Below are positions 1 through 64,000 of a stretch of DNA of 64,000 nt, piece by piece. Source of the DNA: Melioribacteraceae bacterium (GTDB lineage Bacteria; Bacteroidota; Ignavibacteria; Ignavibacteriales; Melioribacteraceae); NCBI GenBank assembly GCA_021740785.1, contig JAIOZI010000016.1:1-64000 (forward strand). The letters are read 5' to 3'. A program made the position numbers and the translations under genes. The notes under the pieces were generated by a model. It did not search any database, had not been told where the DNA came from, and worked only from the letters and a program-made list of their open reading frames with translations. Numbering within the stretch: the first letter of the stretch is position 1; each line of letters opens with the position of its first letter.

Positions 1-299
1 TTGATAGCTTTTATGATTTTCCGCTTTGCTTTTTGCCTTACTGTAAGACCGTGTCACCCTTGTGAAAAAGATGTTTGGCTAAAGCCGGCATTTATTTTTG
101 TTTTCATTAATCTCCGCCATAAATGACGGAGCTATTTATCTAGGGTGTCAAGGCCCACGCCTTGACGATATGATGGATATTCCGGCGCTGCATGTTACTA
201 GGATTTGTAGTATCGAGAAGTGGTGGTTCCTAACACCCGGGTAAATTTGATTTATTACAAATTGAAATCGTTTTTTAGAATTGGATTTTCTGTGTTACG
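1..299. other. Non-coding region with short hairpins
   Basis: No credible gene is visible here. Two compact inverted repeats stand out: CTCCG at 112-116 pairs with CGGAG at 127-131, and GTCAAGG at 147-153 pairs with CCTTGAC at 160-166. They resemble intergenic palindromic repeat units rather than terminators, because no T-tract follows. The stretch runs directly into the heptamer array that begins at 300. Confidence 0.5.
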
Positions 300-432
300 C
301 TTTGCTTTCGGTTCTTGATTCTTGATTCTTGATTCTTGATTCTTTGCTTTTTGTTCTTTGCCCTTCACGCTATGCGCCATGCTCTATGCCCTCTGCTCTA
401 TGCTCTCTGCACTTTGCCTTTCACCGTGCACC
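300..432. repeat. Heptamer array 1 (CTTTGCY-like, strict 7-bp phase)
   Basis: Nineteen consecutive 7-bp units can be read without a phase slip. CTTTGCT at 300 and TTCGGTT come first, then four CTTGATT copies (314-341), then degenerate units such as CTTTGCT, CTTTGCC, CTATGCG, CTATGCC, CTCTGCT, CTATGCT, CTCTGCA, CTTTGCC and TTTCACC. The small open frame that crosses it (329-523) encodes only low-complexity sequence and is not a gene. The same unit consensus recurs at 59532-59671. Confidence 0.8.
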
Positions 433-563
433 CTCCTTTTCCCTCTGTGTCCCTAAAACAGTTTCACTGAGAACCTCTGAGAATACACCGAGATCCACAC
501 AGAGGAAAAACCAAATTTGTTAATTCATATCAATTTCTATTCAGCCAATAGATCCCATTATTC

Positions 564-646
564 TTTTTATATCATTCCGGTTTTTCAATAGTCAATCGTC
601 AGTTTTAATCACCGTAGCTTTAGTATAGGTGATAGTCAATATACAA
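564..646 (+). repeat. Dispersed direct repeat, copy A (~83 bp)
   Basis: This segment aligns without gaps to 59448-59530, with a constant offset of 58884. It shares the core TCAGTTTTAATCACCGTAGC and a following GGTGATAGTCAATAT stretch. The inner CACC...GGTG arms can form a small hairpin. It lies between the first heptamer array and the M28 gene. A few bases upstream, CCTCTGTGT (442-450) and ACACAGAGG (497-505) form a separate 9-bp inverted repeat. Confidence 0.75.
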
Positions 647-782
647 TCCCTCACTCCTCAATAGTCAATTGAACAATTGTTCCATTTTTCGATTTGATTC
701 TATGAACAGATAAATATATTTTAGAAAGTAAATTAATATTAGAAGTCTCATTTCACGAGTATCAAGTAATACCGGAGGAAAA

Positions 783-2576
783 ATGATAAGAAAAGTTTTC
801 ACAATATCAATTTTGTTAATTGCGTGGGTTAGTTCTTCATTTGCCCAAGCAGTTGAATCACCAGAAATAACAATAGATGAATTAAAAGATCACATCTATT
901 ATTTAGCTTCAGAAGAGCTTGGCGGAAGAAAGCCGGGTACAGAAGGGGGTAAACTTGCCGCCGAATACATCCGCGAAAATTTGGAAAAATCCGAATCAAT
1001 TAAATTGATCGGTGATGAAGGATTTCAACCTTTCGAAGTAGTCACCTCGATTTCGCTGGGTGAAACCAACACACTTTCGTTCAATGGGAAATCATATATT
1101 GTTGAAAATGATTTCATGCCGCTTTCAATGTCATCTTCGACTTCGGTTGAAGCACCGGTCGTATTTGCCGGTTACGGATTTAACATCGATGATGAAAAAA
1201 CCGGCTGGAGTGATTATGCCGACATAGACGTAAAAGGAAAATGGGTAATGATCTTAAGGGGATCGCCTGCTGCTGAGGATTCTGTTGATATTTACGATAC
1301 CTATTCACCTTTAACAAACAAAGCCTACACAGCTAAAGATATGGGAGTTGCCGGAGTACTATTTATTTCAGGCGAGAAATTTGATCCGGAAGATGAACTA
1401 ACAGAATTACGATATGAGCAGGGAATGAATCCGATTGGAATCCCGGTTCTTCATATTAAACGTGAGGTAGCCGATGATATGTTGAAAGAATATGATGTTA
1501 CGGTTGCAGCTTTGGAAAATCAATTAATTGAGATGCGTGCACCCAACAGTTTTGAGATTGAGTCACAATTAAAAGCAGAAATCAAAGTTGTAAAGAATGA
1601 TGCATCAACTCAAAACATAATTGCGGTTGTTGAAGGCTCTGACCCTGTATTAAAGAATGAATATATTCTTATCGGCGCTCATTATGATCATTTAGGTTTG
1701 GGCGGACCCGGTTCAGGTTCACGCGAACCGGATACGGTTGCAATTCATTACGGTGCAGACGATAATGCAAGCGGAACGGCGGCAATAATGGAAATATTCG
1801 AAAAACTTGCTGCGAACAGAGACAAATTAAAAAGAAGTGTTATTTATATGTCATTCGCTGCAGAGGAAATGGGGTTATTGGGATCGAAATATTTTACATC
1901 GAACCCTATTCTTGATTTGAAGACAATTAGACACATGATAAATTTGGATATGGTCGGCAGACTCGATCCGGAGACTAAAAGTTTTACGGTCGGAGGAACC
2001 GGTACGGCGGCTGGAATGAAAGAGATTATTGACGAGTACGGTGAAAAATACGGGTTGAATATTCAACAGTCTCCCGAGGGATACGGACCGTCTGATCATG
2101 CATCGTTTTATGCCGAAGATATCCCGGTTTTATTTTTCTTCACCGGTATTCACGATGATTATCACACATCCCGAGACGTCCCAGAATTGGTAAACTATGA
2201 TGGCGAAAAGATGATTGCCGATTTTGCTTATGAATTACTGCTCGACCTCGCCAACCGTGAAGAATATTTAGCTTACCAGGATGCCGGACCGAAACAGCCT
2301 GAGTCACGCGGAACCCGTTTCAAAGTAACGCTGGGCATTATGCCTGATGTTGCCGGGACAACTGAATTCGGATTAAAAGCCGATGCCGTTATTGAAGGGA
2401 AGCCCGCAGCAATGTCCGGGATGCAGAAGGGAGACATCATTATTTCAATCGAAGGGAAACCGGTAAAAGATATTTATGAATATATGAATAGACTTTCGGA
2501 ATTGAAAGAAGGTGATAGAATTAATGTTGAGGTTCTCCGCGGAGATGAAAAGAAAATCTTAATAGTGCAGTTATAA
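783..2576 (+). CDS. M28 family aminopeptidase with PA and PDZ domains, exported
   Basis: A zinc metallopeptidase of the M28 type, expected to remove N-terminal residues from peptides outside the cytoplasm. The 597-residue product starts with a Sec signal peptide ending near FAQA. A protease-associated insert spans about residues 110-240. The M28 metal site follows: GAHYDH (His about 300), GADDNASG (Asp about 325), AAEEMG (Glu pair about 360), MVGRL, and the late His in GPSDHASF. The C-terminal ~90 residues form a PDZ domain (AMSGMQKGDIIISIEGKPV). The start is supported by GGAGG 5 bases before ATG. The gene stands alone, with an intrinsic terminator just downstream. The substrate is not readable from sequence. 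Confidence 0.93.
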   Translation: MIRKVFTISILLIAWVSSSFAQAVESPEITIDELKDHIYYLASEELGGRKPGTEGGKLAAEYIRENLEKSESIKLIGDEGFQPFEVVTSISLGETNTLSFNGKSYIVENDFMPLSMSSSTSVEAPVVFAGYGFNIDDEKTGWSDYADIDVKGKWVMILRGSPAAEDSVDIYDTYSPLTNKAYTAKDMGVAGVLFISGEKFDPEDELTELRYEQGMNPIGIPVLHIKREVADDMLKEYDVTVAALENQLIEMRAPNSFEIESQLKAEIKVVKNDASTQNIIAVVEGSDPVLKNEYILIGAHYDHLGLGGPGSGSREPDTVAIHYGADDNASGTAAIMEIFEKLAANRDKLKRSVIYMSFAAEEMGLLGSKYFTSNPILDLKTIRHMINLDMVGRLDPETKSFTVGGTGTAAGMKEIIDEYGEKYGLNIQQSPEGYGPSDHASFYAEDIPVLFFFTGIHDDYHTSRDVPELVNYDGEKMIADFAYELLLDLANREEYLAYQDAGPKQPESRGTRFKVTLGIMPDVAGTTEFGLKADAVIEGKPAAMSGMQKGDIIISIEGKPVKDIYEYMNRLSELKEGDRINVEVLRGDEKKILIVQL

Positions 2577-2589
2577 ATTCGATGAACAG

Positions 2590-2615
2590 AGCCGGGTTCA
2601 GCCCGGCTTTTTTTT
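2590..2615 (+). terminator. Intrinsic terminator of the M28 peptidase gene
   Basis: AGCCGGG at 2590-2596 pairs with CCCGGCT at 2602-2608 around a 5-base loop, followed by a run of eight T. It lies 14 bases after the stop codon. The T-run leads straight into the left end of repeat element copy 1. Confidence 0.9.
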
Positions 2616-2838
2616 AACCCAGATTTTCCATTGGAAAATCTGCCCTTCGTGCCGACAATTTGTAAGTTGAGAAATATCAAATACTTAGCCATATAGAAAT
2701 TTTGGAATTCGTTATTTGAGTAAAATATTTTTCTTACAAATTGTTGGGGTTAATCCCGCAACATAAAATGTTTTAATAAAACATTTTATGAGCGGCTAAC
2801 GGCAAAAAATTTATTTCCAATGAATTTTTTGGGTTTAA
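2614..2838 (+). repeat. Palindromic mobile-like element, copy 1 (full length)
   Basis: A ~225 bp non-coding element present three times in the window in the same orientation. Its ends read TTAA(A)CCCA and TGGGTTTAA, which are terminal inverted repeats. Inside it are a palindrome centred on CCATTGG (CAGATTTTCCA/TGGAAAATCTG), a 15-bp long-range pair (2652-2666 with 2733-2747), a GC hairpin CGGGGTTAATCCCG, a long hairpin ending ATGAGCGG, and a terminal AAAAAATT.CATT/AATGAATTTTTT-type hairpin. No reading frame runs through it. It looks like a MITE-type or structured intergenic repeat. Confidence 0.85.
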
Positions 2839-2860
2839 CTATTGCGAAAGGTTTTTGTTT

Positions 2861-3229
2861 ATGCCGGAAAATGAGTTCGATAAAATATTCATACGATTGA
2901 AATCTATTTTTGAAAAATTTGAGAATGATCTTACTGTAATTGGTGATAATCAAAAGAACTATTCGCTTGAAGGTCCATATTCGGAAAAATTCAAAAAGAA
3001 CCTATGGTTTGGAGCTGTGCAGATTAAGAAAAATTATGTTAGCTGCCATTTGATGCCGGTCTATATGTACAAAGATTTAGCAGATGATGTACCAAAGGAT
3101 TTAAAGAAAAGAATGCAGGGCAAATCATGTTTTAATTTCAAAAAGTATGATGAAGATTTGTTCAAAAAAATGGAAGATTTTACCGATAAATGCTATACGA
3201 TTTTCTCAAATAGGATGGATAAACTTTAA
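2861..3229 (+). CDS. Conserved-looking hypothetical protein, 122 aa
   Basis: I do not recognise the family. The product is soluble, lysine-rich, and has no signal peptide or membrane segment. A central stretch (NYVSCHLMPVYMYKDL, then KKRMQGKSCFNFKK) looks like a folded alpha/beta domain. I prefer ATG 2861, which has AAAGG about 9 bases upstream, over an in-frame TTG two codons earlier. The gene begins 22 bases after the right end of repeat copy 1, so its promoter is either inside the repeat or in the short gap. It has no obvious functional link to its neighbours. Confidence 0.6.
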   Translation: MPENEFDKIFIRLKSIFEKFENDLTVIGDNQKNYSLEGPYSEKFKKNLWFGAVQIKKNYVSCHLMPVYMYKDLADDVPKDLKKRMQGKSCFNFKKYDEDLFKKMEDFTDKCYTIFSNRMDKL

Positions 3230-3483
3230 TCGAAAGTTATTTTCAACATTTTTACCATGCATAGACCTATTCCGCTTGCCTATAAATTCCAATCAAACTA
3301 ATTTAGTATTGTAAATTAGATAAACTTAACTGCTTTCTCCGTTTCAAAGCTTAACTGTGATGAAAGGGAAAAGAATTTTCAGCCGAAATCCTAAGATGAA
3401 GGAGTAGTTCTGACATCGGGGGATGGAGAATCTCACCTAATACTTTACGTGACCTCCTAACCTTGAAGTTTGATAGACAGAAA
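3230..3483 (+). promoter_or_regulatory. Possible structured 5' leader, unassigned
   Basis: This is a 254-base gap before the TM1266-like gene with several possible hairpins. GCTTT (3332-3336) pairs with AAAGC (3346-3350). CCG...CGG encloses TCCT...AGGA between about 3383 and 3420. A last hairpin pairs GGAG (about 3426) and CAC with GTG and CTCC just before the coding region. The 8-mer CTTAACTG occurs twice. I checked it by eye against cobalamin, TPP, FMN, SAM, Moco, THF and c-di-GMP consensus cores and found no convincing match. It may be a regulatory RNA or simply a long untranslated region. Confidence 0.3.
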
Positions 3484-3732
3484 ATGGAAAAGAAATTCCA
3501 CACATTAACAATCACAATTTACGATAGAAATAAGGCGTATAAAAAAATCGGTGAATTGCTGAATCAATATTCTGATATGATTTTGCTTAGAACAGGATAT
3601 CCGGTTAAAGAAAAAAATGCCGCCATTATCTTTCTTATAGTAGAAATGACAAATGATGAAATTGGCGCTTTGAGTGGGAAAATTGGTCAGATCGAATCGG
3701 TTAAGGTTAAGTCTACGACGTTAAATATTTAA
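3484..3732 (+). CDS. TM1266-family putative iron-only hydrogenase system regulator
   Basis: A small ACT-like protein of 82 residues matching the TM1266 family (putative regulators found near [FeFe]-hydrogenase maturation genes). Diagnostic segments are the N-terminal FHTLTITIYDR strand, the central RTGYPVKEKNAAII, and NDEIGALSGKIGQIESVKVKS near the C-terminus. I use ATG 3484 because family members start close to this point; an in-frame TTG at 3463 would add seven residues. The partner hydrogenase genes are not in this window, and the next gene, 33 bases on, is a TonB-dependent receptor. The role is inferred from family only. Confidence 0.75.
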   Translation: MEKKFHTLTITIYDRNKAYKKIGELLNQYSDMILLRTGYPVKEKNAAIIFLIVEMTNDEIGALSGKIGQIESVKVKSTTLNI

Positions 3733-3765
3733 TAAGATTTTGTGAATTATATTGCGAGGTAAAAA

Positions 3766-6054
3766 GTGAAGAGATTTTTCTTAATCATTGTACTAGTTTT
3801 AATAGGCTTGAATTTATATGCTCAGACCGGAAGTTTAAAAGGATACGTTTATGATGAATCAAACAACGAACCGATTGCAGGAGTAAATATTTCCATTCAA
3901 AACTCGGATTATGCCGCAACAACAAATCAAAACGGATTTTACTCATTCAATAATTTGCAAAGCAAACAATACGATGTAGTCATGTCGCATATTGGTTACC
4001 AAGTAAAAATCTTTAGAATTGATCTTGAGACTAATCAAAAAATTGTGAAAGATATTCACCTGATTCCCACACCAATTAATCTCGGTGAAATTACCGTAAC
4101 AAGCACGTTCAAAGATATTCTGCTGAGAGACGAACCCATGTCGGTAGAAGTTGTCACATCAGATCAAATTTTATTTGATAACAACATCACAATCTCCGAC
4201 GCAATGAAAAACGAACCCGGAGTTTCGGTTACGCGCGACGGTTTATGGACGACCGATGTTGCAATCCGCGGGTTGAGTAAATTTAATGTTGTTACTCTAA
4301 TTGACGGCAATAGAATCGAAACATCCACAGCACATGCTGCAAGATTATCACTGATTGATGTTAATGATATTGAAAGAATTGAAGTAATTAAGGGCGGCGC
4401 ATCGGCATTGTATGGTTCGGGGGCAATGGGCGGCGTTCTAAATGTAATCACCAAATCAGGCTATTACAGTGAAGGATTTAATGTTGGCGGCTCGTTTACA
4501 TCCGGATATAATACGGTTAATAAAGGTTCGTTGGGAAATGTTTCAATCAACGCTTCGGATGATCGCTGGTACGCCAAATTCAGCGGTACGATGAGAAATG
4601 CCTCCGATGCGGAAACGCCTTCCGGTAAACTGAACAGTAGGTTCAGAGATAATAATATCAATGCTTCCATTGGTGTGAGACCGACCGGCAGCCATGAGCT
4701 GATTTTTAATTATCAAAAATTTGACGCAAATGATGTCGGTATCCCGGGCGGGACACCTTTCCCTTCAGCCGCAACTGCAAGGTATATATCATCAAGCCGT
4801 GAACTCTTAAGCGGTGAATACCGTATCAAAAATTTGATGCCCAGCTTGTTGAGCTTTAGTTTTAAATTCTATCATCAAAAAATTATTCGTGATTTGGAAT
4901 TGATTCCTAATGCAAATGCTATTATTAATCCAGGCGCTAAACATGTAATGAACGGACTGCAGATCCAGACAAAATTTCTTATTAATAAATCAAACCTATT
5001 AATTGCCGGTATAGATTCGTGGCAGCGCTCCTATGATGGTTACAGGTATAAACATGTAATTCCTGCAAATCAAACCGTGTTTGAAAAACCTCTTCCGAAC
5101 TCTAAATTTCGAAGCGTCGGGATTTATGGTCAGAATGAAATTCAGTTAATGGGAAAGAAAATCAAACTCTCACTCGGCGGTAGATTTGATTTTATAAAAA
5201 TCACTAATGATGAAGTAAACAATCCGATTAGGATTACCACAAACGGGGTAATAAATAACACTCCACCTGTAAATGAAATCGGATCATTTGAAAAAAACAA
5301 TGTCAATAACTATTCATGGAGCGGAAATATTGGATTGCTCTATAAATTTAATGAGAACTTTAATACATCGCTAAATTATTCACATTCGTTCCGCTCGCCG
5401 AATCTTGAAGAACGTTACCAGTATATTGAATTATTGGGCAACACTTACCTTGGCAACCCTGAACTTGAACCTGAAATCGGTGATTTATTTGATCTGGGTT
5501 TTAGGTATTACGGGAAAAAGATTTCTTTTAGAATTAGTGCATTTTACAATTTCTTAAATAACTTGATGATCGATAGATTTGATTATGCAGACAATGTTTA
5601 TAGGAAGCAAAATGTCGGTTCAGCCGAACTTTATGGTTTTGAGTTTTCAATTGATTATAACATTTGGGGAAGTTTGGTTACTTATGCAAATGCGGCTTAT
5701 GTTAATGGTAAGGATAAAGAAACAGAAGGCTACTTGCCTGAGATTCCCCCGTTAAACGGTGTTCTTGGATTGAAAGGTTCGTTATTAAAATTGGTTAGAA
5801 TGGATTTCTATGTTAAGGCTGCTGATAATCAAAGTAGAACTGCATCCGATGAGACAGAAACACCTGGTTTTGCATTTTATAATTTTACAATCAGTTCAAT
5901 GCCAATTGATATTTTTATGGCAAAACTTTCTATTATAGGTGGAGTTGAAAATTTGTTTAATAAATCTTACAGGAACCATTTATCAACTTATAGAGGATTG
6001 ATAGTAAACGAACCGGGAAGAAATTTTTATATAAAATTAAATTTGACTTGGTAG
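3766..6054 (+). CDS. TonB-dependent outer-membrane receptor
   Basis: An outer-membrane beta-barrel that imports a scarce ligand using TonB energy. The 762-residue product has a signal peptide (to LNLYAQ), a carboxypeptidase-regulatory-like domain at about residues 23-105, a plug domain at about 118-235 (with IRGLSKFNVVTLIDGNR and GGASALYGSGAMGGVLNVITK), then a barrel that ends FYIKLNLTW with the usual terminal aromatic. The GTG start is preceded by GCGAGG. Ligand identity is not clear. Proximity to a cobalamin adenosyltransferase hints at a corrinoid and the preceding TM1266-like gene hints at a metal, but both are guesses. Confidence 0.93.
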   Translation: MKRFFLIIVLVLIGLNLYAQTGSLKGYVYDESNNEPIAGVNISIQNSDYAATTNQNGFYSFNNLQSKQYDVVMSHIGYQVKIFRIDLETNQKIVKDIHLIPTPINLGEITVTSTFKDILLRDEPMSVEVVTSDQILFDNNITISDAMKNEPGVSVTRDGLWTTDVAIRGLSKFNVVTLIDGNRIETSTAHAARLSLIDVNDIERIEVIKGGASALYGSGAMGGVLNVITKSGYYSEGFNVGGSFTSGYNTVNKGSLGNVSINASDDRWYAKFSGTMRNASDAETPSGKLNSRFRDNNINASIGVRPTGSHELIFNYQKFDANDVGIPGGTPFPSAATARYISSSRELLSGEYRIKNLMPSLLSFSFKFYHQKIIRDLELIPNANAIINPGAKHVMNGLQIQTKFLINKSNLLIAGIDSWQRSYDGYRYKHVIPANQTVFEKPLPNSKFRSVGIYGQNEIQLMGKKIKLSLGGRFDFIKITNDEVNNPIRITTNGVINNTPPVNEIGSFEKNNVNNYSWSGNIGLLYKFNENFNTSLNYSHSFRSPNLEERYQYIELLGNTYLGNPELEPEIGDLFDLGFRYYGKKISFRISAFYNFLNNLMIDRFDYADNVYRKQNVGSAELYGFEFSIDYNIWGSLVTYANAAYVNGKDKETEGYLPEIPPLNGVLGLKGSLLKLVRMDFYVKAADNQSRTASDETETPGFAFYNFTISSMPIDIFMAKLSIIGGVENLFNKSYRNHLSTYRGLIVNEPGRNFYIKLNLTW

Positions 6055-6089
6055 AAAAAGAATTTACAAACTTTTAAAAAGAAGACTTA

Positions 6090-6287
6090 TTAAACCCAGA
6101 TTTTCCATTGGAAAATCTGCCCTTCGGGCCGACAATTTGTAAGTTAAGAAATATCAAATACTTAGCCATATAGAAATTTTGGCACTTGTTATTTAAGCAA
6201 AATATTTATCTTACAAATTGTCGGGGTTAACCCCGCTCATAAAATGTTTTATTAAAACATTTCATGAGCGGACTGAGGCAAAAAATT
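6090..6287 (+). repeat. Palindromic mobile-like element, copy 2 (right end lost)
   Basis: Second copy of the element at 2614. It begins with a complete TTAAACCCA terminus and keeps the 15-bp long-range pair at exactly the same spacing (6129-6143 with 6210-6224). Its long hairpin is extended here, CCGCTCAT...ATGAGCGG. The final AT-rich hairpin and right terminus are missing: homology stops at GCAAAAAATT, immediately before the ATG of the DMT transporter gene. GAGG at 6275-6278, within the repeat, is the apparent ribosome binding site of that gene. Confidence 0.85.
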
Positions 6288-7169
6288 ATGGAATGGTTTC
6301 TATTAGCTTTCATCTCGGCTTTGCTTTCGGCAGTTGCCGCAGTTTCACAAAAGAAGATCCTTTTCAATTTGGAAGCTTTGGAATTTTCATTCCTTCTATC
6401 AATTCTTAATGCACTTTTCGCTCTTCCCTTTTTTTTATTAATTGATTTTTCTTCAGTAACTTCAACAGCTCTGCTGCTTCTTTATTTCAAAACGATTTTG
6501 GGCGCGCTGGCATTCTTAAATGTAATGCTTGCAATTAAAAATTTAGAGATCAGCGGAGCACTTCCTCTGATGGTACTTACACCTGGGTTGGTGGCTTTCT
6601 TTGCATTTATCTTACTTGGAGAGGCATTGGAAGGATCCGAAATTTTTGGAATGCTGCTTTTACTTCTCGGTACTTATGTATTGGAAATTCATCACAAGAA
6701 AGACATTCTTCAACCTTTTAAAATTTTCTATCAATCCAAAAATCATCATTACATAATCTATGCTTTGCTTTTTTTTACTGCTACTTCAATTCTGGACAAA
6801 GCATTACTTCGTGATTTTCAATTAACACCTTATGCGTTCATGGGATTTCAGCAGGTATTTATTGCAATAAATTTTTCAATAATTATATTAATCAAGAGAA
6901 AAGATATAAGAGCCATTTTCGGAAAAATTTCACGTGCGAATTGGTTATGGATTATATTAGTTGCGCTTCTGACAGTCGGTTACCGCTATACTCAAATTGA
7001 AGCAATTAAAATAGCTCCTGTTGCATTAGTTCTTTCAGTGAAGAGAATATCTGTTTTTTTTGCCATAATAATCGGCGGGAAATTATTCAAAGAGCGCTAT
7101 CTTTTAAGAAAATCAATTGCTACGATAATACTTTTATCCGGAGCAATACTGTTGATTTCCAATATTTAA
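6288..7169 (+). CDS. EamA/DMT-superfamily permease
   Basis: An inner-membrane transporter of the drug/metabolite superfamily with two EamA halves and about ten hydrophobic segments in 293 residues. The exported or imported substrate cannot be told. The first half carries the GALPLMVLTPGLVAFFAFILLGE pattern at its fourth to fifth helix, and the second half ends with a matching LSVKRISVFFAIIIGGKLFKE pattern. I choose ATG 6288 (MEWFLLAFISALLSA), with GAGG 9 bases upstream, over ATG 6264, which lies inside repeat copy 2 and would add eight repeat-encoded residues. The stop codon TAA overlaps the left terminus of repeat copy 3. Confidence 0.85.
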   Translation: MEWFLLAFISALLSAVAAVSQKKILFNLEALEFSFLLSILNALFALPFFLLIDFSSVTSTALLLLYFKTILGALAFLNVMLAIKNLEISGALPLMVLTPGLVAFFAFILLGEALEGSEIFGMLLLLLGTYVLEIHHKKDILQPFKIFYQSKNHHYIIYALLFFTATSILDKALLRDFQLTPYAFMGFQQVFIAINFSIIILIKRKDIRAIFGKISRANWLWIILVALLTVGYRYTQIEAIKIAPVALVLSVKRISVFFAIIIGGKLFKERYLLRKSIATIILLSGAILLISNI

Positions 7170-7390
7170 CCCAGATTTTCCATTGGAAAATCTGCCCTTC
7201 GAGCCGACAATTTGTAAGTTGTGAAATGTCAAATACTTAGTCATATAGAAATTTTGGTATTCGTTATTTAAGTAAAATATTTTTCTTACAAATTGTCGGG
7301 GTTAATCCCGCAATATAAAATGTTTTATTAAAACATTTTATGAGCGGTCAGCGGCAAAAAATTCATTTCCAATGAATTTTTTTGGTTTAA
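7166..7390 (+). repeat. Palindromic mobile-like element, copy 3 (full length)
   Basis: Third copy, complete, sitting between two convergent genes. The left TTAACCC supplies the stop codon of the DMT permease (7167-7169). The right GGTTTAA supplies the stop codon of the minus-strand cobO gene (7387-7389). The 15-bp pair is at 7204-7218 and 7285-7299. The terminal hairpin, an AAAAAATTCATT stem closing on AATGAATTTTTT, followed by T, could terminate transcription from either side. Confidence 0.87.
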
Positions 7391-7920
7391 CAGTCAATGC
7401 CTTTCCTTGAGATAACGCCTTGCTGATAGTAATGTTTAACCTCTTTCATCTCCGTTACAAGATCGGCTAATTTAATTATAGATTCAGGACAATACCTGCC
7501 TGTAAGTATTAACTCAATATTTTCCGGTCTCGACTTTATGAATTCAATCACATCCTCTTCGGTGAGTAATTTGAAAAATACTGCGACGAAAATTTCATCG
7601 AGAATAATCATGTTAAATTTTCCCGATTGCATCTTGCTCGATGCGCTCTGCAATGCTGATTTTGCAAGTTCTATTTCGGATTCCGGTGGATTTTCTTTTT
7701 TGAAAACGAATTCATCTTTACCGACAAAATTTATATCAATTAATCCGGCAAACTTTTCTAGTGATTTTCTTTCGCTATAGGGGAAATCCTTCATGAATTG
7801 CGTAATGTGGATTTTCAAACCGGCTCCCGCTGCTCTTAATGCCGAACCCAGAGCTGCAGAAGTTTTACCTTTACCGTTCCCCGTATAAACTTGGATATAA
7901 CCTTTGCTTAAATCACCCAT
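7387..7920 (-). CDS. cobO: Cob(I)yrinic acid a,c-diamide / corrinoid adenosyltransferase
   Basis: Transfers the adenosyl group of ATP to a reduced corrinoid, in adenosylcobalamin synthesis or salvage, in the cytoplasm. The 177-residue product is full length for the CobA/CobO/BtuR family. It has the P-loop GNGKGKTSAA near residue 15, the acidic strand MIILDEIFVAV near 105, a LILTGR segment, and the C-terminal TEMKEVKHYYQQGVISRKGID signature. Its start overlaps the end of the DUF1289 gene by 13 bases, so the two are probably translated together. The stop codon lies in the adjacent repeat element. Confidence 0.93.
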   Translation of the reverse strand: MGDLSKGYIQVYTGNGKGKTSAALGSALRAAGAGLKIHITQFMKDFPYSERKSLEKFAGLIDINFVGKDEFVFKKENPPESEIELAKSALQSASSKMQSGKFNMIILDEIFVAVFFKLLTEEDVIEFIKSRPENIELILTGRYCPESIIKLADLVTEMKEVKHYYQQGVISRKGIDC

Positions 7921-8138
7921 TCCAATACCGGGAGTATATCGCTATCAATGGAATTTAAAATTTCTTTTCGTTTTTCAATAATATCAAGAACGATTCTTTT
8001 ATCGGTTTCACTAAAATCCGACCAAGCAGCAATTTCATCAACTGTGCGGTAACATCCGTTACATACTTTAGTTTGTTCATCAATTTTGCAGACATCGTTA
8101 CAAGGAGAGGATACTTCTTTTCTTTTCATATTCAACAT
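7908..8138 (-). CDS. DUF1289 family small cysteine protein
   Basis: A 76-residue protein matching DUF1289, recognised by SPCNDVCKID, CNGCYRTVDEIAAW and the following charged helix. The four cysteines in two pairs suggest metal or Fe-S binding, which is unproven. It is the first gene of a two-gene unit with cobO. The start could be ATG 8138 or the in-frame ATG three codons later; neither has a strong ribosome binding site. The function is unknown in the family; its link to cobalamin rests only on position. Confidence 0.8.
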   Translation of the reverse strand: MLNMKRKEVSSPCNDVCKIDEQTKVCNGCYRTVDEIAAWSDFSETDKRIVLDIIEKRKEILNSIDSDILPVLEWVI

Positions 8139-8234
8139 AAATTCTAATGTGTTACTAAATCAACAATTATAAGTGCGTAAATATAGGTAATTACACACAC
8201 AACAATGTTGATTTAAATCAGGTTTCGAGAATTA

Positions 8235-8258
8235 AAAGCCCCGCATACGCAGGGCTTT
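8235..8258 (-). terminator. Intrinsic terminator downstream of the first S46 gene
   Basis: AAAGCCC at 8235-8241 pairs with GGGCTTT at 8252-8258, giving GGGGCTTTTAAT on the minus strand. It lies 22 bases past the stop codon of the S46 gene at 8281 and probably ends its transcript. Confidence 0.75.
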
Positions 8259-8280
8259 ATTGTGAAATGTCAGTGGGAAT

Positions 8281-10428
8281 CTATTCCGGCAGTTTACTGC
8301 TTTCCAATTCTTTTACAAGCGGATCGGTTTTGAACACATACTTCAATGCTTCCATTAATCCCCAAGAATCGGTTGCAACCGTACGATTGTTTTCTTCAAT
8401 AAAGATGAAATGACCGGCTAAACTTTCGAGGTTTCCGTCATGTACTAGTCCAACTATCTCTTTGTTTTGATTTATAACCGAGCTGCCCGAATTGCCGCCG
8501 ACAATATCATTTGTCGATGCAAAACCAATAGGTGTTCGCAAATCCAATTCAGGCGCAGGCGGAAGCCATCTTTCATGAAGCCCCCATGGATAGGTGTCGC
8601 CATCGAATGAATAAAAGCGATCGTATAAACCATAATAAGTTGTTTTCCCCGGTGCGATTGTTCCATTATACTCGTATCCCGCAATCACGCCGTCTGAAAT
8701 CCTTAATGTTGAAGTTGCGTCCGGCGGTATTACATCACCAAAGGCATAAAATACAACTTCTCCCAATTCTTGATTTAATACCTGCAGAGTATTATTCAAT
8801 TCAGTTGATTTGCTCTGCAATTCCATAAAACGTTTTTGAGCATACTGAATTCCCATGATAAATGGGTCATCTGAATTCAATATTTCACCGGGTTCTCTTT
8901 CATTAAACATACTGATAATATTTTCTTCCGAGCTAAGTTTTGTTTTTGCAAGAATAACTTCAACAGCTTCATCTCCGCTTTTTCCATTTGATAAGTTTTT
9001 TATAAACTCATGTTCTTCACCTAAAGTACTCACAAGGAAATTAACGTAAGCACGAAGCATCATATCTTCCTTTTCTTTATCGAACTCAGACGGGAAAATA
9101 TTCTCTATAGTTTCGTTTATTTTATCGTTTTTATAATCCGGTAAACGTTCATTTTCGGCTTTACTTAATTGCTCGGCAGCTGTAATTACATCACCTGCAA
9201 TTTTTATATAAGCGGGCTGTGCAAATCTTAGGGGTTGAAATGCAAATAATTCGTTTGCATACTTCTTTTGTTCTTCTACAACATTTTCGATCGCATCCCA
9301 GATATGACCGTACTTTTGATTTAATTCCGAATCAGCCTTAACTCTTTCAATTAATTTCTTTTGAAAATCTCTCTTCTTTGCCATTATATACTCATCGCGT
9401 AGACCAAGAAGTCTGCCTGCATAAGACTTCCGTGCATTCCCCAATCCCATAACTGAATTTAATAATTGGGATTCATTTTCAGGTCTGCTGTGAAACAAGT
9501 CATAATAAACTTCATAAACTTCATTAAATAATCTCACCATTGTGGGATATGTATAATCTCTAAAAAATTCAAGCTGTGCGACTGATAAAAGTCTATCCGT
9601 GTTGCCCGGTCTTCCGACAACAAAAATAGGTTCACCTTCATCAGCGCCCTTCTTGCTCCACGTAAAATGATAAGGGGAATTTACAGGTTTTCCGTTTTCA
9701 TCATACGCACGGTAGAATGCGAAATCCAATTCATAACGAGGATAGGTAAAGTTATCCCAATCCCAGCCGGTTGCGGCAATTTGAAAATCGGGAGACATTA
9801 CCAACCGTAGTTCTTCATAACGCTTATACCCGTAGATCGAATACTTACCGCCGTTATAAAGCGTAACCACCTCACATCTCAAACCGGTATCTTCGCTGTA
9901 CTGTTTTTCTAACTCATTAATAATGCTTTTTTTATTCTCAACTTTTTCGGCATCCGTATTACCTTCATTAATTGCTGAAATAACTTGCGCGGTAACATCA
10001 TCAATTAGTATTAATTGTTCTACAAATAAATTAGGTATTCTTCTTTCCTCATCTAAAGTTGAGGCATAAAATCCATCCCGCAGCAAATTTTCGCCTTCTT
10101 TCTGAACGGAACCTAGCTGTCCCCTGCCGCAGTGATGATTGGTCATTATCAATCCATCCTCCGAAACAAATGCAGCCGAGCAGCCGCCGCCAAAAAGAAG
10201 CGCCGATTTCTGAACCTCTTCAAGCCATTGTTCAGTCGGCTCAAATCCATATTCATTTTTTAGATAGTCAAGCGGTACGTCGTCGAAAGTCCACATTGTA
10301 CCAAAATCTTTCGGTGAGTATTCAACCTTCTCGAGGTCAATTGTTTCGTAGATGTTGTACTGCCCGATTAAAGTTATAGTAAATAGTAATGTTAGGATAA
10401 GAACATTTCTAAAAATCGATTTGATCAC
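8281..10428 (-). CDS. S46 family dipeptidyl-peptidase (DPP7-type specificity)
   Basis: A periplasmic serine exopeptidase that releases dipeptides from oligopeptides. The 715-residue length is normal for S46. A signal peptide precedes the N-terminal trypsin-like half, with His in GLIMTNHHCGRG near 97 and Asp in YPRYELDF near 234. The helical lid follows, then Ser in GGNSGSSVIN near 644. The residue 18 positions after the serine, which sets specificity (Arg in DPP11, Gly in DPP7), is Gly here (VHDGN), so hydrophobic rather than acidic P1 residues are expected. It starts with GTG after GGAG. It lies just downstream of a second S46 gene, but an inverted repeat separates the two. Confidence 0.95.
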   Translation of the reverse strand: MIKSIFRNVLILTLLFTITLIGQYNIYETIDLEKVEYSPKDFGTMWTFDDVPLDYLKNEYGFEPTEQWLEEVQKSALLFGGGCSAAFVSEDGLIMTNHHCGRGQLGSVQKEGENLLRDGFYASTLDEERRIPNLFVEQLILIDDVTAQVISAINEGNTDAEKVENKKSIINELEKQYSEDTGLRCEVVTLYNGGKYSIYGYKRYEELRLVMSPDFQIAATGWDWDNFTYPRYELDFAFYRAYDENGKPVNSPYHFTWSKKGADEGEPIFVVGRPGNTDRLLSVAQLEFFRDYTYPTMVRLFNEVYEVYYDLFHSRPENESQLLNSVMGLGNARKSYAGRLLGLRDEYIMAKKRDFQKKLIERVKADSELNQKYGHIWDAIENVVEEQKKYANELFAFQPLRFAQPAYIKIAGDVITAAEQLSKAENERLPDYKNDKINETIENIFPSEFDKEKEDMMLRAYVNFLVSTLGEEHEFIKNLSNGKSGDEAVEVILAKTKLSSEENIISMFNEREPGEILNSDDPFIMGIQYAQKRFMELQSKSTELNNTLQVLNQELGEVVFYAFGDVIPPDATSTLRISDGVIAGYEYNGTIAPGKTTYYGLYDRFYSFDGDTYPWGLHERWLPPAPELDLRTPIGFASTNDIVGGNSGSSVINQNKEIVGLVHDGNLESLAGHFIFIEENNRTVATDSWGLMEALKYVFKTDPLVKELESSKLPE

Positions 10429-10470
10429 AACTCATCTCCTTTATTATTGAAAATACACGTTCAATAAAAC

Positions 10471-10502
10471 ACAGATCAAAACATCGCTCTATTTTGATCT
10501 GT
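10471..10502 (-). terminator. Inverted repeat terminator between the two S46 genes
   Basis: ACAGATCAAAA (10471-10481) and TTTTGATCTGT (10492-10502) form a perfect 11-bp stem with a 10-base loop. On the minus strand it is followed by GTTTTATT. It lies directly after the stop of the upstream S46 gene and before the start of the next, so the two genes are probably separate transcripts or are partly attenuated. Confidence 0.7.
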
Positions 10503-10523
10503 ATGTTTTTGAATTAAATAAAT

Positions 10524-12662
10524 CTATTCAGCCATCATTCCGGTTTTTAGTTCTTCGGCTAATCTTTTTGCTTTGTACAAATCTTGAATCGCTTCGAGCA
10601 TACCCTGGGATGCAACCGAAACCATCCTGTTGTTCTCAGGCATATAGATAAAGTTACCGATAATGCTGTGGATATTCCCGTCGAATGCGAGTCCAACTAG
10701 TTCAGCATTTGTGTTAATTACCGGACTTCCCGAGCTGCCGCCGACAATATCCTGTGTCGATATAAAATTAAACGGTGTATTCAAATCGAATGAATCGTCA
10801 TAATTCATATATCTTTCCGGCAAATCCCAAGGATATTTACCAAAGTTAGAATAGTATCGATCATACAACCCGAAGAAAGTAGTGATAACCGGCGCAACGG
10901 TTCCGTTATATTCAAATCCTTTTAATACTCCGTCACCTAATCTTAAAGTTCTATTAGCATCCGGAGGAATAGTTGTTCCGTGAACAGTAAAAATTGCCTG
11001 TCCGAGCAGATCTTCATGAACCTCTTCTGTCTGCTGAATCTCTTCGGACTGCTTTTGTAATTCCGGCAATTCATTTTGTGCAGTTATCATAAAATTGATA
11101 AACGGATCGCCGGATTCGAGAATAGCTTCCGGTGATTTTTCAAGCAGGTTCATCATTTTTTCTTTTGAGGTGATTGATGAATTATTAATTGCATATTCAG
11201 CCGCCTCAAAATGTTTTAATCCGTTCGTCAGGTTTTCAACAAGTTCATTATCGTAACCTAGATTCATTGCTATATAATCTAATTGTACGGCAAGCTTAGC
11301 ATAGTTTATCGGGTAATCGAAATTTTCCGGGAACATCAGCATTTTTGTTGTATCCAATTTTGCGCCCACATATTCGGGATCACGTTGATCTTCCGGAAGA
11401 ACCATTTGATCAGCATATTTTATCACATTACCTGCAATACCAAAATATTCCGAACTCCAAAACGGGTTAAAGTTGTAAGCTGAAATTTTGGGACCAATTT
11501 CATACATCTCTTCGCGTGTGTCTTCTATAGCATCCCAAACATGACCGTACTTATCATCCAATTTTGAATCGCCGTGAACCGCTTCTTTTAATTTATTCTC
11601 AAAATCTTTTTTGCGGGCTAGTAAATACGGATCGGTTAACCCATCATAAATATTTGTATAAACTTTTTGTGCATTTCCGATTCGCACTTTACCCGCTTCA
11701 AATTCATCAGCTCTATCGGGATACATGGTTTTTAATTCTTCAAGTGCGTTGTAATATTCATCCAGCATGAATGCTATATTTCTATAAGATACATCACGAT
11801 TGTATTCAAGCTGGGCAACTGTTTTCAATCGATTTGTAGAACCGGGATTACCAACGGCAAAAATCAGTTCATCCAGCTTAGCACCGTTTTCACTCCACTT
11901 AAAATAATTAGGACTTTTAATCGGTTTGTCATTTTCATATACGCGGAAAAAAGTGCAATCTAAATTGTAACGGGGATAAGTGAAGTTATCGAAATCACCG
12001 CCGAAGTAACCTATTTTTTCCTCCGGTATAAACACTAAACGTACGTCCTCATAACGCCTGAAGCCCTGAAGTGAATACTTGCCGCCGTTATAATATTCGG
12101 CTACTTGACACTTCAAACCGGTTTCTTCTGAGTACTTTTCTTCAAGCTCAGAAATTTTTGATCGCTTTGCTTCCAATCTTTGTTCATCGTTTTCGGTTGA
12201 GTTCATTGCACCGATAATTTCATCGGTAACATCTTCAATCAGCACTAATTGTTCGGCATAAAATCTCGGAACTTTTCTTTCTTCTTCGAGGGTTTTAGCG
12301 AAGAAGCCAGTTTCAGCCAAATTTTCTCCTTCAAGTTGAACACGGTTTCGATGTCCCTCCGAGCAGTGATGATTCGTCATAATCAATCCATCTTCGGAAA
12401 CAAAAGAAGCCGTACATCCCGGAATTCGCAATGCCGAAAGCCGAACATCTTCCAACCATTGTTCGGTCACTTCGAATCCATAAGCATTTTTTAGATAATC
12501 AACGGGAGGATAATCGAAGGTCCACATTTTGCCTGTATCAAATCGCTTCGCTGATACGGTATCGTAATCGATATTTGTATTTGATTGTGCAAAAATTAAT
12601 GAAGTTGTAAAAAAAAGCAGCGCGAAAAATAAACCGTACCTCAATGATAAAACTGAATTCAT
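10524..12662 (-). CDS. S46 family dipeptidyl-peptidase, second paralogue (DPP7-type)
   Basis: A paralogue of the next gene with the same architecture, 712 residues. It has a signal peptide, His in GLIMTNHHCSEG near 98, Asp in YPRYNLDC near 236, and Ser in GGSSGSPVIN near 643. The specificity position 18 residues after the serine is again Gly (AFDGN), so this is not a DPP11. The two proteins diverge strongly in the helical lid, which may give different peptide preferences. A GGGGG run lies about 6 bases before the ATG. Together with the OPT transporter and other exported peptidases it fits growth on peptides. Confidence 0.95.
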   Translation of the reverse strand: MNSVLSLRYGLFFALLFFTTSLIFAQSNTNIDYDTVSAKRFDTGKMWTFDYPPVDYLKNAYGFEVTEQWLEDVRLSALRIPGCTASFVSEDGLIMTNHHCSEGHRNRVQLEGENLAETGFFAKTLEEERKVPRFYAEQLVLIEDVTDEIIGAMNSTENDEQRLEAKRSKISELEEKYSEETGLKCQVAEYYNGGKYSLQGFRRYEDVRLVFIPEEKIGYFGGDFDNFTYPRYNLDCTFFRVYENDKPIKSPNYFKWSENGAKLDELIFAVGNPGSTNRLKTVAQLEYNRDVSYRNIAFMLDEYYNALEELKTMYPDRADEFEAGKVRIGNAQKVYTNIYDGLTDPYLLARKKDFENKLKEAVHGDSKLDDKYGHVWDAIEDTREEMYEIGPKISAYNFNPFWSSEYFGIAGNVIKYADQMVLPEDQRDPEYVGAKLDTTKMLMFPENFDYPINYAKLAVQLDYIAMNLGYDNELVENLTNGLKHFEAAEYAINNSSITSKEKMMNLLEKSPEAILESGDPFINFMITAQNELPELQKQSEEIQQTEEVHEDLLGQAIFTVHGTTIPPDANRTLRLGDGVLKGFEYNGTVAPVITTFFGLYDRYYSNFGKYPWDLPERYMNYDDSFDLNTPFNFISTQDIVGGSSGSPVINTNAELVGLAFDGNIHSIIGNFIYMPENNRMVSVASQGMLEAIQDLYKAKRLAEELKTGMMAE

Positions 12663-12812
12663 GCAAACCCCCTTCTTTTATTGAATTAAATTAATCTTAG
12701 AAAATAATAATATTCAATTCTATTTGAAAGTAATTCCGGTTAATTACTATAATGAAAAGTTTGTGAAGTATTTAATACAGTAACTTTTTCATATGCCGCT
12801 CTGTTGAAGTTA

Positions 12813-13166
12813 TTAAATGAATGCATCGGGGAAATAAAAGGGACGAACGTGCCTCTCATCTTCAATAGTTCCGTTACATTTGGAACATCTATCAACATAA
12901 AAGACAACCGGTTCTTCGCTTGGTTCTGCAGCAATTAAATCAATGACCGATTGGCAATTCGTACATTGTACAATGTGATGGCTGTCCAGTTTTATTTTAC
13001 ATATCGGGCACAAAAACCCGGTCTCGCCAAGAATTTCGCGGGGGTCGCAGATAAAAATTGATTTACATTTGGAGTTGTTGCACCTTGCAAATCTTAAAAA
13101 ATTAGTAGCATTGGTTTCAATAACCGCCTCCCTTTGTTTTAGATATCCGTAAATTAAATGCACCAA
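12813..13166 (-). CDS. Zinc-ribbon-like hypothetical protein
   Basis: Up to 117 residues with four Cys pairs: CNNSKC, CPIC, CTNC and CSKC. This spacing is typical of two zinc ribbons. No enzyme motif, signal peptide or membrane helix is visible, and the function is unknown. The start is uncertain: the frame opens with TTG (13166) or GTG (13163) without a clear ribosome binding site, while a strong GGGAGG at 13127-13132 sits 5 bases before an in-frame ATT codon (13119-13121), which would give a 102-residue protein. The gene is divergent from the phosphohexomutase gene. Confidence 0.7.
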   Translation of the reverse strand: MVHLIYGYLKQREAVIETNATNFLRFARCNNSKCKSIFICDPREILGETGFLCPICKIKLDSHHIVQCTNCQSVIDLIAAEPSEEPVVFYVDRCSKCNGTIEDERHVRPFYFPDAFI

Positions 13167-13309
13167 TTAAAATTTGCTATGCAAAAATCTATCAGTGAAT
13201 AATTATTCCCCCCTTTTTTGAAATTATTAAACCTGATATGTATTTTGATAATAGTGAAAATAAATAATTATATCAATGCAGAAATATGAACTAACAAATG
13301 GAGAAATAA

Positions 13310-14656
13310 ATGACAAAAATACCCGGATTCAAAGCTTATGATATTAGAGGCAAGGTCCCCGGAGAATTAAATAATGATCTTGCGTATAAAGTTGGCAAAG
13401 CTTTGGTTAAATATTTGGATTGTAAATCGGTAGTTATCGGAAGAGACGTTCGAAAATCTTCGCCTGAATTAGCAGAAGCACTTTCCGCCGGAATTACAGA
13501 CTCAGGATCAAATGTAATTGATTTGGGAATGTGCGGAACAGAAATGATTTATTTCGGCACGCCCCATTTTGATGCAGACGCGGGCGTTATGATAACCGCC
13601 AGTCATAATCCTCCTGAATATAACGGATTGAAATTTGTAAAGAAAGGATCGGTCCCGATGGGGTATGAATCCGGACTAAAAGAAATAGAACAAATGATTT
13701 TAAATAACGATCTCGGTGAAATTGCAGTTGAAAAGGGGACTGTTGAAACAAAAGATATAATGAATGACTTTATTGAATCACTGAAAAAGTTTTATGATAA
13801 AGATAAATTAAAGCCTTACAAGGTAGTTGTTAATGCAGGTAACGGATGTATTGGTCCCGCTCTCGATGCAATTGAAAATAATCTGCCGATTGAAATGATA
13901 AAGTTGTTTCATGAACCTGATTCCGATTTCCCAAATGGTGTTCCGAATCCTTTGCTGCCTGAGAATCGTCAACCGACTATTGATGCAATCAAACAGCACG
14001 GTGCAGATCTCGGCGTTGCATGGGATGGCGATTACGACAGGTGTTTTTTCTTCGATGAGAAAGGAAATTTTATTGAGGGATATTACATTGTTGGACTGCT
14101 CGCTAAATCAATCCTTAAAAATTTTCCGGGTGAAAATATTGTGCATGATCCGAGACTAGTTTGGAATACTGTCGAAGTTGTTTCAAAAGAAGGCGGTAAT
14201 GCAATCGTATCGCAAAGCGGTCATGCTTATATTAAACAAAAAATGAGAGAAGTAAACTCGATATATGGCGGCGAAATGTCGGCGCATCACTATTTTAGAG
14301 ATAATTATTATTCCGACAGCGGAATGATTCCATTCTTATTAATACTACAGCTTATGGCTGATGAAAACAAAACAATGTTTGAACTCGTAAATGAGATGGT
14401 TGCCGCTTACCCGTGTTCGGGTGAAATAAATTCTACTCTCGATAACCCGGCAGGAAAATTAGAAGAGATAAAGCAAAAATATTCTGACGGGAAACAGGAT
14501 TTTCTTGACGGCGTTAGTGTTGAATATGCAGACTGGAGGTTTAACGTCCGGATGAGCAATACGGAACCGCTTTTAAGGTTGAATGTAGAATCAAGAAATA
14601 ATAAAGAACTGATGGATCAAAAAACTCAGGAATTATTAAAACTAATTCGAGCTTAG
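13310..14656 (+). CDS. Phosphomannomutase/phosphoglucomutase
   Basis: Interconverts hexose 6- and 1-phosphates, feeding sugar-nucleotide synthesis. The 448 residues cover the four domains of the alpha-D-phosphohexomutase family. The start FKAYDIRG is typical, the phosphoserine loop is ITASHNPPEYNG near residue 100, the metal loop is WDGDYDRCFFF near 242, the sugar-binding loop is GGEMSAHHYF near 325, and the phosphate loop is RMSNTEPLLRLNVE near the C-terminus. GGAG precedes the ATG by 7 bases. This is the ManB/AlgC type; glucose versus mannose preference cannot be set from sequence alone. Confidence 0.94.
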   Translation: MTKIPGFKAYDIRGKVPGELNNDLAYKVGKALVKYLDCKSVVIGRDVRKSSPELAEALSAGITDSGSNVIDLGMCGTEMIYFGTPHFDADAGVMITASHNPPEYNGLKFVKKGSVPMGYESGLKEIEQMILNNDLGEIAVEKGTVETKDIMNDFIESLKKFYDKDKLKPYKVVVNAGNGCIGPALDAIENNLPIEMIKLFHEPDSDFPNGVPNPLLPENRQPTIDAIKQHGADLGVAWDGDYDRCFFFDEKGNFIEGYYIVGLLAKSILKNFPGENIVHDPRLVWNTVEVVSKEGGNAIVSQSGHAYIKQKMREVNSIYGGEMSAHHYFRDNYYSDSGMIPFLLILQLMADENKTMFELVNEMVAAYPCSGEINSTLDNPAGKLEEIKQKYSDGKQDFLDGVSVEYADWRFNVRMSNTEPLLRLNVESRNNKELMDQKTQELLKLIRA

Positions 14657-14754
14657 TAAACTATATTAACATTTTTTTGTATATTTTTATATTGAACCAA
14701 TAATTATAAACTTCGTCTAAAGTTCATAATAGAATATCTATCAAGGAGATTAAA

Positions 14755-14973
14755 ATGAGCGAAGGGAAAGAAAAGACCTACGATGTTGAAAAGCTGTTAA
14801 AAAATAAGCTTAAAACCGTAAGTGTCGGGGCACTTGAATCCGGTATTGCAAAAGTAATAAGCGATTTGGTTGGGGAAGATTACAAATGCACAATCAGTGA
14901 AGTTAAATATACACTTTTCAGCGGTGCTGATTTTCATATCAAAGTAGAATTAACTTATAACCCGGAAGAGTAA
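14755..14973 (+). CDS. Small hypothetical protein, 72 aa
   Basis: An unrecognised soluble protein with an AAGGAG ribosome binding site 7 bases before ATG and an intrinsic terminator after it, both of which support a real gene. The N-terminal third is charged and helical (KTYDVEKLLKNKLK). The rest may form a helix followed by two strands (CTISEVKYTLFSGADFHIKVEL). No cysteine-rich or nucleic-acid-binding motif is visible. It follows the phosphohexomutase gene by 98 bases and may share its transcript. Confidence 0.7.
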   Translation: MSEGKEKTYDVEKLLKNKLKTVSVGALESGIAKVISDLVGEDYKCTISEVKYTLFSGADFHIKVELTYNPEE

Positions 14974-14990
14974 ATAAATCTTATCAAAAA

Positions 14991-15015
14991 AAAGCCGGTA
15001 ATGATTGCCGGCTTT
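14991..15015 (+). terminator. Intrinsic terminator
   Basis: AAAGCCGG (14991-14998) pairs with CCGGCTTT (15008-15015) around a 9-base loop, and a T-rich stretch follows. It ends the transcript of the 72-residue protein and possibly of the phosphohexomutase. Confidence 0.85.
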
Positions 15016-15204
15016 CCTTTCATTACCATGTGATACATGCCATGTTTAAGTAATCGCTGTTGTAAAAATTCAAAAAAAATTCTATCTTGTTTAGTTATTA
15101 ACGGGTCAATAATGATATCTCTTAGCTGCTAACGGAACTTTAAGTTTTTTAACACACGTTCCTAATAAAATATTTTAAATTATTCAAGGAAGGAACCGAG
15201 TTAA

Positions 15205-17892
15205 GTGACAAACAGAAAAACATTATGGCACACCTTATCTAGTGATGATACTCTAAAAACTTTAGACTCTTCTTCCGAAGGATTAACCTCAAAAGAGGTT
15301 GAAGAAAGAATACTACAATACGGGCGAAATGAAATTGAAACCAAGGAAAAGACACCCTGGTGGAAATTACTTCTAGATCAATTTATTGATTTACTGATAA
15401 TAATTTTGATCGTTGCAGCTGTGATTTCGGCTCTTATTGGTCAGATGGTAGAAGCTATTGCAATAATTATTATTGTTATTCTAGCCGGTGTTCTTGGTTT
15501 CATTCAGGAATTTCAGGCAGGTAAAGCGATTGAATCCCTTCAAAAAATGGCGGCGCCAAACGCAACTGCTTTAAGAAACGGTATTGAAACAATAATTCCC
15601 GCATCCGAGCTTGTTCCCGGTGATATAATCATTCTAGCAACAGGCGATAAAATTCCTGCTGATTCGAGAATTATTGAAGCAAAAAATTTGAAGATTGATG
15701 AAGCTGCCCTCACAGGTGAATCTCTCCCGGTAGAGAAAATTTCAAAATTAATTGATGATGATGAAGCTCCAATCGGAGACAGGGTAAATTTACTTTTCAA
15801 AGGCACCTCGGTTACTTACGGCAGAGGTAAAGCCGTTGTTGTATCAACCGGAATGGAAACCGAGCTTGGTAAAATAGCGAAGATGATTCAAACAACGGAA
15901 AATCGTAAAACTCCCCTGCAGGCAAATTTAGATGAACTCGGTAAGAAGATCGGAATTTTTGCTATAATTTTAGCTGCTTTGATGAGTGTTGTGGGAATTC
16001 TGCGCGGTTATGAATTTGTCGAGATGTTCGTCTGGGGCGTTGCTCTTGCTGTTGCCGTCATTCCCGAAGCGCTTCCGGCGGTTGTAACCATCAGTATTGC
16101 TCTCGGTGTAAGAAGGATGGTTAAACGAAAAGCATTAATTAGGAAACTTCCTGCGGTTGAAACTCTCGGTTCAACAAATATAATTTGTTCAGATAAAACC
16201 GGTACGCTCACACAAGATCAAATGACTATCAGAAAGATTTGGGTGAGCGATAAAATTTTTGATGTTTCAGGTTCCGGTTATTCACCTGATGGAGAATTTT
16301 CTCTTAACGGTTCGAGTCTCGACCCACAAAATGAAAAAGATTTGATGAAACTTTTGCAGATGGGAACTTTGTGCAACGATACCGTATTGAAAAAAGAAGA
16401 TGGTAAATGGGAAATTTTAGGCGACCCTACGGAAGGTTCAATTGCCGTCACTGCTAAAAAAGCAGGTATTAATATTGATGAATATAAAAATCAATTTCCG
16501 AGAATTGATGAGATTCCATTCTCCTCGGAGTCGAAACGTATGTCTACAATTCACGATATGGATGGAGGACGATACTCTTACAGTAAGGGAGCGCCCGAAG
16601 TAATAATTGAATCATGCAGCAAAGTAATTATAAATGAACAAGAAGTTGATTTCACCGATGAAATGAGAAATAAAGTTTTATTAAGTTCGGAACAAATGAG
16701 TACAGAAGCTCTTCGTGTTCTTGCATTGGGATATAAAAAAATCGGAAGTGATGAGAATGCATCACCCGATATTGAAAAGAATTTGGTCTTTGCCGGCTTA
16801 TTCGGAATGATCGATCCGCCGAGACCTGAAGTTCGGGATGCAATTAAATTATGTGAGCATGCAGGGATAAAACCGATAATGATTACCGGCGATCATCAAG
16901 TTACCGCTGTTGCAGTTGCTAAAGAACTCGGTATTATGAAGGGGGGAAAATCTATATCAGGTAGAGAATTGGAAAGAATGACCGATGAAGAACTTGATGT
17001 AATTTCCGAGACAACAGAAGTTTACGCCCGAATTTCTCCTGAACATAAAATGAGAATTGTTACCTCATTAATGAATAAAGGGAACATAGTTGCAATGACA
17101 GGCGACGGCGTGAATGATGCTCCGTCGTTAAAGAAAGCAGACATCGGTGTTGCAATGGGCATAAAAGGTACGGATGTTTCGCGTGAAGCTGCCGATATGA
17201 TTCTTACAGATGATAATTTCGCCTCAATTGTTTCAGCAATTGAAGAAGGAAGAAGTATTTTTGAGAATATTCGTAAGTATCTTGTTTATTTATTAAGCGG
17301 AAACCTTGGAACAATCATCGCAATGATTGTCGCTCTTTTTGCCGCTCTGCCTATCCCTTTGATTGCAGTTCAAATACTCTTCATTAATTTTCTGATGGAC
17401 GGATTAATTGCAATAGCGTTGGGAGTTGAGCCCTCGGAAGCAGGTATTATGGAAAAACAACCGCGTAAAGTAGAAGAAGGTATTCTAAATAAAAAAATGC
17501 TGACGATGATTTTAGGTATTGGTGTTTGGATCGGTATTGTTACAATTGCAATTTTTATATGGGCTTTGGAATCCGGGGCATCCGAGAAAGAAGCGGTAAC
17601 AATATTTTTCGTAACACTAATTTTAGCTCGCCTGTTTAATGGAATAAACTGCAGGTCGTTTGAACATTCCATTTTCCAGATGAATTTCTTAAGCAACAAA
17701 TCGTTGATTGGCGGAATAATTCTTTCACTGATATCAACATTCTTAGTCCTGCAAATACCTGTTCTAAAGAAAGCCTTCCACACGCTAATGCTGAGTGGTG
17801 CACAATGGCTTATAATGTTCGGTGTTGCATCATTAGTTTGGATAATGTTTGAGATTTGGAAGGCAATTACCCGGAAATCGGCTTCAGCTTAA
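15205..17892 (+). CDS. P-type Ca2+-transporting ATPase (P2A type)
   Basis: A cation pump of the inner membrane that moves Ca2+, perhaps Mn2+, outward using ATP. The 895 residues are full length. In order come the N-terminal cation-ATPase domain, TGES near 170 in the actuator domain, VIPEALPAVVT in helix 4 (about 285), the phosphorylation site DKTGTLT with Asp near 330, MITGDH, TGDGVNDAPSLKKAD near 632, and helix 6 INFLMDGLIAIALGVEP. The NxxMD pattern in helix 6 matches the single calcium site of PMR1/LMCA1-type pumps rather than Na/K pumps. It starts with GTG after AAGGAA. Its stop overlaps the stop of the convergent PLP enzyme by 4 bases. Confidence 0.94.
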   Translation: MTNRKTLWHTLSSDDTLKTLDSSSEGLTSKEVEERILQYGRNEIETKEKTPWWKLLLDQFIDLLIIILIVAAVISALIGQMVEAIAIIIIVILAGVLGFIQEFQAGKAIESLQKMAAPNATALRNGIETIIPASELVPGDIIILATGDKIPADSRIIEAKNLKIDEAALTGESLPVEKISKLIDDDEAPIGDRVNLLFKGTSVTYGRGKAVVVSTGMETELGKIAKMIQTTENRKTPLQANLDELGKKIGIFAIILAALMSVVGILRGYEFVEMFVWGVALAVAVIPEALPAVVTISIALGVRRMVKRKALIRKLPAVETLGSTNIICSDKTGTLTQDQMTIRKIWVSDKIFDVSGSGYSPDGEFSLNGSSLDPQNEKDLMKLLQMGTLCNDTVLKKEDGKWEILGDPTEGSIAVTAKKAGINIDEYKNQFPRIDEIPFSSESKRMSTIHDMDGGRYSYSKGAPEVIIESCSKVIINEQEVDFTDEMRNKVLLSSEQMSTEALRVLALGYKKIGSDENASPDIEKNLVFAGLFGMIDPPRPEVRDAIKLCEHAGIKPIMITGDHQVTAVAVAKELGIMKGGKSISGRELERMTDEELDVISETTEVYARISPEHKMRIVTSLMNKGNIVAMTGDGVNDAPSLKKADIGVAMGIKGTDVSREAADMILTDDNFASIVSAIEEGRSIFENIRKYLVYLLSGNLGTIIAMIVALFAALPIPLIAVQILFINFLMDGLIAIALGVEPSEAGIMEKQPRKVEEGILNKKMLTMILGIGVWIGIVTIAIFIWALESGASEKEAVTIFFVTLILARLFNGINCRSFEHSIFQMNFLSNKSLIGGIILSLISTFLVLQIPVLKKAFHTLMLSGAQWLIMFGVASLVWIMFEIWKAITRKSASA

Positions 17893-19028
17893 ATATATTT
17901 TTTCATTGTTTGTATAAGTCGATCAAGCTCAGAATAATTACTATAAAAATGGGGAGAGATTCGGATTCTCCCCTCTCTTAATTCAACACTTATTTTTTCC
18001 CGGTTTAATTGGCTGATTAACTCCGTTCCGTTTGCACATTCAACGGTTACGATGGCAGATAATCTATCTTCTGTTTGATTTAATAACAGCGGTTTCAAAC
18101 CAATATTACTCAACTCGTTAAACAAGTAATTTGTATGGTCGAGATTTATTCGTTCAATTTCTTCAATACCTGTATCAATAAATAAATCCAAAGATGCATC
18201 AAATGCTGCTATCCCGATTCCATTCATTGTGCCGGTTTGGAAACGTGAAGCATCATCTTTCAAATTGAGATTGTAATCCAGCATATTCCATTCATCAACG
18301 ACGGATGCCCATCCGACATTCCGCACATTAATCTTTTCTTGAAGTTCCTCGCTTAGTATAAAATAAGATGTTCCCTGCAGAGCCATAAACCATTTTTGTG
18401 ATCCGCCGATAATAAAATCAATGCCCGCCTTTTGAAGATCGAGATTAACTTCACCTGCTCCCTGTATAACATCAACCATAAAAATGATATTGTGCTGTTT
18501 ACATATTTCGGATAATTTTTTTATATCAGCCCTGTAACCGGAAGTAAACTGCACCATACTGATTGATATTAATTTTGTTGCCGGAGTTATCAATTTTTCA
18601 TATTCATCAATTTCAATAATGCCGTTATCAGACTTGGCAAATTTAACTTCGACGCCTTTTTTTTCTAAATTTAAGAATGGATAAACGTTCGAAGGAAATT
18701 CCATATCATTAATTATCACTTCGTCACCGGAATGCCAATCGAGACCGTTTACTAACAAAGAAATTCCATCTGCGATATTGCTAATCCATGCAATTCTGCC
18801 GGCATCTGCGTTAAATAATTTTCCTAATTTTTCTTTTGCACTTTTCTCATACATCAAGATCGATTCGTAATTTTTAATGCTTGTTTCACTTCGCTGATAT
18901 ACATATTCATCAATACGTTTTCGTACATTATTTGATAACGGTCCAATAGTCGCATGGTTTAGATAGGTCAATCCATTTTTTATATGACTGAATTGATCCC
19001 GTATGCCGTTAAGTTTTTCATCTTTCAT
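17889..19028 (-). CDS. Class V aminotransferase-fold PLP enzyme
   Basis: A PLP enzyme of the aminotransferase class V / cysteine desulfurase-like group, 379 residues. The start LTYLNHATIGPLS matches the family N-terminal strand. MVDVIQGAGEVNLDL holds the PLP-ring Asp and Gln, and the Schiff-base lysine is in GGSQKWF near residue 210. GTMNGIGIAAFDASL closes the large domain. There is no active-site cysteine loop typical of NifS/IscS that I can place, so desulfurase activity should not be assumed. It follows the TPR gene by 20 bases and is probably co-transcribed with it. Confidence 0.85.
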   Translation of the reverse strand: MKDEKLNGIRDQFSHIKNGLTYLNHATIGPLSNNVRKRIDEYVYQRSETSIKNYESILMYEKSAKEKLGKLFNADAGRIAWISNIADGISLLVNGLDWHSGDEVIINDMEFPSNVYPFLNLEKKGVEVKFAKSDNGIIEIDEYEKLITPATKLISISMVQFTSGYRADIKKLSEICKQHNIIFMVDVIQGAGEVNLDLQKAGIDFIIGGSQKWFMALQGTSYFILSEELQEKINVRNVGWASVVDEWNMLDYNLNLKDDASRFQTGTMNGIGIAAFDASLDLFIDTGIEEIERINLDHTNYLFNELSNIGLKPLLLNQTEDRLSAIVTVECANGTELISQLNREKISVELREGRIRISPHFYSNYSELDRLIQTMKKYI

Positions 19029-19048
19029 AATTTTTACTTCTGCGATTG

Positions 19049-20485
19049 TTATAAATTGTATTTTACACTTAAATCACGAACACTGAATTCCAACCGGTCG
19101 TAATCGTTTTCTTCAATCTCATCAATCAAATTTTCAACATCATTCTCAGCCACATCGGAAATTTTATAAATGTGGATCAAATATTTATAACTGTCATAAC
19201 TAAAAGCTTCCGGAAAACTTCTAATTGCTTCCTTAAAATATTTTTGTGCACCGGAATAATTTCTTTGCCTGTAATTATATTCACCGAGATGAAAGTTGTA
19301 AAATGCTTGATAATATTTATCTTCAACATCCTGATATGATTTAACAAAATCCTTTACATCGTCTTCATTATTTAATCCGACATCCATTTTAAATTTTATC
19401 ATCTCTTTGGTTAAACTCATATCCTCAAACATCCTATCTGCAGCAATAATATTTCTCTCACTAAGATCCTTCATGGCTTTTTTCGCCTCTTCAATTTCAT
19501 TCAGCAAAAAGTGATTTTTAAACTTCTGCATTTTTGCATTTTCAAGCAGCCATCTCCACATTCCGGCATCTTCGTTTAACACTGTCTTTAACATTTCATT
19601 AGATTTAACATATTCACCAACGGCACCGTAATATGAAGCCTTTACATACGGATAAATATTTCCGAGTGAATCGTTTTCAATAATTTGTTTTACCTTTTGG
19701 AGATCATTTAACTCTAACAAAGTCCGGCAATACCAATTAACGAAATGCAGGTTCCCGGGATAGAGTTTATACATCTGTTCAAAGTAAGGAAGCGAATCAA
19801 ACTCATTACTTTCCATTCTGTCGTAAGTTTCAGCTAATAACATTATTGCAATCGGTTTTGTCAGCACACCATCATCGGCGGCTCTTTTCAGATACTTCAA
19901 TCCTTCTGCCCTGTCACCGGAAAAGCCAAGAATTGCGGCGACAAATCCGATGAAACCGCCAAGTCTATCCGCATAATAATTAAGCATGCCGGGAAGAAGA
20001 TAGGCGTCATTATAATCCGGGTGCAGTTCGATTATCTCTTCCATCATATTTCGCCCTGTTTTGCCATTACTGAATGCAGCCATCCATGATCCGTCGACGC
20101 CGTAAAATCTTCCAAGAAATCCGTGAATGCTCCCCAAATAAAATTTTTCATCAACCGTTAAATCACGATCTTCATATTTATCAATTAAATTCTCCGCATA
20201 TTTAATCAGCATTTTTTGAAGCGAATCTTTGACAGTATCCTTTTTATCCATCGGCGCTTCATCGCGAAGTTTTGTATTCTTTACAAGCCCGACATTCATA
20301 AATAGATAATGATATTTTAAATTATCAGGATCTTCTTTCAGAAATTTATCAATTAGTGTTTCAGCCTCATCTAGTTGATAATTATATATCATATTCAAAA
20401 TCTTATGATCAACAGGTTTCAAATCCGGTCCACCGGAAGCAAATACGGAAAGATTTAATATGAATAAGAACAAAATGTATTTCAT
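19049..20485 (-). CDS. Exported TPR-repeat protein
   Basis: 478 residues starting with a signal peptide (YILFLFILNLSVFASGG). Successive 34-residue-like helical pairs run through the sequence. Examples are the N-terminal LDEAETLIDKFLKEDPDNLKYHYLF and the C-terminal FHLGEYNYRQRNYSGAQKYFKEAI segments, here only pointed to by their ends near residues 35-60 and 395-420. A glycine-rich hydrophobic stretch (LGGFIGFVAAILGFSG) sits mid-protein near 175. The role is unknown, probably a periplasmic scaffold or a peptide-binding protein. A TAnnTTTG box lies 46 bases upstream of the start. Confidence 0.75.
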   Translation of the reverse strand: MKYILFLFILNLSVFASGGPDLKPVDHKILNMIYNYQLDEAETLIDKFLKEDPDNLKYHYLFMNVGLVKNTKLRDEAPMDKKDTVKDSLQKMLIKYAENLIDKYEDRDLTVDEKFYLGSIHGFLGRFYGVDGSWMAAFSNGKTGRNMMEEIIELHPDYNDAYLLPGMLNYYADRLGGFIGFVAAILGFSGDRAEGLKYLKRAADDGVLTKPIAIMLLAETYDRMESNEFDSLPYFEQMYKLYPGNLHFVNWYCRTLLELNDLQKVKQIIENDSLGNIYPYVKASYYGAVGEYVKSNEMLKTVLNEDAGMWRWLLENAKMQKFKNHFLLNEIEEAKKAMKDLSERNIIAADRMFEDMSLTKEMIKFKMDVGLNNEDDVKDFVKSYQDVEDKYYQAFYNFHLGEYNYRQRNYSGAQKYFKEAIRSFPEAFSYDSYKYLIHIYKISDVAENDVENLIDEIEENDYDRLEFSVRDLSVKYNL

Positions 20486-20530
20486 TGTTTTCTACTTGAT
20501 GTTAGTGGATTTACATTAGAGCAAGTTTAG

Positions 20531-20538
20531 CAAAAATA
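20531..20538 (-). promoter_or_regulatory. -7 type promoter box for the TPR gene
   Basis: The minus strand reads TATTTTTG, an exact match to the Bacteroidota TAnnTTTG box, 46 bases before the ATG. No clear TTG lies at the expected -33 spacing, so the call rests on the -7 box and its position. Confidence 0.4.
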
Positions 20539-20596
20539 CTTTTCATTTAATAGGGAATTTGAACTCCGACTAAATTACAATTTTCGATTATCAGTT

Positions 20597-20604
20597 TACC
20601 TTTG
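20597..20604 (+). promoter_or_regulatory. -7 type promoter box for the repeat surface protein gene
   Basis: TACCTTTG matches TAnnTTTG exactly, 62 bases before the ATG of the divergent gene. Together with the minus-strand box 60 bases away it makes a consistent divergent promoter region. The -33 element is not obvious. Confidence 0.45.
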
Positions 20605-20666
20605 TAACCATTACCGCTTTTAGTTCGTCTAACATTCATAAATTAAATATTTCTCGGGGAAAAAGA

Positions 20667-21809
20667 ATGATTAGAAAATTCACACTGCTTTTACTTGCCT
20701 TCCTTACTACAAATATTATGGCTCAGCTTGATTTTGATTTTGATGATGAACCTATTGAATGTACACATTCCAGCCTGGATATTCCAATTAGCGGTGCCGG
20801 TTTGAGTTTCGGTAATTCTCAAAACCACAACGGAATAAGATTCAACCTAACCGATTGCGATGTTGGCACAATAAACGGAATTAATTTTACATTTTGGAAA
20901 CCGGATAGAAATCCGAATGCAGTAATTAACGGATTGGCTTTAGGCGTTGCTCCACACGCAGCTAATATAAACGGAATCTCTTTCGGTATTGCCGGTGTGA
21001 TCGGGGAGAAAAACTTGAACGGAATTAATATCGGGGGACTCGCTGTTGTTGCCGGCGGTTCTATGACGGGTATTAACATCGGCGGACTTGCTGTTGTTGC
21101 AGAGGGAAATTCGGGATTCTTAAATGTCGGCGGATTGGCAGTAGTTGCCGAAGGTAATCTTACCGGATTTAATTTTGCATCGTTAGCATCTGTATCGAAT
21201 GGAAATCTTACAGGATTAAATTTCGGCGGACTTGCGCTTGTAACCGAAGGCAGTATGACTGGTATTAATTTCGGCGGACTCGCCCTGGTTAGTGAAGGGA
21301 ATAAAACGGGAATTAATATCGGTGGATTAGCTAATGTATCCGAAGGTTCAGTTACCGGAATTAACATTTCAGGTCTTGCAACGGTTGCACAGGAAAACAT
21401 AACGGGATTGAATTGCGGCGGATTAGCTTTAGTTTCTGAAAGATCAATTACCGGAATTAATTTCGGCGGATTGGCATCGGTTGCGGAAGATGAAATTGTC
21501 GGTATTAATTTTACCTTAGGAAAGGCTGTCGGCGAGCAGGCAATTTCGGGATTTAACTTTGCCGGTTATAAAACCGAAACAGAGGATTTTACAGGAATAA
21601 ATATATCCGCCACTTGGTCAGAGATAGATGATATGACAGGAATTTCGGTTGCATCCTTTAACAAAATTGAAAAAAGAATGACAGGAATTTCAATTGGTAT
21701 TTTGAATATCGCAGAGGTTTTGAAAGGCATTCAAATTGGTCTAATAAATATTGCAAACAATAACCCGGTTCCGTTTAAAGTACTGCCGGTTATCAATGCG
21801 AACTTCTAA
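20667..21809 (+). CDS. Exported 16-residue-repeat protein (LA_2272-like surface repeat)
   Basis: 380 residues with a signal peptide (to TNIMAQ), an acidic linker DFDFDDE, and about 15 tandem units of 16 residues. Each unit is built as GINxGGLAxVxEGxxT, so glycine/asparagine turns and small hydrophobics recur regularly, which suggests a solenoid or beta-helix. The last units degrade to GISIGILNIAEVLK and GIQIGLINIANNNP, followed by VPFKVLPVINANF. The ending and repeat style resemble the LA_2272 surface-repeat proteins. At DNA level the unit is 48 bp with silent variation. No catalytic motif is present. It has its own promoter, divergent from the TPR gene. Confidence 0.8.
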   Translation: MIRKFTLLLLAFLTTNIMAQLDFDFDDEPIECTHSSLDIPISGAGLSFGNSQNHNGIRFNLTDCDVGTINGINFTFWKPDRNPNAVINGLALGVAPHAANINGISFGIAGVIGEKNLNGINIGGLAVVAGGSMTGINIGGLAVVAEGNSGFLNVGGLAVVAEGNLTGFNFASLASVSNGNLTGLNFGGLALVTEGSMTGINFGGLALVSEGNKTGINIGGLANVSEGSVTGINISGLATVAQENITGLNCGGLALVSERSITGINFGGLASVAEDEIVGINFTLGKAVGEQAISGFNFAGYKTETEDFTGINISATWSEIDDMTGISVASFNKIEKRMTGISIGILNIAEVLKGIQIGLINIANNNPVPFKVLPVINANF

Positions 21810-22321
21810 TCAGTAGAGATTGTCTCAAAGGACATTTGGTAACACAAAAAAGAACTGACTGTTAAATAACCTCTTAAAGAAGAAGTATACCGGGCTTGCT
21901 CAATGTAGCAGGATGTTGCAGAAAAATAATATTGTTATTCTTAATGAAGTATCCGTATAACTCCTATGGAGAAGAATCTCATTTTTGTTCCTTTAAGATT
22001 CTTCGCTCCAATAGAGGAAGCTCAGAACAACAAACTGTGGTCTTCTGTATCACTCTGGGTAGAAAGGTATTCCGACACTTTTCTTCGAATGCAAATGTGC
22101 AGAGCAATTCTGATATTTAGAGAACCAAAATTTCGGGACAATTTCTTTTCTTATTTAAAATTTTTCTTTATTATCTCATTCTTTTAATTTAGTTTTACTC
22201 AGGTTGACCGTCTATATACCTTGGGCTAAAGAGCCGGTGTTAAAATGTTAAATGTAAAGCCCGTCTCCATAAGCGGTCAACTTGAGTAGTTTTAATAAAA
22301 AACATGGGATAATTATAGAAT
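21810..22321. other. 512-base gap with hairpin and inverted-repeat remnants
   Basis: Two overlapping short frames here (from 21896 and 21966) have no ribosome binding site and no protein-like composition, so I do not call genes. A hairpin pairs GAAGAATCT (21971-21979) with AGATTCTTC (21996-22004), extended by GGAG and CTCC. A second element with 13-bp arms lies at 22198-22286 and is listed separately. Nothing else is recognisable. Confidence 0.5.
22198..22286. repeat. Inverted-repeat-bounded element, 89 bp
   Basis: CTCAGGTTGACCG (22198-22210) and CGGTCAACTTGAG (22274-22286) are inverted with one mismatch in 13. They enclose 63 bases that contain GGGCTAAAGAGCC-like and AAAGCCCG segments able to pair. 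It lies just upstream of the sugar isomerase-like gene and could be a folded leader RNA or a small mobile remnant. Confidence 0.45.
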
Positions 22322-23578
22322 ATGATTGGTTTGTTCGTTTTCCATTCTCCGTTAGATAATCGTGAAGTAATTATAGATCATGTTTCACCGTTTTATTCAA
22401 AGCTACCGGAGAACAGGTATAAACTTCTTGGTTACTATGATAATAATGCCGCACTTAATAAAGAGCTCAAAAAAATCCATTCAGATTTTGCCGGATATAT
22501 TATTCTACCGGCAACAGGCGGGACGGAAGTATTAATAAAAACATTATATGATAAAATTAAAGCTCCTAGTTTGATTTGTGCAATCCCGACAAAAAATTCA
22601 CTCGCCTCCTCTCTTGAAGCTTATGCTGTAGTTAAAGATAATCATCCATCCAGATTAATTTATACCGCAAATCCGGATGATGCAAAACATCAGGTAGAAA
22701 GATTTATTCATGCTGCCGAAGCTTTGCTTAAGATAAATAATATGACAATGGGAGTAATCGGGGAACCATCGGATTGGCTGTTGACATCCAAAGTGAATCA
22801 TTTCCCGGGAAATTTTAAAACAAAAATTTCATATATCGACACAAAAGAATTGATCGATGAAGTTGGAAATATCGAACAGAATCACATACCGGAAACCGCG
22901 GAAGAAATAAAATCTGCATACGGAGAAGTAAAAGTCAAAGATAATGCAATACACAGCGCGGTTAAAGTCCACAGAGCAATTAAAAATCTAATTCAAAAAA
23001 ATAAACTTGACACTGTTACCATTCGCTGCTTCGATTTATTGAAATATAAAATCACTTCATGTTTAGCCGTCAGCATGTTGAATGATGAAAAAATTGTAGC
23101 CGGTTGTGAGTCAGATCTTCAGAGCACATTTACAATGATGGTTATAAATGCCTTATTCGATGAGGCGGTATGGATGGCAAATCCTTCCGAAATTGATTTA
23201 GAAAACAACAGCATTACTCTTGCACATTGTACAATTCCTTCGATAATGCTTACAGGAAAAGAGGATGCATCAATTACAACACACATGGAATCGGGATTGA
23301 GTTGTGCAATTCAAGGTCAATTACGCAACGAAAAAGTAACGATTTTAAGAATCGGTGGAAGACTGGATAAAATCCTTGTCGCTAAAGGAGAAATAATACC
23401 AATAGAAGAACACAATCCGAGCTTTTGTAGAACCCAGGCAAAAATCAGTATATCAGGCGATCTTAAAACATGGATAAGCAAATCACTCGGGAATCATCAA
23501 ATTTTGGTTTATGGCGATCGTACCGAGTTGATTAAAGAGTTTTGTGAAATAGCAGGTATCGAAACAATTTTTATATAA
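22322..23578 (+). CDS. L-fucose/L-arabinose isomerase-like protein
   Basis: 418 residues with the fold order of the fucose/arabinose isomerase superfamily: an N-terminal Rossmann-like part that reads YIILPATGGTEVLIKTLYD near 60, a middle part, and a C-terminal domain with LAHCTIPSIML, TTHMESGLSCAIQGQLRNEKVT split around 320, and IEEHNPSFCRTQAKI. Members annotated as sugar isomerases carry an acidic pair and His in these places, but I cannot confirm all metal ligands, so activity is uncertain. It is preceded by the 22198 inverted-repeat element and followed 95 bases later by a VOC gene. No sugar transporter is nearby. Confidence 0.7.
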   Translation: MIGLFVFHSPLDNREVIIDHVSPFYSKLPENRYKLLGYYDNNAALNKELKKIHSDFAGYIILPATGGTEVLIKTLYDKIKAPSLICAIPTKNSLASSLEAYAVVKDNHPSRLIYTANPDDAKHQVERFIHAAEALLKINNMTMGVIGEPSDWLLTSKVNHFPGNFKTKISYIDTKELIDEVGNIEQNHIPETAEEIKSAYGEVKVKDNAIHSAVKVHRAIKNLIQKNKLDTVTIRCFDLLKYKITSCLAVSMLNDEKIVAGCESDLQSTFTMMVINALFDEAVWMANPSEIDLENNSITLAHCTIPSIMLTGKEDASITTHMESGLSCAIQGQLRNEKVTILRIGGRLDKILVAKGEIIPIEEHNPSFCRTQAKISISGDLKTWISKSLGNHQILVYGDRTELIKEFCEIAGIETIFI

Positions 23579-23673
23579 CTTGTTGTTTTCGAAATCTTTG
23601 GCAATATTAACAACGATTATTGAGACAAGTCGTCTTAATATAGTATTTCAATTAAATAATCAAGGAGTCAATC

Positions 23674-24042
23674 ATGGCAAATGTAATAAACTGGTTTGAA
23701 ATTCCGGCATCAGATTTTAATAGAGCAGTTAAATTTTATACCGAAGTTATCGGCGGTGAATTTTATAAAGAAGAAATGATGGGAATAAAAATGGCATTCT
23801 TCCCGATGGAAGGCGAGGGAGTCGGCGGAGCCATATGTGCCGGAGAGGGCTTTACACCTTCGTCCGAAGGTACAAAAGTTTATTTAAACGGGGGCGAAGA
23901 TTTATCGAATGCACTAGGTAAAGTAGAAAAAGCCGGTGGTAAAATTATTATGCCTAAAACTCTAATCCGTGAAGATATAGGCTATATGGCATTTTTTGTC
24001 GACACCGAAGGAAATACAGTAGCACTTCATTCTATGAAATAA
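23674..24042 (+). CDS. VOC-family (glyoxalase-like) protein
   Basis: A 122-residue vicinal-oxygen-chelate protein with one pair of beta-alpha-beta-beta-beta modules. The first module starts INWFEIPASDFNRAVKFYTEV, and the second holds ALGKVEKAGGKIIMPKT and ends DTEGNTVALHSMK. This subgroup is close to the so-called lactoylglutathione lyase-like or PhnB-type proteins of unknown substrate. AAGGAG precedes ATG by 7 bases. It lies 19 bases upstream of the DUF2461 gene and is probably co-transcribed with it. Confidence 0.85.
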   Translation: MANVINWFEIPASDFNRAVKFYTEVIGGEFYKEEMMGIKMAFFPMEGEGVGGAICAGEGFTPSSEGTKVYLNGGEDLSNALGKVEKAGGKIIMPKTLIREDIGYMAFFVDTEGNTVALHSMK

Positions 24043-24061
24043 AAGTAAGGTTTAATAAATC

Positions 24062-24727
24062 ATGTCACACTTCAGCAAAGATTTTATAGAATTCTTCAAT
24101 GACCTGGAAAGGAATAATAACCGGGAATGGTTTAATGAAAACAAGGAGAGATATAAAAACTCTGTTCAGCAGCCATTTGAAGATTTCATTCAAGACATTC
24201 TAATTCGCATTCAACATGATGACCCGCTAATAACTTCCACTCCAAAAGAATGCATTTTTAGAATTTACCGTGATGTTAGATTTAGTAAAAACAAGGAACC
24301 GTATAAGACACATGCTTCGGCAATTATTTCGCCGGGTGGAAGAGGAGATTTCACAACTCCAGGCTATTACTTTGAGTTTAGCAATCATGCAGTAAAATTT
24401 TACGGCGGAGCCCATTTTTTAGAAAAAGATCAATTGCAGCGACTGCGGGAATTTATTGTTCAAAATCTTTCGGAATTTCAGAATTTAATTAAGGAAAAAG
24501 AATTCAAAAAGAGATTCGGCGAAATTCAAGGTGAAAAACATAAAAGACTGCCGAAAGAATTTAAAGATTTGGCTGAGTCATTCCCTTTGATTGCAAATAA
24601 ACAATTCTATGTTTTTGCAAAACTTCCATGCGAGAAAATTATTTCCAGGAACTTTACTGAATTAATTATGAAACATTATTATGCCGTGAAGCCATTTATA
24701 TTATTTTTCAGGAAGGCTTTGGCATAA
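24062..24727 (+). CDS. DUF2461 domain protein
   Basis: 221 residues matching DUF2461 (TIGR02453). The signature elements are FFNDLERNNNREWFNENK at the start, then FRIYRDVRFSKNKEPYKTH near 65 and the GGAHF loop near 117. The family has no proven function. It forms a two-gene unit with the VOC gene and is followed by a bidirectional terminator that separates it from the convergent OPT transporter. Confidence 0.88.
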   Translation: MSHFSKDFIEFFNDLERNNNREWFNENKERYKNSVQQPFEDFIQDILIRIQHDDPLITSTPKECIFRIYRDVRFSKNKEPYKTHASAIISPGGRGDFTTPGYYFEFSNHAVKFYGGAHFLEKDQLQRLREFIVQNLSEFQNLIKEKEFKKRFGEIQGEKHKRLPKEFKDLAESFPLIANKQFYVFAKLPCEKIISRNFTELIMKHYYAVKPFILFFRKALA

Positions 24728-24820
24728 TTTGATTATTGGTTATGCAGTTATGTTGAAATAGATAATTACCACTGATAATATAAATTAAACAGTGAGAATT
24801 ATTTGATAAACTTCAAAAAA

Positions 24821-24847
24821 AAAGCCGGCTCTTTTGAAACCGGCTTT
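24821..24847. terminator. Bidirectional intrinsic terminator
   Basis: AAAGCCGG (24821-24828) pairs with CCGGCTTT (24840-24847). A-rich and T-rich flanks on both sides suit the plus-strand DUF2461 gene and the minus-strand OPT gene. Confidence 0.85.
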
Positions 24848-24871
24848 CTATAATTTTATGGTAAAATTAAA

Positions 24872-26866
24872 TTATTCTTCTAATTTTTTAGCGCGCATCG
24901 TATCCCAAATCATATAAATTGAAATTGCAATAAACATAAACAGCGCAAGTATTTCTGCTGCATGGGATTCGAACCATTCAACATTTACGAGATTAATTCC
25001 TACATACCTTAATATCGCACTCAACACACCCATTAAAGCGCCGCCGGCGATAAATCCGGATGCAATCAATGTTCCCCTTTCTTTTCTGGCTTTGTTTACT
25101 TCGTCATCTTTACTTCTTGTTGATACAAAATGAGCAATAATACCGCCTGCTAAAAGAGGAGTATTTAATTCCAGGGGAAGATACATTCCAAGTGCAAAAG
25201 CTAGAGCAGGCACATTAATCATTGTAAGAATTAATGCAAAAAATGATCCTGCAATGTAAAGCATCCACGGGGCAGGCTGATTACTCATCAACGGCTGAAT
25301 AACTGCCGCCATCGCATTTGCCTGCGGTGCAACCAACGCACCTTCACCAACAAAACCGTATGTTTCGTTAAGCACCATAATAATCCAGGCAACCGTTGCT
25401 GCGGAGAAAATCGTACCGAGGAATTTCCACCTTTCCTGTTTGTAAGGTGAAGACCCAAGCCAGTAGCCAATCTTTAAATCCGTGATAAAAGCGCCAGCTT
25501 GTGATAACGCCGTACAAACAACACCTCCGATAATAAGCGCAGAAACCATACCCGCCGGACCCGATAATCCTACGGCTACCAAAACAACTGATGAAAGTAT
25601 CAACGTCATTAATGTCATGCCGGAAACCGGGTTTGTTCCTACAATCGCAATCGCAGTTGCAGCTACAGTTGTAAAAAGAAATGCAATAATCATTACGATA
25701 ACTAAGCCGACTAATGCATGAGCCAAATTATGAACGACTCCGAACATGAAAAATATAAAAATCACAATCGCAGTTAATACTATTCCGCCTGCAACAATAC
25801 CCATTGGAATATCGCGATGGGTTCTTAACTTTTTGCCGTCACCTTCTTTTTTTCCGAAAATTTCTTTAAATCCGAGAACAAATGATTTCTTAATAATTCC
25901 CGAAGATTTAATTATTCCAATCATACCTGCCATTGCGATTCCGCCGATACCGATGTGACGGACATAATTGCCGAATATTTGTTCGGCTGTCATATCTTTG
26001 ATCAACATATCAACATTTGCGCCGACAGGTAAAGTTATGAAATCGCCGAGGTATGAAAACAACGGAATCAGCACATACCATGCGACAAAAGAACCGGCAG
26101 CAATGATGGCGGTGTATTTAAGTCCGACAATAAATCCCAAACCTAATATTGCCGAACTAATATTCAATCGGAAAACCAGCTTGTACTTATCTGCAAGTGC
26201 TTCACCAATTCCGACAACGCGTGTTGTAAAAACTTCACTCCACCAGCCGAAAGTTGCAACAACAAAATCATACAAACCGCCGATTAAGCCGCTGATAACA
26301 AGAACAAAAGCCTGCTTGCCTCCTTTTTCGCCGGCAACAAGTACTTCCGTAGTAGCAGTTGCTTCGGGAAACGGAAACTGTCCGTGCATATCCGATACGA
26401 AATATTTCCTAAAAGGAATTAGAAAAAATATTCCGAGGAACCCGCCGAGAAGCGAAGCCATAAATATTTGGAAGAACTGAACATATTCATCCAGACCCAA
26501 AATATACAGGGCAGGTAATGTGAATATTGCCCCGGCTACAATTGTCCCGGATGTAGCGCCGATTGATTGAATAATTACATTCTCACCAAGCGCATTTTTC
26601 CTCTTAGTTGCAGCCGATAACCCGACAGCAATAATTGCTATAGGGATTGCTGCTTCAAAAACCTGACCGATTTTTAAGCCCAAATATGCAGCGGCAGCCG
26701 AGAAGAGTACCGCCATTATTAATCCCCAAATAACCGATCTTAGATTGACCTCCGGATATTCTTTGTCGGGTGACATAATCGGCACATATTCTTCACCCAG
26801 TTTTAATTCCGAATATGCATTCGTTGGTAATCCGGTAACATTATTTTTTGCTTCATGTTCACTCAT
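24872..26866 (-). CDS. OPT family oligopeptide transporter
   Basis: An inner-membrane secondary transporter of the OPT family, 664 residues and about 15-16 hydrophobic helices. It matches the bacterial OPT subgroup (TIGR00733) in the VNLRSVIWGLIMAVLFSAAA start, FPFPEATATTEVL near 165, and the DLKIGYWLGSSPYKQERWK region near 465. Family members take up small peptides by proton symport, or metal chelates in some lineages. It starts 3 bases after the stop of the S8 protease gene, with a GGGGAG ribosome binding site overlapping that stop, so the two are tightly coupled. Confidence 0.93.
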   Translation of the reverse strand: MSEHEAKNNVTGLPTNAYSELKLGEEYVPIMSPDKEYPEVNLRSVIWGLIMAVLFSAAAAYLGLKIGQVFEAAIPIAIIAVGLSAATKRKNALGENVIIQSIGATSGTIVAGAIFTLPALYILGLDEYVQFFQIFMASLLGGFLGIFFLIPFRKYFVSDMHGQFPFPEATATTEVLVAGEKGGKQAFVLVISGLIGGLYDFVVATFGWWSEVFTTRVVGIGEALADKYKLVFRLNISSAILGLGFIVGLKYTAIIAAGSFVAWYVLIPLFSYLGDFITLPVGANVDMLIKDMTAEQIFGNYVRHIGIGGIAMAGMIGIIKSSGIIKKSFVLGFKEIFGKKEGDGKKLRTHRDIPMGIVAGGIVLTAIVIFIFFMFGVVHNLAHALVGLVIVMIIAFLFTTVAATAIAIVGTNPVSGMTLMTLILSSVVLVAVGLSGPAGMVSALIIGGVVCTALSQAGAFITDLKIGYWLGSSPYKQERWKFLGTIFSAATVAWIIMVLNETYGFVGEGALVAPQANAMAAVIQPLMSNQPAPWMLYIAGSFFALILTMINVPALAFALGMYLPLELNTPLLAGGIIAHFVSTRSKDDEVNKARKERGTLIASGFIAGGALMGVLSAILRYVGINLVNVEWFESHAAEILALFMFIAISIYMIWDTMRAKKLEE

Positions 26867-26869
26867 ATA

Positions 26870-29692
26870 CTACTCCCCGTTATAATTAAATTTTACAGGT
26901 AATACATATACACTTTCATTATTACTTGAATCGAAATGAATCTCGCCAAAAACTTCGGCATTTTCAGGAACAAATTCAGCAGGTTTTTTAATCTCGCAAT
27001 TAACTATTTCCGAAATTGAAGGATATAACGTGAGCCTGGAATTTTTACCTTCCTCTACACTAAAATTAGTCTCGCTTTTAAAGGCGGCTTTTTCAGTGAT
27101 ATGCACAAACACTTCACCTTCCGAATGAGTAAAAGCCGGTATCATAACAAACTTAAGATTTACGCTGTCGGCATCGAACCTGTTCCGGACAGAAACCGAT
27201 CCTTCATTATAAGATATTCCACCGATACCTTTCGCCTCGCCATTTTCATCATAAATCATTAATGCGAAATCCGTTACTTTGTTGAAATCTTCTTTTGAGA
27301 TCATTATCTCAAAAGTTTTGGAAGCTTCACCTTTTCTTAACACGAAAGGAATCTCATATTCTTCGCCGGCATTAATCAAGGCGGAGTGAAATGTTTCATA
27401 TCCCAAAATTTTACCGCTCATATTATAGTTATTGTCTTTGTTAAACTGATTAACTAACTCCAATTGATTGTGATTCTCGCTGAGCGGATTTTTATTAAGC
27501 ACATCAATCGATTCGAACTCAACCGATAAATCATAACTGGAAATATTTCTTGATCTAAAATATCCCAGAACCACTAATTCATAGATACCGGGCTCGAGAT
27601 TATAATAATAACGATCGCTTTTAAACTCTTCTTCTTCGAAATTTATAAAGTCAAACCCAATTTGTTCACCCGCGGGATCATGAAGAAAATACCAAACATT
27701 TGTGTAAGTGTCTTCATCAGAAGTAACTCTCGTCCGCATTGAAGTTCCGCCTGCCGGTACTTTTACATAGTATCTTTTATGCTCACCGATATTTAGTTTT
27801 TCATCTTTCCAATTCATCTTGTAATCATTTAATTCGGTAAAATTATTTGGAATAACAATTGTAACCATCATACTAAATTCAGGGAAGTTTGATTTATCCG
27901 CACGATAAGCAGTTATAACGGCATTATACATTCCCGGTTCTTTCATCTTATCCATATCTAGTTTTACTTCAACATTTCCCGATTGATTATTTCTAATATG
28001 CATTTTTTTCTGAACCGGGACCAACCAATCCTTACTGCTTTCCAAGTTATAAACCCGGTAGAATTGATCTTTATTAATTGTATTGTTTCTCGTTACCTGA
28101 AATGTAAAAGTTTCATTCCCGGTTAAGAATGATCCATCCCTGATGTAAAGATTGGGTGCGGAATTATCGGGCATGTTCGGTGCTAAAGAACTGATTTTGT
28201 AAGTTTCATAATTATTCAGTTCACCGGCATCAATATATTTTTTCAGCAGCTCGTAAGCATTGACAATATTTACATATCCGCCGCCTTGATCAATCGCTTC
28301 ATAACCTTCAATTTTGACTGCGCTCTCTCTAACAACTTTATATAAAAATTGTGATGGAACTTTTATATCGGGATATTCTTGAACTGCAGCACTTAACAAC
28401 AGCGACATGATACCGGCTGAATATGGTGATGCCATCGAAGTTCCCCACATGCGGTCTCCCCTGCTGAAGTTTGGAATAGTTGATGCAGCGGCTCCGGGTG
28501 AAACTACATCCGGCTTACTAACCTCTCCGCCCCTGGAACTGAAATGAAGAATAATATCGTCAGGCAGAGTAGCGCCGTACATATCGCTTCCGACCTGAGT
28601 AGTGAGAACTGCCCCTGAAGAAAAAACCGCCCAGCTTGCTGCCGGTAATCCGCTGGTGGATAAACCGGGACCCTCATTACCGTTTGATGTACATACATAT
28701 AAATAAGGATTTTCCGTGGTAAGTTCTTCAATAAATTTTTCCATTTCGGCTCTGCCTTCAATTTCCGACCCGATTCCAAAACTCATATTAATCACACAAG
28801 GTTTTCCGGTTTCTTTTGAAATTTTATCGGCATATAAAAAACATTTCTTCATACTTTCAGTAACAGTCGCGCCTCCGGCAAAATTATTATTTCCCAGTTT
28901 GCAGCCGATCACATTTGCCCCGGGAGCAACACCGTTAAAATCTACTCCGCCAATTTGGTAGCCGGTTGAAATTCCCGCACAATGAGTCCCATGTGCACCG
29001 TCATCAAAAAAGAAATTAACTTTCTGTTCATCGGGAAAAATATTTAATCCCATTGTAAAGGGAGCCAGACCTTCCGCCGTTTCAATATTGAAAGCATCAT
29101 AATTTACCTTGTAGTCGCGAAGAGGTTTTTCATCCGATAGATCACCGTCACCGTTACTATCAAAATAAACTACCCAATATTCACTTCCCGCCGTACCTGT
29201 TTTGAATGTAACGAAATAAAACAAATCATCTTTCGTTCCGTTGTTATTCACATCCGAAGCTCCGGAACCGGAATTCAACCATAATTTTTCCGGAAGCACT
29301 CCGATGTAATATTCTTCATCAATAGGATTCAAATCAAGTTTGCCTGCCCCTGCCACCTTCATATTTTCATCTTCATTTACAAAATAATTAATGCCATCTT
29401 CCTCATCGGTATCTGCTTCAAAAAATTTAACATCTCCCTGACCTGTAAAATCCTGCACATCAATAACTTTAACATCGCCGGTAGTTGTTTTTAGTAAACC
29501 TTCAACGCCCATATCAACACCGGTATCAAAAATAAATACGATAGTTCCGCGTCCGTCATGGTCCGGGTGCGCCTGAATGAATTCCTCAACACCTGTCTGC
29601 TTTAAAGATAGAAATGTTTGGGAATCCAATTGACCGAAAACAATACCCGTAAGTAGTGTTAAAATGCAGAATGATTTTAATAATGATTTCAT
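26870..29692 (-). CDS. Exported S8 serine protease, tripeptidyl-peptidase II-like
   Basis: A subtilisin-type protease of 940 residues with a signal peptide (to GIVFGQ). The catalytic Asp is in IVFIFDTGVD near 55, His in DGAHGTHCAG near 236, and Ser in MWGTSMASPYSAG near 419. The ~180-residue insert between Asp and His is characteristic of TPPII-like subtilases rather than simple subtilisins. A long C-terminal half of beta-rich sequence (about 500-940) resembles the TPPII Ig-like and linker domains. It is likely to generate small peptides outside the cytoplasm for the OPT transporter encoded immediately downstream. A membrane protein gene lies 10 bases upstream. Confidence 0.93.
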   Translation of the reverse strand: MKSLLKSFCILTLLTGIVFGQLDSQTFLSLKQTGVEEFIQAHPDHDGRGTIVFIFDTGVDMGVEGLLKTTTGDVKVIDVQDFTGQGDVKFFEADTDEEDGINYFVNEDENMKVAGAGKLDLNPIDEEYYIGVLPEKLWLNSGSGASDVNNNGTKDDLFYFVTFKTGTAGSEYWVVYFDSNGDGDLSDEKPLRDYKVNYDAFNIETAEGLAPFTMGLNIFPDEQKVNFFFDDGAHGTHCAGISTGYQIGGVDFNGVAPGANVIGCKLGNNNFAGGATVTESMKKCFLYADKISKETGKPCVINMSFGIGSEIEGRAEMEKFIEELTTENPYLYVCTSNGNEGPGLSTSGLPAASWAVFSSGAVLTTQVGSDMYGATLPDDIILHFSSRGGEVSKPDVVSPGAAASTIPNFSRGDRMWGTSMASPYSAGIMSLLLSAAVQEYPDIKVPSQFLYKVVRESAVKIEGYEAIDQGGGYVNIVNAYELLKKYIDAGELNNYETYKISSLAPNMPDNSAPNLYIRDGSFLTGNETFTFQVTRNNTINKDQFYRVYNLESSKDWLVPVQKKMHIRNNQSGNVEVKLDMDKMKEPGMYNAVITAYRADKSNFPEFSMMVTIVIPNNFTELNDYKMNWKDEKLNIGEHKRYYVKVPAGGTSMRTRVTSDEDTYTNVWYFLHDPAGEQIGFDFINFEEEEFKSDRYYYNLEPGIYELVVLGYFRSRNISSYDLSVEFESIDVLNKNPLSENHNQLELVNQFNKDNNYNMSGKILGYETFHSALINAGEEYEIPFVLRKGEASKTFEIMISKEDFNKVTDFALMIYDENGEAKGIGGISYNEGSVSVRNRFDADSVNLKFVMIPAFTHSEGEVFVHITEKAAFKSETNFSVEEGKNSRLTLYPSISEIVNCEIKKPAEFVPENAEVFGEIHFDSSNNESVYVLPVKFNYNGE

Positions 29693-29702
29693 TTTTCACC
29701 TG

Positions 29703-30536
29703 TTATTCTTCTAGTTGAATTTCAGTTTTAGATTTTTCTTTATCTAGTTTTTCATAATCCAGTTCAGAGCCCATCACGCTATGGGGAATCATAAATATCA
29801 GCAATAAAAGAATCGAAGCAAACAAAGCCCAGTTCTTCGGCTTTTCGGATCTCTTATACATAAAATATGCAATCAGCCATCCGACCAATGCGATAAGTGT
29901 TTTGTTATCGGTTAAATCATAACCAAATGGGAAGCCGGTCCAATAAGCATCAAAAGCATATTTTTGAACAATCGGTCCCAGTATAAAACCGCCGGCGAGT
30001 AAAAATCCTATCGTCCATAATGTAAGATTCTTTAACTTCGGTTCTTTGCGGAAAAACTCCAAACCGGTTCGAGTTGAAAGAAGCATTGATCCGAACATTG
30101 CAATCACATGCAATATCAAAATCAAAGTCGGCACTTCACCTTTGAATCTTATAACCACATCGTCACCGGGTGGTAATTTTAAATTTTGACCGGCGGAAGT
30201 AAGCTCTACATAATACCGTAATTTACCTGCGGGAGGTTGATTCGGAAGTGCGGTAAACAATGTATCCCCGTCACGTTCCATGTTTTGAATTGTCCAATCA
30301 TCTGATGTTTTATATCTTTTCCAGAAAAGTTTCCCTTCGATATTATTATCCGGGACTGTAACTCTGACATCCGCATCATCATCACCGCCCATTGAAGTTA
30401 GGAACTTATATTCAATCTTTTGATTTAATACCGTTTGCTCCCCGGATATCGGGTAGGTTGGGCCTGTTAATCTTTGATAAACTGCTGATGATGCTGTAAT
30501 AATGAAAGCTAAAAACCACACAAAGAAATTTTTCAT
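29703..30536 (-). CDS. Membrane protein with extracytoplasmic domain, first gene of the S8-OPT unit
   Basis: Not recognised as a named family. The 277 residues begin with a hydrophobic segment (FFVWFLAFIITASSAVYQ). A beta-rich extracytoplasmic domain (about 30-130) follows, with a fibronectin-like ending PPAGKLRYYVELTSAG. Then come about four to five membrane helices between 135 and 255 and a short charged cytoplasmic tail. Only 10 bases separate it from the S8 protease gene, so it probably works with the protease and the OPT transporter. Its role (anchor, sensor or accessory) is open. Confidence 0.75.
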   Translation of the reverse strand: MKNFFVWFLAFIITASSAVYQRLTGPTYPISGEQTVLNQKIEYKFLTSMGGDDDADVRVTVPDNNIEGKLFWKRYKTSDDWTIQNMERDGDTLFTALPNQPPAGKLRYYVELTSAGQNLKLPPGDDVVIRFKGEVPTLILILHVIAMFGSMLLSTRTGLEFFRKEPKLKNLTLWTIGFLLAGGFILGPIVQKYAFDAYWTGFPFGYDLTDNKTLIALVGWLIAYFMYKRSEKPKNWALFASILLLLIFMIPHSVMGSELDYEKLDKEKSKTEIQLEE

Positions 30537-30630
30537 AACACCGGTAGATTACTTGAAGTTTATGTTCAAAAATGTCTTCTAAAATAGTGCAAAGAGACCA
30601 ATAGAAGCAAATATAATTTATTAAAATCGG

Positions 30631-30981
30631 TTAAAACAATTCATCGATTTTTTCTACTGGTCTTGCCAGAACCGCCCTTTCGCCTTTTTCAATAATGGGA
30701 CGTTCGATTAAATCAGGGTACTTAACAAAGAAATCAAGTAGTTGATCTTTTGTATAATTTTTGTTTTTGAAATCAAAATTTTTGTACTCTTTTGCTTTCT
30801 TTCGAAGAATAGCTTCAGGTTTTAAATCTGCTTTCTTCAGCAGCGTTTTTAACTTATTTTTTGTGAACGGAACATCATAGTAATTTACTTTTTGAAATTC
30901 GATCCCCATTTCTTCCAATTTTTTTACTGCTTTCCTGCTTGTTGTACATGTCGGTTTTTGATAAACAATTACTTTATCCAT
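30631..30981 (-). CDS. ArsC/Spx-family thioredoxin-fold protein
   Basis: 116 residues of the arsenate reductase-like group. The N-terminus reads VIVYQKPTCTTSRKAVKKLEE, with a single Cys near 12 in a CTTS motif, and the C-terminal half has LIERPIIEKGERAVLARP. The one-cysteine CxxS arrangement matches YffB/ArsC-like or Spx-like proteins; the arsenate operon partners are absent, so arsenate reduction is not supported by context. It stands 94 bases upstream of the membrane-protein gene start, in the same direction. Confidence 0.85.
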   Translation of the reverse strand: MDKVIVYQKPTCTTSRKAVKKLEEMGIEFQKVNYYDVPFTKNKLKTLLKKADLKPEAILRKKAKEYKNFDFKNKNYTKDQLLDFFVKYPDLIERPIIEKGERAVLARPVEKIDELF

Positions 30982-31124
30982 AATATCCCTATATTTTTTG
31001 TTATGATTTTCATTACAAAGTTAATGATTTCCGTGCTCTTAATAAAAATCATATCTTTTTCAAGTTGATTAAGTGCTCAATAAATATTTGTTTTGTCGAT
31101 CAAAAATTTGCGAGGTAATAAAGA

Positions 31125-33290
31125 ATGCTGAACATCCCGAATGTTATATCAAATGAGCTGAACATAAAAATTGATCAAATTAATCAAGTTATTACACTTT
31201 TCGGTGAAGGAGCAACAATACCTTTTATTGTGCGCTACCGTAAAGAAAAAACGGGCGGATTAAATGAAGATGATTTACGGAATATTGAAGAACGCCTGAC
31301 ATATTTAAACCTTCTTGAAGATAGAAAAAAAACAGTACTCAACAGTATCGATGAACAGGGGAAACTGACTGATGAACTCCGGAAGAAAATTGAAGACTCA
31401 TTAAAACTCCAAGAAGTAGAGGATCTATATCTGCCGTACAAGCCAAAGAGAAAAACAAGAGGAACCGTTGCGAAAGCAAAAGGATTGGAACCCCTTGCAT
31501 TATTTATTTTGGATAACCCGAAATTCAAAGGCTCTCTGGATGAAGAAGCTGCAAAATATATTGATGAAGAAAAAGAGGTCGTCAGCATTGATGATGCAAT
31601 ACAAGGAGCAATGGATATTATTGCAGAAATGATCAGCGAAGATGCCGATGTGCGTCAAGTTGTTCGCGAATTTTTACTTGAGCAGGCACAGATTGTTTCG
31701 CAGAAGAGCAATGTTAAAGTTGGTGAAACTGCCCCCAATAAAAAAGATGTTTATGAAGTTTATCATGATTTTAAAATTGAATTGAGCAAAATAAAACCTC
31801 ATCAAACCTTGGCGATAAATAGAGGTGAGCGAGAAAAGTTTCTGAAAGTGATTCTGAGTTATGATAAACCCGGAGTACTTCAAAATATATTTGAAACATA
31901 CTTCGATTATGAAGAATCTGTTTTTATCGATTTATTAAATGAAGTTGTTGATGATTCATTCACACGTTTAGTTTATCCTTCGATTGAACGGGAGGTTCGA
32001 AATCACTTAACCGATATTGCCGATTTGCATGCAATTGAAATTTTTGCATCGAATCTTAGACAGTTATTACTTCAGCCGCCAATTGATAAAATTATTATGG
32101 GCATTGATCCCGGTTTTGTATCAGGTTCAAAAATTGCGATAATTGATAAAACCGGCAAATACATTGACGGCGCAACAATATATCCGCATCCCCCGCAGAA
32201 AAGAACAGGTGATGCAAAAACGAGAATAGTTGATTTCGTAAATAAATATGGAGTTGAACTGATTGCAATCGGCAACGGTACTGCGAGCAGGGAAACAGAA
32301 CTTCTGGTTGCTGAAATAATCAACGAGAATAATCTTAACTGCCATTACTTGATTATTAATGAAGCCGGAGCTTCCGTATATTCAGCATCGGCTATTGCAA
32401 AGCATGAGTTCCCTGATCTCGAAGCAAGTCAAAGAGGAAATATTTCGATTGCCAGACGCGTGCTGGACCCGCTGGCTGAATTGGTAAAAATCGATCCAAA
32501 GTCAATTGGTGTCGGTCTTTACCAGCACGATGTGGATCAGAAAATGCTGGTTAAAAAACTTGATGATGTTATTGTTAGTTGTGTTAATTATGTCGGCGTT
32601 GATTTGAACACTGCATCATCTTCCCTTTTAACTCACGTATCCGGATTAAACAGTAGGATTGCCAATAATATTATTTCGCATCGTGAATCTATTGGGCGGT
32701 TTACAAATAGGCATCAATTAATGGATGTAAAGGGAGTCGGTGCAAAATTATTTGAACAGGCAGCAGGTTTTTTGAAAATATCAAACGGTGAAATTTTATT
32801 TGATAATACCTTTATTCATCCCGAGTCATATGAAGCTGCCCAGAAACTGCTTAATCTCTGCAGCGTACAACTTGATGAGATAAAACAAAAAGGTAAACTT
32901 GTTGGAATGTTTGTCGATAAAGAAGGCAAGCTTAAAGTTGCAGAAACGATTGGGGTTGGAGAGCCAACACTTGAAGATATTCTTGAAGACCTTGAAAAGC
33001 CTGGGCGCGATCCGAGAGAAGAGATGCCCAAACCAATCCTGCGGAGTGATGTACTTAAGATGGAGGATTTACAGGAAGGCATGAAATTGAAAGGTACTGT
33101 GCGTAATATTGTTGACTTCGGTGCATTTGTTGATATCGGTGTTAAACAGGACGGACTAATTCACATTTCGCAAATGGCAAATAAATTTATTAAACATCCG
33201 CTCGAAATCGTAAGTGTTGGAGATGTTATTGATGTGACTGTTATGAACATCGATATTGATAAGGGCAGAATTGCTCTTAGTATGAAATAA
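31125..33290 (+). CDS. tex: Tex family RNA-binding transcription accessory protein
   Basis: A nucleic-acid-binding protein of the Tex/Spt6 type, 721 residues, normal length. The order is the N-terminal Tex helical domain (TIPFIVRYRKEKTGGLNEDD near 25-45), the YqgF-homology domain (MGIDPGFVSGSKIAIID near 325), helix-hairpin-helix elements (LNTASSSLLTHVSGLN and LMDVKGVGAKLFEQAAGFL), and a C-terminal S1 domain (LKGTVRNIVDFGAFVDIGV). It is implicated in transcription and RNA handling in other bacteria. The ATG follows GCGAGG. It is the gene directly upstream of the trp operon, on the same strand. Confidence 0.95.
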   Translation: MLNIPNVISNELNIKIDQINQVITLFGEGATIPFIVRYRKEKTGGLNEDDLRNIEERLTYLNLLEDRKKTVLNSIDEQGKLTDELRKKIEDSLKLQEVEDLYLPYKPKRKTRGTVAKAKGLEPLALFILDNPKFKGSLDEEAAKYIDEEKEVVSIDDAIQGAMDIIAEMISEDADVRQVVREFLLEQAQIVSQKSNVKVGETAPNKKDVYEVYHDFKIELSKIKPHQTLAINRGEREKFLKVILSYDKPGVLQNIFETYFDYEESVFIDLLNEVVDDSFTRLVYPSIEREVRNHLTDIADLHAIEIFASNLRQLLLQPPIDKIIMGIDPGFVSGSKIAIIDKTGKYIDGATIYPHPPQKRTGDAKTRIVDFVNKYGVELIAIGNGTASRETELLVAEIINENNLNCHYLIINEAGASVYSASAIAKHEFPDLEASQRGNISIARRVLDPLAELVKIDPKSIGVGLYQHDVDQKMLVKKLDDVIVSCVNYVGVDLNTASSSLLTHVSGLNSRIANNIISHRESIGRFTNRHQLMDVKGVGAKLFEQAAGFLKISNGEILFDNTFIHPESYEAAQKLLNLCSVQLDEIKQKGKLVGMFVDKEGKLKVAETIGVGEPTLEDILEDLEKPGRDPREEMPKPILRSDVLKMEDLQEGMKLKGTVRNIVDFGAFVDIGVKQDGLIHISQMANKFIKHPLEIVSVGDVIDVTVMNIDIDKGRIALSMK

Positions 33291-33314
33291 TTAATTGATG
33301 CAGAGAATTTTATC

Positions 33315-33346
33315 TTGACATCATTACTAAGGTTTATATATATTCG
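33315..33346 (+). promoter_or_regulatory. trp operon promoter
   Basis: TTGACA at 33315-33320 is followed by TATATTCG at 33339-33346. Read as a sigma70 promoter, the spacer to TATATT is 18. Read as a Bacteroidota promoter, TTG and a TAnnTTTG-like box (one mismatch) are 21 apart. Either way transcription should begin close to 33351, so the leader peptide would have almost no untranslated leader. Confidence 0.55.
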
Positions 33347-33348
33347 CA

Positions 33349-33429
33349 ATGGTTATGATTAATAATAAAGGAACATATAACAGCAAAACAAGTTGGTCCA
33401 ACTGGGCATGGTGGTGGTTTATGTCGTAA
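33349..33429 (+). CDS. trpL: trp operon leader peptide (attenuator), 26 aa
   Basis: A short frame ending TSWSNWAWWWFMS with five tryptophan codons, three of them consecutive (33409-33417). It lies between the promoter and the attenuator terminator of the trp operon. The start may be ATG 33349 or the in-frame ATG 33355; no good ribosome binding site precedes either, which agrees with a transcript that starts very close. Ribosome stalling at the Trp codons under tryptophan limitation is the expected sensing step. Confidence 0.85.
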   Translation: MVMINNKGTYNSKTSWSNWAWWWFMS

Positions 33430-33470
33430 CATTGTTGGATCAGTGAATAAAATAGAGAATAATATTTACC

Positions 33471-33506
33471 AAACCCCTCTTAGTATCACTGAGAGGGGTT
33501 TTTTGT
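33471..33506 (+). terminator. trp attenuator terminator
   Basis: AAACCCCTCT (33471-33480) pairs with AGAGGGGTTT (33492-33501), a 10-bp stem with 11-base loop, followed by a T-rich tract. It lies 42 bases after the leader peptide stop and 15 bases before trpE. Competing pairings exist. 33395-33402, in the Trp codon region, can pair with 33434-33441. TCAGTGA (33440-33446) can pair with TCACTGA (33486-33492) in the terminator loop. This arrangement suits classical transcription attenuation. Confidence 0.85.
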
Positions 33507-33520
33507 TTTTAGGAGAATTT

Positions 33521-34999
33521 ATGGATTTCAAAAGTTTTAATGAATTGGCAGATAATTATAACATCGTTCCGGTTTATGAAAAAATAACCGCCGATATGCT
33601 CACACCTGTTTCGGCATATCTGAAGATTAGACACCAGCATAATTTCAACTTTTTATTTGAATCGGTTGAAGGTATTGGGAGATTAGCCAGGTATTCATTC
33701 ATTGGAACTAATCCAAATAAAATAATAATAGATAACAACGGCAAATTAACTATAACCGAAAGTGATAGTTCCAATCAAGTAGATGAAAATCTCTTTGATC
33801 ATTTGAAACAATTATCGAATAAGTACAAAGCTGCAGTTGTTGATGAACTGCCCGATTTCACCGGCGGATTGATTGGATATATTGGATTCGAAAGTATATC
33901 GCAGATTGAAGATGTTATTGAATTCGACGGAGTGGATGAACTCGATTTACCCGACTCATTATTAGGATTGTTTGATTCGGTTATTGCCTTCGATCATTAT
34001 AAACATCAAATAATACTTATTCAGAATGTATTTGTCGATAAGTCAAAATCATTGCAGATCCAATTCGACGAAGCGAAGCACAAATTAAAATTGCTGAGAG
34101 AAAACTTACAGATGCCTATAAATTACAAATCCGATTTCAAAATATCCGAAGGAAACGAAGAATATTTCGATAAAGAGAAATTCAGTAAAGTTGTTGAAAA
34201 GGCAAAGAAGAATATTTTTAACGGCGATGTATTTCAATTGGTATTATCTAAAAGATTTTCTTCGGCATTCACCGGTGATCAGTTTAATGTTTACCGCGCG
34301 TTACGTATGATTAATCCTTCGCCTTATATGTACTACATTGAACATAATGATGAATTGTCTGTAATCGGAACCTCACCGGAAGATTTATTAAAAGTAAAAA
34401 ACGGTAAAGCAGCCATCCTTCCGATTGCCGGAACAAGAAGACGAGGAAAAACTTTTGAAGACGATTTGAACATGGAAGAGGATCTAAAAAATGATCCGAA
34501 GGAAATTGCCGAACATGTTATGCTTGTTGATCTTGCCCGCAATGATCTCGGAAGAGTATGCGATTTTGATACGGTAAAAGTAACAGAAGAAATGAACGTG
34601 CACCGCTTTTCTCATGTAATGCATTTGGTTTCCCGGGTTGAAGGTAAACTTAAAAATGAATTCGACTGTATTGATGCATTCCGTGCAAGTTTTCCTGCCG
34701 GAACCGTTTCGGGCGCTCCTAAAATCAGAGCCATTCAATTAATAAACGAATACGAACAATTGAAACGCGGCATATATGCCGGAGCGGTTGGTTACATAGA
34801 TTTTAACGGGAACATGGATATGTGCATCGCAATTCGAACAATGTTCACAAAAGGTAAATCAATATATTGGCAGGCGGGCGCGGGCATTGTCGCCGACAGC
34901 AAACCTGAATTGGAATTGAAAGAAATTAAAAATAAATCAGCAGCTTTGGTTAAGGCGCTTGAATACGCAGAGGTGATAGATGAAAATATTGATAATTGA
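33521..34999 (+). CDS. trpE: Anthranilate synthase component I
   Basis: Converts chorismate and ammonia to anthranilate, first committed step of tryptophan synthesis, with TrpG. 492 residues from ATG 33521, preceded by AGGAG. A longer frame from 33443 runs through the attenuator terminator and is rejected. The N-terminal region contains NFLFESVEG, related to the LLES element for tryptophan feedback in other TrpE proteins. The chorismate-binding core is clear: KKNIFNGDVFQLVLSKRF, PSPYMYYIE, IAGTRRRGKT, DLARNDLGRVC, and RASFPAGTVSGAPKIRA. It overlaps trpG by 20 bases. Confidence 0.97.
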   Translation: MDFKSFNELADNYNIVPVYEKITADMLTPVSAYLKIRHQHNFNFLFESVEGIGRLARYSFIGTNPNKIIIDNNGKLTITESDSSNQVDENLFDHLKQLSNKYKAAVVDELPDFTGGLIGYIGFESISQIEDVIEFDGVDELDLPDSLLGLFDSVIAFDHYKHQIILIQNVFVDKSKSLQIQFDEAKHKLKLLRENLQMPINYKSDFKISEGNEEYFDKEKFSKVVEKAKKNIFNGDVFQLVLSKRFSSAFTGDQFNVYRALRMINPSPYMYYIEHNDELSVIGTSPEDLLKVKNGKAAILPIAGTRRRGKTFEDDLNMEEDLKNDPKEIAEHVMLVDLARNDLGRVCDFDTVKVTEEMNVHRFSHVMHLVSRVEGKLKNEFDCIDAFRASFPAGTVSGAPKIRAIQLINEYEQLKRGIYAGAVGYIDFNGNMDMCIAIRTMFTKGKSIYWQAGAGIVADSKPELELKEIKNKSAALVKALEYAEVIDENIDN

Positions 35000-35570
35000 T
35001 AATTACGATTCGTTTACATATAACCTTGTTCAGCTTGTTGGTAAATTCACCAAAGACTTGATTATAAAGCGTAACGATAAGGTGACTGTTGATGAAATCC
35101 GCAAAATGAATATTAATAAAATAATTATTTCACCCGGACCCGGCAGACCTGAAGATTCAAAGGTTTCACTTGATATTATTCAGCAACTTGGCAAGGAAAT
35201 TCCTGTGCTGGGCGTATGTTTGGGTCATCAAGCGATCGGTATTTCTTTCGGATGCAAAATTTCAAACGCACCGACCCTGATGCACGGTAAAACATCACTT
35301 ATTCAACATGACGGCAAAACCATTTATAAGTCAATAGAACAAAACTTTACCGCGGGGCGTTATCATTCATTAGTAATTGATAGAAATTATTTTTCGGATG
35401 ATTTAATTATTACATCAACCACCGATGAAGGTGTGATAATGGGAATCCGTCACAGAGAATTTCCGGTTGAAGGAATTCAATTTCATCCCGAATCAATTCT
35501 CACTCCGCAAGGTGAAAACTTAATTAAAAATTGGCTGTACTTAGAAGATCATTTCCCGGAGAAAAAATGA
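34980..35570 (+). CDS. trpG: Anthranilate synthase glutamine amidotransferase
   Basis: Supplies ammonia from glutamine to TrpE. 196 residues, a class I amidotransferase: IIDNYDSFTYNLVQ at the start, SPGPGRPED, nucleophile Cys in GVCLGHQ near 80, and the His-Glu pair in FHPESI near 170. Its start lies inside the end of trpE, and its stop overlaps the start of trpD by 4 bases (ATGA), so translation is coupled on both sides. It is a separate protein, not fused to TrpE or TrpD. Confidence 0.97.
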   Translation: MKILIIDNYDSFTYNLVQLVGKFTKDLIIKRNDKVTVDEIRKMNINKIIISPGPGRPEDSKVSLDIIQQLGKEIPVLGVCLGHQAIGISFGCKISNAPTLMHGKTSLIQHDGKTIYKSIEQNFTAGRYHSLVIDRNYFSDDLIITSTTDEGVIMGIRHREFPVEGIQFHPESILTPQGENLIKNWLYLEDHFPEKK

Positions 35571-36586
35571 AAGAGCAATTAGAAAAAGTAATTAACGGTA
35601 TCAACTTAACCTTCGATGAATCTTATAATGTGATGTATTCTATTATGAGCGGCAATGAAAATAATTCAAAAATCGCATCACTTCTTACAGCCTTAAAAAT
35701 GAAAGGCGAATCAAGCGAAGAAGTTGCCGGCTTCGTTAAAGCGATGCGCGAAAAAGTTATACCGATAAAATGTGATGACGAGCGGGTAATTGATGTCTGC
35801 GGTACAGGCGGCGATGGCTCCGGGACATTTAACATTTCAACAGCCGTATCTTTTGTTGCAGCAGGATCGGGAGTAAAAGTTGCTAAGCACGGCAATAGAT
35901 CGATTTCAAGTAAAAGCGGCAGTTCGGATGTTCTTCACGAGCTTGGAGTAGACGTACAGCTTTCTCCCGGACTTTCCGAGAGAGCATTAAATGAAATCGG
36001 TATCGCATTTTTGTTCGCTCCTCTGTATCATCCGGCAATGGCGCATGTAGCACCGATTAGAAAGGAACTTGAGTTTAGATCAATATTTAATATACTCGGA
36101 CCGCTTACAAATCCGGCTCGGACTAGGAAACAGCTAATCGGTACTTTCAACGAGAACACCGCCAAACTTATGTCGGAAGCAGTGAAATTATTAGAGATGG
36201 ATAAGGTATGTTTTATTTGTACCGAAAACAGGTATGATGAAATCACATTAACCAATACAAGCAACGTAATCGAAACAATAAATCATAACTCAATGTATCT
36301 TTATCAACTTACACATGAGGATTTCGGCTTTCCTAAATTAAATCTTTCACAGCTTCAGGGCGGGTCTGCAAAAGAAAATGCAGAAATAATAAACAGCATT
36401 TTCAATGAAAAAGAAAAAAACGCACCTTACTATGTTGTGGCTGCAAATGCCGCGCTGGCATTAAAAGTATCCGGTATATCAGATGATTTGAATGAATGCA
36501 GAGAGATTGCTGAAGAGTCTATTCAATCCGGAAAAACTTTGCAAAAATTAAAAGAGTTGAAAGAATTTGGTGATAAACATAAATGA
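35567..36586 (+). CDS. trpD: Anthranilate phosphoribosyltransferase
   Basis: Attaches phosphoribose from PRPP to anthranilate. 339 residues from ATG 35567, with GGAG upstream inside trpG. An earlier in-frame start 12 codons upstream would lengthen the overlap with trpG and is less likely. Key motifs are VCGTGGDGSGTFNIST near 77, VAKHGNRSISSKSGSSDVL near 103, and ILGPLTNPA near 180. It has four-base stop/start overlaps with both trpG and trpC. Confidence 0.97.
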   Translation: MKEQLEKVINGINLTFDESYNVMYSIMSGNENNSKIASLLTALKMKGESSEEVAGFVKAMREKVIPIKCDDERVIDVCGTGGDGSGTFNISTAVSFVAAGSGVKVAKHGNRSISSKSGSSDVLHELGVDVQLSPGLSERALNEIGIAFLFAPLYHPAMAHVAPIRKELEFRSIFNILGPLTNPARTRKQLIGTFNENTAKLMSEAVKLLEMDKVCFICTENRYDEITLTNTSNVIETINHNSMYLYQLTHEDFGFPKLNLSQLQGGSAKENAEIINSIFNEKEKNAPYYVVAANAALALKVSGISDDLNECREIAEESIQSGKTLQKLKELKEFGDKHK

Positions 36587-37377
36587 AAATTCTTGATGAA
36601 ATAATTGAAGTGAAAAAAGAAGAAGTAAAAATACTGAGATCGAAATACACTTTATCATCCTTTAGTGATTCCGAATATTTCAGTAAACCCGGCTTAAGTA
36701 TCTCCGCAAAAATTAGATCAGAAGAAAATATATCCATAATCGCCGAGATAAAAAAAGCCAGCCCCTCAAAAGGAACTATCCGTGACAATTTCAATCACAT
36801 GCAGGTTGCGGATGCATATATTAATGCCGGTGTTTCGGCAATCTCGGTTTTAACTGACGTAAATTTTTTCCAGGGCTCAATTAAATTTCTGAATGATATC
36901 GCTGGGATTAAACAAATTCCCCTGCTCAGAAAAGATTTTATAATTGACGAATACCAGGTTCTTGAAGCGAAATCTAACGGAGCTGATTTTGTTCTGCTTA
37001 TTTGTGAAGTTTTATCAAAAATGCAAATCAATGACTTAACTCATGCGGCAATCGAAAATGATTTGGAGGTTTTGCTTGAATTACACTCGGATAATCAATT
37101 AGAGAAAATTGATTTTACGCTGAATAAATTGATTGGAGTAAACAATAGAAATCTAAAAGACTTTTCTGTGGATTTGAAAACTACCAAACTTATAAAGGAT
37201 AACCTCCCAAGCGATATTCTAGTTGTCTCCGAATCGGGAATAGGTAATGAATCCGACATTAAATTTTTGAAAACTTCAGACATAGATGCAGTTTTAGTCG
37301 GAGAACATTTTATGAGATCTGAAAACATTGAAAACAGCGTAAATGAAATGAAAAGATGGTGCTATAATGAAAGTTAA
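36583..37377 (+). CDS. trpC: Indole-3-glycerol-phosphate synthase
   Basis: Closes the indole ring from CdRP. 264 residues with a TIM barrel: IIAEIKKASPSKG near 50 with the catalytic Lys, VLTDVNFFQGS, LLRKDFIIDEYQV, GVNNRNL, and SESGIGN near the end. The start overlaps trpD by four bases. It is separate from TrpF, unlike the fused enterobacterial protein. It overlaps trpF by 11 bases. Confidence 0.97.
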   Translation: MKILDEIIEVKKEEVKILRSKYTLSSFSDSEYFSKPGLSISAKIRSEENISIIAEIKKASPSKGTIRDNFNHMQVADAYINAGVSAISVLTDVNFFQGSIKFLNDIAGIKQIPLLRKDFIIDEYQVLEAKSNGADFVLLICEVLSKMQINDLTHAAIENDLEVLLELHSDNQLEKIDFTLNKLIGVNNRNLKDFSVDLKTTKLIKDNLPSDILVVSESGIGNESDIKFLKTSDIDAVLVGEHFMRSENIENSVNEMKRWCYNES

Positions 37378-37978
37378 AATTTGCGGAATAACAAATCTTG
37401 ATGATGCGCTTATATGTATTGATAATGATTGTGATGCGCTTGGATTTATTTTCCATGAAAACAGTAAGCGATTCATTCATTATGAAACAGCAGTTAAAAT
37501 TATCAAACAGCTTCCCCCACTTGTGATGAAGGTCGGGGTTTTTGTGAACATGGAAATGAAAGAAGTAAATGAAATATCAAATAAATCCGGTTTAAACGCA
37601 GTACAGCTTCATGGGGATGAATCCCCTGAATACATAACACGGATTAATCTGCCTGTAATAAAAAGCTTTAGAGTAAATGGAAATTTTAATTTCGATTTAC
37701 TCGATGATTATAAAACCCATCTTCTGCTTGATGCATATGATGCAAAAGAGTTCGGCGGAACCGGTAATAAGTTCGATTGGAACTTGATACCGGGAAACAT
37801 AAAAAACAAAATTATTCTAGCCGGGGGGATCTCCGAATCAAATATCGAGTTTATTTTTAGGGATATAAAACCGGCGGCTATTGATCTTTCATCCTCTCTT
37901 GAATCTTCACCCGGCAAAAAAGATCATGCAAAAGTAAAATCATTTATGAAGTTATTTAATGAATTAAGGAGAATATAA
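37367..37978 (+). CDS. trpF: Phosphoribosylanthranilate isomerase
   Basis: Isomerises PRA to CdRP. 203 residues, TIM barrel, with VKICGITNLDDA at the N-terminus (catalytic Cys), GFIFHENSKRF, VQLHGDESPEY, LLDAYDAKEFGGTGNKFDW with the catalytic Asp, and LAGGISESN. It starts within the end of trpC and its stop shares one base with the start of the DAHP synthase gene (TAATG). Confidence 0.97.
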   Translation: MKVKICGITNLDDALICIDNDCDALGFIFHENSKRFIHYETAVKIIKQLPPLVMKVGVFVNMEMKEVNEISNKSGLNAVQLHGDESPEYITRINLPVIKSFRVNGNFNFDLLDDYKTHLLLDAYDAKEFGGTGNKFDWNLIPGNIKNKIILAGGISESNIEFIFRDIKPAAIDLSSSLESSPGKKDHAKVKSFMKLFNELRRI

Positions 37979-38997
37979 TGTTGATAATAATGGGACTCGA
38001 TTCCCCGGATAAAGATGTCGAAAACGTAAAAGATAAGGTCAAATCAAATGGCTGCGTACCTCATGTAATTCCGGGAGCTTCAAAACTTGCAATCGGAATA
38101 ACAGGTCCTACAAACAAATTAAATGATGAGGATTTTCAGCTAATGCCATCCGTGCAGGAAGTTGTTAGAGTTACAAAGAAATATAAACTCGTTAGCAGAC
38201 AGATGAAAAACGAAGATACGGTTATTGATTTCGGCAGCGCGAAAGTTGGGAATAAAGAATTAATGATAATTGCCGGACCATGTTCGGTGGAAAGCCGTGA
38301 CCAAATATTCGATATTGCCGGACAGTTAAAAGAAATGGGAATTAAATTTTTACGCGCCGGTGCATACAAACCGCGCAGCAGTCCGTATTCATTTCAAGGT
38401 TTGAAAGAGAAAGGAATTGAATATCTGCTCGAAGTTAAGAAAGAACTTGGAATGAAGATAGTAACCGAAGTATTAAATCCCGGAACCCTTGGTATTGTAA
38501 GTGAAGCGGCTGATATTATTCAGATAGGCGCCCGCAATATGCAGAACTTTACTTTAATTGAAGAAGCCGGCAAGACAGGCAAACCAATTCTATTAAAACG
38601 CGGCATGTCTGCAACAGTTGAGGATTTACTGTTGAGCGCCGAATACATACTGTCGCAAAATAATTATAATGTTATTTTATGTGAGCGCGGTATCCGAACA
38701 TTCGAAACATCAACTCGAAACACACTTGACTTAAATGCGATTCCTGTAATAAAACAAAATTCACATTTACCAATTATTGTCGATCCGTCACATGGTATAG
38801 GTATCGGTGATAAGGTACCGAACATGGCATTAGCAGCCGTAGCTTCGGGCGCAGACGGATTAATGATAGAAGTACATCACAAACCGGAAAGCGCTCTATC
38901 CGATGGGTATCAATCGCTTACACCCAAGAAGTTTAAAGAGCTGCTTAACAAATTGAGTGAGTTAGCGCCAATTGTAAACAAGGAACTAAAATTATGA
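37978..38997 (+). CDS. aroF: 3-deoxy-7-phosphoheptulonate (DAHP) synthase, type I-beta
   Basis: Condenses PEP and erythrose 4-phosphate, first step of the shikimate pathway. 339 residues. The first ~75 form a ferredoxin-like regulatory domain ([19 protein letters not shown] to [13 protein letters not shown]). The catalytic barrel follows with [51 protein letters not shown], and DPSHGIG. This is the I-beta type found in Thermotoga and Bacillus. It lies inside the trp operon between trpF and trpB, with one- and four-base overlaps, so its expression follows the attenuator. Symbol by function; aroG/aroA naming also occurs. Confidence 0.95.
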
Positions 38998-40202
38998 TAG
39001 AACCGAATTACAACTACCCCGATTCATCCGGCAAATATGGTAAGTTCGGCGGTCGGTATGTACCGGAAACATTGATGAGTGCATTATCCGAATTGGAGGA
39101 AACTTATAAACAGCTTAAAAACGAGACTGAGTTTTTAAGTGAATTAAATGATCTTCAAAAAGATTACAACGGCAGACCCACTCCATTGACCTTTGCAAAA
39201 CGGTTAACTGAACATTACGGCAAAGCTAAAATTTATATGAAGCGGGAGGATCTTTGTCACACCGGCGCTCATAAAATGAATAATGCGCTTGGTCAGATAT
39301 TAATTGCAAAAAGACTCGGTAAAACAAGAATAATTGCCGAGACCGGCGCTGGGCAGCATGGAGTTGCAACTGCTACGGTTTGCGCAAAGTTCGGATTGAA
39401 ATGTATAGTTTATATGGGTGAGGTTGATGTTGAAAGACAATCGCTGAATGTATTCAGAATGAAAATGCTCGGTGCTGAAGTAATTCCGGTAACAGCAGGC
39501 AGCCGGACACTGAAAGATGCAACAAATGAAGCAATCAGAGATTGGGTTACAAATGTTCGGGATACGCATTACATAATCGGATCGGTTGTTGGTCCTCATC
39601 CCTACCCAATGATTGTGCGCGATCTGCAATCCGTAATTGGAATCGAAACAAAAGAACAAATTTTGGAAAAGGAAAATAAACTTCCGAATTACATCCTGGC
39701 ATGTGTCGGAGGCGGTTCCAATGCAGTCGGTATTTTCTATCCCTTCGTTGATGAGAAAGAAGTGGAACTTATTGGAATTGAAGCGGGTGGATACGGGATT
39801 CAATCTAATAAACACTGCGCTACTTTAACGCTGGGTTCCGAAGGAATTTTTCAGGGCATGAAAACTTATCTGCTTCAAAATCATAACGGGCAGGTTGCGG
39901 AGGTTCATTCAATATCTGCCGGTTTGGATTATCCCGGTGTTGGACCTGAGCATAGTTTTCTCAAAGATATTAAACGTGCAAAGTATTTTTCTGTAACCGA
40001 TGATGAAGCGCTAGAAGCCACTGTTCGAGTCTCGGAAAAAGAAGGAATTTTGATCGCCCTGGAAACTGCTCATGCGTTTGCCCATCTCGAAAAACTTATG
40101 CCGCAGACTTCACCCGGGGAAATTGTAATAGTAAATACAAGCGGGCGGGGCGATAAAGATCTAAACACAATTATTCAAAAACTTGGGAGTAAGTTCGAAT
40201 GA
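38994..40202 (+). CDS. trpB: Tryptophan synthase beta chain
   Basis: Joins indole with serine by PLP chemistry. 402 residues, the TrpB1 type. [16 protein letters not shown] is at the start, the PLP lysine is in [18 protein letters not shown] near 92, [13 protein letters not shown] follows, the phosphate loop is [12 protein letters not shown], and [16 protein letters not shown] lies near 310. It overlaps the DAHP synthase gene and trpA by four bases each. Confidence 0.97.
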
Positions 40203-40987
40203 GTTTTATACAAAACCATATTGAAAAATTGAACAAGAATAATAGAAAAGCGCTCTCAATTTTTTTAACAGCCGGTTTTCCGAACAAAGCTGAATTTGTT
40301 GATTTGGCATGTGACGTTATTGATGCCGGTGCCGATATGCTTGAAATTGGAGTTCCCTTCGGCGATTCGCTTGCAGACGGACCAGTGATTCAATCTTCTT
40401 TTACCGAGTCTCTAAATCAAAACATAACCTTACAAAATTCATTGGATTTTATAAAAGAAATTAAATCGAAAAAAAACATACCAGTATTACTAATGAGCTC
40501 TTCGAATCCGGTTTATAGATTCGGTTTGGAAAAATTTGCGAAGGCTGCGTCTGATTCCGGAGTTGACGGTTTAATCATTCCCGATGTTCCTATTGAAGAA
40601 TACAATGATTTTTTTACAGATGATCTAAATAGATTCGATAAAATATTATTAACAACACCGACATCGCCTGAAGAACGAATAAATAAAATTGATGAGCTGA
40701 GCACCGGGTTCGTTTATTGTGTGAGTGTTGTCGGGATCACCGGCTCTCGTGATAAATTCAGTGAAGATGTAATTGAAAACATAAAGCGGACGTATTCATT
40801 AATTAAAAAGAATAAAATGCTCATAGGTTTTGGGATTTCCAGCGGTGAAAGTATAAAAAGGTTTTCACAGTTTAGCGATGGAGTAATTGTTGGCAGTGCA
40901 GTGATTAAATCACTTTTTAATTATAACGGCGAATATAATAAAACATTAGAGTTAGTCGGCGAATTAAGCTCCGCATGTGAGAATTAA
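40199..40987 (+). CDS. trpA: Tryptophan synthase alpha chain
   Basis: Cleaves indole-3-glycerol phosphate and channels indole to TrpB. 262 residues, TIM barrel, with the catalytic Glu and Asp in [18 protein letters not shown] near 48-65, then [23 protein letters not shown], and [10 protein letters not shown]. Last gene of the operon. The next gene, on the opposite strand, ends only one base beyond its stop, and I see no separate terminator hairpin in the gap. Confidence 0.97.
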
Positions 40988-40988
40988 C

Positions 40989-41171
40989 TCACTTAGCGCC
41001 GAAACACTTATTGTGCTTATTATTGTATCTTTTGAAGTAATCGCACCAAACGGCTAAATCTTTCCGGCATGCACCGATTGCGTCCGGATCTGTAAAGTCG
41101 GCGAATTGACATGAATAATCGCAGAATACAGGAAAAACTTGTTTCTCTTCTTTTTTAATCTTCTTTTTCAT
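40989..41171 (-). CDS. Small cysteine-containing hypothetical protein, 60 aa
   Basis: A basic N-terminus (MKKKIKKEEK) is followed by a compact region with five cysteines (C17, C21, C35, C43, C56) and acidic/aromatic residues, for example CDYSCQFADFTDPDAIGAC. This spacing suggests a small metal-binding or disulfide-linked domain. There is no signal peptide. It converges on trpA with a one-base gap. I do not recognise the family, and the ribosome binding site is weak. Confidence 0.55.
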   Translation of the reverse strand: MKKKIKKEEKQVFPVFCDYSCQFADFTDPDAIGACRKDLAVWCDYFKRYNNKHNKCFGAK

Positions 41172-41267
41172 AACTGGAATAATTCCAAATAATATGTTTA
41201 TGATGAGAATTATAACAAACTTTATTATCTTTCACAATTCTATTCACGAGGATTAAGTAATCTACTT

Positions 41268-42011
41268 ATGAATATTTACAATTATTTGCTGGATGTAATA
41301 AATAAAAAGGGGGCTGCATATCTCCTGTTGATTGACCCGGATAAAATGCCTGTTGAAAAGTCCGAGAAATTTGCCGGCATCTGCGCATCTGCCGGGGTTG
41401 ACGCATTTTTAATCGGCGGCAGTTTAATGCTTAGTGGAAATTTGGATGAATCAATTGAAGCAATTAAAAAGCATAGTAATATTCCGGTTATAATTTTCCC
41501 GGGAAGTGTGAGTCAGGTTTCGCCTGCTGCGGATGCACTTTTATACATCTCATTAATCAGCGGCAGGAATGCAGATCAAATAATCGGTAAACATATAATG
41601 GCAGCGCCTTCGATTAAAAAATTCGGAATTGAACCCATCTCAACCGGCTATATGTTGATTGAATCGGGCAAAGTTACAACTGCCGAATATATGAGCGGAA
41701 GCAAACCGATACCTAGACATAAACCCGAAATTGCAGCAGCTACCGCACTTGCCGCGCAATACATGGGAATGAAACTCGTTTACCTGGAAGCAGGCTCCGG
41801 CGCTGATAATCCTGTTCCCAACGAAATGATAAAATTAGTTTCATCCCAATGCGAGATTCCGGTTATCGTCGGTGGCGGAATTCGTGACAGTAACACAGCA
41901 AGTGAAAAAGTTAAATGCGGAGCAAAAATAATTGTAACAGGTAACTTTTTTGAAGATGATGACAATTGGGAAAGAATAAAAGAATTTGCCGAAGCAATTC
42001 ATAATAAGTAA
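41268..42011 (+). CDS. Geranylgeranylglyceryl-phosphate synthase family protein
   Basis: 247 residues of the GGGPS/PcrB TIM-barrel family, which links a prenyl chain to glycerol 1-phosphate. Diagnostic parts are LLLIDPDKMP at the start, FLIGGSLMLSG, IFPGSVSQVSPAADALLY, STGYMLIESG near 125, YLEAGSGADNPV with the conserved Tyr-Glu, and VGGGIRDSN near 205. The length and sequence fit the Bacteroidota branch related to archaeal group II enzymes rather than the shorter PcrB. Prenyl length and in-cell product cannot be read. It stands alone between the trp operon and gmhA. Confidence 0.9.
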   Translation: MNIYNYLLDVINKKGAAYLLLIDPDKMPVEKSEKFAGICASAGVDAFLIGGSLMLSGNLDESIEAIKKHSNIPVIIFPGSVSQVSPAADALLYISLISGRNADQIIGKHIMAAPSIKKFGIEPISTGYMLIESGKVTTAEYMSGSKPIPRHKPEIAAATALAAQYMGMKLVYLEAGSGADNPVPNEMIKLVSSQCEIPVIVGGGIRDSNTASEKVKCGAKIIVTGNFFEDDDNWERIKEFAEAIHNK

Positions 42012-42105
42012 GCGAGTAATTAATCTATTTTATTTGATGAACATAAGAGTGAATTAAATCATTTTTAATTTATCGATTTGAAAAAACCAACCAAATTGAA
42101 AACGA

Positions 42106-42113
42106 TATATTTG
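42106..42113 (+). promoter_or_regulatory. -7 type promoter box upstream of gmhA
   Basis: TATATTTG matches TAnnTTTG exactly, 57 bases before the ATG. The nearest upstream TTG is 25 bases away, longer than the usual 19-21 spacing, so the -33 element is doubtful. Confidence 0.35.
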
Positions 42114-42170
42114 AAGATAAAATTCAATAACTGTTAGTGTGTCGTGGTTAAATATTCTGAAAGGTAGTTT

Positions 42171-42752
42171 ATGAACAAACAAAAATTTATTACTGAATCC
42201 TTATTTGAAAGCTCACAGGTTAAACTCGAAATTGAACAAACATGTTCTGCTGAGATTTTAAATGCAGTTGAGTTAATTACCAAGTCAATTCAAAGCGGAC
42301 ACAAATTACTTCTATGTGGAAACGGCGGTAGCGCTGCCGATGCACAACACATCGCAACCGAATTTATGATACGGTTAAGTCATGACATTGATCGACCTGC
42401 AATGCCGGCAATTGCACTCACTACCGATACTTCTAATTTAACCGCAGGCGGCAATGACATTGGATTCGAAAACGTGTTTGCCCGCAATGTACAGGGTTTA
42501 GGAGCAGAAGGGGATATACTTTTGGGAATTTCGACAAGCGGAAATTCTGCTAATGTTATTAAAGCTGTTGAAATGGCGAAATCAAAAAATATGAAAACTA
42601 TCGCACTCCTCGGCGGTTCAGGCGGTGAACTTAAAAACATTGTTGATTTATCTATAACAATTCCATCCAAAAACGTACAGAGAATTCAAGAAGGACATAT
42701 AACCGTTGCACATATTATTTGTGAATTGGTTGAAGGAGAATTGTATTCATAA
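42171..42752 (+). CDS. gmhA: Phosphoheptose isomerase / SIS-domain protein
   Basis: Converts sedoheptulose 7-phosphate to D-glycero-D-manno-heptose 7-phosphate for lipopolysaccharide core or heptose nucleotides. 193 residues, the usual GmhA length, with a single SIS domain. LLCGNGGSAADAQHIATEF holds the phosphate-binding loop, then GGNDIGFENVFARNV, LLGISTSGNSANVIKA, and IQEGHITVAHIICE with the catalytic His near the end. GAAAGG lies upstream of the ATG. No other heptose genes are nearby. Confidence 0.92.
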   Translation: MNKQKFITESLFESSQVKLEIEQTCSAEILNAVELITKSIQSGHKLLLCGNGGSAADAQHIATEFMIRLSHDIDRPAMPAIALTTDTSNLTAGGNDIGFENVFARNVQGLGAEGDILLGISTSGNSANVIKAVEMAKSKNMKTIALLGGSGGELKNIVDLSITIPSKNVQRIQEGHITVAHIICELVEGELYS

Positions 42753-43058
42753 CTCAATTAAGATTCTTGTTAAAAAAAATGCACTCTGTTTGCTCTTGAT
42801 GTTATGAGTGTCCTGTAATTCTCTTTTGCTCATCATCTAAAACGAAATATCTATAGCGCTAATTGCTTTCTTATTTTTCATTGATATTTTTTTTCTTAAC
42901 AAGAAGAATCAATTAATTTGAATTTCATTCCTTCATTACGATTAAAAAATTATATTCTAATTTAATTGAGAAATGTAGATAATCTTAGCTTAGGAAATTA
43001 ACAGGCGGTTTGTCTGCCGCCTGTTATCTATTAGCATTTTTTTATAATCAACAGCACT
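42753..43058. other. 306-base gap with partial inverted repeat
   Basis: No gene is visible. Imperfect arms CAATTAAGATTCTTGTTAA (42755-42773) and TTAACAAGAAGAATC (42896-42910) face each other across about 120 bases, each bordered internally by an A- or T-run. It could be the remnant of a small mobile element. The terminator of the convergent beta-helix gene lies at 43001-43024. Confidence 0.4.
43001..43024 (-). terminator. Intrinsic terminator of the T9SS beta-helix gene
   Basis: ACAGGCGG (43001-43008) pairs with CCGCCTGT (43017-43024) around 8 bases. On the minus strand CTGTTAATTT follows. It lies 34 bases past the stop of the gene at 43059. Confidence 0.7.
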
Positions 43059-44483
43059 CTACCTGATTAAGATCATTTTCTTAATATCAATAAAATTATC
43101 TGTTTTTAACTGATAGAAATACACACCACTGGATAAACCTCTTGCGTTAAATTCCACATTATAATTTCCCGCTGATTTTCTTTCATTAATTATAGCAGCT
43201 ACTTCACTCCCCAACATATCATAAACTTTGAGTTCCACTTTACCCGCTGCCGGAACTTGAAAACTAATTACTGTTGTAGGATTAAACGGATTCGGATAAT
43301 TTTGCAAGAGTTCAAATTCATTTATAACTTCACTTTTTTTTTCATCAACAGAAACTATATTATCGGGAAATGGGAATCTCATCGGTCCGCCGTAAGCGCC
43401 CATATCATTTCTTTCTGTTCCCATAGATGGAAAAATTGCAGCGGAACCGTCAAACGGATCATAAAAAATTTCATCCGGGCTGCCCGCATCAATGCACGGC
43501 GAATCACCGGCTAAGTAAAAATTCATTGAAGCAAACGAAGGGTTTTCACTAATATTATTATCTCCTTCAAACCCATCTTCAACGTCATTGTATGACGCTT
43601 CAACCGTACCGCTCACTTTAGAAATTTGAGTTCCGTTATCCTGACTATTTCCCCAGCAGATATTGTTACGTATAGCAGCATTTGATCCCCAAACTAAAAT
43701 TCCACCCCCCTGCCCTGCAACACCGCCGCTTCCGCTTGATGAATTTTCAACAATAGTATTATTCTCAATTAAAATTGAACTGCATTGATTAAGCCAAATT
43801 CCACCGCCGCCGTAAGTTGGAGCCGATGCATATTCACCGACTGTGTTATTATAAATTAAATTATTCTTAATCGTCCCTTCGGAGTAATTCATTACAATTC
43901 CACCGCCGTACATACCTTTGTTAGCTATTATAATATTACCGATAATCTTCGGATTCCCGTCCCCGCACCTAATACCGCCGCCTCCGGCGCTTTCGGTAAA
44001 CCTAGCCTTCTTAATCGCTTCGTTTTCTCTTATTATATTATGTTTGATTGTCGGAGAACTGAATGCAGTTAAAATCCCGCCGCCTTCATAATATGTTCCG
44101 GCACCGTGTTCGTCAAGCCACTTTGTTCCTCTACCCCCGGTAATTGTAAATCCTTCCAACACCGCGGAGGAATCCTCACTATTTATGAATAAAACGCAGC
44201 TTGCAGTATCGGAATGTGCCGGTAGACTTCCATTGATAATCGTTTCAGCTATGTGAGTTACATCGCCGTCTGTTACAAATTCCGAGCCGACAGTTATACC
44301 TTTGCCTTTAAAATTGATATTCTCGAAATAAGTTCCCTCCGAAACAAGCACCGTATCGCCATTAATTGCTGCATTTATTGCTTCCTGTATTGTAGAATAA
44401 TCTTCCGGAACTTTCAAAATTCCGGCAATTGCGGTTGTGCAGTATATTAGTAGAATAATAGAAAACGTGATTAATTTATTCAT
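43059..44483 (-). CDS. T9SS-exported right-handed beta-helix protein
   Basis: A secreted protein that probably ends up on the surface. From ATG 44483, preceded by GGAG, it has 474 residues; a longer frame to 44522 adds 13 residues before the signal peptide and is unlikely. Signal peptide (LITFSIILLIYCTTAIAG), then VPEDYSTIQEAINAAINGDTV, the usual start of a pectate-lyase-like helix. Repeats rich in GGG and IxNNxI follow to about 370. A type IX sorting domain closes the protein, with LLQNYPNPFNPTT, VYDMLGSEVA, LSSGVYFYQL and a final KKMILIR. The substrate is unknown. Confidence 0.9.
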   Translation of the reverse strand: MNKLITFSIILLIYCTTAIAGILKVPEDYSTIQEAINAAINGDTVLVSEGTYFENINFKGKGITVGSEFVTDGDVTHIAETIINGSLPAHSDTASCVLFINSEDSSAVLEGFTITGGRGTKWLDEHGAGTYYEGGGILTAFSSPTIKHNIIRENEAIKKARFTESAGGGGIRCGDGNPKIIGNIIIANKGMYGGGIVMNYSEGTIKNNLIYNNTVGEYASAPTYGGGGIWLNQCSSILIENNTIVENSSSGSGGVAGQGGGILVWGSNAAIRNNICWGNSQDNGTQISKVSGTVEASYNDVEDGFEGDNNISENPSFASMNFYLAGDSPCIDAGSPDEIFYDPFDGSAAIFPSMGTERNDMGAYGGPMRFPFPDNIVSVDEKKSEVINEFELLQNYPNPFNPTTVISFQVPAAGKVELKVYDMLGSEVAAIINERKSAGNYNVEFNARGLSSGVYFYQLKTDNFIDIKKMILIR

Positions 44484-44519
44484 CGGGCAATTCTCCAAAT
44501 TAAATATTATAAAATGATG

Positions 44520-44527
44520 CAAATTTA
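44520..44527 (-). promoter_or_regulatory. -7 type promoter box for the beta-helix gene
   Basis: The minus strand reads TAAATTTG, an exact TAnnTTTG, 36 bases before ATG 44483. No TTG at -33 was found. Confidence 0.4.
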
Positions 44528-44569
44528 TAAATTGAAATGCATGTTGTCGTCCGAACTGAAGAATTAGTA

Positions 44570-45730
44570 CTATTTTTTATAGGTTTGTGTTGATTTTTTA
44601 TACTCGGTAGGAGTTTTACCTGTGAACTTTTTAAAAACGGAGTTGAATACCGATTTTGAATTAAAACCGGATTCATATAAAATTTCAAGAACTGTTGATT
44701 TATCTGAATTCTTTTTGATTAAAAGTTTGGCGTACTCAACTCTGTACGAATTAATTAAATCAAAAAAATTCTTACCCAGCTTTTCGTTAATAACTTGAGA
44801 AACATACTTTGAATTTATTTCTATTGCCTCTGCTAAATCATTTAAAGTTAAGTTCGGATCAAGATAGGTTTGATGATTATCCAAGTGTTCCCGGATCTTA
44901 TGCGCAATATTATTCTTTTCATTCTCAGTTAGTGTAGATTTCTGATATTTTACAGCTTGCATTTTTTCAATTCCACTGTATAGTTCCGGGTGCTCCAATC
45001 CTTTATAGATAATATAATTTGCAAATACAAAGTTAATGGAAAGTGAAATCAACGTAGTATAAGTGATTATATTCCAGCCATCAGCATCTATAAGTAAAAT
45101 TATAAAGCTGGAAAGATCAACAATCCACATGAAAAAGAAAGCAAAAACAATCATAGATAACCATGACAAATTCTGCTTTTCAATTTCCGAGTAATGATTT
45201 TTTATAACCATAGAATAATGCTTAAGCTGAATTAAGCACAGATACATATAAATAAGCAATTGAATATTCATCAAAGAGTAAAAAAACTTGTTAAACAAAG
45301 GCGGGTAATAACCGGTAGATAATAAAATCTGCTGTTGAATTTCTATTGATCTAAAGTGGAATGTAAATAAATGAAACAGTATTGCCATTGTGAAAGGTAT
45401 GAAATGAATAAGATGATTTTTATTCAGCGAAAAATTTTTAAATACCAGGCTTAACGTATAAAAGTAAAGAAACGGTCCAAAGAGAAAGCCAAAATCTTCT
45501 CCAATATGAAATAGATACGGCGTTGAGTCGATGAATACTTTTGGAAAATTGTTGAGTATAAAATTCAGTATGTAAATTGCATTTGCAAAAAGGAAAGCTG
45601 AAAGTAAAATCTTATTTAACTTTTTACCACGCTTTGTGATTAAAAGAAAAATCGAAAAGTAGAGAAGAAGAAAAGCGGTAATTCCGGCTATAATATTAAT
45701 TACAACGAACATCGCAGGTTTCAGCCCCAT
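44570..45730 (-). CDS. Membrane-bound AraC-family regulator
   Basis: A 386-residue fusion of an N-terminal hydrophobic region (about 7 helices, residues 8-245) and a C-terminal AraC DNA-binding domain (about 275-380). The latter is clear: LNDLAEAIEINSKYVSQVINEKLGKNFFDLIN is the first helix-turn-helix, and SGFNSKSVFNSVFKKFTGKTPTEYK is the second. Such membrane AraC proteins occur widely in Bacteroidota and are thought to sense an envelope signal. It lies 86 bases upstream of the beta-helix gene in the same direction, so that gene or the tricorn-like gene may be a target. Confidence 0.85.
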   Translation of the reverse strand: MGLKPAMFVVINIIAGITAFLLLYFSIFLLITKRGKKLNKILLSAFLFANAIYILNFILNNFPKVFIDSTPYLFHIGEDFGFLFGPFLYFYTLSLVFKNFSLNKNHLIHFIPFTMAILFHLFTFHFRSIEIQQQILLSTGYYPPLFNKFFYSLMNIQLLIYMYLCLIQLKHYSMVIKNHYSEIEKQNLSWLSMIVFAFFFMWIVDLSSFIILLIDADGWNIITYTTLISLSINFVFANYIIYKGLEHPELYSGIEKMQAVKYQKSTLTENEKNNIAHKIREHLDNHQTYLDPNLTLNDLAEAIEINSKYVSQVINEKLGKNFFDLINSYRVEYAKLLIKKNSDKSTVLEILYESGFNSKSVFNSVFKKFTGKTPTEYKKSTQTYKK

Positions 45731-45836
45731 GATTCAGATGTGAATTTACTAATTTTGATCATGTAATTATTCCAAGTTTTCGAATCAATTTTTAAACAGC
45801 TCCCCGAGAATAAATAATCCCGGGGAGTTATGATAA

Positions 45837-48800
45837 TTATAATTTTTCCAGGATGTAATCAACAGCCTTTTTTAGTTGCGGATCATTCTCATTGAGCCTG
45901 TCGTGAAAAGTGGTTTTCACATAAATGTCAGGTTCAACTCCATTCATTTCAAGATCTTTTCCGTCAAGAGTATAGCATCCCCATGAAGGAAGCCTCATAA
46001 ATGAACCATCGACCAATCCGGTTCCGGATGTAAAAATTATCCACCTGTAAGTTTCGGTTCCGATGATTGTACCAAGTCCCAGTTCTTTAAATCCTGCCGC
46101 CGTCATCTCGGCATCACTCAGCGACTGTTCATTTATCAAAAGTACGATCGGTTTGCCGGCGGGACTAAAATTCGGCTGGTTCGCCAATTGACCGTCGCGA
46201 TATTTCCAATTTAGATAGGGCTTCTGACTTAATAACTGCAACACTTTATCATGAACGTTACCGCCTGTGTTGTACCGCAAATCTAAAATAAGAGCATCTC
46301 TGTACATTGCTTCATTTGCAATCTCGACATAAAAATCATTCAGCGATCCGCCGCCCATGTTTTTCATCTGAATGTAAGCGATTCTTTTCTCAGATTTTTC
46401 ATCAACAAAATTTTGATTCCAATCAACCCACTCATCATATAACTTACCGCTTAAACTTCCGGCTGACTGCGGATGAACAAGTGTCGTAAACTCCTCTCCG
46501 CCTCTTTTGAATGTAAGTTCAACTTCATCCGGTATACTTGTTGTTGTGAAATAGTAATTTCTATTTACACTCTCATCTACCTTTACACCATCAACAGCTA
46601 CTAGTAAATCACCTCGATTAATTTCTTTATCCTCTTTATCAACAGAGGATCGCTTAACAATACGCTCAACAGAATAAGGATTTTCTTCAGAATAAATTAT
46701 CCCGGTTTCGTATGTAGAGTTTTTATAGAAAACATCTTCTTCATCCCCGCTTGAATAAAAACCTTGATGTGAAGAATTTAATTCACCCAGCATATCGTTA
46801 AGCAGACTTCTGTAGTTGTCTCTGCTATTCAGTTCAGGTAAAAACTTTTCATAATAATCACGGACTTTATTCCAATCCGTTCCATGAAAATCGCCGTCAT
46901 AATAGTTTTCATCCATACGCGCCCAAGATTCATAAAACATCTGTGTGAACTCGTCTTTAATGTTTTTGTTGAACTTGTACTTCATATCAATCTTTTCTGC
47001 TTTATTTGAAGATAAATTGAGCGTATAAATATCACCGTTTGCCAGTAAATAATATTTGTCATCAGCGCCCCAAATAAATGTGGAACCGGATTTTACACCG
47101 GATATCTTTTCGGTCTTCGGGGATTCAAAGGGCTTCAGTACTGTTTTCCATAATGCCCAGCCGTCGTTATCATGATTCGATGAATAGAGGATTGTTGTTT
47201 CATCATCTTTTGTAATAACGTAAGGGCTATTCTGCCTGCCCGGAAAATCAACTATCGATTCCCATCTATCATTCATGCCATCAAATGAAATTTCAACTTG
47301 AACCTCGGATGAATCTTTTTCTTTTTCGATAAACAAATCATCAAACTTATCTCTCTTAAATTCATCATCAGTGTTCTGCAGCTTGATTCTTATTATCTCA
47401 GTATCATCTAATCCAAAAGGATAGGATGGTTTATACCTGTTTGTTGCAAGGTAAATATATTTACCATCAGCAGACCAAAAAGGATCTGTTTCCGTTACAC
47501 CGGTTTTGGTAATATGTTTTGACTCTTTACTCTCAGTATCATAAACAAAAATGTCCTCTTCAAAATCACGATTTGCAGTGTAAAGAACATATCTATCATC
47601 CGGGGAAAAATATGCCGCCGTTGCACCCAGCGCCCAAAATTCATCTTCCACTATAGTTTCGCTATCCATGTTTTCCAAATCAATAATCCGCAGCTCGTGC
47701 CTCCCACTGAAATAAAGAGCTTTTGTTCTATCCGAATTATATTGAAGCTCACGGTTTGATTGATCATCAAATGTGATTTGTTCTTCCGTATCGGTTCCAT
47801 CTGCATTGATTTTGAAAAGGTTTGTCCAGCCCTTTACTGTCTGAGTAAATAAAATTGTTTTATTATCCTTTAACCAAATCAATTCGTCAATCTTTTCATT
47901 CGGATTTGTTTCAATCTGCCGAATAAATTTTCCTTCAATATCCGAGACAAATAATTCACCGCGTGAAACGAATGCAATTTTTTTGTTGTCAGGTGAGATA
48001 TTGTAATTGGTTATCTTCCCGGCAATATCAAATTCCCGCTCTAATTGAAGTGTTTCGTTTTGATAGGTTTTGATGCCGACTAAATTGGTTTCTTTTTCAG
48101 TTACATCATAGCAATAGATTTGATAATCTTTTGTGAAAACAATTTTATTGCCATCCGCACTTACACGGGGGCGCTTAATTGAACTATTGAAGTTTGTTAA
48201 CTGAACTTTATTTTCATTCTCAAAAGTGTAAAGATTATATTCATCGTTTGCCTCATCTGAAACAAAATAAATCTTACCGGTTTTATCAACCGTAGCCCAC
48301 ATATCTTTGCCGCGGTAAGTAGTTAATTGTTTGTACTCATCAGTTTGAGTATTATAGTATTTTATGTCGGGATTAAAATCTCCCTTGTAACGTTTACGCT
48401 GCGGGAATCTATAACTTTCCCATGATTCATTAAACAAATATTCATTTCCGCCGGGAAGCTCCGCTAAATTATGCACCCAGTTGAAATAATGATCAAACAG
48501 CCGTACCGGTGTACCGCCGTCAATTGATATTTTATACGAGGTTAAGGAGTTGTAGCGAGACGATGTGAAGTAAATAAATTTAGAATCCCATGACCATCCT
48601 TCAACAATACTACCGCTGCTGTGATATGTAAGTTGTTTTATTTCGCCACCAGCAACGGGCATGATATAAACAACTGCACTGCCTGTCTGCCTCCCCGTAA
48701 ATGCAATCCATTTACCATCTGGTGAGAAAGCCGGGTTTGATTCTCTACCTTCCATCCCTGTAATTCTCAGCGCCGTTCCACCGATGCTATTGACTTTCCA

Positions 48801-48932
48801 TAGATCATTTTCATACGAAAATATGATTGTGCTTCCATCAGGCGAAAGCGCCGGGTCTTCTGCAAAAAATAATTTTCCCGAACCAAAGATTAAAACAGGT
48901 ATGAAAAGAAAAAGCATTGAGAGTTTTCGCAT
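45837..48932 (-). CDS. Tricorn-like S41 protease, exported
   Basis: A large peptide-degrading serine protease, 1031 residues, with a signal peptide (to LIFGSGK). WD40-like/PD40 propeller repeats occupy about 30-640 (repeated motifs such as ALSPDGSTIIF and AFSPDGKWIAF). The C1 helical part follows with NSSHQGFY, whose Ser-His (about 720) matches the tricorn pair. A PDZ domain lies near 760-810. The C-terminal S41 core holds YIQMKNMGGGS and nucleophile Ser-Asp in EQSLSDAEM near 941, then GVEPDIYV with the final catalytic Glu. All four tricorn active-site residues can be placed. It probably digests oligopeptides in the periplasm. Confidence 0.93.
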   Translation of the reverse strand: MRKLSMLFLFIPVLIFGSGKLFFAEDPALSPDGSTIIFSYENDLWKVNSIGGTALRITGMEGRESNPAFSPDGKWIAFTGRQTGSAVVYIMPVAGGEIKQLTYHSSGSIVEGWSWDSKFIYFTSSRYNSLTSYKISIDGGTPVRLFDHYFNWVHNLAELPGGNEYLFNESWESYRFPQRKRYKGDFNPDIKYYNTQTDEYKQLTTYRGKDMWATVDKTGKIYFVSDEANDEYNLYTFENENKVQLTNFNSSIKRPRVSADGNKIVFTKDYQIYCYDVTEKETNLVGIKTYQNETLQLEREFDIAGKITNYNISPDNKKIAFVSRGELFVSDIEGKFIRQIETNPNEKIDELIWLKDNKTILFTQTVKGWTNLFKINADGTDTEEQITFDDQSNRELQYNSDRTKALYFSGRHELRIIDLENMDSETIVEDEFWALGATAAYFSPDDRYVLYTANRDFEEDIFVYDTESKESKHITKTGVTETDPFWSADGKYIYLATNRYKPSYPFGLDDTEIIRIKLQNTDDEFKRDKFDDLFIEKEKDSSEVQVEISFDGMNDRWESIVDFPGRQNSPYVITKDDETTILYSSNHDNDGWALWKTVLKPFESPKTEKISGVKSGSTFIWGADDKYYLLANGDIYTLNLSSNKAEKIDMKYKFNKNIKDEFTQMFYESWARMDENYYDGDFHGTDWNKVRDYYEKFLPELNSRDNYRSLLNDMLGELNSSHQGFYSSGDEEDVFYKNSTYETGIIYSEENPYSVERIVKRSSVDKEDKEINRGDLLVAVDGVKVDESVNRNYYFTTTSIPDEVELTFKRGGEEFTTLVHPQSAGSLSGKLYDEWVDWNQNFVDEKSEKRIAYIQMKNMGGGSLNDFYVEIANEAMYRDALILDLRYNTGGNVHDKVLQLLSQKPYLNWKYRDGQLANQPNFSPAGKPIVLLINEQSLSDAEMTAAGFKELGLGTIIGTETYRWIIFTSGTGLVDGSFMRLPSWGCYTLDGKDLEMNGVEPDIYVKTTFHDRLNENDPQLKKAVDYILEKL

Positions 48933-49143
48933 AACTTCTCCGTTATTTTTTTATGTTTTTATTTTAAGATAACAAAATCGAATGCAGTTTTTATTTTTAT
49001 AAAATGATTAGTAATTATTAGACGAACCAATTACTAAACTGTTTTACGATTTTTTTTGTTTTGATAATATATAATAGACTCAGCATTAAACTCGTTTTTT
49101 CATTAATTTATGTGATAAATAAAAATAATTTGAGGTAGAAATT

Positions 49144-51405
49144 ATGGCTGAAAATTTTGATGTGATTCAAAAAGTTTATGCCAGTTTAGCAGAAAAACTG
49201 GCTGCTGCAAAAAAAGTTTTAAATAGACCAATGACATTCGCAGAAAAAATTCTTTACTCACATCTATGGGAAACGCCGACACGTGAATTTACACGGGGAA
49301 AAGATTATGTTGATTTATCCCCGGATAGAGTTGCGATGCAGGATGCAACGGCACAAATGGCGCTTCTTCAATTTATGCATGCTGGGAGAAAAACCACAGC
49401 AGTTCCCTCGACCGTTCATTGTGATCACCTAATTCAAGCACAAGTTGGCGCTAAGGATGATTTGCTTCGTGCTAAAGATGAAAATAAAGAAGTTTTTGAT
49501 TTCCTCGAAAGTGTATCAAAAAAGTTCGGTGTTGGATTTTGGAAACCCGGCGCAGGTATTATTCACCAGGTTGTTCTCGAAAATTATGCTTTCCCCGGCG
49601 GTATGATGATTGGCACCGATTCGCATACACCTAATGCAGGCGGCCTGGGAATGGTTGCAATTGGCGTTGGCGGTGCGGATGCCGTTGATGTTATGTCCGG
49701 AATGTCATGGGAATTGAAATGGCCTAAACTCATAGGTGTTCATCTTACTGGAAAATTAAATGGATGGACTTCACCAAAAGATGTTATTCTAAAAGTTGCC
49801 GGAATTTTATCCGTTAAAGGTGGAACAGGATCAATTGTAGAATACTTTGGCGAAGGCGCTGATTCAATTTCATGTACCGGGAAAGGAACTATTTGCAACA
49901 TGGGCGCGGAAATAGGCGCAACTACTTCCCTATTTGCGTACGGGAAAAAAATGAGTGACTATTTAAGAAGCACCGATAGATCTGATGTTGCCGACTTGGC
50001 AGATTTGCATATTGAAAACTTACGATCAGATAAGGAAGTTTATGATGACCCAAGTAAATACTTCGATCAAGTTATAGAAATTAATTTGGATGAGCTCGAA
50101 CCTCATTTAAATGGTCCGTTCACTCCCGATCTTGCATGGCCTGTTTCAAAAATGAAAGAAGCTGTTAAAGAAAAAGGATACCCCGATAAAATAAGTGTCG
50201 CATTAATAGGAAGCTGTACAAATTCAAGCTACGAGGATATCGACCGTGCCGCCAGTATTGCAAAGCAGGCGTTGGCAAAAGGATTAAAAGCCAAAGCACA
50301 ATTCACAATTACACCAGGTTCAGAACAGGTTAGAGCTACAATTGATCGGGACGGACAATTAAAATCGCTTGAAGATATCGGCGGAATGGTACTTGCAAAT
50401 GCATGCGGACCTTGTATCGGAATGTGGAAACGTATGGATATTGAAACCGGGGAGAAAAACACAATTGTAACTTCGTTTAATAGAAATTTTGCTAAAAGAA
50501 ATGACGGAAATCCTGAAACACTGGCATTTGTTGCAAGTCCTGAATTAACAACCGTATTAGCTTTAAGCGGCAGTCTTTCATTTAACCCGATGACTGATGA
50601 ATTGGAAAATAAGAATGGTGAAAAGATTAAGCTCGATCCGCCAACCGGTGATGAACTCCCGTCAAACGGATTTGACCGCGGCGAATTAGGGTATATTCCT
50701 CCATCGGCAGGAAGTGAAGATCAGGAAGTAATAGTAAATGAAGACAGCGACCGTCTTCAACTCCTTTCGAAATTTGATGCCTGGAATGGTAATGATTACG
50801 AAGATTTGCCATTGCTGTTAAAAGCACATGGTAAATGTACTACAGATCATATATCAATGGCGGGACCATGGTTAAGATTCCGCGGGCATCTTGATAATAT
50901 TTCCAACAACATGTTCATGGGTGCAATTAATGCATTTACCGGGAATGCTGGTGAAGCGAAAAATCAAATTACCGGCGAATACAAAAAAGTGAACGAAGTA
51001 GCTCGTGATTATAAATCAGAAGGAATGGGCTGGATAGTTGTCGGAGATGAAAATTATGGTGAAGGATCAAGTCGTGAGCATGCTGCTATGGAGCCAAGAT
51101 TTTTAGGCGGCAAGGCAATAATAGTAAAAAGCTTTGCTAGAATTCACGAAACCAATCTCAAGAAGCAGGGTATGCTTCCTTTAACTTTCGAAAATCCTTC
51201 CGATTATGATAAAATTCTGGAAGATGATAAACTCAGCATTATAGGATTGACTGAATTAACTCCGGATAAACAGTTGAAACTTATAATCAAACATGAAGAC
51301 GGTACAACCGACGAAGCTGTTTTAAATCATACATTCAATGAAAATCAGATTGAATGGTTCAAGGCAGGAAGTGCATTGAATTTAATTGCAAAGCAAAACA
51401 ATTAA
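49144..51405 (+). CDS. acnA: Aconitate hydratase (mitochondrial type)
   Basis: Interconverts citrate and isocitrate in the TCA cycle. The 753 residues match the mitochondrial-type aconitases in length and in the start [13 protein letters not shown]. The 4Fe-4S ligands are Cys in [10 protein letters not shown] near 358 and two Cys in [11 protein letters not shown] near 421 and 424. [27 protein letters not shown] and the swivelling domain [15 protein letters not shown] with [18 protein letters not shown] are all intact. AGGTAG lies upstream of the ATG, and a strong terminator follows. The symbol is by function; naming of this subtype varies. Confidence 0.94.
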
Positions 51406-51451
51406 TTAGCTGTAGCGCATAAATTGGTTTAATGAATACAATTCAAAATAG

Positions 51452-51486
51452 TACCCCCGCTTATTTATTGCGGGGGTATTTTTTTA
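51452..51486. terminator. Strong bidirectional terminator after aconitase
   Basis: TACCCCCGC (51452-51460) pairs with GCGGGGGTA (51470-51478), followed by eight bases that are nearly all T. The T-run overlaps the stop codon of the small minus-strand gene at 51484, so one hairpin can end both transcripts. Confidence 0.9.
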
Positions 51487-51618
51487 TTCAAAAAATGAAT
51501 AAACAAGGTAACCTAGCACCATCACAAAACCTGTAACAAGTGATCCAAATAAAACATACAGACTTAAATCAGTACCGGCATCTTCATTAGGATTCGGTTT
51601 TTTCGTCATTGTTGACAT
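51484..51618 (-). CDS. Small single-span membrane protein, 44 aa
   Basis: A short gene found by reading the minus strand. MSTMTKKPNPNEDAGTD is a polar N-terminus, followed by one membrane helix (LYVLFGSLVTGFVMVLGYLV, about residues 20-40) and SFFE at the end. GGGAG lies 5 bases before the ATG, a good ribosome binding site. It converges on aconitase and shares its terminator. Size and layout resemble small proteins that associate with larger membrane complexes, but no partner is visible and the function is unknown. Confidence 0.7.
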   Translation of the reverse strand: MSTMTKKPNPNEDAGTDLSLYVLFGSLVTGFVMVLGYLVYSFFE

Positions 51619-51681
51619 AACAACTCCCAAGTAAATTTTAAACGACAATTCTTTTATTTTAGCAAAATAAAAATGGGAGTG

Positions 51682-52044
51682 CTATGTGGCGGTTGAAAAT
51701 TGAGTAATTGAAAAACTCTTTTTAATGGTGAGTATTTGTAAAGATTTACTGATTTCATTTCTGTCGGTAATAAAATCGTTAACACAAACAACATGATCAT
51801 TAATTACCTGAGGAATAGATAAATTTTGAATTCGTTTTATTGATAATCTCTGCCTCTGACTTACCGGTTGAGACGAAATTAAATTATAGACATCATTTTC
51901 AGACAAAGACAAACTAAACAAATTGTTTGGATTAAACTCACCTTCATGCTGTGAGATAAAAAAGGCATCTGTAATCAAATTAAAATTGATTAACAGAATG
52001 GCGCTCCAAGTAAACAACAATTTTGCAATTATGTTTTTATTCAT
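51682..52044 (-). CDS. Hypothetical protein with N-terminal hydrophobic segment, 120 aa
   Basis: The N-terminus (KLLFTWSAILLINFNLITDAFF) looks like an uncleaved anchor or signal peptide. The rest is polar with no recognisable domain or repeated motif. There is no ribosome binding site; instead TATATTCG lies just before the ATG, the same box found at the trp promoter, so the transcript may be leaderless. Coding status is likely but not certain. Confidence 0.5.
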   Translation of the reverse strand: MNKNIIAKLLFTWSAILLINFNLITDAFFISQHEGEFNPNNLFSLSLSENDVYNLISSQPVSQRQRLSIKRIQNLSIPQVINDHVVCVNDFITDRNEISKSLQILTIKKSFSITQFSTAT

Positions 52045-52127
52045 GCGCGAATATATAAATCAATTTTATTCAATTAGCAATGGAAATTATTTTTGACTGT
52101 GGAAGTGGAGATCTAGCATTGGTACAA

Positions 52128-52703
52128 TTAATTCAATCGCCAATTAATTTTAAATCCCTCTTCAATACCAAATTTTTCGCAGAAACCGCCAATTACTTCA
52201 ACCACGTAAGTAGCAGGTCTTTCCGATGGATAGGATTGCATTGAATATGGGGTAGTACTTTTGTGAATCTTAACGATTTCTCTTTTAGAATTCACAAAAA
52301 TCATATCAAGTGAGAGCACGGTATTTTTCATCCAAAAAGATTGAGGTTCTTCAACCGGGAAGACAAACAGCATCCCTTGATTTTCTTTCATTTTGTCACG
52401 GTACATCATACCGGTTGTTCGTTTTTCGAATGTATCTGCGAGTTCAATATCAATCTTCTTTACAAATTCATCATTTTGATTCGTAAATGTTAGTTCACCT
52501 TGTTTCGTAAAATTAAATGCCGTATTTCCCTGCACAGTATTATTTGAATTTGTTGAAGAATTATTTTGTTGGTTAGTTGGAAGAATAAATACAAATAAAA
52601 ACACAATGATAATGATACCTGCTCCAACAGCAAAGAATATGTTTTTCTTGCCGGAATTATCTGCTTTGTGTTTATTCGATTTTGGTTTCGGTTTCTTTGC
52701 CAT
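52128..52703 (-). CDS. DUF192 family membrane-anchored protein
   Basis: 191 residues: a basic N-terminus (MAKKPKPKSNKHKA), one membrane helix near 22-45, a serine/asparagine-rich linker, then a DUF192 domain from about 80. The domain signature is RTTGMMYRDKMKENQGMLFVF followed by FWMKNTVLSLDMIFVN and YVVEVIGGFCEKFGI, here split around its usual positions near 110-185. The family is widespread and uncharacterised. No operon partner is close. Confidence 0.88.
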   Translation of the reverse strand: MAKKPKPKSNKHKADNSGKKNIFFAVGAGIIIIVFLFVFILPTNQQNNSSTNSNNTVQGNTAFNFTKQGELTFTNQNDEFVKKIDIELADTFEKRTTGMMYRDKMKENQGMLFVFPVEEPQSFWMKNTVLSLDMIFVNSKREIVKIHKSTTPYSMQSYPSERPATYVVEVIGGFCEKFGIEEGFKINWRLN

Positions 52704-52800
52704 TTGCGATTATAAATATTTGCCCGCGAAATTGATTAATTTTAAATCTCAAAATAGCATTTGTTCCAGTTAATAAATCATTTTTTTTGGGAATACAAAT

Positions 52801-53655
52801 ATGATAATTGAAAGAGAAAAAATAGAATTGAGTAAAACACAGAAGAAAATTGCAGCAAGCGGTTGGGGTGAATCTGCAATTGAAAATACTACTGTTGAAA
52901 AAATCACTTACGAATCGGATGGATTAAAAGTAAAAGGCTATTTAGCCTACCCTAATGATACAAGCGCCAAGTATCCATGTATCATTTGGAACCGTGGCGG
53001 TATCGGTAATGCCGGAGCGATTGACGAATTTAACGCAAGCGGTATTTTCGGTCAATTAGCCGGCTGGGGTTATGTTGTTTTTGCATCACAATACCGGGGA
53101 AATGCAGGAGGTGAAGGAAAGGATGAATTCGGCGGAGATGATATAAACGATATTTTAAATCTTATGCCGCTCGCCGAAGAAATTGAACATGCAGATTCAT
53201 CAATTTGGGGAATTGAAGGATGGAGCCGTGGTGGTATGATGACCTACCTAGCACTTACAAGAAATCATAATTTTAAAGCTGCAGTTATATCAGGCGGGAT
53301 AGCAAATTTAAGATGTAATTCAGAAGAAAGCCGATTTATGAAAAAGTTATACGAAGTTACAATGGGCAAATATGGAAGTGAGGATTTTAATAAAAAATGT
53401 AATTCCCGTTCCATTGTTAACTTTGCAGATAAACTGCCGGAAACAACACCATTACTAATAATGCACGGAACAAACGATAAACGTGTGCTGCCTCATGATT
53501 CGCTCGACCTTTCGTACAAATTACTCGAAAATAATATCCCGTTTAGATTGATAATGCTGGAAGGTGGCGATCACTTTTTAAAATCACATAGAAAAGAAGT
53601 CGATGCTTATAGAAAATTTTGGTTTGATAAATACCTAAAACCGGAGGAAAATTAA
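52801..53655 (+). CDS. Alpha/beta hydrolase, prolyl oligopeptidase-like
   Basis: A 284-residue alpha/beta hydrolase of the S9 type, without propeller and without a signal peptide, so cytoplasmic. The nucleophile is Ser near 142 in GIEGWSRGGMM, the acid is Asp near 225 in IMHGTNDKRV, and the base is His near 258 in EGGDHF. An earlier loop NRGGIGNAGAIDEF may form the oxyanion hole. The substrate is unknown. The EVE-domain gene begins at the next base after its stop codon, so the two share a transcript. Confidence 0.85.
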   Translation: MIIEREKIELSKTQKKIAASGWGESAIENTTVEKITYESDGLKVKGYLAYPNDTSAKYPCIIWNRGGIGNAGAIDEFNASGIFGQLAGWGYVVFASQYRGNAGGEGKDEFGGDDINDILNLMPLAEEIEHADSSIWGIEGWSRGGMMTYLALTRNHNFKAAVISGGIANLRCNSEESRFMKKLYEVTMGKYGSEDFNKKCNSRSIVNFADKLPETTPLLIMHGTNDKRVLPHDSLDLSYKLLENNIPFRLIMLEGGDHFLKSHRKEVDAYRKFWFDKYLKPEEN

Positions 53656-54126
53656 ATGGCAAAAAAATACTGGCTGGTAAAATCAGAACCGGATGTGTTT
53701 TCAATTGATGATTTGGCAAAAACAAAAAACCAAACTACTTATTGGGACGGTGTAAGGAATTACCAAGCACGCAATTTTATGCGCGATGAAATGAAAATTG
53801 GTGGTAAGGTTTTATTCTATCATAGTAATTCTGATCCTGTTGGAGTTGTGGGAATTTGTGAGGTGGTAAAGGAAGGTTATCCCGACTTTACAGCTTTCGA
53901 TCCCGAGGATAAACACTTCGATCCTAAAAGTAAAAAGAACGAACCGACATGGATTATGGTCGATATAAAATTAGTAGAAAAACTGAAACGTACTGTTACA
54001 CTAAGTGAAATAAAAGCAAATCCAAAGCTTCAAAATATGAAATTAATTCAAAGAGGAAGCAGGCTTTCCGTAATGCCGGTCGATAAATCTGAATTCGATG
54101 AAATTGTTAAGATGAGTAAAAAATAA
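53656..54126 (+). CDS. EVE domain protein
   Basis: 156 residues, almost all one EVE domain (a PUA-like fold that reads modified bases in other proteins). Features are KKYWLVKSEPDVFSIDDL at the start, TYWDGVRNYQARNFMRDEMK near 30-48, VLFYHSNSDP, and PTWIMVDIKLVEKL near 95. The standalone form is common in Bacteria. It starts one base after the hydrolase stop codon and is followed by the photolyase gene 67-73 bases later. A role in nucleic-acid handling is plausible but not shown. Confidence 0.9.
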   Translation: MAKKYWLVKSEPDVFSIDDLAKTKNQTTYWDGVRNYQARNFMRDEMKIGGKVLFYHSNSDPVGVVGICEVVKEGYPDFTAFDPEDKHFDPKSKKNEPTWIMVDIKLVEKLKRTVTLSEIKANPKLQNMKLIQRGSRLSVMPVDKSEFDEIVKMSKK

Positions 54127-54199
54127 CGAGTTCAGCTAAATTTTATCGATCATTTAGTACATAGTAAGCAGAACTTGGAAGTAAAGGAATAGATTGAAA

Positions 54200-55537
54200 A
54201 TGAATCCAAACAGAATACGTATTCTGCAAAACGGTATTGAAAAATCCGGACCGGTAATATACTGGATGCAGCGGGATCAAAGAGTAAATGATAACTGGGC
54301 TTTGATTTATTCACTTAAAAAAGCGAGGGAAAATAATACTCCGTTGATTGTCGTATTTAATCTTGTTGATAATTTTCTTGAAGCCACATTCCGGCAATAT
54401 GATTTTATGCTCAAAGGATTGAAGGAGGTAGAAGCCTCTTTACACGAAAAAAACATTCCGTTCTATTTACTTACAGGATTACCGGAAATTAACATACCAA
54501 AGCTGATTGACGAAACTGCCGCCGGGTTACTTGTTAGTGATTTCAATCCGCTAAAAATTGTACGCTCATGGAAACGTGACGTGGCAAAAAAGATTAACAT
54601 TCCGTTCCATGAAGTTGATGCACATAATGTAGTACCGTGCTTATTTGTATCGGGAAAAGAGGAATTTGCGGCATACACTATTCGACCAAAAATCACCAGA
54701 CTGCTGAACGAATTTCTGGATGATTTCCCATCAATTGAAAAACAAAACCATTTATCAAAACAACTGCAGAAAAACGATTGGCAAAAGGTATATGAACAGC
54801 TAAGAATAAATTTTGATGTCAGGAAAATTGATTGGTTAATACCGGGTGAATTCCAAGCTCACAATCAGCTCGCTTTTTTTATAGAAAGTAAGATCGAAAA
54901 ATATAATGAAGAAAGAAATGATCCTACCAAGGATGCAATTTCAAACATGTCGCCATACCTTCACTTCGGACAGATTTCCGCACAACGCATCGCAATCGAA
55001 ATTCAAAAGTTTAATGGGAATGAAGAATCGAAAAATTCATTTCTTGAAGAACTCATCGTTCGCCGTGAGCTAGCCGATAACTTTTGTTATTTCAATAACA
55101 ACTATGATTCATTCGAGGGTTTCCGTAATTGGGCTAAGGGAACATTGAATAATCATCTCAAAGATGAACGGGAATACCTTTACAATTTGGATGAATTTGA
55201 AAATGCATCTACTCATGATCCTCTTTGGAATGCAGCTCAAAATGAAATGCGAGTTAAAGGAAAAATGCATGGATACATGCGTATGTACTGGGCAAAAAAA
55301 ATCCTGGACTGGAGCATTTCACCGGGAAAAGCTCTGCAGATTGCAAATCATTTGAATGATAAATATGAACTCGACGGTCGTGATCCAAATGGTTATACGG
55401 GCACTGCTTGGTCGATTGGCGGTATACATGATCGTGCTTGGGCTGAGCGACCGGTCTTTGGGAAAATCCGCTACATGAATTATAACGGATGTAAAAGAAA
55501 GTTCGATGTTGATAAATACATCAGTATAAATAGTTGA
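54200..55537 (+). CDS. phr: Class II CPD photolyase
   Basis: A light-driven repair enzyme for cyclobutane pyrimidine dimers. 445 residues from ATG 54200; an in-frame TTG lies two codons upstream. The N-terminal antenna domain has GPVIYWMQRDQRVNDNWAL, and the C-terminal FAD-binding domain has SNMSPYLHFGQISAQR near 255, ELIVRRELADNFCYFN near 280, then MRMYWAKKILDW and the class II ending GIHDRAWAERPVFGKIRYM. It lies downstream of the EVE gene with the same direction. Confidence 0.93.
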   Translation: MNPNRIRILQNGIEKSGPVIYWMQRDQRVNDNWALIYSLKKARENNTPLIVVFNLVDNFLEATFRQYDFMLKGLKEVEASLHEKNIPFYLLTGLPEINIPKLIDETAAGLLVSDFNPLKIVRSWKRDVAKKINIPFHEVDAHNVVPCLFVSGKEEFAAYTIRPKITRLLNEFLDDFPSIEKQNHLSKQLQKNDWQKVYEQLRINFDVRKIDWLIPGEFQAHNQLAFFIESKIEKYNEERNDPTKDAISNMSPYLHFGQISAQRIAIEIQKFNGNEESKNSFLEELIVRRELADNFCYFNNNYDSFEGFRNWAKGTLNNHLKDEREYLYNLDEFENASTHDPLWNAAQNEMRVKGKMHGYMRMYWAKKILDWSISPGKALQIANHLNDKYELDGRDPNGYTGTAWSIGGIHDRAWAERPVFGKIRYMNYNGCKRKFDVDKYISINS

Positions 55538-55642
55538 CATTTCATTTTACACCGATCTAAATCCAAATAAACTATTCAGCAGAACATTTCTCTAACTGTT
55601 TCGTCTAAACTAAGCAATGCAAAAACCCATAATAGAAAAGAA

Positions 55643-57550
55643 ATGTTAAAAATTCGAACTCACATACAGCTTTCAATTTTGATATTCTCCGGATTTATAC
55701 TATCCGGGTGTAATGTCAGCAAACAGGAAGCACCGGTTTTCCCGGTGGAAGATTTTTTCCGCAATGCGGCAACCGAAAATTTTCAAATCTCGCCCGATGG
55801 ATATAACGTAGCATATCTTAAACCCTGGAATAATAGGATGAATATCTACATACAAGTAGTTGGCGAAGATACTTCCAAAAGAATTACTAATTCAATTAAC
55901 CGGGATATAACAACCTACATTTGGGCTAATGATAACCAGTTAATATATATCATGGACGAAACCGGTGAAGAATATTATCAATTCTATCGTGTGAATATTG
56001 ATAATAATGAACAGATTCAGCTTACACCTAAAGAGAAAGTAAAATTCTATATTGTGAACAAGCTCTCCGATTATGAAAATGAAATGATAATCATGATGAA
56101 TAAACGCGATCCGCAATTCTTTGATGTTTACAGGATGAATGTAAATACAGGTGAATTATCATTGTTACAAAAAAATCCCGGCAATATTACGGGGTGGATA
56201 GCAGATAATGACGGAGTTGTAAAAATCGCAAGAACTACCGATGGAGTAAATACGGGATATCTTTACAGAAATTCCGAGAGTGAAAATTTTAACCCCGTTA
56301 TCGTAACTGATTTCAAGGAGTCGCTTAACCCATTAATTTTTACAGAAGACAACCAACTTGTTTACTGTCTCTCAAATATTGATCGGGATAAGGAAGCGCT
56401 TGTTTTATATGACTTCAAAAATGCAGTTGAAGTTGAAGAGATATTTGAACATTACGATGCAGATATTGAACATGTATTATTTTCTAATGACGGGAAACCA
56501 ATTGCAGCGCTATATGCACAATGTAAAAGATATTACAAATTTTTTGATCCGGAGTGGGAAGCAACGTATAAAAAAATAAGCAGTAAGTTTAAAAATCATG
56601 AAGTATACATCAGCAGTATCGATAACTCAGAAAAGAACTTGATTCTGCATGTTACGAATGATAGAACATTTGGAACATATTATCATTACAATATCGATTC
56701 TGCTAAATTGACTAAGTTGGCAGAAGCAAGTCCATGGCTGCAACAAGAATATATGGCTGCAATGAAACCTATCACATATAAAGCGCGGGATGGATTAACA
56801 ATCAACGGTTATTTAACTCTTCCTTATGGTTCTGAAGCCGAGGATCTGCCGGTAATCGTTTACCCTCATGGTGGTCCATGGAATAGAGATTATTGGGAAT
56901 TTAATCCCACCGCACAATTTTTAGCAAACAGGGGATACGCAGTTCTGCAAGTTAATTACCGCGGCTCAATTGGATATGGGAAGGAATTTTTGGAAGCCGG
57001 ATTTAAAGAATGGGGCGGTAAAATTCAAGATGACATTACTGATGGAGTAAATTGGTTGATAGAGCAGAACATTGCTGATCCTGAAAGAATAGGAATCTAT
57101 GGATTTTCATTCGGTGGATATTCGGCTTTATGCGGTGTAACTTTTCATCCGGATATCTATAAATGCGGGGTTAGCTATTCGGGTAGCACAAATATTTTCA
57201 CATTCTTTGAAGCTGTACCCAAGCATTGGGAACCATTTAAAGAAATGATGTATGAGATGGTTGGTAATCCGAATCAAGATTCATTGATGATTTATAACCA
57301 ATCACCATATTTCTTCACTGAAAAAATTAAGGCTCCTCTATTAATCGCACACGGCAGCAACGATACACGCGCTCCTTTTAGTGAAATAAAAAATTATATT
57401 AAACTGCTAGAGAAAAATGGCGTTGAAGTAAAAACATTATTTAAGAAAAACGAGGGACATAAATTTAATAATGAAGAAAATCGTTTGGAGCTTTACCGCA
57501 ATATCGAAAGTTTCTTAGAAGATAAACTTAAAGGCAGAAAATCAATGTGA
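55643..57550 (+). CDS. S9 family peptidase lipoprotein
   Basis: A dipeptidyl/acylaminoacyl-peptidase-like enzyme of 635 residues. The N-terminus is a lipoprotein signal (FSGFILSGC, Cys near 23), so it is probably anchored in a membrane facing the periplasm. A beta-propeller occupies about 40-380 (FQISPDGYNVAYL, then WANDNQLIYIMDE). The hydrolase domain has YPHGGPWNRDYW, nucleophile Ser near 491 in GFSFGGYSAL, Asp near 574 in AHGSNDTRAPF, and His near 608 in NEGHKF. Preference within S9 is not readable. A terminator follows. Confidence 0.93.
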   Translation: MLKIRTHIQLSILIFSGFILSGCNVSKQEAPVFPVEDFFRNAATENFQISPDGYNVAYLKPWNNRMNIYIQVVGEDTSKRITNSINRDITTYIWANDNQLIYIMDETGEEYYQFYRVNIDNNEQIQLTPKEKVKFYIVNKLSDYENEMIIMMNKRDPQFFDVYRMNVNTGELSLLQKNPGNITGWIADNDGVVKIARTTDGVNTGYLYRNSESENFNPVIVTDFKESLNPLIFTEDNQLVYCLSNIDRDKEALVLYDFKNAVEVEEIFEHYDADIEHVLFSNDGKPIAALYAQCKRYYKFFDPEWEATYKKISSKFKNHEVYISSIDNSEKNLILHVTNDRTFGTYYHYNIDSAKLTKLAEASPWLQQEYMAAMKPITYKARDGLTINGYLTLPYGSEAEDLPVIVYPHGGPWNRDYWEFNPTAQFLANRGYAVLQVNYRGSIGYGKEFLEAGFKEWGGKIQDDITDGVNWLIEQNIADPERIGIYGFSFGGYSALCGVTFHPDIYKCGVSYSGSTNIFTFFEAVPKHWEPFKEMMYEMVGNPNQDSLMIYNQSPYFFTEKIKAPLLIAHGSNDTRAPFSEIKNYIKLLEKNGVEVKTLFKKNEGHKFNNEENRLELYRNIESFLEDKLKGRKSM

Positions 57551-57573
57551 TGATTTCTTATACCTCCCAATAT

Positions 57574-57606
57574 AAACCCGATCCGGTTACGTGCCGGACC
57601 GGGTTT
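57574..57606. terminator. Bidirectional terminator
   Basis: AAACCCGATCCGG (57574-57586) and CCGGACCGGGTTT (57594-57606) pair with one mismatch in 13 and a 7-base loop. It separates the plus-strand S9 gene from the minus-strand YbjQ gene. Confidence 0.88.
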
Positions 57607-57611
57607 TACTT

Positions 57612-57932
57612 TTATTCATCTTCAATTAAAACAGCCGTCCCGTACACAAGTATTTCAGCGGCACTCTGCATTAAGTAGCTGGTAGAAAATCTGACATCGA
57701 CAACTGCATTTGCGCCGAGTTCCATTGCTTCATTGAGCATTCTGTCTATTGACTGCTCACGCGATTCAGCCATTAATTTTGTGTATTCCTCAATCTCACC
57801 TCCGAACATTGCTTTAATTATTGCTGCAATATCTTTACCTAAATGCCTGGCTCTAATTGTATTTCCGCGAACCACCCCGAAGGATTTAACAATCCTTTTA
57901 CCCGGTATATTTGAAGAAGTTACGTAGATCAT
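57612..57932 (-). CDS. YbjQ family (heavy-metal-binding domain) protein
   Basis: 106 residues matching the YbjQ/UPF0145 family: VTSSNIPGKRIVKSFGVVRGNTIRA at the N-terminus, ARHLGKDIAAIIKAMFGGEIEEY in the centre, and AMELGANAVVDVRFST near 75. Such proteins form ring-like oligomers; the function is poorly defined. It overlaps the anti-sigma-like gene by four bases and is the last gene of the sigma operon. Confidence 0.88.
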   Translation of the reverse strand: MIYVTSSNIPGKRIVKSFGVVRGNTIRARHLGKDIAAIIKAMFGGEIEEYTKLMAESREQSIDRMLNEAMELGANAVVDVRFSTSYLMQSAAEILVYGTAVLIEDE

Positions 57933-58372
57933 CTTTGAATCTCCTTATACTTGTCTTTACTCCAAAGAGTAATTTTTTCTCTAAAAATTGATATCACTAA
58001 AATTACTGCCCCAATTACTACAGCGCCTACCCCGTATTTAAGCAAGGCAGGCATTGCATCATTGGCAATAAACTTTTCAACCGCTTCTCCTATTGCATAT
58101 CCGCCGACAATTATTGCTCCGATCAGAAAGATGATCCAACCGAGACTTCTCTCAATCTTATTGTAAGTTACTGTCCAGTAATTATCCCATATTTCCTTGG
58201 AAGGATTTTTAAGTGTCATTTTTTTTAATACCTCCCTTATATTTTGTTGTTCTTCAACTTCAATTTTAAAATTTGGATCGGATTGGATTAATTCATCGAA
58301 CCGGTTCTTTTCATCCTGCGATAATGATCCGGATAAATATTTTTCAAGAATAATTATTTTGTCTTCTTTCAT
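57929..58372 (-). CDS. Putative anti-sigma factor, membrane protein
   Basis: 147 residues. The first ~50 resemble an anti-sigma N-terminus (LEKYLSGSLSQDEKNRFDELIQSDPNF), then a linker, then two membrane helices at about 80-100 and 115-138 and a short basic tail. It overlaps the sigma factor gene by four bases (ATGA), the usual arrangement for a cognate pair. Assignment as anti-sigma comes from position and this N-terminal pattern; no zinc-binding HxxxCxxC motif is seen. Confidence 0.75.
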   Translation of the reverse strand: MKEDKIIILEKYLSGSLSQDEKNRFDELIQSDPNFKIEVEEQQNIREVLKKMTLKNPSKEIWDNYWTVTYNKIERSLGWIIFLIGAIIVGGYAIGEAVEKFIANDAMPALLKYGVGAVVIGAVILVISIFREKITLWSKDKYKEIQR

Positions 58373-58887
58373 TTGATATACTTCTCTAATTTCTTACCAA
58401 GCTTTTTCCTTGCATAGAACAATTTTGACATTACTGTACCAACCGGGATTTGTAAAATTTCCGAAATTTCCTGATAGCTCATATCCTGAAACTCTCTCAA
58501 TATTATAACTTCCCTATCCATTTCCGATAATTCGAGAATCCCCGTTTCAATTATGTTTTTTAATTCTGCCTTTTCTAAATTGATTTCCGTGTCCTCCGAT
58601 GATGGATACTCTTCCCATTCCAGAAAATCGCCGGTTATAAATTTTTTATTGTCTCTGATTACATTCAAACAATAGTTTCGCAGAATTTTATAATACCATG
58701 TGAAAAAGTTTTTTGATCTGTCGAATTTATCAAAACTCCCGTATGCCCTTATAAATGCAGCCTGCGATGCATCCATTGCTTCATCATGTGAACCCAGAAA
58801 ACCAAGCGCGGAAAAATAAGCTCGTTTCATATTCAATTTCACCAGTTTTGAAAATTCTATTTTTTGATCAATAGTAAGATTTAACAA
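58369..58887 (-). CDS. ECF-type RNA polymerase sigma factor
   Basis: 172 residues with sigma region 2 (DASQAAFIRAYGSFDKFDR then FFTWYYKILRNYCLNVIRD, about 38-80) and region 4 (LSEMDREVIILREFQDMSYQEISEILQIPVGTVMSKLF, about 118-155, here cited by its ends). Core -10 and -35 recognition helices are intact. The start is TTG 58887; no ATG lies near the expected N-terminus. It heads a three-gene operon with the anti-sigma-like and YbjQ genes. The upstream region holds an A9-C-T9 tract (58940-58958). Confidence 0.9.
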   Translation of the reverse strand: MLNLTIDQKIEFSKLVKLNMKRAYFSALGFLGSHDEAMDASQAAFIRAYGSFDKFDRSKNFFTWYYKILRNYCLNVIRDNKKFITGDFLEWEEYPSSEDTEINLEKAELKNIIETGILELSEMDREVIILREFQDMSYQEISEILQIPVGTVMSKLFYARKKLGKKLEKYIK

Positions 58888-59067
58888 CTTTTTCCCGAAT
58901 TCTTATTTGTGATACACAGGAAATTAGTTTTTATTCAGCAAAAAAAAACTTTTTTTTTGAAGGAGTGCTTTCCGTATTGTGAATGGTATTTAGGTTTATT
59001 AAATGAATGAGGATATTGTGCGCTTTAGTTTCAAGCCGAGAAAGGTTAGCGGATTGGCGAATTAGCG

Positions 59068-59123
59068 CCAACCTTCGCCAAGGCTTCCTCCTACGCTGAA
59101 GCTACGGAGGACAGGACGGTTGG
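59068..59123. repeat. Large imperfect hairpin with CGTAGC-type core
   Basis: CCAACC (59068-59073) pairs with GGTTGG (59118-59123), and inside it TCCTCC (59086-59091) pairs with GGAGGA (59106-59111). On the minus strand the core reads CCGTAGCTTCAGCGTAGG, closely related to CCGTAGCTTTAGTATAGG and CCGTAGCTTTAGGGTAGG in direct repeat copies A and B, so all three belong to one motif family. Confidence 0.6.
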
Positions 59124-59188
59124 TAAAAATTTGCGGATTGATGGATTTTGTGGATAAACGAATTGCGGATTTGCGGATTTTCACGGAG

Positions 59189-59230
59189 ACTTCTTTGTGT
59201 AACTTCGTGACTTCTTCGTGTAACTCCGTG
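59189..59230. repeat. Tandem 21-bp repeat (two copies)
   Basis: Two adjacent 21-bp units, 59189-59209 and 59210-59230, share ACTTCTTnGTGTAACTnCGTG and differ at two positions. The unit length is three heptamers, in line with the 7-bp periodicity around it. Confidence 0.7.
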
Positions 59231-59312
59231 CAACTCTGCTTTATCTTACTTTTCTATTTTCAATAGTCAATCTGCCTTTCCTTAATAACATAATAACTGA
59301 ATAACTATAATT

Positions 59313-59388
59313 GGATTTGCGAATTACGAATTAGCGGATTACGGATTTTCGGATTGTCGAATTTGCGGATTAACGCATTACCGGATTG
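59313..59388. repeat. Degenerate GCGGATT-word block
   Basis: About nine words of the type nnCGnATT (GCGAATT, ACGAATT, GCGGATT, ACGGATT, TCGGATT, GTCGAATT, GCGGATT, ACGCATT, CCGGATT) follow one another at 7-8 bp spacing. The same word occurs at 59133, 59165 and 59173. It resembles the heptamer arrays but with a different consensus and looser phase. Confidence 0.6.
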
Positions 59389-59447
59389 GCCTGAAAAAGA
59401 TAAACCGCGGAGACACGAAGACACAAAGAATTTAATTTCATTATAAT

Positions 59448-59530
59448 TTTTTATATTATTCTGGTTTTTCAATAGCCACTTGTCAGTTTTAATCACCGTA
59501 GCTTTAGGGTAGGTGATAGTCAATATTCAA
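59448..59530 (+). repeat. Dispersed direct repeat, copy B (~83 bp)
   Basis: Gapless counterpart of 564-646. It differs at a handful of positions, for example AGCCACTTG for AGTCAATCG and AGGGTAGG for AGTATAGG. It lies immediately before heptamer array 2. Confidence 0.75.
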
Positions 59531-59531
59531 T

Positions 59532-59671
59532 TCACCGCTTTTACTCTACACGCTTTGCTCTTTGCCTTTTGCTTTTGGATTTTTTCCATTTCTCCTTTTC
59601 TTTTTGCTCTCTGCGCAATGCCCTTTGCCTTTCACCCTTTGCGCTTTGCTTTCTGCCCCTCACTCCGCCTC
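59532..59671. repeat. Heptamer array 2 (CTTTGCY-like, strict 7-bp phase)
   Basis: Twenty 7-bp units in one phase, including CTTTGCT (59553), CTTTGCC, TTTTGCT, TTTGGAT, CTTTTCT, TTTTGCT, CTCTGCG, CAATGCC, CTTTGCC, TTTCACC, CTTTGCG and CTTTGCT. The neighbouring pair CTTTGCC-TTTCACC also occurs in array 1 (412-425). It ends 16 bases past the stop side of the DUF4340 gene, at the 3' end of the Gld-like operon. Confidence 0.8.
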
Positions 59672-59686
59672 TGCAAATAGAAGTAA

Positions 59687-60619
59687 TTAATTTTTATGAA
59701 ATTTTTTCAATCCGACAAATATTTTTCCCGTCAAATCATTCTTTGTGCCGTTGAAAAATGATTCTGCATTATCCGTCGAATGTATAGTGTAGCCCGCATC
59801 ATTTTTATATGCATTAATTCTAATTGTATTTCCGTCACCCTTTTCAATATCGAGATACATTTCAGTCGCAGGCAGAGTATTTTCGTCAACATTGACAAAT
59901 TCGGTTCCGTTTAAATTGGAAAGCTGACGCAGATATTTCTCGGTATTTGCAGAATCAAGCTCGGCGCCGTTGTGAGTCCATTTACCATCAACCTTTACAA
60001 TTTGGAAAGAAGAATCTGCGGGATAATTAAATGACAATTTATTCCAACCGTTAAACGTTCCGCGTACAATTCTTTCATCACGAAATGATTCGGCATTCTT
60101 ATTAAAAGTCATATCGAGAAAACCGTCAACTTCATACACATCCGTATCGCCCGATAACCTGACATACGTTGACATACTCCGCGGCTGCTGAAATTGAAAT
60201 CTTCCCAAAATAATGTTAAGAGTTTTATCGCCGTCTTCCCAAACTTCAAGCCGGGTTCCGGTGGTATCAACTTGAAAGTCAGTCCATTTTGCTTCATCTC
60301 TTGCGGCTAATCTTTTCGGCTTTATCTGCAGCAGTTGAGTAAACACATTTTGGATTTTTCTAGCGGGAACGGCTGCAGTGCTGCCATTCTCCAATTCAAC
60401 TTTCCACTGTGCGCCGTCCTTGAACAATCTAACTTCTTCATGCTTAGTTGTCTTCGGAAAAATTTTAATTTCGGTAACAGAGGAGGTATCGATTGACACC
60501 AATTCATCACGGAAAGTTCTTTCATTTGCATCACCGTTCCAGAAAACAATCACCAGTACCAGCAGTAAAAGAACACCGAAAATAATTGAAAGCAATTTGT
60601 TTGATACGTTACTAAACAT
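59687..60619 (-). CDS. DUF4340 domain protein
   Basis: 310 residues with an N-terminal membrane anchor (LLSIIFGVLLLLVLVIVFW) and an extracytoplasmic beta-rich region containing repeated DUF4340-like parts. EVRLFKDGAQWKVE and SFQIVKVDGKWTHNG are two copies of the same strand-turn motif, near 60 and 210. DUF4340 proteins regularly sit next to GldG-like genes. It overlaps the GldG-like gene by 8 bases and is the last gene of the ABC operon. Confidence 0.88.
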   Translation of the reverse strand: MFSNVSNKLLSIIFGVLLLLVLVIVFWNGDANERTFRDELVSIDTSSVTEIKIFPKTTKHEEVRLFKDGAQWKVELENGSTAAVPARKIQNVFTQLLQIKPKRLAARDEAKWTDFQVDTTGTRLEVWEDGDKTLNIILGRFQFQQPRSMSTYVRLSGDTDVYEVDGFLDMTFNKNAESFRDERIVRGTFNGWNKLSFNYPADSSFQIVKVDGKWTHNGAELDSANTEKYLRQLSNLNGTEFVNVDENTLPATEMYLDIEKGDGNTIRINAYKNDAGYTIHSTDNAESFFNGTKNDLTGKIFVGLKKFHKN

Positions 60620-62129
60620 AATTTGTCGACATTAATTTTGATTTAACTTTTCTTCTCATTTGAAAACGGATAATTCCGTAAATAATAATTAACAAGATCG
60701 GCACAAGGAAATTTAGATATTTCAACAAGGTCTTCGTGCTGTCTTCAATATCTTTATCAATTAATCGTGCTGTGACGCCCTTCGTCCGCAGTTCAACCAG
60801 ACCGGTATCGTCGGTCAACCAATCAATAGAGTTTACAAGCAGACTTATATTATCCTGCTGCATCTGCTGACCTTCGGGCGCAACAGCAAAGTCTCCATCT
60901 CCGAAGATGACCATTTTACTTAAAACACTATTGCTGCTGAGCGGACCTTCAAGCGCAACAGCCACCGGCAGATTAGACATCGGGAAATCTGTCTTCTTCC
61001 AATCTTTCATTACATCAAAATAGAGCGGTAAACTCTTTACTCCCGATTGCTTGGATGAAATTGCTAACGGAATGACCGATATTGATGTATCTATATTTGT
61101 GATTTTAAGCGGACTCACAAACGGCATAACAACCGCTTCCAATCCCTCGGTAATCGGATGATCGGAAAATGATTTGATGATCGGGATAAACGGAAAACTG
61201 ACCGGGGTATTCATCACAAACATTCCCTGCTGCTGCCTTACAGAAACATTGCTGCAATTTACATCAATCAAGAAATTGTTTTCTATTTCAATTCCTTTTG
61301 TTTTTATCCAATCTTCAAAACCGGTTTCAACATCTTCGCCCTGAGCATTTTGCAGGTTTCCTTCTACAGTATTTAATGCAGCAACTAATCTGCCGCCCCT
61401 TGAAAGAAATTCATCAAGATAATCTAGATCGCGTGATATCACGGTATCTTTAGGAGCAATGATCGCTAAGGTATTAATATCCATCGGTACGCCCAATGTA
61501 TCTGAAAATGTTACGGGCTGAACATCATATAATATTGAAAGCGATTTTTGTACTTGTGCCAATTGATTCAATGCAGGTTCGCCGTGCCCTTGCAGAATCC
61601 CAACCTTTGGTTTTTCATCAATCGTTAACTTCTTGATACTGGTAGTAAGTGAATATTCCATCGCGGCGCCCGGCTGCAAAAATGGAATAACTTCCTTTTT
61701 CTCACCCAATTGAACTACCGCACCAAGATATGCGCGCTGCTGTTTTAATTGATCGCGTTCACGCACGTTTATCATAATCGGACCGATGCCGTTCTGCTGG
61801 GCTTTCATTTCCGTTTCTTGATCTTCATTCGGATTTACAAACTCGTAAACCACCTGTCCTCCTGAAGCATTGCTGTATTCGATCAATAAATCCATAAAAT
61901 CCGTCCGAACTCGAGCAATATCCGGCGGTAGATCTTCGCTGAAATATGCGGTTACAGTTACAGGAACATCAAGGTTTTCGAGAATGTCTTCCGTAGCATT
62001 ACTCAAGCTGTACCGCTGGTCGGCAGTAAAATCGAACCGGAAGAATAACTTGTCCGAAAGTATATTGACCAATACAAGAATGGCAAAAAGGAGTAATATT
62101 GTTGTTTGAACTTTTTTTCTAGTTAACAT
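60612..62129 (-). CDS. GldG-like ABC transporter auxiliary protein
   Basis: 505 residues with an N-terminal helix (TILLLFAILVLVNILSDKLF), the GldG/IFT52-like extracytoplasmic domain (FRFDFTADQRYSLSNAT, ILENLDVPVTVTAYFSEDLP, KVGILQGHGEPAL), and a C-terminal helix (FLVPILLIIIYGIIRF). It matches the ABC-type uncharacterised transport system family. In flavobacteria GldG acts with GldA and GldF in gliding; outside that group its substrate is unknown. It is 9 bases from the permease gene and overlaps the DUF4340 gene. Confidence 0.88.
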   Translation of the reverse strand: MLTRKKVQTTILLLFAILVLVNILSDKLFFRFDFTADQRYSLSNATEDILENLDVPVTVTAYFSEDLPPDIARVRTDFMDLLIEYSNASGGQVVYEFVNPNEDQETEMKAQQNGIGPIMINVRERDQLKQQRAYLGAVVQLGEKKEVIPFLQPGAAMEYSLTTSIKKLTIDEKPKVGILQGHGEPALNQLAQVQKSLSILYDVQPVTFSDTLGVPMDINTLAIIAPKDTVISRDLDYLDEFLSRGGRLVAALNTVEGNLQNAQGEDVETGFEDWIKTKGIEIENNFLIDVNCSNVSVRQQQGMFVMNTPVSFPFIPIIKSFSDHPITEGLEAVVMPFVSPLKITNIDTSISVIPLAISSKQSGVKSLPLYFDVMKDWKKTDFPMSNLPVAVALEGPLSSNSVLSKMVIFGDGDFAVAPEGQQMQQDNISLLVNSIDWLTDDTGLVELRTKGVTARLIDKDIEDSTKTLLKYLNFLVPILLIIIYGIIRFQMRRKVKSKLMSTNYV

Positions 62130-62138
62130 GGCAATCCG

Positions 62139-62864
62139 TTAATCCACTATATTTCGTTTTGCTAATGAAGTTTCAGCTAATACTAAACCAAAATATGTTA
62201 TTGATAAGAAATAAATCAGATCTTTTGAGTCAATCACTCCGCGCGAGACGGATTCATAATGAGACGATAAGCTCATGTAATTCAACCACTGCCCCAATGT
62301 TCCGGTGAAATTATTTGCAAGCACATCAAAGATGATTAAGAAAAACACACCAATGAAAAGTGAAAGTAAAAACGCTACAATTTGATTTGTAGTTATACTG
62401 CTGGCAAATAATCCGATGCTGATGTATGTCATGCTCATCAAGATCATGCCTAAATAGCCTGTCCACACAGCGCCGTGATCAATTGGTCCTATCGACCAAA
62501 CCGTTATGTAATAAGGAAGAGTTAAACCGAGGGCAATCCCGATTAGAATTAAACAAGATAAAAATTTACCGATAATCACCTGCCAGTCGCTCACGGATTT
62601 TGTAAGAAGGAGTTCAATCGTACCGCTTCTTTTTTCCTCCGCCAGCATTCTCATTGTTAAAGCCGGGATAAAGAAAAAGAGCGTCCAGTAAGCTATTGAA
62701 AAGAAAGGCTGCAGAGTTGCCTGTCCGATAAAGAATATATCCGAGCCAAAGAGCCAAGTAAAAAATCCGCTGAATCCGAGAAAAACAATAAGCAGAATGT
62801 AAGCGATTAGCGAATCGAAAAATGACCGTAATTCTCTTTTTGTAATTGTCCAAATTGATTTCAT
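62139..62864 (-). CDS. ABC-2 type permease (GldF-like)
   Basis: 241 residues, six membrane helices. IWTITKRELRSFFDSLIAYI at the start and the AEEKRSGTIELLLTKSVSDWQVIIGKFL loop near 80 are ABC-2/GldF family hallmarks (the second motif covers about residues 74-101). It encodes the membrane channel of the transporter whose ATPase gene is 7 bases upstream. No gliding genes other than the Gld-like set are present. Confidence 0.88.
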   Translation of the reverse strand: MKSIWTITKRELRSFFDSLIAYILLIVFLGFSGFFTWLFGSDIFFIGQATLQPFFSIAYWTLFFFIPALTMRMLAEEKRSGTIELLLTKSVSDWQVIIGKFLSCLILIGIALGLTLPYYITVWSIGPIDHGAVWTGYLGMILMSMTYISIGLFASSITTNQIVAFLLSLFIGVFFLIIFDVLANNFTGTLGQWLNYMSLSSHYESVSRGVIDSKDLIYFLSITYFGLVLAETSLAKRNIVD

Positions 62865-62871
62865 ATCAGCA

Positions 62872-63804
62872 TCAGTTCGTTGTTAGTTGTCTAAAAATAT
62901 CTTCAAGTTTAGTTTCAATCGGGGTAAGCTCAGTGAGCACCCAATTTTTATCAACGCATAATTGAAAAATTGATTTACGCGAAGTTGAATTTTCTTTACT
63001 ATTGATGATAAATGTATTTTCCGCATCATTAACTAAATCAACCATTGCAACCGATTCAAGGGATTGTAATGATGAGGTAATTTCATCCGTACCCGGAGCT
63101 TCTGAAATTTGAACTCGCAGGATTTCCTGTCCTTGCGATTGTTTCCTTAACATCTCCGATGTACCGTCGGCAACTATCTTTCCGTTATTAATAATCAGAA
63201 TTCTATCACAGGTTGCTTCTACTTCAGGAAGAATATGAGTACTAAGAATAACTGTCTTCTCCCTTCCGATTTCTTTAATTAGTTTACGGATTTCAACAAT
63301 CTGGTTAGGATCCAAACCGGTTGTTGGTTCATCGAGAATTAAAATTTCCGGATCGTGAATCATCGCCTGTGCCAACCCTACACGCTGCTTATATCCTTTT
63401 GACAGCTCGCCGATCTTTTTATGCTTTTCAACATTCAATCCGCAAACGCGCACCATCTCGCCGATTCTGCTGTTCATTTTATTTTTTGGTACACCCTGAA
63501 GTTCGGCAACAAATTCAAGGTATTCCAAAACCGGCATATCGTAGTAAAGAGGATTGCTTTCCGGCAGGTAACCGATTTTCTTTTTCAGTTCATCAGCCTT
63601 TTCCAAAACTGAGTCGCCGCCGATAAAAACATTACCATCCGAAGGAGCCATATAAGCCGTTATTATTTTCATAGTTGTGGTTTTACCTGCGCCGTTTGGT
63701 CCGAGAAATCCTAAAATTTCACCGGTCTTTACTTCGAATGAAATGTTGTCAACTGCCCGCTGGGGTCCGTATTTTTTCGTGAGGTTTTCAACTACAATAT
63801 TCAT
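62872..63804 (-). CDS. ABC transporter ATP-binding protein (GldA-like)
   Basis: 310 residues: Walker A GPNGAGKTTT near 38, signature LSKGYKQRVGLAQAM near 134, Walker B ILILDEPTTGLDP near 155, and the switch His in ILSTHIL near 190. A C-terminal domain of about 90 residues follows, as in CcmA/GldA-type subunits. It is the first gene of the four-gene operon with permease, GldG-like and DUF4340 genes. Confidence 0.93.
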   Translation of the reverse strand: MNIVVENLTKKYGPQRAVDNISFEVKTGEILGFLGPNGAGKTTTMKIITAYMAPSDGNVFIGGDSVLEKADELKKKIGYLPESNPLYYDMPVLEYLEFVAELQGVPKNKMNSRIGEMVRVCGLNVEKHKKIGELSKGYKQRVGLAQAMIHDPEILILDEPTTGLDPNQIVEIRKLIKEIGREKTVILSTHILPEVEATCDRILIINNGKIVADGTSEMLRKQSQGQEILRVQISEAPGTDEITSSLQSLESVAMVDLVNDAENTFIINSKENSTSRKSIFQLCVDKNWVLTELTPIETKLEDIFRQLTTN

Positions 63805-63952
63805 AATAACCTAAAGTTGAATTTTTTTTTGAAAGTGCAATTTTATAAAATTGAGAAATACTAATCAAGAATTTGCTGAATAAAATTCTAATAAAACATC
63901 GAATTTCCAATTGGTTTCAACAACCGTTGAATCAAAAAGTTTCAATATGGAT

Positions 63953-64000
63953 TTATTTTTTTTCTAGGATACGAACTCCGTCTTTGCCCGCAATTATTAC
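63953..64000 (-). CDS. 3' end of an unidentified gene (partial)
   Basis: The last bases, read on the minus strand, encode VIIAGKDGVRILEKK followed by TAA at 63953-63955. The start lies outside the window. The segment has ordinary protein-like composition, but is too short to identify. It would be upstream of the Gld-like operon, separated by about 148 bases. Confidence 0.5.
   Translation of the reverse strand, partial: VIIAGKDGVRILEKK

Follow-up and report, generated by a model that had tools for sequence, protein, structure and literature searches.

What kind of element is the palindromic sequence that occurs three times within 5 kb of a Melioribacteraceae contig, which enzyme would have spread it, and does its fold matter? 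The window analysed here is the first 64,000 nt of contig JAIOZI010000016.1; the assembly it belongs to, GCA_021740785.1, is referred to below as the host genome. A first-pass annotation had reported three copies, and all three are real. It had placed their ends at TTAA(A)CCCA; CCCA and TGGG are the element ends, while the outer TTTAA or TTAAA belongs to a 5-bp target duplication. The features are as follows.

2613..2617, plus strand: target duplication TTTAA to the left of copy 1 (identical flanks)
2618..2833, plus strand: MITE copy 1, complete, 216 bp, CCCA...TGGG
2618..2642, plus strand: left end of copy 1, the terminal inverted repeat (TIR) folded back on itself (CCCAGATTTTCCATTGGAAAATCTG), from the sequence and as helix 1 of the copy-1 fold
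2652..2747, plus strand: central long stem CCGACAATTTGTAAG...CTTACAAATTGTYGG enclosing an inner (core) hairpin, from sequence, fold and span conservation
2801..2833, plus strand: right-end hairpin and right TIR of copy 1
2834..2838, plus strand: target duplication TTTAA to the right of copy 1
6090..6094, plus strand: TTAAA to the left of copy 2
6095..6287, plus strand: MITE copy 2, without its right end
7165..7169, plus strand: target duplication TTTAA with the stop codon of an EamA-like gene, left of copy 3
7170..7385, plus strand: MITE copy 3, complete, 216 bp
7386..7390, plus strand: target duplication TTTAA with the stop codon of a cobO-like gene, right of copy 3

The annotated internal hairpins were borne out by RNA folding (minimum free energy −66.4 kcal/mol vs −37.8 for shuffled sequences, sd 3.8). 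In each of the three copies the long-range pair covers exactly 96 bases (2652-2747, 6129-6224 and 7204-7299), and the variants of the GGGGTTAAYCCC hairpin are present between copies as described. By manual count, the left and right 17-mers of the element agree at 12 of 17 positions. No ORF of at least 80 aa lies inside any window copy, which also agrees with the annotation. One ORF begins within copy 2 and continues into the EamA-like gene; position 6288, just past copy 2, is a possible start of that reading frame. The cobO-like gene (7387-7920, minus strand) is convergent with the EamA-like gene.

The host assembly is a draft of 4.85 Mb in 115 contigs. Of 195 initial candidates from a DNA search, 40 were scored, and every one gave a near full-length match. 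When up to 3 mismatches were allowed, a 24-base core pattern was found at 92 places in the host genome and at none with the reversed control, which excludes chance; the left-end and right-end patterns gave 100 and 69 places, with reversed controls of 0 each. An nhmmer profile run on the pattern-found loci detected 129 places, or 123 after removal of 6 secondary palindromic hits, and this number is a lower bound. The 123 places comprised 72 near-complete copies, 29 cut by a contig end and 23 partial or diverged, one copy falling into both the cut and the near-complete class; 62 lay on one strand and 61 on the other. The annotation had named a total of just three copies with no relatives as a result that would speak against it; copy number proved high, and relatives exist.

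Seventy of the 72 near-complete copies were aligned (two internally deleted ones were omitted), and the element was 201-220 bp long in these 70 copies. Of the 70 full copies, 60 had the usual long-range span, and in 10 it was altered by indels (84-102 vs 98); the genome-wide value of 98 is the 96 of the window plus one extra base on each side. When two of the 72 were dropped for lying near locus ends, no ORF of at least 80 aa overlapped 63 of the 70 scored copies by more than 40 bp, and the stop codon of an ORF lay at the element boundary in 17 of the 70, window copy 3 among them. Among 60 copies with both neighbours, the flanking genes were convergent in 17, tandem in 32 and divergent in 11; for comparison, the ORF pairs of the window itself were 6 convergent, 36 tandem and 5 divergent. 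Median divergence from the consensus was 1.1% for copies cut by a contig end (n = 29) vs 5.1% for full copies (n = 71), indicating that the youngest copies broke the assembly; the element thus accounts for 29 contig-end fragments in the host draft genome. One left-end fragment, on contig C52, adjoins a gene that looks, by eye, like a PAS-type sensor.

Identical 5-bp flanks were found in 57 of 71 copies. Identical flanks of 4 bp occurred in 2 of 71 and those of 3, 6, 7 or 8 bp in none; in 14 of 71 an identical 5-bp duplication was absent. When flanks were exchanged between copies, 14% still matched over 5 bp, since all flanks are NTNAN-like. We also found an empty site at C18:1153-1198, where the same dispersed repeat lacks the element and carries a single ATTAG; its one mismatch is a variant that occurs in filled copies too. 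A shared right flank was seen in nine places and a shared left flank in eight because the element sits inside another dispersed repeat, so that part of the copy number derives from the duplication of that repeat. At about nine places, the element occupies an identical ATTAG site in this separate host repeat (L313:1101-1242; flanks of L014, L026 and L030).

MITEs are elements of about 50-600 bp that have TIRs, carry no transposase gene, produce a target duplication of fixed length and occur in many, mostly intergenic copies. The window element is such a MITE by its length, lack of a gene, TIRs, 5-bp duplication, copy number and intergenic location. The uniform duplication together with the empty site indicates movement by a DDE-type transposase, and the annotation had likewise read the element as a non-autonomous transposable element requiring an enzyme in trans. 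Palindromic, mostly intergenic sequences in high copy number might also be REP/REPIN-like repeats, spread by a Y1 transposase (RAYT or IS200/IS605) acting on single-stranded hairpins. To our knowledge, Y1 elements produce no target duplication and none is expected of REP/REPIN sequences, whereas a 5-bp duplication and an empty site are DDE features; we regard this origin as highly improbable.

Which DDE transposase, then, would move the MITE? A search for a full-length transposon with the same TIRs, as the annotation had proposed, was successful in part: IS1380 elements with similar ends exist elsewhere, but no intact IS1380 transposase was found in the host. Nine transposase loci were examined for their ends. 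Four of them (L256, L283, L177 and L253) contain elements of 1442-1488 bp with a similar TIR, identical 5-bp flanks and a transposase gene; the five others, tested alike, showed no such ends. The L256 transposase is intact (442 aa) and L283 has an open frame of 461 aa, while L177 has a 384-aa ORF with homology over 440 residues and the frame of L253 is in three pieces. The L256 protein scored 252 bits on the IS1380 model NF033539 (cut-off 180) and 175.5 bits on PF13701 (cut-off 34.7), and homologs of it were found in 20 of 97 genomes. The 5-bp duplications of the four elements are of the NTNAN type. By manual count, the two ends of the window family share 14 and 12 of 17 positions with the IS TIR, the left end of copy 1 being equal to the TIR CCCAGATTTGTCATTAG of L256 at 14 of 17 bases. 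IS1247, a member of the IS1380 family, is listed with inverted repeats of 16/13 and a DR of 5 bp (PMC3281130).

The host itself holds a trace of an IS1380 transposase, a 96-residue remnant with 2 stops (C16:10020-10307), and the PF13701 profile had no match on the host draft of 115 contigs. The remnant (L295:1501-1788) lies about 0.7 kb from an element copy and has no clear ends by eye. Three related MITEs (L213, L191 and L276) align to the 5′ noncoding region of the IS elements, with z of 7-18 for the best partner; the interior of copy 1 showed no clear similarity to the four IS 5′ regions (z ≤ 3.1). The window family has similar ends and, in copy 1, an interior without a clear match, and we therefore call it IS1380-type by its ends, rather than a proven deletion derivative.

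A DDE family other than IS1380 could produce 5-bp duplications as well, for example ISH3, IS1634 or a Tn3-type transposase. The PF01609 profile detects two DDE_Tnp_1 proteins in the host; the one examined further belongs to the IS1634 family. DRs are given as 5-6 bp for IS1634 and 4-5 bp for ISH3 (PMC2266710). The IS1634-type element examined has different ends (CCTGACTTGTGA) and lies between 150-bp direct repeats, and the TIR of the MITE resembles that of IS1380 elements, so that we consider another DDE family improbable. The transposase at C48:1821-3311, situated between two element pieces, was considered as the host partner and rejected: it is of the IS1634 family (336 bits on NF033559) and its ends differ. 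It marks an insertion, about 1.65 kb long and of the IS1634 family, within an element copy (L053:1575-3519, C48), with 150-bp element repeats on both sides. For IS1634 and IS1549, duplications are reported to be long and variable (8-514 bp), no mechanism being put forward (PMC2266710).

Very probably, then, the repeats are a MITE whose ends a DDE transposase of the IS1380 family recognised in trans and which was pasted into 5-bp targets that became duplicated. The ends and the duplication lead us to infer an IS1380 transposase as the mover of the window family. In the proposed mechanism, the enzyme would bind in trans the ends CCCAGATTTTCCATTGG and CCCAAAAAATTCATTGG; each end, with its TIR folded on itself, may provide paired putative binding sites. 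The gene-less 216-bp element would be cut out and then pasted into a 5-bp NTNAN target, often one containing TTAA, and the target would be duplicated at insertion. The enzyme was presumably once encoded in the host genome and is now either lost or unassembled.

A search of 37 relatives did not yield the complete element, and the family could thus not be traced through time. Any match to the element occurred in 7 of 38 genomes, the host counted; the best outside the host covered 141 bases at 70% identity, in genome G020. The left-end pattern with up to 2 mismatches was present in 17 of 58 genomes, again counting the host. A sharper TIR, TNANCCCARATTTGTCATTAG, was found exactly in 11 of 79 genomes of the host's family, with 0 exact matches in the host genome itself, and in at least 120 stretches of a wider genome set. 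Among the matches listed, TNANCCCARATTTGTCATTAG came mostly from Melioribacter, Stygiobacter, Chlorobiota and Bacteroidetes/Bacteroidales, with a few from other groups, for example Nitrospirae and Thermoanaerobaculaceae. Pairing of ends with equal 5-bp flanks yielded many MITEs of 77-389 bp and some larger elements; related MITEs ending in this way are present in Bacteroidota as well as in other Ignavibacteriota. For folding, 34 end pairs were kept after doubtful pairs and duplicates of a single place had been omitted. Some longer end pairs (2.3-4.5 kb), in which one end had five mismatches, were attributed to chance. An inverted TIR pair 2.65 kb apart in genome G011 was rejected as one transposon and read as two separate elements, because its flanks are unequal and it has no apparent transposase ORF.

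The fold itself might be what selection maintains, as a small structured RNA or an RNA/DNA hairpin module (for example in termination, stabilisation or transposition control), with mobility secondary. The copy-1 RNA fold has a z of −7.5 vs shuffles, in favour of this, and the opposite strand folds with z = −6.2. The annotation had held that differences between copies preserve pairing, and that substitutions breaking stems as often as keeping them would speak against it. Among single changes at Watson-Crick stem pairs in the 70 copies, 291 break the pair and 136 leave G-U, and of the two-sided changes 16 retain pairing and 10 lose it. Stems are thus broken about twice as often as they are kept within the family, and the argument from preserved pairing is not supported there. 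The G-U share of single changes was 0.32, only slightly above the 0.26 predicted from unpaired sites, and wobble pairs showed no RNA-strand bias (Fisher p = 0.53). With stems broken 2:1 and no strand bias, the window family alone does not demonstrate selection on folding. Stem columns do vary less than unpaired columns (4.9% vs 7.2%), which counts in favour of a selected fold but could just as well result from enzyme-binding ends and recent descent.

Covariation tests on the 70 copies gave a divided picture. RNAalifold predicted 25 pairs, with two-sided change in none. In the copy-1 fold of 79 pairs, two-sided change was seen in 12 pairs vs 6.5 in shuffles (reached by 4 of 500), but slid controls gave up to 21; two-sided cells numbered 16 vs 8.2 shuffled (reached by 3 of 500), yet slid controls reached 29 cells. 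The covariation score of 0.058 was reached by 4 of 500 shuffles and exceeds the slid controls (≤0.031), in keeping with a selected fold. Within-family covariation was rejected as proof of RNA function. Nor did the window contain an Rfam family at gathering level; in E-value mode (the element, one relative and window 3200-3520), Rfam gave weak matches alone.

The claim that the folded form matters fared better outside the family, where the central hairpin of related families shows compensatory change. Besides the TIR, MITEs of other genera have in common a hairpin with a CGAY base and RTCGGG(G/A)TTAA on its 3′ side. Scanning for this motif gave 25 places in loci outside the host list vs none in 0.97 Mb of shuffled loci; some of these are copies from the host (L134 and L142 at least), and L302 is probably unrelated. 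Twelve of the 17 located cores, from Ignavibacteriota and Bacteroidota, were aligned by plain MAFFT, that is, without fitting to structure. Two-sided change occurred in 10 of 21 pairs, in 37 cells vs 14.8 shuffled, and the covariation score was 0.394 vs at most 0.203 in slid controls. Against a selected fold, 146 of 500 shuffles reached 10 two-sided pairs, the 12 cores comprise about three stem types, and pair types were not above shuffles (489 of 500).

A core model built from this MAFFT alignment matched further families that had not been used, including some in Chlorobiota and Bacteroidales MAGs (E 5e-6 to 9e-5), in a search covering 100 of 313 loci. The structure-fitted alignment of 41 matches (35 distinct) showed two-sided change in 16 of the 21 core-hairpin pairs and in 141 cells vs 42.5 shuffled (reached by 0 of 500), and its covariation score, in an alignment fitted to structure, was 0.495 vs at most 0.208 in slid controls. 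Both alignments count for a selected fold by their two-sided changes. The fitting itself weakens the second, and its mismatched cells outnumber G-U cells 59 to 10; this excess is explained at least as well by correction between palindrome arms in DNA as by selection on RNA.

The window family stands at the margin of the core model. The best window matches had E of 0.11 and 0.21 with the first core model and 0.049 and 0.59 with the second, all in copy 2. Six of the 7 weak window matches to the second model (E ≤ 5) fall inside element copies, which make up about 1% of the window length, though matches on both strands of one copy are not independent. Across 116 genomes at E ≤ 0.5 and with stricter filters, the second model found the core in 9 (one of them no better than 0.40) and did not find it in the host, which counts against a functional-hairpin reading of the window family. 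Under the model, the window family thus marginally matches the core hairpin, at the right place. On balance, selection on the fold as the primary explanation seems to us unlikely. Slightly less doubtful, though still unlikely, is the proposal that a conserved hairpin with covarying pairs and an invariant 3′ tail (UCGNNUAA-stem-UAANNCGGGGUUAA), kept for a function in RNA or in extruded DNA, is common to the IS1380-type MITEs found in Ignavibacteriota and Bacteroidota, with the window family as a divergent member that bears the module on either side of its GGGGTTAAYCCC palindrome. If functional, the shared hairpin would constitute a structured unit carried along by a single family of transposons. 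The covarying hairpin of the relatives is the part worth following.

Other features were noticed in the window. A dispersed repeat at 338-647 and 59448-59636 has 84-bp copies that are 90% identical and 58.9 kb apart and adjoin degenerate TGCTCT...TTTGCCTTTCACC runs. The segment 3350-3480 is non-coding and structured-looking by eye, just upstream of a TM1266-like hydrogenase regulator and a TonB receptor; Rfam had no match near the gathering score at 3200-3520. A 48-bp periodic repeat at 21021-21493 appears GINIGGLAVV-like by eye.

The likely enzyme, missing from the first-pass annotation, can now be supplied as one of the IS1380 family. In a literature search on IS1380, MITE, Melioribacter or IS1634, no title or abstract opening describing IS1380-type MITEs was found. 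REP/REPIN sequences share with the window element a palindromic form and an extragenic location, but are 20-40 bp in size vs 216 bp, by the abstract of PMC3733652. Prokaryotic MITEs are AT-rich and almost exclusively intergenic according to PMC4596501. Like the bacterial MITEs of Porphyromonas gingivalis treated there, BrickBuilt included, the window element is short and gene-less with inverted ends. BrickBuilt has TIRs nearest to those of ISPg1/ISPg9, 19 copies and duplications that vary in length; the window family differs in that its duplication is uniformly 5 bp and its copies number about a hundred.

A piggyBac study uses IS1380 transposases as its outgroup (PMC10813416). The piggyBac end motifs it describes, CCCTT/CCCAT among them, and the TTAA targets with the variants TTAG, TAAA, CTAA and TCAA are similar to those found here, but piggyBac elements are eukaryotic and make a 4-bp duplication. 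A close likeness is to IS1380-family IS elements (L256, L283, L177, L253 and IS1247), whose TIRs also start with CCC and which also produce a 5-bp duplication. NTNAN-type targets are common to the window family and the four IS1380 examples, and the subterminal TTTCTAATGACCGCCATTAG of IS1380 IS elements recurs in some related MITEs. Unlike these IS elements, which measure 1.44-1.49 kb and encode a transposase, the window family is gene-less, and its ends differ from theirs at 3 and 5 of 17 positions. Gene-less elements share their ends with IS1380 transposons across several bacterial groups.
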